The position numbers and the translations under genes are program-made. Positions 1 to 38,409 of a DNA stretch of 38,409 nt are shown piece by piece. The first letter of the stretch is position 1. Each line of letters opens with the position of its first letter. This stretch comes from Puniceicoccaceae bacterium K14 (GTDB taxonomy: Bacteria > Verrucomicrobiota > Verrucomicrobiia > Opitutales > Opitutaceae): contig JAKYXN010000050.1 in the NCBI GenBank assembly GCA_022538095.1, forward strand, positions 1-38,409. The letters are read 5' to 3'. A model generated the notes under the pieces. It did no database searches and had not been told where the DNA came from. It saw only the letters and a program-made list of their open reading frames with translations.

Positions 1-35
1 TAAACGTAGCAACGTTCCGTTTCGATTTGAGACAT
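1..35 (-). CDS. Partial 5' end of a small repeated gene (left copy)
   Basis: Only the first eleven complete codons, reading MSQIETERCYV, lie in the window; the gene runs off the left edge. The evidence that this is coding is its paralogue at the other end of the window (38374-38409), which reads MSRIETDRCYVY. Of the four base differences between the two, two are silent (CGT/CGC, GTT/GTC) and two give conservative changes (Q/R, E/D), as expected for a protein under selection. The family cannot be named from so few residues. A start with '..CYVY' would fit small GIY-YIG nuclease-like proteins, but that is a guess. Confidence 0.45.
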   Translation of the reverse strand, partial: MSQIETERCYV

Positions 36-93
36 TCATAAAACATACCAAATCACAGCTCTAAAAAATAGACGCTCTACGACGGACGGTTAC
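1..93 (-). repeat. Terminal inverted copy of a repeat (left)
   Basis: Read on the minus strand, positions 93 to 1 align without gaps to 38316-38408 on the plus strand. By hand count about 71 of 93 bases match: 40 of 58 in the leader and 31 of 35 in the coding start. Both copies hold the same GCGTCT and CGTCC blocks 30-50 nt before the start codon. The copies face outward from the window. This could be a repeated gene with a conserved promoter or the end of a mobile element. Confidence 0.75.
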
Positions 94-125
94 GAAGCTT
101 CGGAGTTACCCAACATAGCGGCGGC

Positions 126-158
126 AAAAAAGGCCGCCTGAGCAATCCAGGCGACCTT
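126..158 (-). terminator. Rho-independent terminator of the TonB-dependent receptor gene
   Basis: On the minus strand, positions 158-130 form an 11-bp stem with one G-U pair (AAGGTCGCCTG with CAGGCGGCCTT) around a 7-nt loop, GATTGCT. A run of six T (131-126) follows. It lies 27 nt beyond the receptor stop codon. Confidence 0.85.
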
Positions 159-184
159 GGTAGTAAATTAAACTCTCTAAGCTT

Positions 185-2974
185 TTAGAACTTGTAGTTG
201 ATACCCGTAAAGAAAGTAGTTCCAGAGCTAGTCGAGTTATAATGACGACGAGCTGTCAGATCCGAGTACTGCTCCTCACGTTGATCGGTAATGTTAATCA
301 CATCAAAAGTAAGCTTCAACTTGTGGTTTAATTGATAAAAGGCAGAGAAATCGACATAGACAGTCGAATTGAAGCCATCTCCATCTTCATCATTACCAAT
401 CGGAGTCGCACGTGCCACATAACCACTACGATAATTAGCTGATGCTCGCGCGCCCCATTTATCAGTTTCATAATAGAAAGTTGCATTTCCGAGCACATCC
501 GAAAGGCCTTCGATTGACCTGATCAACGAGACGTCATCACCCGGAGCCGCATAGTCCAACTCACCGTCAACGAAAGTGAGGTTGCCTACGAAACCGAGAT
601 GCTCCAGTGGACCAGGAAGAAAATCTAGATCGGATTGGAACGAGAACTCGATCCCTTCAATGGTAGTATCCTCATGATTGATAGGACGACTGAATTCATC
701 CACAATGGAGTCTGGAGTCAGGCCATCCAAAACACTTAAAGGGACACCCGTTTCACTGAACGGTACATTTTCCACAGTTTCAGTTCCAATTAAGCCTGTT
801 ATATCCTTGAAAAAATACCCTACTGCAAAAGTACCAATATCCCCAAAATACCATTCCAAGGATAGGTCTATATTGTCAGACTCATAGGGCTCTAAACCAG
901 GGTTACCCACCTCAACATTAAATTCTTCAGTTTCGCTATCAGGGACACCAGAAACGTCACCATTGACAGCCAATGAACCAATACTTGGGCGATTGATATT
1001 TTGCGATAGGCCAAGACGAAGAAGTAAGTTTTCTTTGAGCTCCAAAGTCGCGTTGAAGGTAGGTAAGAAACCATCATAACTTTGACCAACTGTTATACGT
1101 TCTTCAAATTCATCAAGCTCTCCGGTTTCCTCATCAACAACTCTCTCAACAGAGGCAACACCACTAGAGGTCACATCCGTTTCGTATCCACGAACACCTA
1201 CATCACCATAAAGCCTTTTACCACCCACTTTTGTCTCCCATAAGTAGCTAACGTAAGCTGCATTCGTGGATTCTTCGACTTCGTATATCCGATCTGAACC
1301 TGCTATCGATCGGGTAACACCCAACGTTTCTAGGGCTGCGTCGAAATCGACGATTGTCCAGTCTTGGTCTTCGTGATCAGTGAAAATCTTATAATATTCA
1401 CTTATATCGTCATCGACAGCTCCTGATTGGAAATCTGATCTCAATACATTACTGTTTATTTCTCGGAATCCGGAGTTAAAAAATTCCTGGGAAGCCAACC
1501 CAAATTTAAGCGATGATGTATCATTGAAAGTATACTCTAAATCAATCTTGGCATTATCAAAGGTAGTTTCCTGAAAACGTCCTTCGAAGTCAATTTCATG
1601 AGCCCGCCAAACAGTTGGGTCAGCAGGATCAAAACCATAAGTATTTGTCAGGTCATTTGGATCAAGTGTGTAGTCTGTTGTAACATCGCCAAACGTTTCG
1701 AGGTAGAATTTGTCACTAATTGGAATATCATACGTAGACTTTTCCGTGCCTAGAAGAATAGTTGCCTTCAACGCGTCACTGATCTGCCAATCAGTAGTGA
1801 GCACAAGCTGATCAAATTCATTCTCAGCGAGTTGTCGGCGTGTTTCGGTAGCATTGTTGCCACCAGATACATCTATGAAGACAACCTCGCCATTCTCGTT
1901 GAAACGGAGTTCATTGATCGTTGAATTTGGGTATACCACTCCATCGACAGTCGTTCCCCCTCCGAGCCAGGAAGAAGAATTTGCTCCACGAGAATTTAAG
2001 TGAAGCTCATCGCGTTCACCGGTAAATTCTCCGTGCAAAATATCGAGCGTAAAATGGAGCTCATCGGTTGGTCTCCATTGAAAAGCGGAAGTAATGCCTA
2101 AGCGCTCTTGATGGCTCTGCCAGGAAGAAATTCGGTTACCACGAGCAAAACGCAATTCACCATTAGTAAGCGCTGCTTGAGTCTCGGCTGGGAGTGCTGA
2201 AATATCACTACCTTGCTCATTAGCAGAAGGGCGCCAACGGAAGGTGTTAGTTCCTTGTTCATCTGTATCACGCTCCGAATACGCTACTGAAATCAACGCT
2301 CCAAAAGTTTCTCCCCATGTATTTGATACTTGGAATGCTGTTCGAGGCTGCAAGTCACCCGTTAATGTATTAGATCCCATTTTAACTGAAAGCGCGGCAT
2401 TAACTCCTTCGCCATAGTCAAATGGCTTGGCCGTTATTAGCCCAATAGTACCGGCAAGACCACCTTCAGTCTGTGAAGCGTCATAACTCTTTTTCACTTC
2501 CACTCTGTTAAAGAGCTCCGAAGCGAATATATTAAAGTCAAACGCACGGTCACGGCTACCTTGCCCACGACTGTCTTGAGGAGAATCTACATTTCCTAAA
2601 ACTTCCATGCCGTTCAACTGTACTCGAGTAAAATCTGGACCCAATCCCCGTAATGTCACTCGGCGACCTTCACCGGCTTCACGATTGATCGCAACCCCAG
2701 CTATCCGTTGCAGCGACTCAGCTAGATTTAAGTCTGGAAACTTTGCAATATCCTCAGCAACGATCGTGTCGCTGATGACTCTAGATTCCATTTTGATATC
2801 GCGCGCCTTCGCCAAAGATGTACGAGTTCCAGAAACCACAAAGTCATCTAAAGTATATACATCTCCCGATTCCTCATTATCAGTTTGTGCGTAAGTTGTA
2901 ACTGCCGAAAAGACCATCGCGGCAGGAATAAGACACAGCTTTATGTATCTTGGGGTATTGTTTAAGTAGTTCAT
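185..2974 (-). CDS. TonB-dependent outer-membrane receptor
   Basis: Outer-membrane beta-barrel receptor that takes up a ligand with energy from TonB-ExbBD. Residues 1-29 form a signal peptide ending TTYAQ. Then come a TonB-box-like stretch (YTLDDFVVSGTR, about 40-51) and the plug domain (about 65-190) with the conserved 'LQRIAGVAINREAGEG' and 'RVEVKKSYDASQTEGGLAGTI' segments; the rest is barrel. The protein ends in a terminal Phe after alternating residues (GINYKF), the outer-membrane insertion signal. Plug style and length (929 aa) fit the TonB-Xanth-Caul type of receptor common in polysaccharide-utilising bacteria. The ligand is unknown; the neighbours suggest a sugar acid, an inositol derivative or a glycan fragment. 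There is no SuscD-like partner, no clear Shine-Dalgarno sequence, and a strong terminator follows. Confidence 0.95.
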   Translation of the reverse strand: MNYLNNTPRYIKLCLIPAAMVFSAVTTYAQTDNEESGDVYTLDDFVVSGTRTSLAKARDIKMESRVISDTIVAEDIAKFPDLNLAESLQRIAGVAINREAGEGRRVTLRGLGPDFTRVQLNGMEVLGNVDSPQDSRGQGSRDRAFDFNIFASELFNRVEVKKSYDASQTEGGLAGTIGLITAKPFDYGEGVNAALSVKMGSNTLTGDLQPRTAFQVSNTWGETFGALISVAYSERDTDEQGTNTFRWRPSANEQGSDISALPAETQAALTNGELRFARGNRISSWQSHQERLGITSAFQWRPTDELHFTLDILHGEFTGERDELHLNSRGANSSSWLGGGTTVDGVVYPNSTINELRFNENGEVVFIDVSGGNNATETRRQLAENEFDQLVLTTDWQISDALKATILLGTEKSTYDIPISDKFYLETFGDVTTDYTLDPNDLTNTYGFDPADPTVWRAHEIDFEGRFQETTFDNAKIDLEYTFNDTSSLKFGLASQEFFNSGFREINSNVLRSDFQSGAVDDDISEYYKIFTDHEDQDWTIVDFDAALETLGVTRSIAGSDRIYEVEESTNAAYVSYLWETKVGGKRLYGDVGVRGYETDVTSSGVASVERVVDEETGELDEFEERITVGQSYDGFLPTFNATLELKENLLLRLGLSQNINRPSIGSLAVNGDVSGVPDSETEEFNVEVGNPGLEPYESDNIDLSLEWYFGDIGTFAVGYFFKDITGLIGTETVENVPFSETGVPLSVLDGLTPDSIVDEFSRPINHEDTTIEGIEFSFQSDLDFLPGPLEHLGFVGNLTFVDGELDYAAPGDDVSLIRSIEGLSDVLGNATFYYETDKWGARASANYRSGYVARATPIGNDEDGDGFNSTVYVDFSAFYQLNHKLKLTFDVINITDQREEQYSDLTARRHYNSTSSGTTFFTGINYKF

Positions 2975-3000
2975 TTTTTTGGTTTGTGTTTGGTATGTAA

Positions 3001-3020
3001 AGACCTGCTTACGCGGGTCT
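3001..3020 (-). promoter_or_regulatory. Stem-loop in the leader of the receptor gene
   Basis: On the minus strand, AGACCCGC pairs with GCAGGTCT, with one C-A mismatch, around a GTAA loop (a GNRA-type tetraloop in RNA). It lies 26 nt before the receptor start codon, so it would be in the mRNA leader if transcription starts upstream. Its role is unknown. Confidence 0.35.
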
Positions 3021-3109
3021 AAGTTTGAGACTTACGTATCCAAATTCAAATGCATGACATAAGTTCCTCAGATTAATTCTGACAGAACAACATCAGCACA
3101 ACTTCATCA

Positions 3110-3130
3110 AACTAGCAATAGTTGCTAGTT
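3110..3130. promoter_or_regulatory. Perfect palindrome between inositol oxygenase and receptor genes
   Basis: AACTAGCAA-TAG-TTGCTAGTT is a perfect inverted repeat with 9-bp arms and a 3-bp centre. It lies 136 bp upstream of the receptor start and 41 bp after the inositol oxygenase stop. No T-run follows on the minus strand, so an operator for the receptor promoter seems likelier than a terminator. It differs from the TATG-N5-CATA motif found elsewhere in the locus. Confidence 0.4.
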
Positions 3131-3171
3131 GACATTTTGGTGACAAATTTTCCCTCTAATCGTATTCGTAT

Positions 3172-4032
3172 TTAAAAACGAATACGATCTGGTAGAAAAT
3201 TCGAAGCGATATCTTCGTATAGGGGCATCAATTCTGCAACATTAGGTTTGACCGGGGATTTTGTGTATAGGTCGTATTGGTTGAACTGATTCACGTACTT
3301 AAACATTTCATGATCATGATCTGTCATAAGGTGTGAATAGGCATTCTCTCTATGTTGCGGATAGAAAGAATGGTAGCGGAGTATATAGAGAGCTGGTTCT
3401 GGTAAATAGTCTTTTAAGACATTATAGATGTATTCATCATGTCCCCAGGACATATGTACGTTTTTCAGCCCACAGTTAGGCTCGTAAACACCATATTTTG
3501 TATTATAACGACTATTGTTGTAATCTGGGTTTTCCTTAAAGTAATCCCAGTAAATAATTTTTTCAGAAAACGCGCACCCAACTGGGAACGTATCACCAAC
3601 GACCGCCCATTGGGCCTCGCCAAAGAGGCACAAAACCTTTCCCAAATCATGGAGTAATCCAGTCAAAACCATCCAATCCGGCAGTCCATCTGCACGAATT
3701 GCTTCAGACGTTTGAAATAAATGTTGAGCTTGGTCTAAATCGATATCGGGGTCAGAGTCGTCAACCAAGGTATTCAAATAATCGATCGCTTCTCGAAGCG
3801 ACATCTCTGTACGGTTTAACCCGAGATACTCTTGCTCTTTCTTTAAAACGAAATCGTAGGTCTGGTTAATATGATTCAAACGGTAAAATTCCTTAACCGT
3901 ATCCCTAGCTGGATTGTCATAACTTCTAAATTCTTCCTTTTTCTTTTCGCCGGGATTTGGGTAGCGCTCTAAGAGATCGTCTTCCCATTCATCCAGATCG
4001 TTCAAGGGGCCGTTTTGCTGACTTTTGTTCAT
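3172..4032 (-). CDS. myo-Inositol oxygenase (MIOX)
   Basis: Cytoplasmic mixed-valent di-iron oxygenase that cleaves myo-inositol with O2 to D-glucuronate. The HD-domain iron ligands known from mammalian MIOX are all present: His104 (QAQHLFQT), His128-Asp129 (LLHDLGK), His198 (SWGHDE), His221 (RYHSFYPQH) and Asp254 (NQYDLY). The segments around DTFPVGCAFSE and NTKYGVYEPNCGL are also typical. Length (286 aa) matches the eukaryotic enzyme. MIOX is mainly a eukaryotic enzyme; bacterial members are known but scattered. The gene has its own upstream region with a TATG-N5-CATA palindrome 58 bp before the start, and is separated from the MFS gene by 193 bp. Its product, glucuronate, would feed a uronate pathway not encoded in this window. 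Confidence 0.93.
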   Translation of the reverse strand: MNKSQQNGPLNDLDEWEDDLLERYPNPGEKKKEEFRSYDNPARDTVKEFYRLNHINQTYDFVLKKEQEYLGLNRTEMSLREAIDYLNTLVDDSDPDIDLDQAQHLFQTSEAIRADGLPDWMVLTGLLHDLGKVLCLFGEAQWAVVGDTFPVGCAFSEKIIYWDYFKENPDYNNSRYNTKYGVYEPNCGLKNVHMSWGHDEYIYNVLKDYLPEPALYILRYHSFYPQHRENAYSHLMTDHDHEMFKYVNQFNQYDLYTKSPVKPNVAELMPLYEDIASNFLPDRIRF

Positions 4033-4089
4033 TTTTACTCTTTTGGGGTCTAATCTAAACTAGAGAATCACAATCAAAGTGCCGTTATG

Positions 4090-4104
4090 ATATGTAGTAC
4101 ATAT
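4090..4104. promoter_or_regulatory. Putative operator upstream of inositol oxygenase
   Basis: ATATGTA-G-TACATAT is a perfect palindrome about position 4097, with a GT-N3-AC core typical of FadR-subfamily GntR regulators. On the minus strand a TTGATT sequence lies 20 bp before its TATG, so a bound repressor would cover the promoter. The 13-bp core is identical to the site at 14418-14430. The assignment to the GntR/FCD regulator encoded at 9187 is inferred. Confidence 0.6.
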
Positions 4105-4225
4105 AGAATTTAATTAAAATCAAATCTTTTTTACTCAATTAGCCCACTTAATGCCTGGCTAGAGTGTGTTTTCTTCCCAAATTCTAGTCTTTCAGTGACC
4201 GGAGACAGAGGCTCCCACGTTTACC

Positions 4226-5530
4226 CTATTTTTTTTGAATAAGCGCATAGAAACAAATGTAAGCGTAGCACGCCACCGGCAGAAGAAATGCTAAACCAAA
4301 GCTAGCCGCATCGGCCACCAAGCCAAATAGAGGAGGAAACACAGCGCCACCTACAATTGCAGCACAAAGAACTCCTGATCCCTGAGAACGGCTGTGCGGA
4401 AGGCTGTTAATTCCCAGACTAAAAATAGTTGGAAACATAATAGAGTTAAAGAGACCAATGCCAAGCACAGACCAAACAGCCACAAATCCCCCACTTAACG
4501 CAGTAACAATACATAAGACGACAGAGATTGCAGCATAGGTTGCCAGCAGTAAAGAAGCTGAAATAAAACGAGATAATCCAGCTCCAATAAATCGCCCAAT
4601 CATAGCCCCGCTCCAGTAAAACGCTACGAAAGTACCGACGATCCTAGAAGGATTAAGCTCATCGATAGATCTCCCACTTAAAGCTTCTATCCACCCTGTA
4701 ACTACCCCTCCTGGTTGCAGCATCGATGGCACATCGAAATTCAGAAAGTAATTTACGATATAGCTACCTATCGTAACCTCGGCTCCGACGTAGACAAAAA
4801 TTCCCAACGCACCGAGCATCAGTCCTTTGTGTTTCAATACAAAGCCATATCCACTTTCCTCACTTTCACTTTTCTTTTGAACGGCGGGCAAATGCAGAAA
4901 AACGAAAACAAGAGCCACGACCGCCAGTACTAATCCCAAAACTAAAAATGGTCCACGAACAGCCGCAGCCTCAGTCACACGATATGCATCCAATGCTTCC
5001 GACGATAAATTGCCTTGTTCTTCAGAAGATAAAACTTCGGATCCCAAAATAAAAGAAGCGGCAACTAAAGGGGCGATAGCTGTACCCAAAGAATTGAACG
5101 CCTGAGCCAATGTTAATCGACTTGGAGCGGTATTCTCCGGACCAAGCAAAACAACGTAAGGATTCGCTGATACTTGAAGCAAAGTCATTCCTCCGGCCAA
5201 GACGAATAAAGCTAATAGAAATAGAGGAAACACACGTAACGACGCAGCAGGCAAAAAGATAAGACAACCGATAGCCATAACCGATAAGCCAATAATAATG
5301 CCTATTTTGTACCCAACTTTCGATACGATTGCTCCTCCAGGCAAAGATACTAAAAAATATGCTCCAAAGAAGGCAACCTGCACTAAACCCGCCTGAAAAT
5401 AGCTTAAAGTGAATACATCTCTTAGACGTGGAATAAATGCATCTACGAGGACCGTAAGAAAGCCCCACGTAAAAAAGAGCGTTGTTACAATAATAAAAGG
5501 AACTAAGTAATTATTTCTAGACTGAGTCAT
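4226..5530 (-). CDS. FucP-type MFS sugar permease
   Basis: Inner-membrane proton-coupled sugar transporter of the major facilitator superfamily, about 12 membrane segments in 434 residues. The N-terminal 'FFTWGFLTVLVDAFIPRLRD..F' and 'FQAGLVQVAFFGAYFL' and the central 'ANPYVVLLGPENTAPSRLTLAQAFNSLG' are the hallmarks of the L-fucose/galactose/glucose permease family (FucP/GluP). The substrate cannot be read from sequence; the neighbourhood suggests a monosaccharide or inositol-like polyol released by the glycosidases. It starts 26 bp after the SSS symporter stop, so both are probably on one transcript with GH28. A 193-bp gap with a promoter-like region separates it from inositol oxygenase downstream. 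Confidence 0.9.
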   Translation of the reverse strand: MTQSRNNYLVPFIIVTTLFFTWGFLTVLVDAFIPRLRDVFTLSYFQAGLVQVAFFGAYFLVSLPGGAIVSKVGYKIGIIIGLSVMAIGCLIFLPAASLRVFPLFLLALFVLAGGMTLLQVSANPYVVLLGPENTAPSRLTLAQAFNSLGTAIAPLVAASFILGSEVLSSEEQGNLSSEALDAYRVTEAAAVRGPFLVLGLVLAVVALVFVFLHLPAVQKKSESEESGYGFVLKHKGLMLGALGIFVYVGAEVTIGSYIVNYFLNFDVPSMLQPGGVVTGWIEALSGRSIDELNPSRIVGTFVAFYWSGAMIGRFIGAGLSRFISASLLLATYAAISVVLCIVTALSGGFVAVWSVLGIGLFNSIMFPTIFSLGINSLPHSRSQGSGVLCAAIVGGAVFPPLFGLVADAASFGLAFLLPVACYAYICFYALIQKK

Positions 5531-5556
5531 AACTGGAATTCATTTCAAAGGTTACT

Positions 5557-7686
5557 TTATCTTCCCAAATTTATCATTAGATAGAAGAAGCCAATGATCA
5601 CAAATATCATGCCACACGCTGCCAAAACACCTACGGCATCGACCTTTCTCCATTTGTAGATTTCCCAATCACTATTAGGAAAAAGAAGACTTACTTGCGT
5701 GCCGCCCGAAGCGACAACCCCTTCATTTTCAGATCCAACTACAGGGGTCCGCATTTTAGTGAAAAAGCAATCCAGCATTTTTTCATTATCTCGCAATGAA
5801 ATTAAGGATACAAAAACAAGGATCAAAAATGGGGTAAACAAACGAACCAACAAGCGAATAGTCTCGTTTAGCGCATACGGATTCGACTCCAGGTCAACGC
5901 CTATGAAGTCAAGAAGCAACATCTCCAAATAAAGATAACCTCTTCCATAAGGAGCGCCGTCTTCGGTGTATTGAATGCCCTTAGACCAAAAGATAGAGCG
6001 ACTGGGCAAAGCATAAGTTTTTACGATTTTGTCGCCAACCTTCACGGCTTCTTCATTCAAATCCACTCGACTTCCAAGCCCATCAGCAACGTCATGCTCT
6101 TTAGCTGTGTAAACTCTTTCAATCGTTTGGGAAGTCGTCTGCTTCGCCAAATAAGAATTTGCTCGCATGTCATCGTTCACTAGCGGAAGCAGAACCGGTA
6201 TAAAGTAAAATAGAGCAAACGTAGTCCCTATCGACCACCATGCTCCAATTCGATTGGCTCGTCGCCACTTTAAACCTAACCAAAAAGTAGCCGCGAAAAT
6301 GACGAAAAATTCCCAGACGAATTTTAGCACCTGCAAGATATTATCGAACTGAGTCGTTACTAACGCAGCTCCAATTAAGAAAACTCCACCAGAAATGCGG
6401 CCAACCCAGACTCGCTGAGATTCCGATTTGTTCGGAAATAGAGGGGTGTAAATGCAACGTACAAACAAGCCGGATACCGTAATCATCAAACAATCGGCCG
6501 TAGACATTAAAGCCGCCATCATACTAGCGATCATCAAGCCAACTAGGCCTAATTGAAACCCTCCCAACAGATCCTTGGTAGCATGCCCCCAAACATAATC
6601 GGGATTACTCAAACTGTCTTTGTAAAGCAAAGCGGCAGCCAAGGCAAAAACACCCCACAGAATAGTGACAATTCGCTTCATAAAGGTCCCGCTTACGAAG
6701 CCAACTCGAGCAGTCCACTCATCTTTGGCCGCTCCTGCTGTAACCAGTTGATTCGGTTGCACAACAACACTCAAACCTGATACTAGAGCAACCGTCGCGA
6801 TATAGTACCAGGTAAAATCCAATACCAAAGGCGATCCAAATATTTCGAAGAAACTCTCAGGTAATTTACTATGAATATGCCGCAGAGCATTCATCGCTCC
6901 TTCACCTCCATATACTGTGTTCACCTCCATCCACGCAAAAGGAATTAGTAGGACAGAAAGCAAAATTATAAAAACGCCCTGGAGCATATCCGTATAAAAA
7001 GCAGCCTCCAACCCACCTAATGCGGTATAGAGTATCACTAGAATACAAATACTCCAAATCACAATCTGTTCATTGAGATGCGAATGCAATCCTCTTGGAG
7101 CTTCAGACCTTAATAGTTCGAGCTTCTCTTTTTGCTCAGCGTCCAGTTCATCAAAATTAAGAGACTGCAACGCCTGTAGCTCTTTGAATTGAGCCAACTC
7201 CGAAGCTTCTTGATGGGTCAACTCTGCCTCTGATTTAGCTGTCATCGCAATCGCAGTTTTGGAAACAGCCATGTATCCTACGGACAATAATCCCATCATC
7301 CCTACAGCTGCAATCAATGCGTAAACCCCGGCCATACGCTTCGACCCATAGCGCTCTCGAAAAAAGTCTCCCATCGTAATGATACGTAAACGACGTAGCC
7401 AAGGAGAAGTAATCCAGAACAGAGGCGTCACGAACAACATTAACAACGCACTCCAAACGCCACTTGCTCCATTGTTAAAAGTCGTTGTCGCTACGCCCGC
7501 AGGGCCATCCGCCGAAGTCGCTTGGCCAAAGCTCGCAAAGGTAGATGTTAATTTTCCAAATTTTCTTCCACCTAGAAAGTAATCCGCCTCGCCTTTGATT
7601 TTCAGACTCGCCCGAACGCCCACCCAAACGATCACCAAAAAGTAAGCAATCACGACAATAATATCTAACACGGATAGTCCAAACAT
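5557..7686 (-). CDS. Sodium:solute symporter family (SSS) transporter, long form
   Basis: Inner-membrane Na+-coupled transporter of the SSS family (LeuT fold). 'ADYFLGGRKFGKLTSTFASFGQATSADGPAG' style residues about 34-64 and 'YTALGGLEAAFYTDMLQGVFI' about 220-240 are diagnostic. At 709 aa it is about 150-200 residues longer than common members. The extra length lies in a charged, helix-prone insert (about 151-205, rich in Glu, Leu and Gln) between membrane segments and in a soluble loop (about 510-590) before the last helices. Similar long SSS proteins sit beside glycosidases in Verrucomicrobia and Planctomycetes, which suggests uptake of sugars or uronates. It lies between GH28 (45-bp gap) and the MFS permease (26-bp gap), presumably in one operon. 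Confidence 0.9.
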   Translation of the reverse strand: MFGLSVLDIIVVIAYFLVIVWVGVRASLKIKGEADYFLGGRKFGKLTSTFASFGQATSADGPAGVATTTFNNGASGVWSALLMLFVTPLFWITSPWLRRLRIITMGDFFRERYGSKRMAGVYALIAAVGMMGLLSVGYMAVSKTAIAMTAKSEAELTHQEASELAQFKELQALQSLNFDELDAEQKEKLELLRSEAPRGLHSHLNEQIVIWSICILVILYTALGGLEAAFYTDMLQGVFIILLSVLLIPFAWMEVNTVYGGEGAMNALRHIHSKLPESFFEIFGSPLVLDFTWYYIATVALVSGLSVVVQPNQLVTAGAAKDEWTARVGFVSGTFMKRIVTILWGVFALAAALLYKDSLSNPDYVWGHATKDLLGGFQLGLVGLMIASMMAALMSTADCLMITVSGLFVRCIYTPLFPNKSESQRVWVGRISGGVFLIGAALVTTQFDNILQVLKFVWEFFVIFAATFWLGLKWRRANRIGAWWSIGTTFALFYFIPVLLPLVNDDMRANSYLAKQTTSQTIERVYTAKEHDVADGLGSRVDLNEEAVKVGDKIVKTYALPSRSIFWSKGIQYTEDGAPYGRGYLYLEMLLLDFIGVDLESNPYALNETIRLLVRLFTPFLILVFVSLISLRDNEKMLDCFFTKMRTPVVGSENEGVVASGGTQVSLLFPNSDWEIYKWRKVDAVGVLAACGMIFVIIGFFYLMINLGR

Positions 7687-7731
7687 AGCTTAAAGGGTAG
7701 TTCTTAGTTTTCTTTCAAATTTGTCTCTTAA

Positions 7732-9114
7732 TCAGTTCGCTGGCTCGCCTTCAAAATTGGCGACCGTAAGACCCGAAACATCAATCGATTCAATCGCATT
7801 GCCAAAATAATCCGGGCGGTTTCCGCCCCAGGTGACACGGCTGTAATTAATAAATACATCGCTCACTTTATTTAGATAAAAGCCGATCGTCTTTCCACGA
7901 ATCAACCCCTCTCCTTCGCAAGGGCGACAATCGTAAATGCCTCCTTCGAAGTTCGTTGTTTTGTTTATCTCCAAATCAACGTCAACGAAACGGACATTGC
8001 TTACTTTCGTCGGCGTGTCACCGCCTACGTAAATTCCATTTTCGCTTCGGCAACGTATATTCGCAAAAGTAATATTTCTGACTTCTCCGACTCGACCCAC
8101 AGTTTCGCCTGGCGGAAACCTCCAACTCCCATCCTTACTTTCGCAACTGGCCCTTGGGTACGCAGTCACAGATATAGGTTCTGACTTACCCCACCAGACA
8201 TCTGAAAAAAGACGACATTCCAAAATAATATTCGAGAAAATGATATCGGAAATGGTTCCTTCATCGCGGTTTTGAATCCCCAAGCCTCGATTGCTAGCTT
8301 TAATGATACAGCTATCAAATATTATATTACGGATTTCATCTACGTTCTCGGATCCCAATTTAATCGCACAAGAAGTGGACACAAGCGTGCACCCCGTCAC
8401 AGTAATATCACGACACGGTCCAAACTCAGAGTACTCTCTTCTGTTTTTGAAACAGATACAGTCATCTCCAGACTCGATATGACAATTACTAATACGAATG
8501 TCTGAACTATGATCGAGGTCGATCCCGTCGCAGTTCCTTATCTTCAAACTATTGTAGATCGAAATGTTGGAAATCGCTGCTCCTTTACACCCAATCAAAT
8601 GAAGACACCAATAGGCTGCGTCACGAAAAGTTATATTACTAATTCGAATGTTTCGCCCCCCAACAATCGTTAGTAGGTGTGGCCTAGGATCCACCTCATC
8701 AAAAGGCTTCAATTCGTACACATCCGGAAGTTCCTTCCCCATGAAAGACACGCCATTGCCGTCAATAACTCCACCACCGTCGAAAGAAACCATTTCAACA
8801 TCCGAAGCGCCGATCCACACTGTGCCTTCTCCTTTGTTTTCTCTAAAAGCACTAGTAGTGTAGACGCTTTCATCCGGGTTCGCCAAAAGCTTCGAACCCG
8901 ATTGAACATATAAAGTTACATGAGAACGGAGAGTTATTGGGCCACTCAGGTATGTGTTTCCCCCGGAGAGAATGACGTGCCCGCCTCCGCTTTCGCTGCA
9001 TAAATCGATCGCGGACTGTATCGCTTCCGCGTCATCAGTTACTCCGTCGCCACAGGCTCCGTAGGTTCTAACATCAAATACACTGGGTAAAATACTGGTA
9101 ATTGGAGTACTCAT
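7732..9114 (-). CDS. Glycoside hydrolase family 28 (polygalacturonase-like), no signal peptide
   Basis: Right-handed beta-helix enzyme of the pectinase family. The N-terminal 'FDVRTYGACGDGVTDDAEAIQSAID' and the motifs NCDGIDLD (194-201) and SGDDCI (215-220) supply the catalytic aspartates of GH28 (Asp196, Asp217, Asp218). The usual G-H-G and R-I-K motifs are not clear: the matching places read STSCAIKLGSE (246-256) and SNRGLGIQNRDEG (274-286). This suggests an exo-acting or atypical subgroup. There is no signal peptide, so it probably acts in the cytoplasm on imported oligouronides. It is the first gene of a unit with the two transporters. A TATAAT -10 box lies 42 bp upstream, with an operator-like palindrome behind it. 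Known for the family: hydrolysis of alpha-galacturonosyl linkages; the exact substrate here is unknown. Confidence 0.88.
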   Translation of the reverse strand: MSTPITSILPSVFDVRTYGACGDGVTDDAEAIQSAIDLCSESGGGHVILSGGNTYLSGPITLRSHVTLYVQSGSKLLANPDESVYTTSAFRENKGEGTVWIGASDVEMVSFDGGGVIDGNGVSFMGKELPDVYELKPFDEVDPRPHLLTIVGGRNIRISNITFRDAAYWCLHLIGCKGAAISNISIYNSLKIRNCDGIDLDHSSDIRISNCHIESGDDCICFKNRREYSEFGPCRDITVTGCTLVSTSCAIKLGSENVDEIRNIIFDSCIIKASNRGLGIQNRDEGTISDIIFSNIILECRLFSDVWWGKSEPISVTAYPRASCESKDGSWRFPPGETVGRVGEVRNITFANIRCRSENGIYVGGDTPTKVSNVRFVDVDLEINKTTNFEGGIYDCRPCEGEGLIRGKTIGFYLNKVSDVFINYSRVTWGGNRPDYFGNAIESIDVSGLTVANFEGEPAN

Positions 9115-9156
9115 CTTAAATTCATTTCCTCTATTAGGACGTTTTAAATTGAAGGG

Positions 9157-9186
9157 ATTATACTAAATTTCTTATGACCTACATAA
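9157..9186 (-). promoter_or_regulatory. Promoter of the GH28-SSS-MFS unit
   Basis: On the minus strand a consensus TATAAT lies at 9162-9157, preceded by G. The hexamer 17 bp upstream is TATGTA, inside the palindrome at 9172-9186. Transcription would start near 9150, giving a leader of about 36 nt with AGAGGA before the start codon at 9114. Overlap of the -35 region with the palindrome implies control by a repressor or activator bound there. Confidence 0.6.
9172..9186. promoter_or_regulatory. Putative operator between GH28 and the GntR regulator
   Basis: TTATG-ACCTA-CATAA shares the TATG-N5-CATA architecture of the sites at 4090 and 14417, with two changes in one inner half. It lies directly before the regulator's ATG at 9187 and over the -35 region of the GH28 promoter, the normal position for an autoregulatory site. 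Confidence 0.55.
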
Positions 9187-9889
9187 ATGGGCATAAACGA
9201 ATTTAATCTTCCTCCCGTAAAAGCGAACTCTCTGGCTGACCAAGTCGAAGAGAAGCTCATGCAATACCTCAAGGACAACAATCTGGCTGCAGGGACCCCC
9301 CTACCAAAAGAATCAGAGTTAACCGAAGCCCTTGGGGTCAGTCGCAACATTTTGAGAGAAGCACTGAGTCGATTAAGAATGCTTGGCATAATCGAATCCA
9401 AAAAAACGCAAAGGCATGGTACTCAAAGAGCCCGAATTGCTCATAGGTGTTGAGCGCGTTTTAGACCCAAGTATTTTAAGTGACGACACCATGCAAGATG
9501 TCTTTGAGTTAAGACTGGTACTAGAAGTTGGCATGGGAGATTTGATTTTTAGTCGACTGAAAAAAGAAGACATCGATGAGCTCGCGGAAATTGCTGAAAG
9601 AGAAAACAACGACCCCGGTTGCGCGGACCTGGAAACTAGACTCAAATATGAGATTGAATTTCACTCCAAGCTTTACCAAATGTCGGGAAATAAAACGCTC
9701 ACCAAATTTCAGACTATATTGCTTCCCGTATTCAATTATATGATGAAGCAGGAAACTAAAAACGATGTTAAACCACGCCCAGGAAAAATCACTCATGATG
9801 CCCTTGTGGAAACCTTGAGAACAGGAACTCCGGCAAAATTTCGAGTGAATATGCGCGAACACCTTTCGCCACATTACAAAAGCCTTTAA
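9187..9889 (+). pseudogene. GntR-family regulator with FCD domain, frameshifted
   Basis: The first frame (9187-9453) encodes a GntR winged-helix domain: LADQVEEKLMQYLKDNNLAAG, then 'PLPKESELTEALGVSRNILREALSRLRMLGIIES'. The second frame (9416-9889) encodes the linker and a FadR-C (FCD) ligand-binding domain, with 'EFHSKLYQMSGN', 'HDALVETL' and 'MREHL' supplying the likely metal-binding histidines. Deleting one A from the seven-A run at 9400-9406 joins them as IESKKRKGMVLKEPELLIG, which is exactly the usual family junction. So this is a recent +1 indel, a sequencing error, or slippage on A7. FCD regulators often sense sugar acids. An in-frame stop directly precedes the ATG and no Shine-Dalgarno sequence is visible; a TTGAAG-N17-TTATGA promoter would give a nearly leaderless mRNA. 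The gene ends 41 bp before the convergent GH92 gene. Confidence 0.85.
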
Positions 9890-9930
9890 CGTCGACGCCA
9901 AACGAGGCTCGGTATGGAATAATACAGCCC

Positions 9931-12246
9931 TCATTTTCCGTCTTCTGATTCGTCTGAGTGGATCATATCCAATTCCAAATGCCCACCAGAAACAAGCGAT
10001 TCATGATGTATTAAAAACTTGTCTACAGACTCGCCATTCCAAAACGCTGATCGAACCAGAGGTCGATTCGGACTATTTTCACGAGCTTCGATAATAATTT
10101 CGTCTCCAGGAAAATAGTTCTTATTCAATTTTATTTTTATAGTATCGAAAATTGGGCTACCGACTTCGTATTTCGCTTCAACATCTGCTCCTCCTTTAAC
10201 TTGGAAAAGCCCTATTTTCATCAATACAGCCAAAGAGCCCATAAGCCCTTGGTCTTCATCGCCGCTATATCCTGTATACGGATCTAGCCCACTGTATGCA
10301 GCATCTACCACTCTTCTAGCCCAATAGTGACTTAAATCAGGGCGACCTAAATGGTTAAACAAAAAGGCTGTTTGAATCGATGGCTGATTTCCGTAATTAA
10401 TCGGTACTCTACGAAGGTTCTTGTTTCTCTCTCGCGCATGGGAATCTCCAGAAGTGAACCCTAAGAGGCTCGCAGCTTCGAATTGTGAATTCAATCGATC
10501 AACTGCTATAGTATTTCCTCCCATTAGCTCTGCTAAGCCGCGTATATCGTGAGGAACGAACCACATCGACTGCGCTCCATTCGATTCATTGAATCCATTC
10601 TCGTATTCATACGGATCGAAGGGAGTTCTCCAATTGCCATCAACATCTTTAGGGCGAATCCAACCTGACTCCTTGTCATATTGGTTACGATAGTTTTGGG
10701 ACCGATCAAGGAAGACCTCCATATCGTCACTATGCCCTAGCTCTCCGGCAAACTGCGCCAATGCCCAATCCTGATAAGCATATTCCAAAGTCAAGCTTGC
10801 TCCATCTTGGTGGTATCCAAAATCTCCTTCTGGGATAGGATACGCTACATAACCATTTTCAATGTAATACTCAAGACCCCCACCTAACAGTGTATCGTGT
10901 TCATAACCTGCCTTGCCCATAATTCCACCAGGCATATGATTCTTGCGCATTGCCTCAAAGGCTAGCTCACTATCGAAGCCACGGATACCTTTCATCCACG
11001 CACTAACGACAAAAGGCGTAGCTGAAGCACCTGTCATCACATAAGTATAGTTTCCCCCAGAAGGACCACGCGGCATTAAACCACCATCTTTGTAATACTG
11101 TAAGAGAGAATTAACAAATTCCTCAGCGATTTCAGGATACACCAATCCCCAAAGAGTATTAATCGTCCACTGAGCCCCCCAGAAAGAATCCGAATTATAA
11201 TGGCCGAATAACGGCCTGCTATTTTCATCCAGCTCGATTTGACCGATTCTAAACTCCTCTGAGGTATAATCTGGATACTTTCCATCAATATCGCTCATCA
11301 AGCGTCGCCCTTGAAGCGCATGCCACAAATCAGTATAAAATCGACGACGCTGGTTTCGCGTATTTCCAGTTACTTCAATCCGACTTAGCAGTGAATTCCA
11401 CTCTTGTCTTGATTCATTAACTACCTTGTAAAAATCCCAGTGATCAAGTTCAGTATTAAGGTTTTTTAATGCCCCCTGAGGGGATGTGTATGACAATCCG
11501 ACCTTCATGTTGAGATCAGTAAACTCCTCGCCTCCAAATTCAAAAACTACCTCTTCAATATACCCTTCTTTTGATTCAACAAACTTTTCCGCAACAATGT
11601 CCGAGTCGAAAACAACATGGAAAAAGACAGTTGTCTCTTTAGGGCGACGCTTTGTGGGAGCGTTGACCACAATACCTCGAACTTCCCTCGAATTTAGTTT
11701 TTCTAAATTTCCCTTTATCATCTTTGAAGGGCCCAAGGGGCCCATAAGGTCAAATAGAACCGCTCGCGTCTTTCCCTGATCGAAATGATAGCGATGAAAA
11801 CCGACGCGCTTGGAACTCGAAAGTTCAACGTCAATTCCATAACGATCAAGCCTTAGAGAGTGGTAACCAGGTTTTGCAACCTCCGTCTCATGACTAAAAT
11901 CCGAGCTGTGATCCTCAAGCACAGACGAACCATCGTCGTCATAAGAAACCGGCATAACGCTCAAAGCAGAAAGTTGCCATGCATGAACGTGACTAAAACC
12001 TTTCACATTCTCCACTTTGTACCGATATCCACTTCCCCAGGCTCCATCTACCTCAGTATCTGGGCTTAGATTGACGAGTCCAAATGGACGACACGCCGAC
12101 GAGAAGAAGAACCAACGAGAATTCGCTGTATCCAACTGATTATAGACCAAATCAACTGGTTCCTCCGTCAATTCCCCTCCAAAGCTAAGGCTTGCGAAGC
12201 CCGCCGCCCACGCTACTAATGCGCAAAATTTTTGCTTTATTTTCAT
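9931..12246 (-). CDS. Glycoside hydrolase family 92 (alpha-mannosidase family)
   Basis: Calcium-dependent, inverting exo-alpha-mannosidase family acting outside the cytoplasm. I chose the ATG at 12246, not 12288, because MKIKQKFCALVAWAAGFASLSFG is a clean signal peptide and the start then follows the upstream stop by 7 bp. Visible family features, numbered from the longer form, are GSGYRY and 'KGFSHVHAWQLSA' (about 86-108), 'DSFWGAQWTINTLWGLVYPE' (about 367-386), the acid in GFNESNGAQSMWFVPHD (Glu568), 'NYGNQPSIQTAFLFNHLGRP' (about 631-650) and the base motif GDEDQGLMGS (Asp677/Asp679). The usual NEDCGQMSAW is changed to GDEDQGLMGSLAV, so linkage specificity may differ from classic alpha-1,2-mannosidases. 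It is probably co-transcribed with the GH115-like gene. Confidence 0.9.
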   Translation of the reverse strand: MKIKQKFCALVAWAAGFASLSFGGELTEEPVDLVYNQLDTANSRWFFFSSACRPFGLVNLSPDTEVDGAWGSGYRYKVENVKGFSHVHAWQLSALSVMPVSYDDDGSSVLEDHSSDFSHETEVAKPGYHSLRLDRYGIDVELSSSKRVGFHRYHFDQGKTRAVLFDLMGPLGPSKMIKGNLEKLNSREVRGIVVNAPTKRRPKETTVFFHVVFDSDIVAEKFVESKEGYIEEVVFEFGGEEFTDLNMKVGLSYTSPQGALKNLNTELDHWDFYKVVNESRQEWNSLLSRIEVTGNTRNQRRRFYTDLWHALQGRRLMSDIDGKYPDYTSEEFRIGQIELDENSRPLFGHYNSDSFWGAQWTINTLWGLVYPEIAEEFVNSLLQYYKDGGLMPRGPSGGNYTYVMTGASATPFVVSAWMKGIRGFDSELAFEAMRKNHMPGGIMGKAGYEHDTLLGGGLEYYIENGYVAYPIPEGDFGYHQDGASLTLEYAYQDWALAQFAGELGHSDDMEVFLDRSQNYRNQYDKESGWIRPKDVDGNWRTPFDPYEYENGFNESNGAQSMWFVPHDIRGLAELMGGNTIAVDRLNSQFEAASLLGFTSGDSHARERNKNLRRVPINYGNQPSIQTAFLFNHLGRPDLSHYWARRVVDAAYSGLDPYTGYSGDEDQGLMGSLAVLMKIGLFQVKGGADVEAKYEVGSPIFDTIKIKLNKNYFPGDEIIIEARENSPNRPLVRSAFWNGESVDKFLIHHESLVSGGHLELDMIHSDESEDGK

Positions 12247-12253
12247 CTCGATC

Positions 12254-14311
12254 TTAATTCCTAAGCCATGTTGTCTCCATAGCTTCACGTATATTTTCTA
12301 ACATTTCATAAGTCGGGAACCCATTATTAGGTCTTCTCTTAGTAGGTTCGTACCACCCAGCCCATTTCTTATTTAGGTCCCCACTCTTCCGTCGATTATA
12401 CACAGTATCCAAGTTCTGTTTCGCTTCATCAAGTAACGCCTCTATATTCTTCGTATCAGATTCGTAGTTACCTTTTTCAAACTCTCTCTTTATAAGGGCC
12501 AACTGATGCAATGAGTGCTCAAAACGCACTAAATCAGCAAAAATGGAAATTGGTAAGACTACGTGGTCATGATAAAAAATTGAATTTTTCCCTTCTAGCT
12601 TCAAACCCCTTCGACTGTGAGTTACTGCGAAATTTATAATCTCTAACTTTTTCTGCAAAGGCTGAATATCATCGGATACTCTTCCAAACCCGACATGAAT
12701 GGGTTCTCTACGTGGCCTTTCTAGAGGCCGATCACTTAAATAGGCTATCGCCTCTTTAATCTCCCACAGATGTTCTACGTATCCAACATTGCCTAGATGG
12801 GCTTCATGCAATGACTTTAGAGACTCTACTGCAATTTCCGCAAGCGGCTCGTCAAAATACCGCTGCGACCAATTTGTGTAGAAGGTATCACCATCAAACT
12901 CATTTCCAAGACGACACACTTCGCTGTACGCTTCTAAATTTAATATGAAGGGTCGAAAGGTCTGGCCATTCACCTCGCAAAAGGCAGTAGCACCATACTC
13001 GTTGAACATCTTTTTCATTACCCGATCTACAATTTCTGGATAAGGATCTATAACATCATGATTCAACCAATACCCCGCATGCATGTAAGTACCCAGGTCA
13101 TAGCCTTTTTTCGATTCGGGATAGATCTTAAAGTCGCCCCATCCATCGTCAGACCAAATCACAATAAAATCCTTTGGCGGATTAAGCCCATTGTTGAACA
13201 TCTCCATCCCGTCGGAATAACAAACACACAATTTTAACGCGCCTGGTTTAACCCTATCGATCAAATCGCCCAGAGCTTGATACGCTTCATTCATCACTTG
13301 AATGGTGTCTTCGCCACATGAACTTTTATACGGCCAGTCCCAAATTTGATTTCGAGGGCGCAAGCCAAATACATCTCCCTTACCAACAGGCGTTTCCAAT
13401 AACAAACGCTCCCAAGCATCTATCCACTCCTGCTTGTACTCCGTCCAACAATCGCTTGCTTCTTGAGAGATAGATCCCAGTTTAGAACCTAGAGACATAT
13501 CGAAATTGACCTTCATCCCCTTCTTGTGGGTGTAGTCAATCATTCTCTCGAAATAGTCCCAGTCTAACTCATAGTTCGGACGCATTTTCTTGTACTCTTC
13601 ACGTAAGAAATATTCCGCTCGTCCACGCATATCGAAGGGCTGGATCATGTTATAACGAAGCCGAACTAAAGAGTCTATCATCGCCGTGTAATCCTCCCAT
13701 GAGTACTCAAGAAGCGGCTCCCTCATATTGACCAGCTCATCGACATCGTTTTCAAAGTAACACAACCAAGGGACAAGCGGCGGATCAATGACTCTATTTT
13801 CAAAGCTTGCTAAATCCTTAAACGCTAAAGGCACCGCTTGGGTACCGGTCCAATATGCCAACGGATCTACTCCTAGGATATCCCCAGCGTAATCATATAC
13901 AGAATACTGAAAACCCTGGACATCGGAACCTGCCAGAACGATCAAAGTTTTACCCACTTCTTTGACCTTAGCCCAAATTCCGCCTCTTGATCCCGGAAAA
14001 CTGCTGCTCAACTCTATTTTGCCACTTTCAATAAGAGACGCAATTACGCTGTTATCATCGCTCGTACCTAAGACAAAGACTATCGAGTCCGTGACGCTTT
14101 CTAGATTATCCGTCGAAACTTGGATAGCGTCAAAACCAACCTTGCTCAGATCATCTTTAAAATCCGCAACCGTAGAGTGAATCACTTCGTCAGAATGCTT
14201 GCCGACCAAGAGCGTTATCGACCCACTCTCTGCTCCACCAAGATTGGTGCCAAAGCTAAATAGGATGGCCAAGAGAGCTAGCAAAATGCTTCGTACTTCA
14301 TTTATCATCAA
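12254..14311 (-). CDS. GH115-like glycoside hydrolase (alpha-glucuronidase family), short form
   Basis: Secreted or periplasmic protein: MMINEVRSILLALLAILFSFG is a signal peptide with cleavage near GGAES. The N-terminal region has the pattern seen before GH20/GH67/GH115 catalytic barrels: 'LIESGKIELSSSFPG', 'IVLAGSDVQGFQYSVYDYAG' and 'ILGVDPLAYWTG' (about 94-160). The barrel follows, with 'WEDYTAMIDSLVRLRYNMIQPFD' and 'KDFIVIWSDDGWGDFKIYP'. These resemble family GH115 (alpha-glucuronidases that remove glucuronate from xylan and other glycans). At 685 aa it is shorter than typical GH115 enzymes of about 950 aa, apparently lacking the C-terminal module. Family assignment is by remembered motifs and is moderate; activity is inferred. 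A TATG-N5-CATA palindrome lies 106 bp upstream. It leads a two-gene unit with GH92. Confidence 0.7.
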   Translation of the reverse strand: MMINEVRSILLALLAILFSFGTNLGGAESGSITLLVGKHSDEVIHSTVADFKDDLSKVGFDAIQVSTDNLESVTDSIVFVLGTSDDNSVIASLIESGKIELSSSFPGSRGGIWAKVKEVGKTLIVLAGSDVQGFQYSVYDYAGDILGVDPLAYWTGTQAVPLAFKDLASFENRVIDPPLVPWLCYFENDVDELVNMREPLLEYSWEDYTAMIDSLVRLRYNMIQPFDMRGRAEYFLREEYKKMRPNYELDWDYFERMIDYTHKKGMKVNFDMSLGSKLGSISQEASDCWTEYKQEWIDAWERLLLETPVGKGDVFGLRPRNQIWDWPYKSSCGEDTIQVMNEAYQALGDLIDRVKPGALKLCVCYSDGMEMFNNGLNPPKDFIVIWSDDGWGDFKIYPESKKGYDLGTYMHAGYWLNHDVIDPYPEIVDRVMKKMFNEYGATAFCEVNGQTFRPFILNLEAYSEVCRLGNEFDGDTFYTNWSQRYFDEPLAEIAVESLKSLHEAHLGNVGYVEHLWEIKEAIAYLSDRPLERPRREPIHVGFGRVSDDIQPLQKKLEIINFAVTHSRRGLKLEGKNSIFYHDHVVLPISIFADLVRFEHSLHQLALIKREFEKGNYESDTKNIEALLDEAKQNLDTVYNRRKSGDLNKKWAGWYEPTKRRPNNGFPTYEMLENIREAMETTWLRN

Positions 14312-14627
14312 AGATTTTTTGTTTAAAGCTTTCCTTAAAACGATTGTCAGGTGGATTGGCAGCTAAGTGAACGTGCAATTAGCGAGGGGTATGCAGTTGA
14401 GTTAACAGTAACTGTTATATGTAGTACATAATACCTTTATCATATCAAGCCCAATTCCTACAACAATTGGAAAAGCTTGACCTTCAATCATTACCGCTTC
14501 CGCTTGTTTCGCTTATTATGCCACTTGAAGCTTTAATTCAGAATTAAGCCATCTAACATTGCATGGCATAACCAATAGATAATACTTCCGAAAACAAGCG
14601 AGCTGCACCTTCCCCTATCCCCACTAA
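14312..14627. other. Divergent intergenic region between GH115-like and HDOD genes
   Basis: It holds the operator-like palindrome at 14418-14430 on the GH115 side and the imperfect palindrome GCTTTAATTC-A-GAATTAAGC at 14530-14549. A GATAAT -10-like hexamer at 14578-14583 could serve the HDOD gene. No gene or RNA was recognised. Confidence 0.5.
14418..14430. promoter_or_regulatory. Putative operator upstream of the GH115-GH92 unit
   Basis: TATGTA-G-TACATA is a perfect 13-bp palindrome identical to the core of the site before inositol oxygenase (4091-4103). On the minus strand a TTGATA sequence lies 18 bp before its TATG, an arrangement close to that at inositol oxygenase (20 bp). This points to common control of both units. 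Confidence 0.6.
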
Positions 14628-16139
14628 ATGACGATATCAAAAAGACATAACACAATCGCCACGATTGAAAATGCCCTACAAAATAAGAAATCTGCGGCCA
14701 TAGGTGACATTTTAGAAATAATCCAAAAAATTGCGTCAAACGCTTCCAGTCTTTCTATTAACGAACTCGCAGACCTTATCAGCCGCGATCCCACCATGGT
14801 CGAGCGCGTCATCAGCTCCGCCAACACAATCGCATTCAAAGCCAGCGTTCCACCAGTTCTCACCGTTTCTCAAGCCATTCACACCATCGGCTACGAAAAA
14901 GTCCGTAATCTCGCGGTTGCTCTCGTATTTTCAGAAAACGCCACAAAACGAAACACAAGCTACGAGCAAAGAGAAAATGCCGCTCTCTCCGTTTGCAGCG
15001 GTTTAATGGCAAAAAACTTAAGCTGCACCAATGCCAACGAAATTGAGCCCGAATTTGCATTCGTCTGTGCCACCCTACGCAATTTCGGTAAACTTCTTCT
15101 ATCCAGCTTTCTACTTCGCGAATACCAACGAGCAAAATCAAATGTTTCAGAAATGGGCGAAGACGAAGCCTTCATCCATGAATTTGGCATCACCTCTCTC
15201 GATCTCGGCACCCATTTTCTAAGGACCAAGAATGTCCCCAATGCAATATTACAGACCATCAAAAAGATCCCTGAAGAGATCCTAGCATACCCAGCTACCG
15301 AAAAAGAAAAACCTGCCGTCTTGTCAGCGATTAGCGCCCAGGTCTGCCAAATAGCATTTGACGACGAACTCTCACCCGAAGACTTTGAATCATCTTTGAA
15401 AGATACGATCACGTTCTACAATGCCTGCATACCCCTAGAATTGGATACAATTTTGAAAGCTCTTGCATCTATCGAAGTCGAGCTTTCGACTTTCAATAAA
15501 TTGATGAGAATCCCCGACAGCCTTTCACCCGGCTCTGCAAAACTGAACGCAAGACTCAAAGTAGTGCCTTTGCCAGAGCGAGCGAACTTGTCAGATACAC
15601 CCCTTGCATCAGAAGATACGACCGAAATCCTCGATTTATCCACTGCCATCGAAAACCTCATAGGGATAAAAGACTCCAAAGAATCAAAGACTCCTTCGGA
15701 GATTTACCAGCCCGTCATACAAGCAATTCAGAATAGCTTATCTCTCGAAGATAGCCTTGCGTTTATCCCAGAGGAATCTGACCCCAAGAAATTCTCCGCT
15801 CGCTGTGGCAGTGGTGATCTCTTTGCCAAAATCAAAAACCGTCCCTTAGTGAGCCTCGATAAAGAAGATATCTTCAGCATCTGCATGAACCGGAAGGAAG
15901 ACATCCTAATCGAAGACATCACTGCAGGTAAAACTCTCTCCGTCATCCCCGATTGGATCACCGAAAACAGCAAAGCCAACTCCTTCGTTGTACTACCCTG
16001 CGTCAAAGACAAAAAGCTAATCGCCATCCTCTTCGGAGCCGTCTCAAACGGCTCACCCCTAAAAATTAACCCCGAAAAAATCAAACAACTGCGAGAAATA
16101 AGGCAGACACTGTCTCTTCTAAACTCATTGCAAATATAG
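14628..16139 (+). CDS. HDOD-domain signalling protein with C-terminal GAF-like domain
   Basis: Cytoplasmic signalling protein. Residues about 20-215 form an HDOD domain, a non-enzymatic relative of HD phosphohydrolases: 'IGDILEIIQKIASNASSLSI' followed by 'NELADLISRDPTMVERVISSAN' and 'VSQAIHTIGYEKVRNLAVAL' are characteristic. Residues about 345-503 look like a GAF-type sensor ('EDILIEDITAGKTLSVIPDW', 'FVVLPCVKDKKLIAILFGA'). HDOD proteins commonly link to c-di-GMP, chemotaxis or cell-cycle control, but no enzyme output domain is fused here. The ATG at 14628 is taken because the HDOD domain begins soon after it; no clear Shine-Dalgarno sequence precedes it. It is monocistronic. Function is unknown beyond domain content. 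Confidence 0.85.
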   Translation: MTISKRHNTIATIENALQNKKSAAIGDILEIIQKIASNASSLSINELADLISRDPTMVERVISSANTIAFKASVPPVLTVSQAIHTIGYEKVRNLAVALVFSENATKRNTSYEQRENAALSVCSGLMAKNLSCTNANEIEPEFAFVCATLRNFGKLLLSSFLLREYQRAKSNVSEMGEDEAFIHEFGITSLDLGTHFLRTKNVPNAILQTIKKIPEEILAYPATEKEKPAVLSAISAQVCQIAFDDELSPEDFESSLKDTITFYNACIPLELDTILKALASIEVELSTFNKLMRIPDSLSPGSAKLNARLKVVPLPERANLSDTPLASEDTTEILDLSTAIENLIGIKDSKESKTPSEIYQPVIQAIQNSLSLEDSLAFIPEESDPKKFSARCGSGDLFAKIKNRPLVSLDKEDIFSICMNRKEDILIEDITAGKTLSVIPDWITENSKANSFVVLPCVKDKKLIAILFGAVSNGSPLKINPEKIKQLREIRQTLSLLNSLQI

Positions 16140-16276
16140 CCTTATCTGCTATGAGAACTCATATAAGCTACCTCTAGATAACTATATTTCAAATACGCTA
16201 TTTAAACCAAAGTCTGGATTTGGGTAATCTGCATAACCTCACGAATTTTAAATTATTACTCCAGATGAAGCTTAAG

Positions 16277-16307
16277 AAAAAATAGAGCGCTAACTAGCAC
16301 TCTATTT
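16277..16307 (-). terminator. Terminator of the beta-helix protein gene
   Basis: On the minus strand AAATAGAG and CTCTATTT form an 8-bp stem (16307-16280), with inner complementarity GCTA/TAGC. A run of six T ends at 16277. It lies 40 nt past the stop codon at 16347 and may also stop transcription arriving from the HDOD gene. Confidence 0.75.
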
Positions 16308-16346
16308 AGAATCCAAACCTCTGGGCAACTTCTAAAAAGTCTAAAC

Positions 16347-17555
16347 TTAAAACTTTATATTATCTACCAAGTTATTTGATATACCTTGATCCTGAATATT
16401 CAGAACTGCTTGAGGTTGAAGAACATTGTCAGAAACATGGTTATAGTATGTGTTGCTCGTCAAACGAATAGCCGCGTATTGTGCATTTATAAAATTATTA
16501 TTCGAGATAATGTTATGTCCGCACCCTGAATGCAACATAAAGCCACCAGATAGAGGATAATTATCTGTAACCAAAACATTGTTACTGATTTGTGAATTAG
16601 TCACATCATAGCCAAGAAAATGAAAACCATACAAAGCCGCACTGAGATAGAGCAAATTATCTTTTATAAAACATTGAGACGCCGACTCAAGCTTGACACA
16701 CGCAGCGTTCGATCCTCTAGCATCTACATGGCTGTTCGTTAACGTGATCCAAAAAGCAACATTTCCAGCTGTAGAGGAATCTACTTTAAGACCATATTTT
16801 ACATCAACGATTTCACAATTATCTACTTTAATTCCCTCGTGTTGAAGATTGCCCGAACTGCTAACTTCAAAGTCTAATCCTCGCTCAACAAAGTTAATGC
16901 TACAACCTTGGACAAGGGAATTTATGCAAGAATCAGCAAAATAGATACCTCTCGTATTTGCCTGCGTACGCTTCCAGCCAGATATGATGCAATTTGTAAT
17001 CCTGGTATTCCAAGCATTGCTAACTTTTATCCCTGCGGTAAAGTATCCGGTTCCACTAGCAAAATTGTATCTAGAATCAATATGAACTCTATTGGCAACG
17101 AAGCCAAAATGTTCATGGTTGGAATTCGTTGTTGACGTGTACAACGGATAAGACACATCGATAGCAATTCCACTATTTCCGCTAGATCTGCTCTGGATAG
17201 TGATATCTTCGATAATTAAGTTGTCGTCTATCGAATTAAAATCGAAATCTATAACATTTTGGCTATCTCGTGCTCTGATAATCGAAGCGCTATCACCATC
17301 GCCCTTAATCGTGATATCTTGATTTCCCGATGAGGGTAAAACCAATTTTGTTACTTCATATACACCTTCTGGTATGTAGAGAGTACCTCCTCCTTGAGCA
17401 CAAACTGTATTGATTGCATTTTGAAGGTAAGTCGTATCATTGCCTCCGTTGTCGGATGGATTTGCCCCAAAATCAACGACAGCATCATAAGTCGCTCCAA
17501 AAGAAGAGATTGATAAGCAAATAAGTATACTCGATATGGATAATATTCTTTTCAT
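16347..17555 (-). CDS. Secreted right-handed beta-helix protein (pectate-lyase-3 superfamily)
   Basis: Signal peptide MKRILSISSILICLSISSFG, then the start of a beta-helix of the type found in pectate-lyase-superfamily and phage-tail-like proteins: 'VVDFGANPSDNGGNDTTYLQNAINTVCAQGGGTLYIPEGVYEV' (about 26-68, described here in parts: DFGANPSDN, GGGTLYIPEGVYEV). After that come repeated coils rich in Asn, Ser and Ile ('NTRITNCIISGW', 'NSLVQGCSINFVERGLD', 'NNVLVTDNYPLSGGF', 'NIISNNNFINAQYAAIRL'). It probably binds or cleaves a polysaccharide outside the cell, but no catalytic triad of a known lyase or hydrolase family can be assigned. It is monocistronic with its own terminator. The upstream region (17556-17723) is AT-rich and shared with the divergent transporter gene. 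Confidence 0.8.
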   Translation of the reverse strand: MKRILSISSILICLSISSFGATYDAVVDFGANPSDNGGNDTTYLQNAINTVCAQGGGTLYIPEGVYEVTKLVLPSSGNQDITIKGDGDSASIIRARDSQNVIDFDFNSIDDNLIIEDITIQSRSSGNSGIAIDVSYPLYTSTTNSNHEHFGFVANRVHIDSRYNFASGTGYFTAGIKVSNAWNTRITNCIISGWKRTQANTRGIYFADSCINSLVQGCSINFVERGLDFEVSSSGNLQHEGIKVDNCEIVDVKYGLKVDSSTAGNVAFWITLTNSHVDARGSNAACVKLESASQCFIKDNLLYLSAALYGFHFLGYDVTNSQISNNVLVTDNYPLSGGFMLHSGCGHNIISNNNFINAQYAAIRLTSNTYYNHVSDNVLQPQAVLNIQDQGISNNLVDNIKF

Positions 17556-17723
17556 GGTATTTCATACATTGATGGATTAATTATTAGTGCCTTGAATACT
17601 TAATTAAGTTGAATTAGAGTACCCAAAACTATGTACAATAATACTTATGCAATTTTACCTATTCATCAAGGCGTTGAATGAATTTTTTTGAACTAGATCA
17701 CAGCTTGAATTTTTTCAGATGAA

Positions 17724-18968
17724 ATGCAGCAATACTGCGTGTCCAATAATCCCTATGAATCACCCTGGTGGAAATCTCTCGGCCCTGGCTTCGTTGTTGC
17801 CGCAACCGGTGTCGGTGCGGGAGATCTAATCGCTGCAGCTGTGGCGGGACAGAAATTCGGCCTGGCAGTACTCTGGGTCGTATTATTGGGAGCCCTTTTC
17901 AAAGCTGTTCTAAACGAAGGCGTCTCTCGCTGGCAGCTCGCTACCGGTACCACACTCATTGAAGGGTGGATACAAAGGCTTCCGCGTTGGGTGTCTTGGT
18001 ATTTTCTAGTCTATCTCTGTTTTTGGAGTTTCCTCGTTGCAGCTGCCCTTGTTTCCGCCTGCGGCGTTGCGGCGAATTCTCTGGTGCCTGGATTAAGTGT
18101 GCACACTTGGGCGGTTTTACATTCTCTGCTGGGGGCAATTTTAGTATGGACGGGGCGATATAGCGTTTTCGAATCCTTAATGAAAGTCCTCATCGCTTCG
18201 ATGTTTCTGATCGTGATCGTATGCGCTTTTTGGATGGGGACGCCGTTGTCAGAATTCTTTGCGGGCGTTCTCATTCCAACTATTCCAACAGGGTCCAGCA
18301 AATTGCTTCTTGGGTTAATGGGTGGCGTTGGAGGCAGTGCAACTTTGCTGTGCTACGGATACTGGATACGCGAGAAGGGCTGGAGTGGCCGTGAATTGCA
18401 GCGACGTACTTGGTTTGACCTCGGTTCCGCTTATTGCCTAACCGCCTTATTCGCGATGGCCCTTATCGTCATCGCAGCTGGAGCTCAACCCGGGGACGCA
18501 TCAGGCAAAGCGCTCATCTTGGCACTCTCCGAACGCTTGGGCGATCTTCTGGGTCCTGTTGGCAAAACCGTTTTCTTAATCGGATTTTGGTGTGCCGTTT
18601 TCTCTTCACTCCTCGGCGTGTGGCAAGGCGTGCCCTACTTGTTCTCCGATTATATTTCTCAAATAGGGAGAAAACCAGCCTCCACAGCTCTGAACCGCAC
18701 CCGGAGCTACCGTGGCTTTCTGCTCTATCTCGCGATTCCACCACTTGCCTTACTTTTCTTCCAAAAGCCTCTAGCAATCGTCATTCTCTACGCCGTCGCC
18801 GGGGCTTTCTTCATGCCTTTCCTCGCCTCGATGCTACTCATAATGAACAACCAACGAGACTGGGTGGGTACTATGAAAAACGGCCTTCTAATAAATATCG
18901 CACTCGCCAGCTCGCTAGTCCTTTTCGGCCTTTTGTTCGGCTTCGAATTAGCCAATCGCTTCTTCTGA
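17724..18968 (+). CDS. NRAMP-superfamily transporter with non-canonical binding motifs
   Basis: Inner-membrane protein of about 11 segments with the NRAMP (LeuT-fold) pattern: 'SLGPGFVVAATGVGAGDLIAAAVAGQKFG' in segment 1 (residues 18-46, in parts GPGFVVA and GVGAGDL) and 'EGVSRWQLATGTTLIEGW' after segment 2. In classical Mn2+/Fe2+ carriers segment 1 carries DPGN and segment 6 carries MPH, which together bind the metal. Here these places read GAGDL (31-35) and 'GGVGGSATLLCYGYWIREKG' (200-219), so both motifs are absent. This fits an NRAMP-related group often annotated simply as divalent metal transporter, whose substrate is not established. The ATG at 17724 lacks a clear Shine-Dalgarno sequence. 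It is alone, divergent from the beta-helix gene. Confidence 0.85.
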   Translation: MQQYCVSNNPYESPWWKSLGPGFVVAATGVGAGDLIAAAVAGQKFGLAVLWVVLLGALFKAVLNEGVSRWQLATGTTLIEGWIQRLPRWVSWYFLVYLCFWSFLVAAALVSACGVAANSLVPGLSVHTWAVLHSLLGAILVWTGRYSVFESLMKVLIASMFLIVIVCAFWMGTPLSEFFAGVLIPTIPTGSSKLLLGLMGGVGGSATLLCYGYWIREKGWSGRELQRRTWFDLGSAYCLTALFAMALIVIAAGAQPGDASGKALILALSERLGDLLGPVGKTVFLIGFWCAVFSSLLGVWQGVPYLFSDYISQIGRKPASTALNRTRSYRGFLLYLAIPPLALLFFQKPLAIVILYAVAGAFFMPFLASMLLIMNNQRDWVGTMKNGLLINIALASSLVLFGLLFGFELANRFF

Positions 18969-18992
18969 GTTGAATAACGTCAACGCTATACT

Positions 18993-19169
18993 TTGCCACG
19001 GCGGTCCGGCAATGACGAAGAGTTGGAGAATCTGCAGTCTTTCCTTGAAACTACAGGTCGATATCTTGTCAGGGTCTCCTTGCTGGAGACGCAGGTGTCG
19101 CAAGGCGACAGCAGGTTTAACAAGCCTGTTTGGCACACGCCAACCTGTGTCCTGAAGGGGCCCTGACAA
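18993..19169. other. Hairpin-dense intergenic region, candidate structured RNA or repeat element
   Basis: The 320-bp gap between the transporter and the kinase holds at least four perfect inverted repeats. TTGCC/GGCAA is at 18993-19012. A 9-bp closing pair, TTGTCAGGG (19066-19074) with CCCTGACAA (19161-19169), encloses GTCTCC-TTGCT-GGAGAC (19074-19090), TGTCGC-AAG-GCGACA (19096-19110) and TTGGC-ACAC-GCCAA (19130-19143). The first two inner hairpins are each followed by GCAGG. A multibranched fold on either strand is possible. There is no T-run after it on the plus strand, so it is not a simple terminator. I cannot match it to a known RNA family. Confidence 0.5.
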
Positions 19170-19227
19170 AAAACTGCTATAGTGAATACTCAAACCGCAT
19201 TCGGGTTTTCCTAGAGACCGACTAAAA

Positions 19228-19252
19228 ATGACTCAAATCATGACTACTGGCA
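19228..19252 (+). promoter_or_regulatory. Conserved box upstream of the two-component operon
   Basis: It contains ATGAC-TCAAA then TCATGACTACTGGCA (19238-19252). The same arrangement, with one base more in the middle and one C/T change in the 15-bp part, is at 21440-21465. The ATGAC direct repeat (12-bp period) could bind the NarL-type regulator encoded next to it. It lies 36 bp before the kinase start. Confidence 0.5.
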
Positions 19253-19288
19253 CATGTATTTTTACTCTACATGCGCTAAGGTAGGAAG

Positions 19289-20566
19289 ATGCCAACGCCT
19301 CCTTACGCTCAGCAAAGCGGTTTGCAACACATTCGTGACCTATCAACCGCAACTCAAGAAGCCTCCAACAAATGGGGCTTAGGATTTCTAATAGTCGTGC
19401 TCCTCGGAGTGATTTTCTTTCCATGGGTGTTCAGAAGCGTCGAATCCGTAGCAGTCTCCCATGCACTCCTCTATTATCTCGGCGTCCTCATCATGACTGT
19501 CAGTTGGTTAGCCATTGGCTACTTGTCGAACGCTAAGGGCCTCTATGCAGATACCAATCAGTCGTGGGGAACCTGGCAGGAAATACTTCTCTACTACTTA
19601 GCACTGGTCCCTTCTGCCTACTTCACACTTTTCTGGGGAACAATTACCTTTGGCACTATTGGCTTTAACCAGGTACTCGTATTTATCGTAGCTTCATTCG
19701 CTGTATTCATCGTTCCAATATGGATGCTCGCCATAACGCTGGTCCTTGAATTATTGTTATTTCACTTCGGGCTACAGATATTTCTGGGATACCGGCTGAT
19801 GTCGCCCGGAATTGTACTCGGAATCGGCTCTGGAATGGCCTTTGGCTGCATGATGTTTCTTTTGCTCAAAAAGGAAGGTCTTAGCCGCTTAACCATGCAA
19901 TCGCTCATTCAACAACTCGATCAAGCCAACCAAAAACTGCGTTCTTTCAGCATCGAAATAGAAAATCTTAGCGTCGCCAAGGAACGCATACGAATTGCCC
20001 GCGAAATGCACGACACACTGGGCCATTCGCTTACCGTAGTGAATGTCCAATTAGAAGCTGCCAACGCACTGATTGAAAAAGGCAACCCAAGCCAAGCCCA
20101 AGCCTTTTTGCAGAAAGCAAAAGAAATCAACCGAACAGGTCTTCAAGAGCTGAGGACGACCGTTTCCTCCCTCCGCTCTTCGCCTCTCGAAGGAAAAACC
20201 TTGGACCAAAGCATCAGCGAGCTTGCCAACCACAGCCGCAAACCCGGGCTCGCAATCACTTTTCAAGTGAGCGGCGACTTTTCGAATGTCGAAGAGGCTA
20301 TCACATCGGCTATCTATCGAATCGCTCAAGAAGCCTTGACCAACATAGACAAACACTCTCGAGCGAGTGAAGCCCTAGTCTCCCTAACGCTCGAAGAAGA
20401 TGAGATCTCACTCACCGTCAAAGACAATGGCGTTGGTTGCGATAGCGTAAGCGACGGCTTCGGAATTCTCGGGATCCAAGAACGTATTCAAATTTTAAAC
20501 GGAGAAACTAAGATAAAAACCTCGACTGGAAAAGGCTTTAAGCTTCAAGTGTTGATTCCGCTATGA
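19289..20566 (+). CDS. Sensor histidine kinase, NarL/DesK type (HisKA_3)
   Basis: Membrane sensor kinase. Residues about 30-210 hold about six membrane helices with little periplasmic loop, resembling DesK/LiaS-type sensors that sense membrane or cell-envelope state. A linker coiled coil (about 205-235) leads to the HisKA_3 dimerisation domain, with phosphoacceptor His241 in AREMHDTLGHSL. The ATPase domain follows: N-box 'RIAQEALTNIDKHS', G1 'VKDNGVGCD' and G2 'GFGILGIQERIQ'. AGGAAG directly precedes the ATG and acts as ribosome binding site, although spacing is very short. Its stop overlaps the response-regulator start by four bases (ATGA), so the two are translationally coupled. The signal is not identifiable. 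Confidence 0.93.
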   Translation: MPTPPYAQQSGLQHIRDLSTATQEASNKWGLGFLIVVLLGVIFFPWVFRSVESVAVSHALLYYLGVLIMTVSWLAIGYLSNAKGLYADTNQSWGTWQEILLYYLALVPSAYFTLFWGTITFGTIGFNQVLVFIVASFAVFIVPIWMLAITLVLELLLFHFGLQIFLGYRLMSPGIVLGIGSGMAFGCMMFLLLKKEGLSRLTMQSLIQQLDQANQKLRSFSIEIENLSVAKERIRIAREMHDTLGHSLTVVNVQLEAANALIEKGNPSQAQAFLQKAKEINRTGLQELRTTVSSLRSSPLEGKTLDQSISELANHSRKPGLAITFQVSGDFSNVEEAITSAIYRIAQEALTNIDKHSRASEALVSLTLEEDEISLTVKDNGVGCDSVSDGFGILGIQERIQILNGETKIKTSTGKGFKLQVLIPL

Positions 20567-21219
20567 GCTCTCCAATTCGATTAATTCTAGTCGACGATCA
20601 AAACCTATTTCGAGAGGGCTTACGAACGATTCTTGAAATTGATGACCGCTTCGAAATGGTTGCGGAGGCGAGCAACGGACAACATGCAGTCACACTCGCC
20701 CAAGAGCACAATCCTGACGTGCTTCTCATGGACCTCAATATGCCTGAAATGAATGGTATCGAGGCAACTCAGGCAATTCTACAAGCCCAACCCAACGCAA
20801 AAGTACTGGTTCTTACCACATTTGATGACGATGAACGCGTGTTCGAAGCCCTTCGCGCCGGCGCCTCTGGATACCTGCTCAAGGATACGCCCTCCGAACA
20901 ATTGGCCAACGCCATCCAAACCATCCATCGCGGAGAATCCTACTTGCAACCTTCCGTTGCCAGCAAGGTACTAGCTGAGTTCAATCGACTTTCAAAAACA
21001 ACTCGCCCAAATAGAAATCAGCTCATCGAACCCCTTTCTCTTCGCGAAGAAGAAGTGCTCCTCTTGCTCTCTCAGGGAAAAAACAACAAGGAAATCGCTT
21101 CCAGTCTTTTCCTCGCCACCGGAACTGTAAAAAACCACGTATCCAACATATTGGGAAAAATGGGTGTTGAGGACCGCACTCAAGCCGCGCTGAAAGCCAA
21201 AGAACTCGGTTACATTTAA
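20563..21219 (+). CDS. NarL/FixJ-family response regulator
   Basis: DNA-binding partner of the preceding kinase. The receiver domain (about 5-120) has the acidic pair Asp11-Asp12, phosphoacceptor Asp57 (LLMDLNMP), Thr in LTTFDD and Lys in GYLLKD. A LuxR-type helix-turn-helix (about 155-215) follows: 'LSLREEEVLLLLSQGKNNKEIA' and 'TVKNHVSNILGKMGVEDRTQA'. Length (218 aa) is normal. The start overlaps the kinase stop (ATGA). Likely targets are the similar boxes upstream of its own operon (19228) and of the lipoprotein gene (21440); that link is inferred. A hairpin downstream (21356) may end the transcript. Confidence 0.95.
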   Translation: MSSPIRLILVDDQNLFREGLRTILEIDDRFEMVAEASNGQHAVTLAQEHNPDVLLMDLNMPEMNGIEATQAILQAQPNAKVLVLTTFDDDERVFEALRAGASGYLLKDTPSEQLANAIQTIHRGESYLQPSVASKVLAEFNRLSKTTRPNRNQLIEPLSLREEEVLLLLSQGKNNKEIASSLFLATGTVKNHVSNILGKMGVEDRTQAALKAKELGYI

Positions 21220-21266
21220 CACCAGCTTCGTTTTTTTCGTAAGCTCAACAGGTAGGGCCTGACCGT

Positions 21267-21306
21267 GGTTCGACAACGCTCACCACCCTGAACCTGCCGA
21301 AGGACC
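21267..21306. repeat. REP-like imperfect palindrome
   Basis: GGTTCGACAACGCTCA then CCACCC then TGAACCTGCCGAAGGACC form an imperfect inverted repeat. The 'TTCGRCA...TCA' arms and centre resemble a palindromic repeat that I recall between genes in many bacterial genomes. It lies in the 351-bp gap after the response regulator. Copy number elsewhere cannot be judged from this window. Confidence 0.5.
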
Positions 21307-21350
21307 GAGTCCTCAAGATTAACCTGAGTAGCTGCCATCCCTACAACTTA

Positions 21351-21414
21351 AAGTAAAAGCGGCGTCTCGCCGCTTTAATCAATCACAACAAAGCGACGAG
21401 ACGTAGCTTCTACT
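21351..21414. repeat. Inverted pair of a 25-bp hairpin repeat; first copy may act as terminator
   Basis: The first copy has AAAGCGGCG-TCT-CGCCGCTTT (21356-21376), a perfect 9-bp stem. The second (21390-21414), in inverse orientation, is AAAGCGACGAGACGT followed by AGCTTCTACT. Read in the same direction, both are AGTARAAGC-N2-CGTCTCG-Y-CGCTTT. Each copy can fold alone, or the two can pair with each other. The first copy could end the two-component transcript, though only TTT follows. Confidence 0.55.
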
Positions 21415-21439
21415 CTAAGAACTCGAGACACACAAACTC

Positions 21440-21465
21440 ATGACCTCATTTCATGACTATTGGCA
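21440..21465 (+). promoter_or_regulatory. Conserved box upstream of the TPR lipoprotein gene
   Basis: ATGACCTCAT then TCATGACTATTGGCA (21451-21465). It matches the box at 19228-19252 in all but a few positions. A TAAGATAAT -10-like element follows about 15 bp downstream. It lies 105 bp before the lipoprotein start, so it may be a target of the NarL-type regulator. Confidence 0.45.
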
Positions 21466-21570
21466 GGTCACAATCACATCTAAATAAGATAATCTTTCTG
21501 GGTTCACTGCGAGTGAGGCTCCAATCCCGGCGCATTCATTCTATCTTAAAATTATCAGAAATCTATTATC

Positions 21571-22392
21571 ATGAATCACTCCATAAAAATCTGCATAGGA
21601 ATATTTCTCACCGTTGCTCTCATTACTATCGGGGGCTGCACTCTCTATCGAAGTAGCAAAAACTCAAGCGATTCGACGAAAAGTCAAACAGACGAAATGT
21701 TAGAAGTCGAAAAAACCAAATCTAATCATACCCACCAAGTACACGCAAGCGCCCCTCCAATCATCAATGAGAGAGAAGACGAATTTTCCGTACCCGAAGA
21801 ATCAAGACAGATAAAAGATCAAAACAATAGGTCTACCCGCTTAGACCATTTAGTATCTGCCTTCAACTCCAACGACATGAGCGATGATGAACAGATTGAA
21901 CTCTGGGAGATGGTTCGAAATTCGGATGAATTCCAAAACAAAGTGAACGCTTCAGAACTCAACGTATCCAAAAAACCAACCGATATCGCAGCCAAAATGG
22001 AGCTTTCCGAGCTATACATACTAAAACTACTTAGCCTGCCCGACTCGCCGGAGCGAGGCATCTGGGCCGGTAAAGCCGAAACGCAATGGACCGATGTCCT
22101 ACAAATTGATCCGGATAATTGGGATGCTCGCAAAAACACTGCCTTAACCTTGAGCCAGTATCCCGATTTCTTGAACCGTCAAGACGAGTCAATTAACCAC
22201 TACGAAAAATTAGTGGAAGTACAAAGCCGTATGGAACCTGAAGAAAAATTCCAAGACACCTACCTAGAGCTTACCCGAATGTACTTGAAGAAAGGCAACC
22301 GTATTAGCGCCCAACAAACCATCTTGGAAGGCCTCGCCTTTTTCCCAGACAATTCCCAGCTTTTGCAACAAAGCAGAGCTTTGAGCGAATAA
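21571..22392 (+). CDS. TPR-containing lipoprotein
   Basis: Probable envelope lipoprotein. Residues 1-22 form a signal peptide with lipobox ITIGGC, Cys23 being the lipid-attachment residue. A Ser/Lys/Glu-rich low-complexity spacer (about 28-95) follows, then a helical region with tetratricopeptide-like repeats (about 125-273: 'KMELSELYILKLLSLPDSPERG', 'WTDVLQIDPDNWDARKNTALTLSQYPDF', 'TYLELTRMYLKKGNRISAQQ' in overlapping parts). TPRs mediate protein contacts; the partner is unknown. The gene follows the two-component system and carries the same upstream box, so it may belong to an envelope-stress response. That is an inference. Confidence 0.8.
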   Translation: MNHSIKICIGIFLTVALITIGGCTLYRSSKNSSDSTKSQTDEMLEVEKTKSNHTHQVHASAPPIINEREDEFSVPEESRQIKDQNNRSTRLDHLVSAFNSNDMSDDEQIELWEMVRNSDEFQNKVNASELNVSKKPTDIAAKMELSELYILKLLSLPDSPERGIWAGKAETQWTDVLQIDPDNWDARKNTALTLSQYPDFLNRQDESINHYEKLVEVQSRMEPEEKFQDTYLELTRMYLKKGNRISAQQTILEGLAFFPDNSQLLQQSRALSE

Positions 22393-22406
22393 AGTCAGAT
22401 GTACGC

Positions 22407-22432
22407 GAGCAATATCCTCTGAGGTATTGCTC
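22407..22432 (+). terminator. Hairpin downstream of the lipoprotein gene
   Basis: GAGCAATA (22407-22414) pairs with TATTGCTC (22425-22432), and CCTC/GAGG extend the stem inside. It starts 14 nt after the stop codon. There is no T-run, so intrinsic termination is uncertain; it may protect the mRNA 3' end. Confidence 0.45.
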
Positions 22433-22531
22433 AGATTCTGTTCGTCGAACTCTGCGAACAACGACTAAATCAAATCGACACCGTCAAATGTCTGGCAATG
22501 ATCGTCCTTTGTTCTAGAACACAAAACGATC

Positions 22532-23788
22532 ATGGCCAAGCCAAGTAATACCATTCAGCCACCCGCAATCCCGGATATCCTTCAAAAGGCCCGAGAAGAC
22601 TTTCCTATCCTAAAACGCACCGTCAACGGCAAGCCTCTCGTGTACCTAGACAACGGAGCATCTACACAAAAACCACAGGCTGTAATCGACGTCCTCAATC
22701 GCTATTACTCAAACGAAAACTCCAATATCCACCGAGGCGTCCACCTCCTAAGTGTCGAAGCCACAAGTGCTTATGAAGAGGCTCGCCACACAATTACGGA
22801 CTTCATTGGAGCCAACGACGACTCCGAAATCATCTTCACTCGCGGTACGACCGAGTCGGTAAACTTAGTGGCCCACTCCTTCGTCGAACCGCAAATTCAA
22901 GCCGGTGATGAAATCCTTATCACCCACATGGAGCACCACGCCAACATCGTCCCGTGGCAACTGCTTTGCGAACGAACCGGTGCCATTCTTAAAGTCGCTC
23001 CCATCGACGAAAACGGAGCCCTCGACCTAGAAGCCTTCAAAAATCTTCTGTCTGAGAAGACAAAACTCGCCTCATTCGTACATGTCTCCAATGCAATAGG
23101 TGTCATAAACCCTGTTGCGGAAATGATCGCTGCCGCCAAGGAAAAAGGCGTACCCACGCTCCTCGACGCCGCCCAATCAATCCAACACATGCCGCTCAAC
23201 GTGAAAGAACTCGATTGCGATTTCTTAGCTTTCTCAGGGCACAAAATTTTCGCTCCCACAGGGATCGGGGTTCTCTACGGAAAACGTGCCCTTCTCGATG
23301 AGATGCGTCCCTACCAAGGAGGAGGCGACATGATTTCAACCGTATCCTTCGAAGGTACAACTTTTAAGGAGCCGCCCTCCCGTTTCGAAGCCGGCACACC
23401 CCACATCGCTGGTGCGATCGGGCTCAAAGCTGCCATAGATTACCTCCAATCGATTGGCTTAGAGACCATCGCACGCTACGAAGAAGAGCTCCTCAAGTAT
23501 GCAACTGTCCAACTACGCGCTATCGACGGTCTAAGAATCATCGGAAACCCAGCCAAACGGGCTGGAGCCATTTCATTTGTCATGGAAAACGCCCACTCAC
23601 ACGATGTCGGGACAATCCTCGATACCGAAGGCGTAGCCATTCGTTCAGGCCACCACTGTTGTGAACCGTTAATGAAACGACTCGGAGTATCTGCTACCAC
23701 ACGAGCTTCCTTCTCCTTCTACAACAATCACACAGACGTCGACACACTCGTAAGCGCTCTCAAAAAAGTGAGTATCCTATTCGAATAG
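22532..23788 (+). CDS. sufS: SufS-type cysteine desulfurase
   Basis: PLP enzyme that converts cysteine to alanine and passes sulfur as persulfide to Fe-S cluster assembly. '[25 protein letters not shown]', '[12 protein letters not shown]' and '[12 protein letters not shown]' mark the group II (SufS) type. Schiff-base Lys238 is in [11 protein letters not shown], and the catalytic cysteine is Cys376 in [10 protein letters not shown] (an extra Cys377 follows where many homologues have Ala). Length (418 aa) is usual. The gene is followed after 171 bp by a SufU-like scaffold, which in Gram-positive bacteria is the sulfur acceptor of SufS. The SufBCD complex is not in the window. Confidence 0.95.
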
Positions 23789-23959
23789 ATATTTGCCCAC
23801 AGGTAGCTCAAACCAACACAGATAGAATACATGTGAGATTATTAGATCACGCACACAAAAGGAGTGAAACAGAAGCGAGACAAACTAAGAAAGAAGTTTA
23901 AGTCATTCGCACAACTACACGATCGTTCTCCCATCTGAGCAATCTGTGGGTAAATAGAA

Positions 23960-24391
23960 ATGGACCCCAAGGACTTATATAAGCAAACGCTGCTAAAGCA
24001 CAGCAAATCACCACACAACGAGGGAGAACTCATCGATTCCACCCACCAGGCAAAACTCACCAACTCTCTTTGCGGTGACGAAGTAACCGTGTATTTAAAA
24101 ATCGAATCCAATTCGATCCAGCGTGCAACGTTCACCGCCCAGTGTTGCTCTATCTGTACCGCATCTGCTTCAATGCTTACTCAAAAAGTTCAAGGTCTCC
24201 CAACTGAAGAAGCCCATTATTTTGCTCAAAAAATAACGACACAACTACAAGACAAAGACAAACCGCTTGTACTCTCAGCAGACGACGAGCTCCAGTCCCT
24301 CGAGGGCGTCAAACAATTCAAAAGCCGTATCCGCTGTGCCACTCTCCCCTGGGAAGCGATGCTCGCTTCCCTCGCATCGAGTAGTGAATAG
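23960..24391 (+). CDS. sufU: SufU-type iron-sulfur assembly / sulfur-transfer protein
   Basis: Partner of SufS, accepting persulfide sulfur through a zinc-bound cysteine site. The three conserved cysteines and the aspartate are present: Cys38 and Asp40 (NSLCGDEV), Cys63 (QCCSICTASASM) and Cys126 (RIRCATLPWEAM). The distance of 63 residues between the second and third cysteines fits SufU, which has an insert there, rather than IscU (about 43). The Gly before the second Cys is replaced by Cys62, giving an unusual C-C-S-I-C cluster. Length is 143 aa. Its position after sufS supports pairing, although a 171-bp gap means a separate promoter is possible. Confidence 0.88.
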   Translation: MDPKDLYKQTLLKHSKSPHNEGELIDSTHQAKLTNSLCGDEVTVYLKIESNSIQRATFTAQCCSICTASASMLTQKVQGLPTEEAHYFAQKITTQLQDKDKPLVLSADDELQSLEGVKQFKSRIRCATLPWEAMLASLASSSE

Positions 24392-24562
24392 TGAGTGCTA
24401 AGTAGTGAGTAGTTGAAACGAAACCACGAAAAATTATGAATAGAGAAAATAATATTACTACTCATACCACACAGACTATTTGTCCCTGATTTCTGCCATC
24501 ATAATTCCAACAGAAGTTCAAATACTTCACCACTCACACTTCCCGACTCAATACTCACTATT
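24387..24562. repeat. Inverted short repeats flanking the gap before the ABC-F gene
   Basis: AATAGTGAGT (24387-24396, overlapping the sufU stop) is the exact reverse complement of ACTCACTATT (24553-24562). Nearby are further TAGTGAGTAG-like units (24401-24412). Purpose is unknown; it looks like low-complexity intergenic repeat material. Confidence 0.35.
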
Positions 24563-24567
24563 TCCGC

Positions 24568-26529
24568 ATGATCGCTCTTTCAGACATCACACTACAATTC
24601 GGAGAACGTTTTCTCTTCAATCGCATCGGAGCCACTATTGGCGCAAAAGACCGCATCGGCCTCGTTGGCAGCAATGGAGCCGGGAAATCTACGCTACTCA
24701 AAGTTCTTTGCGATATCCAGGAAATCGATTCCGGAAAAATTGATAAAGCCAAGTATGTGACCATCGGCTACTTGCCTCAGGATGGGATCGAAATGAGCGG
24801 CCTTAGCCTCTATAAAGAAGTAGAAACCGCTTTCGCTGACATACTCAACCTCCATGCCCAAGTCGACGAAGCCTCAGATCGTCTCCAAGACATGGACACA
24901 AGCTCAGACGAGTATTACGAAACACTCGAATTGCTCGGCATGTGGGAACATCGCCTTGAAGACTTAGACGCTGGAAAACTTCCCTCTCGCATAGAGTCTG
25001 TTCTCCTCGGGCTCGGGTTCCAAAGCAGCGACATGGAACGCCCAACCGAAGAATTCAGTGGCGGTTGGCAAATGCGCATAGCCCTGGCTAAGCTCCTCCT
25101 CGCCAATCCATCCCTGCTCCTTCTCGACGAGCCAACCAATCACTTAGATGTTCACTCGCAACAATGGCTCGAAGATTTTCTCAAAGGCTACGAAGGATCA
25201 TTGCTAATGATCTCTCACGACCGGTCCTTCATAGACTCGATCTGCGGACGTATTTTCGAACTTACCCTAGGTCAGTTAAACACCTATACGGGTAATTATA
25301 CAAAATACGAAAAGCAAAGCGCCGAGCGCAAAGAACTCCTAATAAAGGCCTACGCTTCTCAACAAAAAGAGATCAAAGACGCTGAAGCGTTCATAAACCG
25401 GTTCAGAGCCAAAGCGTCAAAAGCCCGCCAGGTTCAGAGCCGTATCAAGGCATTGGATAAAATCGAACGCATCCAAATCGAAGCCGAAGAAGATAGCATC
25501 GCTTTCTCCTTCGCTCCTCCTCCACGCAGCGGCCAAATGACCGTAGAACTCGAAGGGCTAACAAAAGCGTACGGTGATCTTAAGGTAATAGAGAACGCCA
25601 ACATCCGCATCGAACGCGGCGACCGCATCGCCGTCGTTGGAGTCAATGGTGCTGGCAAAACGACTATCTCAAAAGTCATCGCAGGTGTAGAGCCCTATCA
25701 AGCAGGTCAGCTTGAATACGGTCACAATATTCTCCTCTCCTACTTTGCTCAGCACCAAGCCGACGAGCTTGAGCAGGACGTCAGTATTCTTGAGACCCTC
25801 GAGCAAGTGGCAGAAGGAGCCAATACCACCAACATTCGTACCATTCTCGGGACCTTCCTCTTCAAAGGCGACGACGTATTCAAAAAGATAAAAGTCCTTT
25901 CTGGAGGTGAACGCAATCGTGTTGCGCTGGCAAAGATGCTTTCTCGCCCCGCAAACTTTCTCATACTGGACGAACCTACCAATCACTTGGACATGCGTTC
26001 GCAAGATGCCCTGCAACGCGCTCTTAAAAGCTATACTGGCACCTACATGATTGTCTCGCATAACAAGGCATTCATTGACCCCATAGTAAACAAAGTCCTA
26101 GAAGTTCGAAAAGACGGGCTGTCCCTTTTTCCCGGGAACGTATCCGATTACCTACTCCACGTAGAATTGCAAAAATCTCGTCAAGCAACTCCTAAGCAGT
26201 CGAACCAGCAAACAACAACGCGAGGTAGAGCAAACACAAGTACCTCTCCCAAGGAACGACGCCGTCTTCGGGCTCAACTCCAACAAGAGGTCAAGCCCCT
26301 TAAGAACAAAACCAAGAAGCTCGAAGACAAGATTGCTGCTTTAGAAAAAGAGCAAGAATCCCTCGAAACGAAAATGGCAGACCCCGTCTTCTTCCAAGGC
26401 CCCGAGTCTAGCACCGCGATGAAACGCTACGACGCCCTAAAAAACGAACTGGAGAAAGTCTATGCCGACTGGAGCACTTCGAGCGAATTACTTGCCAAAA
26501 AAGAAGAGGCTATGGAAAGTTATTCCTAA
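24568..26529 (+). CDS. ABC-F family ATPase (ribosome-associated type)
   Basis: Cytoplasmic protein with two ABC ATPase domains and no membrane segments, of the ABC-F class that acts on ribosomes in translation. Domain 1 (about 1-245) has Walker A GLVGSNGAGKST, signature FSGGWQMR and Walker B LLLLDEPTNHLD. The inter-domain linker (about 240-310) is a charged helical hairpin, the P-site tRNA interaction motif. Domain 2 (about 315-530) has VVGVNGAGKTT, LSGGERNRVALAK and FLILDEPTNHLD. A C-terminal basic and coiled-coil extension (about 540-653) resembles that of Uup/YheS-type proteins. No resistance role can be deduced. Its last four bases overlap the stop of the convergent Sel1 gene. Confidence 0.92.
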   Translation: MIALSDITLQFGERFLFNRIGATIGAKDRIGLVGSNGAGKSTLLKVLCDIQEIDSGKIDKAKYVTIGYLPQDGIEMSGLSLYKEVETAFADILNLHAQVDEASDRLQDMDTSSDEYYETLELLGMWEHRLEDLDAGKLPSRIESVLLGLGFQSSDMERPTEEFSGGWQMRIALAKLLLANPSLLLLDEPTNHLDVHSQQWLEDFLKGYEGSLLMISHDRSFIDSICGRIFELTLGQLNTYTGNYTKYEKQSAERKELLIKAYASQQKEIKDAEAFINRFRAKASKARQVQSRIKALDKIERIQIEAEEDSIAFSFAPPPRSGQMTVELEGLTKAYGDLKVIENANIRIERGDRIAVVGVNGAGKTTISKVIAGVEPYQAGQLEYGHNILLSYFAQHQADELEQDVSILETLEQVAEGANTTNIRTILGTFLFKGDDVFKKIKVLSGGERNRVALAKMLSRPANFLILDEPTNHLDMRSQDALQRALKSYTGTYMIVSHNKAFIDPIVNKVLEVRKDGLSLFPGNVSDYLLHVELQKSRQATPKQSNQQTTTRGRANTSTSPKERRRLRAQLQQEVKPLKNKTKKLEDKIAALEKEQESLETKMADPVFFQGPESSTAMKRYDALKNELEKVYADWSTSSELLAKKEEAMESYS

Positions 26530-29273
26530 ACGCTTAACTGCTCCAAGCTCAGAGAACACGCAGCTATTTCCAGAAAAAACGGCATTTCATCATCAGATTC
26601 GTTTTTATCCGGTATTGGTTTATTTTCCCTGTATTCGATATTGTGTTCTCTCAATAGTTTGCGAGCTTTGGCATTACCTTTTCGAGCCATTGCTTTCAGC
26701 CATTGGATAACAAGGCTATCTTGATTTAAATCATCGTCATGAACCAAATGATACTCTGCATACCAAAACAAAGCAGGTGTATATTTATAGTTAGCTGCTT
26801 TGCTCATTAACTGAATAGCTTCTTTGTACTCAACTGAACCTTTTTCCTTTTCTAGACCGATTAAGGCGAGTTCATAGCTAGCTGCAGCTTGCCCTATATC
26901 ATCAGCTATTCTTAGCCATTTGACACGATTTTCAGAATTAATTTTTGTGCCAAGGCCTTTCTCATAACATTTAGCAACCCCAAATGCAGACCAAGCCATA
27001 TACTTTTTACTATCCTGCTTTTTAGAATCTTCGTATACAGATTTATAGATCTTAAGCGCAGAACCTGGTTTTGAATTTTTCAAAACTCCATCTTCGTGCA
27101 TTTTTGCTAAAATCAGCTTAGATTCATAGTACCCTCTATCAGACAAAAAGTGCCAAAGGCTTGCTGCTTCTTCAGGATCGTATCCATTCCAGGAATCATC
27201 CATGAGAGCAAACGCCAAACATCGAACTGCCTTAAACTGCTTATTTGTCATATAATAACCTATTGGTTTAAGTGCCAAATACTTATTTGCCCATTCAAAT
27301 GACTTATAACTGCTTTGAGGTACTCCCCGACCAAGATGATAGCGGTCTGCAACTTCGAGCATTGAATCGATATCGCCATTCTCAGCGGCCACTTCTCTCC
27401 AGTGCGTGACTTCGTTCAAGTCTGCTAATTCTTCCTCATATATTGAAACTAATTGCAATGCAGCAAAAACAGACCCCAGTTCTGCCGCCTTTTCATACCA
27501 ATTGATAGCCTGTTCTAGGTTTTTCTCTACACCTCTTCCGTGCTGAAATGCTCTTCCCAAGTTTGTCTTAGCAATACTGCTACCTTTATTCGCAGACTCT
27601 AAATACAATTCACAGGCCTTAGCCTCATCCTTTTTAATACCCAGACCATCAAAGTAGAAATTTGCCAGATTGTTCATTGCTTCGAAATCACTATCACATA
27701 TTTCTAGATACAATTTGCGTGCAACATCATAGTTTATTAAGCAACCTTCGCCCTTTGATTTCATGTAAGCTATTTCGAAGTTCGCATTGCGACTCCCCAC
27801 CTCTTTTGCCTTTTCATACCATTCTAAGGCTTTCCTGTAATTTTGTTCTACGCCATCGCCCCAATAATAAGCCGTGCCGATTTCAAAAAGTCCTCCGGCA
27901 TCATCGTGCTTTGCAGCCCTCATAAAAAGCTTAAACAATTTTTTGTAGTTATAGTCTATTGGCACTCCAATTCCCATCTTCAATCGGTAGGCATAGGAAT
28001 AAATAGCTCGTGGATCCTTTTTTTCGTATCCATTTTCACAAATTTTCAGCGCTTCGGCTTCACCAATCAACCTGGGTGACATTTCTTCATCTAAGACCAA
28101 TCGCGCCACATACAGTCCATAATCGTCGGCCTTTCTTAATGCTTCTTTTCCTAACTCTTTGTCTAGCTTTCCACTAACCCCATTCATTAGCATCACGCCC
28201 TTATTGTACATAGCTAGTCTCCACTCATCCTCAGCTGCTTGCTCAATGTATGCGAAAGCGCGTCGTCCATCTCTTATGTCTTCGTCCCCTTCGGCAAGAA
28301 TGAGGGCCAAATCTAAACAGGCCCTTTTTGTGTCAGACTGAGCAGCAATTTCCAAAAGCTCTATGGCCTCGAGGTCCGTTAAGATCCTTTTATCTTTTGG
28401 CAACCCTCTTTGCTCTCGGACCAAATCAACAATCATTTGGTTCACGAGGAAATTCAATTCGTCACTCGTTGCAGTCAACCCATCCTGAATGTCGTTATTC
28501 GCTAAAGGATCTAAACCAACCATAACAAACTCCATCCGTCGCCTTACCGAATCAGATAGCATAAGTTTGTACCGCTTGAACATTTCCTTAGCTTTGGTCA
28601 CATCCACAGTGTAATGCTCCCCGCTCGCATAACTCACTGCCAAAAATAGAACACTCTCGATAATCCCCAGACTCGCTGAGTCCTCAATCAACTGTAGTCC
28701 ACGAGCCACCACACTTTTATCGTTTGGTTCATCCTCAATCAACATTGTGCCTAAATAGTAAGATGCATAACCTTTAACATTTCGCATGATGCCATAATCC
28801 TGCCCTATAAAAAACCGAGAACCGTAGTCTAACCGAACATCAGGATCCACGATTTTTTCTAATAACTCCTTCGCCATATCTCTACTCTCAGCAACTCCGG
28901 ATCCTGACAAGTATGCCCAACTCGTCTTAAACATGGCTAGTGCAAAGTCGCTTTCTGAAGCTAGCCGCCACCATTTGAACGCTTGTTTTTGGTTTCTTCG
29001 TACACCTAAGCCGTTCGCATACATGTCTCCCAAAGTATACTGACTTATAGGGTGACCCGCCTCAGCTGCGAGACGCAACAAGCGAACAGTCTCTATATAT
29101 TTTCGCTTGCCAGATTCGCCTTCGATCGCATCGACTGCTTCGGCATAGAGTTCATCTACTGCCAAATCGGCATAAACATCATCAGTTTCCGGATACACAG
29201 GAATCTGGTAAGCTCCAATGATTATGCAGATAAGGAGAATTTTTGAGAGGGGAATACTAGTATCAATCTTCAT
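26526..29273 (-). CDS. Large Sel1-repeat protein, exported
   Basis: The ATG at 29273 gives MKIDTSIPLSKILLICIIIG, a good signal peptide; the longer start at 29306 adds 11 residues before it. The rest is a long array of Sel1-like (TPR-related) repeats, seen as A..G...A...LG..Y..G.G: 'AAEAGHPISQYTLGDMYANG', 'AKHDDAGGLFEIGTAYYWGDG', 'AKEVGSRNANFEIAYMKSKGEG', 'ANKGSSIAKTNLGRAFQHGRG', 'AAELGSVFAALQLVSIYEEE'. Such proteins are periplasmic or surface adaptors; the partner is unknown. At over 900 residues it is long for the family. The neighbours do not indicate a role. It ends convergently with the ABC-F gene with a 4-bp overlap and no terminator between. Confidence 0.85.
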   Translation of the reverse strand: MKIDTSIPLSKILLICIIIGAYQIPVYPETDDVYADLAVDELYAEAVDAIEGESGKRKYIETVRLLRLAAEAGHPISQYTLGDMYANGLGVRRNQKQAFKWWRLASESDFALAMFKTSWAYLSGSGVAESRDMAKELLEKIVDPDVRLDYGSRFFIGQDYGIMRNVKGYASYYLGTMLIEDEPNDKSVVARGLQLIEDSASLGIIESVLFLAVSYASGEHYTVDVTKAKEMFKRYKLMLSDSVRRRMEFVMVGLDPLANNDIQDGLTATSDELNFLVNQMIVDLVREQRGLPKDKRILTDLEAIELLEIAAQSDTKRACLDLALILAEGDEDIRDGRRAFAYIEQAAEDEWRLAMYNKGVMLMNGVSGKLDKELGKEALRKADDYGLYVARLVLDEEMSPRLIGEAEALKICENGYEKKDPRAIYSYAYRLKMGIGVPIDYNYKKLFKLFMRAAKHDDAGGLFEIGTAYYWGDGVEQNYRKALEWYEKAKEVGSRNANFEIAYMKSKGEGCLINYDVARKLYLEICDSDFEAMNNLANFYFDGLGIKKDEAKACELYLESANKGSSIAKTNLGRAFQHGRGVEKNLEQAINWYEKAAELGSVFAALQLVSIYEEELADLNEVTHWREVAAENGDIDSMLEVADRYHLGRGVPQSSYKSFEWANKYLALKPIGYYMTNKQFKAVRCLAFALMDDSWNGYDPEEAASLWHFLSDRGYYESKLILAKMHEDGVLKNSKPGSALKIYKSVYEDSKKQDSKKYMAWSAFGVAKCYEKGLGTKINSENRVKWLRIADDIGQAAASYELALIGLEKEKGSVEYKEAIQLMSKAANYKYTPALFWYAEYHLVHDDDLNQDSLVIQWLKAMARKGNAKARKLLREHNIEYRENKPIPDKNESDDEMPFFLEIAACSLSLEQLSV

Positions 29274-29460
29274 ACATGTAGCAATTAGTAAACACGTAGA
29301 AATCAAATGGGGTATGTCACAAAATTTACTTGATCTTCTACTTATATATAACCCAAAGTCAATTTCTCGCTAGCACTTAGCTGCTAGGTTTTTTGCCCCT
29401 GTTTTGATTCTTTTTCTTACGACTGAATCTCTACCAAAACCTAATCGACCCTCCCCCCAT

Positions 29461-30180
29461 ATGATTAAAAGAAAGTGGTTAGTCTCCGTATTTTTTGGAA
29501 CAATCTGCGTCTTAACGATTTGCTCAGCAAAAGTAACACTACCCAAAATATACAAGATGCCAGAGCCTGTCATACCTCTGGCTTTGCAACATAAGCGCTA
29601 TGAAAAACCCATGGCTGAAGTTAGGGTATCAATCTCAAAAGAGGGTAAACCACTCGAGGCTGTTTGCCAGTCAGCAGATCACTACTTACTGGCTGAAGAA
29701 GCTGTAAATATAGTCATGAAAACCGAGTTCACTCCCGGAAAATCAGGAGATGAGAGAATCCAGGCACTTACAACCGTCAAAATTCCCTTTATTTACCAAT
29801 CGAGCTATTTCACTTCTAAGTCAAACTTTGATCATACCGCCGATTTCGCAGGGTTCGCACGACCTAAAAAAGAAAACAAAATCATTCACTGCAAAGTACA
29901 GGAGTTGGATGAGCCTCTTAAAATAGTCGTGCCACCCAAGCCTACGATGGTACGGGATGAGGAGGGTATCGTACAAACTGGCAGTGCAACAATCGAGGGT
30001 CTGATCGACACAGAGGGTAGATTTTGCATGCTAAGTGTAGTTAAGTCTGACAATAAGCACGTCACAGCTGCCGCGCTCGAGTCCTTTGAATCGGTTGAAT
30101 TTGCCCCCCCTACAAAGAACGGGGCTAGAGCTACGACTCGCATACGCCTTCCTTACAATGCAACTACCCACGACAAATAG
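29461..30180 (+). CDS. Exported protein with two TonB-C-terminal-like domains
   Basis: I use the ATG at 29461 because MIKRKWLVSVFFGTICVLTICSA is a clear signal peptide; the frame opens at 29404 but those residues look untranslated. From about residue 30 two copies of a TonB C-terminal-like fold appear: 'MAEVRVSISKEGKPLEAVCQSA' with 'EEAVNIVMKTEFTPGKSGD', then 'SATIEGLIDTEGRFCMLSVVKS' with 'AALESFESVEFAPPTKNGA' and a final 'TTRIRLPYN'. The family pattern is variable-sign residue, G, then aA...w.f.P...nG. A true TonB has an N-terminal anchor and a Pro-rich spacer, both missing here, so this is unlikely to be the energy transducer. Role is unknown. Confidence 0.65.
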   Translation: MIKRKWLVSVFFGTICVLTICSAKVTLPKIYKMPEPVIPLALQHKRYEKPMAEVRVSISKEGKPLEAVCQSADHYLLAEEAVNIVMKTEFTPGKSGDERIQALTTVKIPFIYQSSYFTSKSNFDHTADFAGFARPKKENKIIHCKVQELDEPLKIVVPPKPTMVRDEEGIVQTGSATIEGLIDTEGRFCMLSVVKSDNKHVTAAALESFESVEFAPPTKNGARATTRIRLPYNATTHDK

Positions 30181-30216
30181 CTCTAGCTGAAGTTTTGGTG
30201 GTTTTACCGCTTCGAA

Positions 30217-32193
30217 CTACGCTGTCTTTTTTTTGAAAAGCACGATCTTGTCATCCTTTTCCAAGATGCCTTCCTTGCGGTATGTCTCTGCAACTTCTTC
30301 GTGCTCTTCTGCCCACTTTGGAGCTGAAAAATCAGGTTTGTACTCTGGTACGAAATTTTGAATACGACGTTTGATCTCGTTATATTCTGCCGTCTTTAAA
30401 AAAGGGACTAAGCTATTCAGAAATTTGCGAACGCTCTCTTCTTTTGCCTTAGCTCCTTTGAAACGGAAAACCTTATCTTTGTGGGTAAGCTCAAGAGTTT
30501 CTTCGCCGTGCTGCAACTCTTCATACAATTTCTCACCTGGTCGTAGGCCTGAGAATACGATATCAATATCAACACCAACCTGCAAACCGCTAAGTTCGAT
30601 CATCTGCTTCGCAAGGTCGTAGACTTTTACAGGCTCTCCCATATCGAGAACAAATATCTCCCCTCCATTTGCGTCGGAAGAACAATCAAGCACAAGACCA
30701 ACGGCCTCACCCACCGTCATGAAGTATCTAGTAATATCTGGGTGGGTAACTGTAACGGGGCCACCTTCTTCTATCTGTTTTTTAAACGTTGGTATTACAC
30801 TGCCCGAAGACCCGAGTACGTTCCCAAACCGAACCGCCATAAACTGCGTGTGAGATGAGTTTTCTTGTAACGATTGAATAAAAATTTCTGCCATTCGTTT
30901 CGTCACACCCATCACGTTGGTTGGGTTGACAGCTTTGTCAGAAGAAATAAGTACAAAACGTTCTACCTCATGCTTAATTGCAAGGTCTGCTAAGTTGGCC
31001 GTACCCAAGGTATTATTACGCACCGCCTCTCCAGGCTGATGCTCCATCATTGGCACGTGTTTATGCGCCGCAGCGTGGAATATAATATTTGGCAAAAAGC
31101 CCCCCATTAAGAAGTCCATCCTCGCCTCATCTGTTACATCACCCATGAATGCATGAGAAGCGACTTCTGGAAACTCTGCCTTGATAAGTTGCTCCGTCTG
31201 GAAAAGGAGGTACTCCGCACGCTCCACCATGATCAATAATGATGGCCCACATTGGGCAACTTGACGACAGAGTTCACATCCAATCGTTCCACCGGCGCCA
31301 GTTACTAAGACGACCTTATTCTTCACCATATCGAGAACTTTGTCTGAGTGAAGGTTGATCGCATTTCGGCCCAAAAGATCTTCAATTTTGACCGGACGAA
31401 TTTTATCAACCCGTTTGCGACCGGACACTAATTCATCCCACGAAGGTACAATTTCCACAGTCAATTTAAAGTGACTCGCTTGCTGTGTAATTTCGCGAAT
31501 TTTTGTAGGCGAGGCACTTGGCATAGCAACCACAATGCGAGCCGCCTTATATCGATTCTTTATTTTGCCCAAATCTGACGTCGAGGACCATACTCGTATA
31601 CCATGAATATACTTATCCCATTTTGACTCGTCGTCATCAATAAAGGCAACAGGGTTCATCACTTTTCCTCGTTTGCCTAACAAGTGTGCTGACAAGGCTG
31701 AACCGGTGTTACCTGCTCCGTAAATAATAACGTTTTCTTGCGTAACCGTAGCATCAAGAACCTCATACCCACTGTTTCGCTCGCGATAGATTCGAAGAAT
31801 AGTTCGGAACAAGCAGAGAAGACTAACGGAAAAGAAAAAATCTAGAACCAATGCAGCTTTGGAAAACAGTATCCCTTCTTCGTTCAAAGCAAAGGCGGTC
31901 ATGATCATAATTACCGCAGGTATACCCATCGCAGTGGACAAACGGTAGAGATCCGGTAGCCTGAAGAAGGTAAGCAGTCCACGGAACTGTCCAAAAACTA
32001 GCATTGAGGCCAACTTTATGGCTAATACCGCCGGCAGTCCATTTAGGACGATGTACCTCGTTGAATCGTTAATAGAAAAATTGTCACGAAACTCAAAAGC
32101 GAGCAGCAGAGAGATCGAAAACAGGCACGAATACACGGTAGAGAGTATTAAGACACGAGATGCTCTGCCTAAGATACGATTGGCGTATTTCAT
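30217..32193 (-). CDS. FlaA1/CapD-type nucleotide-sugar 4,6-dehydratase
   Basis: Membrane-bound SDR enzyme, probably making UDP-4-keto-6-deoxy amino sugars (for example from UDP-GlcNAc) for surface polysaccharide. Four N-terminal membrane helices (about 12-130) are followed by a CoA-binding-like Rossmann domain (VIIYGAGNTGSA, about 155-166). The catalytic SDR domain has VLVTGAGGTIG (295-305), 'FHAAAHKHVPMMEHQP' and 'SSDKAVNPTNVMGVTKRMAE' (417-436), where the Met-Lys pair replaces the classical Tyr-Lys. Length (658 aa) matches WbpM/PglF-type enzymes. Precise sugar product is not readable. It is divergent from the glycosyltransferase/ABC export genes and likely supplies their donor sugar. Confidence 0.93.
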   Translation of the reverse strand: MKYANRILGRASRVLILSTVYSCLFSISLLLAFEFRDNFSINDSTRYIVLNGLPAVLAIKLASMLVFGQFRGLLTFFRLPDLYRLSTAMGIPAVIMIMTAFALNEEGILFSKAALVLDFFFSVSLLCLFRTILRIYRERNSGYEVLDATVTQENVIIYGAGNTGSALSAHLLGKRGKVMNPVAFIDDDESKWDKYIHGIRVWSSTSDLGKIKNRYKAARIVVAMPSASPTKIREITQQASHFKLTVEIVPSWDELVSGRKRVDKIRPVKIEDLLGRNAINLHSDKVLDMVKNKVVLVTGAGGTIGCELCRQVAQCGPSLLIMVERAEYLLFQTEQLIKAEFPEVASHAFMGDVTDEARMDFLMGGFLPNIIFHAAAHKHVPMMEHQPGEAVRNNTLGTANLADLAIKHEVERFVLISSDKAVNPTNVMGVTKRMAEIFIQSLQENSSHTQFMAVRFGNVLGSSGSVIPTFKKQIEEGGPVTVTHPDITRYFMTVGEAVGLVLDCSSDANGGEIFVLDMGEPVKVYDLAKQMIELSGLQVGVDIDIVFSGLRPGEKLYEELQHGEETLELTHKDKVFRFKGAKAKEESVRKFLNSLVPFLKTAEYNEIKRRIQNFVPEYKPDFSAPKWAEEHEEVAETYRKEGILEKDDKIVLFKKKTA

Positions 32194-32500
32194 AAAGATT
32201 ATGATCGGATAGAATAATTGGATAAATATACGTACAATTGCCTATTCCCTGAAAAGGGAGAAGGTATTTTTACTTAATGGCGAGATAAGTACTCTACTCT
32301 AAGCTGTAGGCAATCTGAATCCTATGTATGTAAGATTTTTCATAAGTCTTTCACTCTTCTTTACTTATTAAATGCCAATGTCATAATTATTTTGTTACAA
32401 AATTCTGTTCCTCCCTTAAGCACAGAACATGCAAATTTCCCAATTTTCCCTTTTATTTCGGGTTGCATAGCCAGATATCTAAAAATTTATTTCTTGCCGC
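32194..32500. other. Divergent promoter region of the polysaccharide locus
   Basis: This 307-bp AT-rich gap holds TCCCT-GAAA-AGGGA (32246-32259), a short hairpin with a GNRA-type loop, and TTCTGT-N13-ACAGAA (32403-32427), a spaced inverted repeat that might bind a regulator. No JUMPstart/ops element and no gene was seen. Confidence 0.35.
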
Positions 32501-33685
32501 GTGGTAAACCAGATCAAAAGAGCCAACTTAGTTTTTGATTTTACTCGGATGATTCCGGGAGGTGGAAACGGCGGCATAAAAGTCCATCTATTTTCTTTCT
32601 TAGAGGAGCTAATACGATTCCATCAACGTTATCGTATCAGTATTTTATGTGAAGAATCACTGATTTCAGAACTCGGCTTCTTGAGTTCTTTTCACATGGA
32701 CAACCAAATCCATATAATTCGCCCTAAAGGAAAGGTCGACATCCGATCTGTAGCGGATCGCCTCCCGATTATTAAGATTTGGCACGACCCGCCGGGAAAC
32801 TTACTAAGTCAAATAGGAGCTGATTTGATGTACGCCGGGTTCGGATTTTCCGAATTTCATGATAAAACAGTTCCGCAAATTGGGTTAATTCCGGATTGCT
32901 TACACTGTGACCTTCCCGACCATCTTCCAGAAGGTGAAGTGAAAGCACGCAATTTTTGGTTTCCTGTCGCCATTGAACAAGCAAACTTAGTGCAAACCAA
33001 CTCAGACTTTTGCGTAAGCCGCCTCGCCACTTGCTTTTCATTACCAAAAGAAAAAGCACTTCGAATGTATCTCCCTTTACATGAACGCTTCGCCGAAATA
33101 AATGCGACAAAACTCCCAGCATTTCTAGACAGAGAGCCTTACTTTTTCTATCCCGCAAATTACTGGCCTCACAAAAACCACGAGCTTCTTCTAATCGCTT
33201 ATCAAAAATATGTCCACGGAACGGACGACTATCCCTGGAAACTCGTTTTATCTGGAGACGATTCGATAGAAAATGGCCCCCAATCCAAAGAGTTGGCCAA
33301 TGCTCTAGGAATTAGTGAGCACGTCCACTTTTTAGGGCATCTTCCCATCGAAGACCTTAAACAAATTTGGAAATATGCGGATGCAATGGTCTTCCCTTCT
33401 CTCTATGAAGGCTTTGGGCTCCCCACTATAGAAGCAATGCACTTTCAAACCCCCATGGCATGTAGCAACGTGGCTAGCCTTCCCGAAGTCGCAGGCGATG
33501 CTGCAATCTACTTCGACCCAAGAAAGCCTACAGAAATAGCTGACGCTTTTCTGAAACTCTCGTCCGACTCCGACCTTCGTAAATCGCTCCAAAAGGCGTG
33601 TGTCGCTCGTCTACCCATTTTTAGCCTCAATCGTGAAATGGACAAAGTGATCAGTGCCATTGACGGATTAATTAACGCGAAGTAG
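32501..33685 (+). CDS. GT4-type glycosyltransferase
   Basis: Cytoplasmic GT-B retaining glycosyltransferase. The C-terminal nucleotide-sugar-binding half is typical: 'YPANYWPHKNHELLLIAY' (phosphate/acceptor loop), 'LGHLPIEDLKQIWKYADAMVFPSLYEGFGLPTIEAM' in parts (E-x7-E motif EGFGLPTIEA), and 'SLPEVAGDAAIYFDP'. The start is a GTG at 32501; a later ATG at 32537 would cut the first beta strand (ANLVFDFTRM). It is the first gene of a plus-strand operon. It probably transfers a sugar in capsule or O-antigen-like assembly; donor and acceptor are unknown. Confidence 0.9.
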   Translation: MVNQIKRANLVFDFTRMIPGGGNGGIKVHLFSFLEELIRFHQRYRISILCEESLISELGFLSSFHMDNQIHIIRPKGKVDIRSVADRLPIIKIWHDPPGNLLSQIGADLMYAGFGFSEFHDKTVPQIGLIPDCLHCDLPDHLPEGEVKARNFWFPVAIEQANLVQTNSDFCVSRLATCFSLPKEKALRMYLPLHERFAEINATKLPAFLDREPYFFYPANYWPHKNHELLLIAYQKYVHGTDDYPWKLVLSGDDSIENGPQSKELANALGISEHVHFLGHLPIEDLKQIWKYADAMVFPSLYEGFGLPTIEAMHFQTPMACSNVASLPEVAGDAAIYFDPRKPTEIADAFLKLSSDSDLRKSLQKACVARLPIFSLNREMDKVISAIDGLINAK

Positions 33686-33707
33686 GACCTGCTTGATCCT
33701 CTTTTAT

Positions 33708-34898
33708 ATGAGTCAAAACCAGCTTGACCTTGGCATTCAACCAGAAGTGCACATGTCGAATCCATCCGAAAAAAGGGTAACCGTTGCCTTCGATGTCGCA
33801 CAAACGTGTGCAGGGCGCGAAGGCTGTGCTTGGCACGCCGATGCCCTTGCTCATGCCCTCGCCCGGAATTCTGGAAACTATCGATTGAGCCTATACCACC
33901 AGTTTTCCCCGTGGATCAATCCAGATTGCTCTAATGGAACTTATATAAATGGCATTTCAGCCCCATTTAAGGAAATGCCTCTCGATCAGGTTCTGGATAT
34001 CTGGAATACGGGCAAACAGCTTCCCGAATCGCCGATTATTCTTCACTCCAACTCCTATAGCGTACCTCCTAGACTCCCTGGACTAAAACTCATCTATACA
34101 ATCCATGATCTTTGTTTTTGGACACATCCAGAATACGTAAAAGAACGGAATCGATTGCACTGCCAGCAACAAGTCCTAAAAGCTCTCACATACGCCGATG
34201 CATTCATTTTCATTTCGCACTGTGCTCGAAACGACTTCGAGTTACTCTTTCCTAGTTGGCTCGAAAAAAACCAACGCCCTTGGAAAGTGATCCATTCTGG
34301 TTCGCGTTTCAACATCGAACGACAGCGAAGACCTGCTTTCAATAACACTAATAGCCCATGGCTTTACGTGGGTTCCATCGAACCCCGAAAAAATATACTC
34401 GGTCTGCTTAAAGCTTACTCCAAGTATTACGAAACCAGCGATATCAAACGACCTCTCGTAATCGTAGGTTCAGCCAAGGAACATGCTGAAGACGAAATTC
34501 AAGCAATAGTGGCAGCTAGCGAGACTCTCCCTATCACACACTTGGGGTACGTAAGCGATGACGAGTTACAGAAGCTCTACCAGTCATCATTCGCACTACT
34601 CCACCCAAGTCACTATGAAGGGTTTGGGCTTCCGATTATAGAAGCTATGGGCTTCGGCTTGCCTGTTATTAGTAACCGAATTCCTTCTGTAATGGAATTT
34701 GCTAGCGAATCGGCTCTGACTTTGTCGTTTGAAAATGAGGTTAACGTTGCTCATTTCATGCTCAGTCTAGAGAGAGGTGCTCCGCAATATGAGCAATTGC
34801 AAACAGCTGGCTATCAAACAGCCAGTGCTTTCACTTGGGAAAACACTGCTACAAAAACAGTCGAATTCTACGACGAAGTATTGTCAGAGCAGCTCTAG
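33708..34898 (+). CDS. GT4-type glycosyltransferase
   Basis: Second GT-B retaining transferase of the operon, 22 bp after the first. Diagnostic residues are 'WLYVGSIEPRKNILGLLKAY', 'THLGYVSDDELQKLYQSSFALLHPSHYEGFGLP' in parts (E-x7-E motif EGFGLPIIEA) and 'SNRIPSVMEFASESALTL'. The start could be the TTG at 33693, the ATG at 33708 (chosen) or the ATG at 33753; the first conserved strand (RVTVAFDVAQT) begins after all three, so the first residues are uncertain. It has a mannosyltransferase-like style (N-terminal 'IYTIHDLCFWTHPEY'), but the sugar cannot be assigned. It probably acts with its neighbour in making the exported glycan. Confidence 0.88.
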   Translation: MSQNQLDLGIQPEVHMSNPSEKRVTVAFDVAQTCAGREGCAWHADALAHALARNSGNYRLSLYHQFSPWINPDCSNGTYINGISAPFKEMPLDQVLDIWNTGKQLPESPIILHSNSYSVPPRLPGLKLIYTIHDLCFWTHPEYVKERNRLHCQQQVLKALTYADAFIFISHCARNDFELLFPSWLEKNQRPWKVIHSGSRFNIERQRRPAFNNTNSPWLYVGSIEPRKNILGLLKAYSKYYETSDIKRPLVIVGSAKEHAEDEIQAIVAASETLPITHLGYVSDDELQKLYQSSFALLHPSHYEGFGLPIIEAMGFGLPVISNRIPSVMEFASESALTLSFENEVNVAHFMLSLERGAPQYEQLQTAGYQTASAFTWENTATKTVEFYDEVLSEQL

Positions 34899-34939
34899 TC
34901 TGCCTTGTTAGCTCCTCAGTAAACTGACAAACAGACTAC

Positions 34940-35773
34940 GTGAACAATACTAGCAAGTCATCATCTTTTCTCGGATTGAAAACTTATTTCGAGAACAAAG
35001 ACCTACTCCTTCAATTCACTCAACGCGAGATCACCAACGAAACTAAGGGAAGCGCAATGGGCGCTGCTTGGTTAGTGCTCAAACCTCTTTTTTTACTAGG
35101 GCTTTATGTGTTTGTTTTCGGCTACATCTTCGATGGCAAATTTTCCGAACGGCCAGAAGAAACCCAACAAATACATGCTATAGGAATATTTGTCGGGTTG
35201 AACGTTATTCATTTTCTAGCAGATATCCTAGGAACATGCCCGCGTTGCGTGGTTGATAACTCGGGTCTCGTGAAGAGAACTGTCCTACCGCTCGAGCTTC
35301 TTCCTGTCTCTCAAGTAGGAAAAGCAGGGTTCGAATTCTTGGTCACTTCCACTCTCATGATCGTCGGCCTACTAGTCTTTGGTCTCGTTCCTGGCGTCAA
35401 TGCTCTGTGGTTCTTTCCGCTTACTATTTCCTTAATCTTTCTTGGTCTAGGCATTGCCTATTTACTAGCAACAATTGGCGTTTACTTTCGCGATATCACT
35501 CAAGTGACACAAGTCGCCTCCATGGGCCTACTCTTTGCAAGTGCCGTATTCTATTCCGTTGATATGCTCAAGCAAACGCCAGTTGCATGGTCCATTCTCC
35601 AATTCAACCCTGCACTCATCCTTATCGATGCCTTCCGTAGCACAATTCTTTGGAACGAGCCTCTCCATTTCGGAACTCAGCTCGTTTACTACTTCGCATT
35701 TTGCATTAGCACTTACATCTTAGGCTTTTTCGTTTTTGAAAAAAACAAGAAAAAGTTCGCCGACCATATGTGA
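34940..35773 (+). CDS. wzm: Wzm-type ABC-2 permease for polysaccharide export
   Basis: Inner-membrane permease of about six helices that moves a lipid-linked polysaccharide to the periplasm, with the ATPase encoded next. 'LLLQFTQREITNETKGSAMGAAWLVLKPLFLLGLYVFVFG' (in parts) at the N-terminus and 'IGVYFRDITQVTQVASMGLLFASAVFYSVD' are characteristic of the KpsM/Wzm/RfbA family. Length 277 aa is usual. The start is GTG at 34940, 41 bp after the glycosyltransferase stop. Its presence shows that this polysaccharide is exported by the ABC-dependent route, not the Wzy route. Confidence 0.93.
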   Translation: MNNTSKSSSFLGLKTYFENKDLLLQFTQREITNETKGSAMGAAWLVLKPLFLLGLYVFVFGYIFDGKFSERPEETQQIHAIGIFVGLNVIHFLADILGTCPRCVVDNSGLVKRTVLPLELLPVSQVGKAGFEFLVTSTLMIVGLLVFGLVPGVNALWFFPLTISLIFLGLGIAYLLATIGVYFRDITQVTQVASMGLLFASAVFYSVDMLKQTPVAWSILQFNPALILIDAFRSTILWNEPLHFGTQLVYYFAFCISTYILGFFVFEKNKKKFADHM

Positions 35774-35839
35774 TACAAGAAAGAGCAAAACTAACATCTT
35801 TTAGAATATCAGAATTTTGCGAAAAATATAAACTCACTC

Positions 35840-37498
35840 ATGCTTTCCGGTAACCCAACTACACAAACGTCCATAACGGACACAAGCAGCGTAACTGCGA
35901 TCAACATCGAGGGAGTCTCAAAAAACTTTAAGAAATTCACGGCTCTCAACAATATCTCATTCGAAGTTAAACGGGGAGAATGCGTTGGCATTGTTGGTCT
36001 CAATGGAGCTGGAAAATCAACCCTTTTGCAAATTATCGCTGGAACTCTCCCAGCCAGCGAAGGGAAAGTGACCTGTAACGGAAAAGTAGTCGCGTTACTC
36101 GAATTAGGAACAGGCTTCAACGAGGAATACACAGGCATAGAAAACCTGTACATGAATGCCGCCCTATTGGGCGTACCCAAAAAACTGATCAACGAAAAGC
36201 TTCCTGAAATTGAATCTTTCGCAGAGATCGGCGACTTCATTAACAAACCAGTTAAGACCTATTCATCAGGGATGAAAGTACGCCTCGCCTTCTCGCTCCT
36301 CACTCAAATTGATCCTGAAATCATGATCATCGATGAGGCTTTGTCAGTGGGAGATACTTACTTTGCTCACAAGTGCGCTCACTTGATGAGGAGTTTCCGG
36401 AAGCAAGGAAAAACCTTCCTTTTCGTCTCTCATAGCGATGCAATGGTGAAAAGCCTATGCGATCGCGCAGTTCTTTTAGATAAAGGCGTACTCATCCGTG
36501 ATGGGCTTCCAAATGATGTGCTTGAGTACTACTCAGCCATGATCTCACAAAAAGAGCGTGAATTTGAGATACAACAAATCGAGAAAGAAAAAGGCCGTAC
36601 AGTCACACGCTCTGGGAACGGTAAAGCAAGCATAGTCCGTTTTGAACTAATGGACAGTGACTCCATTCCAAGGCGAAAATTCGGTATTGGTGAGAAAGTT
36701 ACAATTTCCTGCGTTTTAGAGATAAACGAAGTGCTTGACGACCCAACAGTCGGCTTTTTAATAAGAGATCGAGTTGGTAACGATATTTTCGGTACGAATA
36801 CATACCATCATAAGATTGACATCGAAAAAATGTCTGCCGGACAACAGATTGAAACAACCTTCGAAACAGAACTCTTCCTTGGCCCAGGAGAATACTCCCT
36901 TACATTAGCTGCTCATGATGGCCCAGATCATATTGAGAACAACTACGATTGGTTTGATCGGCTCATCGTTTTTAACGTTTTACCAGATGGTCGACCATTC
37001 TTCAGTGGAACTTCCGCCCTTCCCTCTCAAGTCACTGTATCCAAAGAAATTAGTCAACTTAATCGCCTCTACTCTCTTGGAGATACCATCGATTTTACAG
37101 ATACAGGTAATTCTCACCGCTATACGCTGCAGGGATGGCACAAACCTGAGCAAAATCATACCTGGATCGACGGAAAAAAAGCTTCATTGGCCATCGATAT
37201 AGAAGATTCTGGCGGTAGCGTATTGTTCATGAAGGCTCACATAAAACCTTTTGTCACCAAGGAACAAGATTTTCAAGACTTGGAAATCAAGGGTAATGGA
37301 ATCACTATCTTCAAAGGGAAACTAGAAAGGGCCGAAATCATCGAAGTAATGATTCCAGCAAAGGTATTCAAGAAATCCCCAAACATACATCTTGAATTCG
37401 AAATTCCTCATGCCCTTTCAGCTGCTGAGTGCACAAAAAACTTGGACAGGAGAGTTCTTGGAACTGCTCTGCAAAGACTAGTAATTGAAAGCGAATAG
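35840..37498 (+). CDS. wzt: Wzt-type ATPase with long C-terminal extension
   Basis: ATPase of the polysaccharide ABC exporter. The ABC domain (about 22-245) has Walker A GLNGAGKST (53-61), signature YSSGMKVRLA (141-150) and Walker B IMIIDEALSVGD. A Wzt-C-like carbohydrate-binding domain (about 260-385: 'KASIVRFELMDSD', 'VGFLIRDRVGNDIFGTNTYH', 'GPGEYSLTLAAHD') follows, as in exporters that recognise a modified glycan end. A further domain (about 408-552) begins 'YSLGDTIDFTDTGNSHRYTL', followed by 'QGWHKPEQNHTWIDGKKASL'; it is beta-rich and resembles modules found in some polysaccharide enzymes. At 552 aa it is well above the usual 400-450. The methyltransferase gene starts 3 bp after its stop. 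N-terminal 20 residues are low-complexity Thr/Ser. Confidence 0.92.
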   Translation: MLSGNPTTQTSITDTSSVTAINIEGVSKNFKKFTALNNISFEVKRGECVGIVGLNGAGKSTLLQIIAGTLPASEGKVTCNGKVVALLELGTGFNEEYTGIENLYMNAALLGVPKKLINEKLPEIESFAEIGDFINKPVKTYSSGMKVRLAFSLLTQIDPEIMIIDEALSVGDTYFAHKCAHLMRSFRKQGKTFLFVSHSDAMVKSLCDRAVLLDKGVLIRDGLPNDVLEYYSAMISQKEREFEIQQIEKEKGRTVTRSGNGKASIVRFELMDSDSIPRRKFGIGEKVTISCVLEINEVLDDPTVGFLIRDRVGNDIFGTNTYHHKIDIEKMSAGQQIETTFETELFLGPGEYSLTLAAHDGPDHIENNYDWFDRLIVFNVLPDGRPFFSGTSALPSQVTVSKEISQLNRLYSLGDTIDFTDTGNSHRYTLQGWHKPEQNHTWIDGKKASLAIDIEDSGGSVLFMKAHIKPFVTKEQDFQDLEIKGNGITIFKGKLERAEIIEVMIPAKVFKKSPNIHLEFEIPHALSAAECTKNLDRRVLGTALQRLVIESE

Positions 37499-37501
37499 TA
37501 C

Positions 37502-38287
37502 ATGGAAGACGCAGCAAAGGAAATCGCAGGTCTCAAAGAACAACTTTCAGCTGCACTAAAACGTATCCAAGCGTTGGAAAAAACAATAAAATCTGACACT
37601 ACCGATAAATCAGAAAAATTTGATTCATTCTATCTAGCCTTTGAAAATAAGTACCGAGGCTCAGAAGAAGAAATCTCCCAAAGACTTCATTTTTATAGAG
37701 ATATCGTGGTAGATCGAATCAAAGATCATGATGCCAAAATTCTGGACCTAGGTTGCGGTCGAGGAGAATGGTTAGACCTACTTTCAGCCTCTGAATACAA
37801 AAACTTAGAAGGTGTCGATCTCAACAGTCGAATGGTTTCTTTGTGCTTAAACAAAGGATACTCAACTCAAAATGGAGATATTTTTGATTATCTAAAGTCT
37901 ACTAAAGAAAATAGCTACGATGTAATTTCTGGATTTCACATAATCGAGCACTTCCCGTTTCAGAAACTCGTCATTCTCTTCGAACAGGCGCTAAGAACTC
38001 TTAAGCCAGGGGGCATCGCGATCTTCGAAACTCCAAACCCGAGAAACTTATTCGTTGGAGCGTGCTCGTTTCATTTCGACCCTACCCATATAAAGCCTGT
38101 TCCATCTGAACTGAGTAGTTTCTTAGCGGAGCACCTAGGCTTCGAAATTCTTGGTGTGAAATATTCGAATACACACCCAGACATTCCTAAGGAATTGATA
38201 GAAGCGCCTTCCCTTCCAGCTCTTTGGCACGATAGTTTAGCCATCGGTCTTGACTACGGTTTGGTGATTAAAAAACCAAGTAACTAA
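37502..38287 (+). CDS. Class I SAM methyltransferase with N-terminal coiled coil
   Basis: Rossmann methyltransferase. Motif I is ILDLGCGRGEWL (80-91), the acidic end of strand 2 is GVDLN, motif IV is 'YDVISGFHIIEHFP', and post-motif 'LKPGGIAIFETPNP' is followed by 'SFHFDPTHIKPV'. The N-terminal 30 residues form a coiled coil (KEIAGLKEQLSAALKRIQAL), and the family-typical FYLAFENKYRGSEEEI links the two. Such proteins occur in polysaccharide loci, and WbdD, for one, ends the O9 chain by methylation and is recognised by the Wzt C-terminal domain. By position (3 bp after wzt) this could be a chain-end modifier here. It has no kinase domain, so it is not a WbdD orthologue. Confidence 0.88.
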   Translation: MEDAAKEIAGLKEQLSAALKRIQALEKTIKSDTTDKSEKFDSFYLAFENKYRGSEEEISQRLHFYRDIVVDRIKDHDAKILDLGCGRGEWLDLLSASEYKNLEGVDLNSRMVSLCLNKGYSTQNGDIFDYLKSTKENSYDVISGFHIIEHFPFQKLVILFEQALRTLKPGGIAIFETPNPRNLFVGACSFHFDPTHIKPVPSELSSFLAEHLGFEILGVKYSNTHPDIPKELIEAPSLPALWHDSLAIGLDYGLVIKKPSN

Positions 38288-38315
38288 GTTGAACCTTATT
38301 CATCGGCACTCAATT

Positions 38316-38409
38316 GTAAGCGTCCGTTCTAGGGCGTCTGGTTTTTGAAACAGCGTTTTGATATTCTGTGTGGATGTCTCGAATCGAAACGGATCGCTGC
38401 TACGTCTAC
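38316..38409 (+). repeat. Terminal inverted copy of a repeat (right)
   Basis: Counterpart of 1-93 read on the minus strand. GTAAGCGTCC begins the similarity 58 nt before the start codon, and both copies have exactly this leader length. It lies 28 bp after the methyltransferase stop. Both copies stop at the window edge after 11-12 codons. Confidence 0.75.
38374..38409 (+). CDS. Partial 5' end of a small repeated gene (right copy)
   Basis: Twelve codons, MSRIETDRCYVY, open to the window edge. Conservative and silent differences from the left copy (1-35) argue that both are coding. Family not assignable; a GIY-YIG-type small protein is one possibility suggested only by CYVY. Confidence 0.45.
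   Translation, partial: MSRIETDRCYVY

Follow-up and report, generated by a model that had tools for sequence, protein, structure and literature searches.

A 38,409-nucleotide contig of Puniceicoccaceae bacterium K14 (here called the window, meaning the whole stretch of DNA that was analyzed) carries about 180 bp of densely complementary sequence between the genes for an Nramp-family transporter and a sensor kinase. The locus raises the question of whether these hairpins constitute a structured RNA, a cis-element of the kinase operon, or one copy of a dispersed repeat, and, in the last case, what kind of system the repeat belongs to.

Anatomy and folding of the window copy

The original prediction described a 9-bp perfect stem enclosing three hairpins, two of them followed by the same GCAGG linker, and this description was exact. 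The stem bounds an inverted dimer of two half-units, the parts and neighbors of which are as follows.

17724-18968, plus strand: upstream neighbor, Nramp-family transporter gene (PF01566, E 9e-36)
18993-19012, plus strand: preceding hairpin, TTGCC/GGCAA, 5 bp with a 10-nt loop, outside the conserved unit
19066-19169, no strand: whole element, inverted dimer of two YAGG double-hairpin half-units
19066-19118, plus strand: left half-unit, TTGTCAGGG-hairpin-CGCAGG-hairpin-GCAGGTTT (R1 67.9 bits, E 4.9e-13; R1 seed)
19066-19074, plus strand: left arm of the closing stem, TTGTCAGGG, with the outer tag GTCAGG (exact sequence match)
19074-19090, plus strand: left hairpin 1, GTCTCC-TTGCT-GGAGAC (covarying helix 1)
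19091-19095, plus strand: linker GCAGG after left hairpin 1 (conserved YAGG)
19096-19110, plus strand: left hairpin 2, TGTCGC-AAG-GCGACA (covarying helix 2)
19111-19118, plus strand: inner tag GCAGGTTT, with GCAGG at 19111-19115 (alignment of copies)
19119-19124, no strand: central spacer of 6 bases, without an ORF
19121-19169, minus strand: right half-unit, inverted, with different hairpin sequences (R1 49.8 bits, E 1.8e-8; R1 seed)
19125-19129, minus strand: right inner linker CCTGT (ACAGG on the minus strand)
19130-19143, minus strand: right hairpin 2, TTGGC-ACAC-GCCAA, paired, with a sequence unlike that of left hairpin 2
19149-19161, minus strand: right hairpin 1, imperfect (by eye)
19161-19169, plus strand: right arm of the closing stem, CCCTGACAA, 9 bp perfect with the left arm
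19289-20566, plus strand: downstream neighbor, HisKA_3 sensor kinase gene (PF07730/PF02518)
20563-21219, plus strand: LuxR-type regulator gene after the kinase gene (PF00072/PF00196)

R1 denotes a covariance model built from 15 aligned half-units, and its matches at this copy covered 19059-19124 (plus strand) and 19116-19176 (minus strand). The further hairpin predicted in front of the stem was present, but its pairing was at chance level and it lay outside the conserved unit, the start of which was placed by eye at about TTGTCAGG in the aligned copies.

The core (19065-19171) folded as RNA with a minimum free energy (MFE) of -60.2 kcal/mol and a z-score of -6.46, and as DNA with a z-score of -4.78, with 0 of 200 shuffled sequences equaling it in either case. 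For a wider stretch of 261 nt, the z-score was -3.03 on the plus strand (1/200 shuffles) and -2.08 on the minus strand (9/200 shuffles). As the original prediction held, this much complementarity is unlikely by chance; apart from the preceding hairpin, nothing speaks for a chance cluster of complementary bases, and this explanation is refuted by the shuffles, together with the copies elsewhere in the genome and the compensatory changes described below. In the MFE fold of the window copy, the left half paired partly with the right half and hairpin 1 was not local; the comparison across copies favors local hairpins over this fold.

The earlier statement that a terminator does not explain the structure also held, as 0 terminator-like sites (a G+C-rich stem followed by a T run) were found within 18900-19400, and an intrinsic terminator was rejected. 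Searches of Rfam returned 0 matches at the gathering score for the element and, at E 5, only two matches far below threshold (E 1.4 and 3.4), neither of them credible; a known Rfam family was likewise rejected. A plasmid origin was rejected because the window's region gave no match to plasmid DNA.

Dispersed copies and compensatory change

When the window's genome (5.72 Mb, 358 contigs) was searched at the DNA level, nine matches were obtained on five contigs, counting the window copy. A loose three-tag pattern gave 13 matches, 11 of which were judged to be the repeat, against 8 for a reversed control pattern. R1 recovered 26 half-units with an E-value cut-off of 1. A cut-off of 0.01 left 22, of which 15 are R1 seeds that match by construction. 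Merging neighboring half-units left approximately 19 elements in this draft assembly of 358 contigs, so that, among the options originally offered, the dispersed repeat is the one borne out. One contig (C33) carried three elements at spacings of 192 and 196 bp, and three copies (C330, the start of C292, and C254) lacked the outer TCAGG tag and represent a variant form.

The half-units share the layout GTCAGG-hairpin-YAGG-hairpin-YAGGTT, and a full element reads TTGTCAGG-hairpin 1-YAGG-hairpin 2-YAGGTTT, a spacer, and then the inverted repeat of this order; by eye, sequence similarity among copies begins at about TT(G/A)TCAGG. In an alignment of 15 half-units (A1), 89.6% of cells paired and 4 of 11 pairs were changed on both sides, a double-change count that was reached by 43 of 500 shuffles and accompanied by a covariation score that was reached by none. 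The larger alignment A2 comprised 50 half-units from six genomes, 49 of them distinct. Here, 91.7% of cells paired, compared with 70.3% after shuffling; double changes occurred in 9 of 11 pairs; and the covariation score was 0.546, compared with 0.171 for shuffles (0/500 reaching it) and at most 0.111 for slid versions of the alignment, the last being the control that weighs most for rows that are related and fitted to R1. The compensatory changes that had been proposed as a check were thus found in number, between dispersed copies, and in this form they fit DNA hairpins as well as RNA.

We then compared the two halves within 11 dimers. Left-right identity was 112/225 in the stems, similar to the 1232/2254 between different elements, and 169/218 in the linkers, and 208 of 231 local pairs formed. 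Because the left and right stems of an element agree no better than those of different elements, the element is not maintained as a single long inverted repeat; the hairpins are selected as hairpins, each remaining able to pair with itself, and the linkers are conserved in sequence. In six loci (L012, L056, L059, L061, L063, and L104), an extra module, CCGCC...TACGGCGTGAC, was observed in or beside hairpin 1 or 2. It occurred in the window's genome and in DG1235, with a similar, non-identical form in the Opitutales metagenome-assembled genome (MAG) OFTM265 (L106), and these modules suggest that hairpins may be exchanged as units.

Such conservation could be expected of a structured RNA acting within transcripts, as 3'-end protection, attenuation, or a processing site in operons, and dispersed because it is useful. 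The strong fold and the covariation agree with this explanation, as does the position of the copies: 21 of 34 copies with both neighbors known lay between same-direction ORFs, and half-units taken as single tended to be antisense to same-direction neighbors (14 vs. 5, n = 27, two of which, L116 and L128, actually have an inverted partner). However, copies occurred in every orientation relative to neighboring genes, the dimer has two-fold inverted symmetry, no credible Rfam match was found even at E 5, and the window copy lacks a terminator-like site. We consider an RNA function improbable. The same orientations and layout weakened, without refuting, the two earlier proposals of a structured non-coding RNA and of a cis-element for the kinase operon. 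Among 37 element stretches, 29 overlapped no ORF of at least 100 aa, and two were wholly inside crude ORF calls. We are highly confident that the family is a dispersed, non-coding hairpin repeat of the mobile type.

The inverted ends (TTGTCAGG...CCTGACAA) would also suit the termini of an unrecognized DDE insertion sequence, with the dimers as remnants resembling miniature inverted-repeat transposable elements (MITEs), and in OFTM265 a dimer lies inside a repeat of ~310-350 bp with TTAA at both ends in the two copies read. Across 15 stretches, however, the summed direct repeats at the ends came to 13, against a mean of 17.4 in mismatched flanks (1707 of 2000 controls were equal or higher), in a test that allowed alternative end motifs and in which some end positions were off by one base. 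End repeats no longer than in mismatched flanks give no sign of target duplication, and a DDE element with target duplication was rejected for these stretches. Moreover, the hairpins of the two ends are not kept complementary to each other, and the loci read contained no transposase gene between half-units. We consider a DDE origin improbable.

R1 matched 3 of 100 sampled genomes of the family under strict filters: the window's own genome (22), G075 (7), and G101 (2). G075 and G101 belong to the same genus, and a third genome of that genus (G018) had no R1 match. A pattern scan of a contig collection returned 12 stretches, 11 of them in Pelagicoccus, DG1235, and OFTM265 [Pelagicoccus sp. SDUM812005 (2), Pelagicoccus MAG IP29b_bin.57 (1), Pelagicoccus mobilis (1), DG1235 (4), and OFTM265 (3)] and one in Actinomadura (1). 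Searched with the model, DG1235 yielded 12 half-units, P. mobilis 8, and OFTM265 10. By eye, no inverted partner was seen beside the 12 DG1235 half-units, and one was present at L116 and L128 of P. mobilis. In OFTM265, the larger repeat around the dimer was dispersed over L102, L106, L117, L120, and L129 with 79-97% identity; TTAA bounded it in L106 and L117, and the repeat resembles an IS1380-type MITE.

All half-units lay on the locally G-rich strand in DG1235 (12/12; L110-L137) and P. mobilis (8/8; L108-L131). The corresponding counts were 15/24 in the window's genome (24 of its 26 half-units, excluding C254 and C332:8363), 5/8 in G075, 3/3 in G101, and 4/10 in OFTM265, for which the excluded position is approximate at loci near contig ends. 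In DG1235 (G113), eight half-units occupied the minus strand at 3.14-3.46 Mb; the other four, at 4.38, 4.64, 4.76, and 0.06 Mb, were on the plus strand where the skew is positive, beyond a skew switch at ~3.8 Mb. A dnaA search landed near neither switch. The bias in DG1235 and P. mobilis fits strand-specific insertion or a survival bias of the G/T-rich tags.

GxxExxY genes between half-units

We examined 30 rows of PDDEXK_3 genes (13 + 17) from a family search in seven genomes. The product, GxxExxY, is a named family (TIGR04256, PF13366), for which the models as returned state no function. All three GxxExxY proteins tested matched TIGR04256 well above the cut-off, and the nuclease motif D, E, L, K (D and ExK) was invariant in all six aligned proteins.

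R1 half-units (E ≤ 1e-3) stood on both sides of 3 of the 30 rows, L089, L092, and L186; since L089 and L092 are the same site in two congeners (G075 and G101), this amounts to only two independent sites. The gene at L089/L092, which we read as standing between gmd and fcl, is accompanied by half-units in the order left, right, ORF, right, some of these halves being assigned by eye. At L186 (OFTM265), the order was right half, left half, ORF, right half, left half, and the left half at 1380-1442 forms an inverted pair with a modified right half at ~1862-1930 around the ORF (1489-1863); the downstream right half was recognized by eye, with a partial R1 match (12.0 bits, E 0.59). Two weaker R1 matches, of 12.8 bits at L188 and 12.2 bits at L183, fell below threshold and were not counted. 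By chance, ~0.055 elements would be expected within 500 bp of a GxxExxY gene over six genomes, and at least two independent bracketed sites would arise with P ~0.0015, an estimate for which the element and gene numbers were entered by hand.

Inverted repeats of one kind or another surround most of the genes tested. Inverted arms scoring at least 28 were found around 18 of 26 tested genes (9/13 + 9/13; four fragment rows, L190, L192, L194, and L195, were excluded), against control medians of 17-20; these controls include related loci, and some of their maxima exceeded the tested score (L185, 34 vs. 38; L191, 40 vs. 47). Most arms were ~10-nt periodic sequences like AACCGCGAATGGACGCTAATAGACACGAATG and not hairpin strings. 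Among plasmid-borne GxxExxY genes from several phyla, surveyed at the best place of each of 8 records (9 places in total), such inverted arms were present in 3 of 8 (Bacteroides, Sphingomonas, and Bernardetia), with control medians of 14-19. At the plasmid loci L198, L200, and L201, in Bacteroidota and Pseudomonadota, the gene lay between co-directional genes (radA, fabD-fabG, and adenine deaminase) with periodic inverted arms. In P. mobilis, half-units at L108, L113, L125, and L131 adjoined 10-nt periodic repeats (TTAACCGCTAAGGACACAGAG...) that flank GxxExxY genes elsewhere.

Six genomes shared one insertion site with a GxxExxY gene inside (L085, L087, L091, L180, L181, and L187), taken to lie between leuB and alaS. 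The arms at this site differed between most of the genomes, yet the two arms of each pair matched, as if they changed in concert.

Seven GxxExxY genes (L088, L089, L092, L182, L183, L186, and L188) had hairpin-string flanks by eye. In the protein tree, these seven fell on one side of a branch (support 57/42; 0 of 500 shuffles were as clustered) when L095, a long branch without repeats, was left out; the hairpin class took 2 changes with L095 and 1 without. The flank classes were labeled by eye after the protein sequences had been seen, and a hairpin count does not cleanly separate them, L085, L091, and L187 scoring as high as L088. With the label set by R1 instead, a single branch (support 75/74; 1 of 500 shuffles) separated the L089, L092, and L186 proteins, two of which come from orthologous sites, from the rest.

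The L186 protein had no close relative among phages or viral contigs, and a phage origin was rejected on this basis; distant relatives were found on 8 plasmids. In the literature searched, mostly without subscription papers, we met no paper combining PDDEXK_3 with an inverted repeat and no element of the nuclease superfamily with terminal repeats, and nothing relevant to Pelagicoccus repeats appeared among the top matches listed. In that literature, GxxExxY figured in an algal virus gene list and in a remark on a CRISPR-linked reverse transcriptase.

Based on these data, we assign a probability of about 0.5 to the reading that the element in the window is one copy of a mobile, non-autonomous repeat without an ORF, related to the termini of GxxExxY nuclease cassettes. 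Such an element would act as DNA; when single-stranded or extruded, it would form the local hairpins with unpaired YAGG tags between them, and a nuclease or transposase recognizing structure and tag would cut or copy it. The enzyme would read a hairpin plus a YAGG tag and cut, after which the cassette or the bare dimer would be reinserted or copied. The likeliest enzyme would be the GxxExxY clade of the L089/L092/L186 type (PD-(D/E)XK-type), for which DNA cutting is the predicted activity and branch supports are modest.

The window's genome has two GxxExxY genes. Because neither is bracketed by the window's repeat family, the copies in this genome may now be relics, or they may be served by the gene at L088 (C54), which belongs to the hairpin-string class. 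At L088, hairpin-string repeats of another type (GGACATCGC...) flank the gene on both sides, and a similar hairpin string follows the third copy in C33.

More tentatively, the GxxExxY proteins could be the enzymes that serve small mobile cassettes of a new class, whose ends change fast and are self- or mutually complementary. The type of repeat would then differ from one GxxExxY clade to the next, as hairpin strings joined by YAGG or other linkers or as ~10-nt periodic arms, and ORF-less copies would be non-autonomous derivatives that a restriction-like nuclease fold, not a transposase, moves in trans. The cassette reading gives GxxExxY a testable role in acting on structured repeats around its gene; if true, the proteins that disperse REP-like repeats would come to include an enzyme with a nuclease fold, and one class of hairpin repeats between Opitutales genes would be explained. 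Should the nuclease link fail, the repeats themselves would still stand as a well-supported family, with covarying double hairpins linked by tags.

Comparison with known repeats and Y1 transposases

MITEs of DDE insertion sequences are short, non-autonomous inverted-repeat units. The window's family differs from them in lacking target duplication and in having ends that are hairpin strings and not mutually complementary. The intervening sequences of 23S rRNA contain a small ORF within an inverted repeat, and their insertion is tolerated. They encode an S23-type protein (PMC4990558). In contrast, the window's family is found between protein genes and is associated with another protein family, and the window copy is without an ORF.

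The closest known anatomy is that of the REPs and terminal inverted repeats (TIRs) around Y1 transposases: as described in PMC3733652, REPs carry GTAG/CGTC tags, Y1 transposases are bracketed by REPs or TIRs, and some TIRs are double palindromic. Like REPs and REPINs, the window's repeat is short, mostly intergenic, and often arranged as inverted pairs, with a tagged hairpin, no ORF, and no target duplication. Unlike them, it has YAGG tags with an outer GTCAGG, two tandem hairpins per half, and hairpin sequences that are free to change, and it numbers ~19 elements (26 half-units), whereas REP copy number is usually >100 per genome (PMC2817692). The similarity extends to the TIRtrons of TIRYTs, which, as described in PMC3733652, have two palindromes per terminal repeat, occur elsewhere as solo and dimeric copies, and bracket a gene for a nucleic-acid enzyme; that enzyme is a Y1 transposase in TIRtrons and GxxExxY, with the PDDEXK_3 nuclease fold, in the window's repeat family. 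The double-hairpin, tag-linked family can be viewed as a variant of the REP/TIR kind, a prior description of which was not met in the literature searched.

This anatomy raises the alternative that the repeat is a REPIN-like element mobilized in trans by a Y1 (HUH) transposase of the RAYT or TIRYT type, with YAGG as a variant foot tag and the GxxExxY genes as passengers. Inverted hairpin dimers with a short tag, without an ORF or excess target duplication, are what such an element would show; RAYT-type genes are present in the window's genome; TIR-flanked RAYT relatives with double palindromic ends have been published (PMC3733652); and the G-rich-strand bias in DG1235 and P. mobilis is as from a strand-specific transposase of single-stranded DNA. 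However, this bias was absent or weak in the window's genome, G075, and OFTM265, the tag is neither GTAG nor CGTC, and the copy number is low. Furthermore, around 11 Y1_Tnp loci in four genomes (three genes in the window's genome and eight in three relatives; up to 1.5 kb, two clipped by contig ends), R1 gave 0 matches up to E 10, so that no RAYT was found next to the repeat at these loci, and a Y1/RAYT partner was rejected for them. By eye, two of the three Y1 genes in the window's genome sit among other repeats, of the GTAGG type. We regard mobilization by a Y1 enzyme as unlikely, although it deserves more weight than the RNA and DDE explanations, and retain the relation to GxxExxY cassette ends as our reading of the window copy.

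A 14-base string that by eye seemed to be shared by a C33 spacer and the flank of a Y1 gene on C314 gave no alignment at E 1e-3 and was dropped. The RAYT-type genes at L014 (C349) and L015 (C36) in the window's genome lie beside other palindromic repeats, TGTAGGTCCTGC...GCAGGACA and CTGTAGGGCCTCAGC..., and the gene at L014 contains an in-frame TGA.
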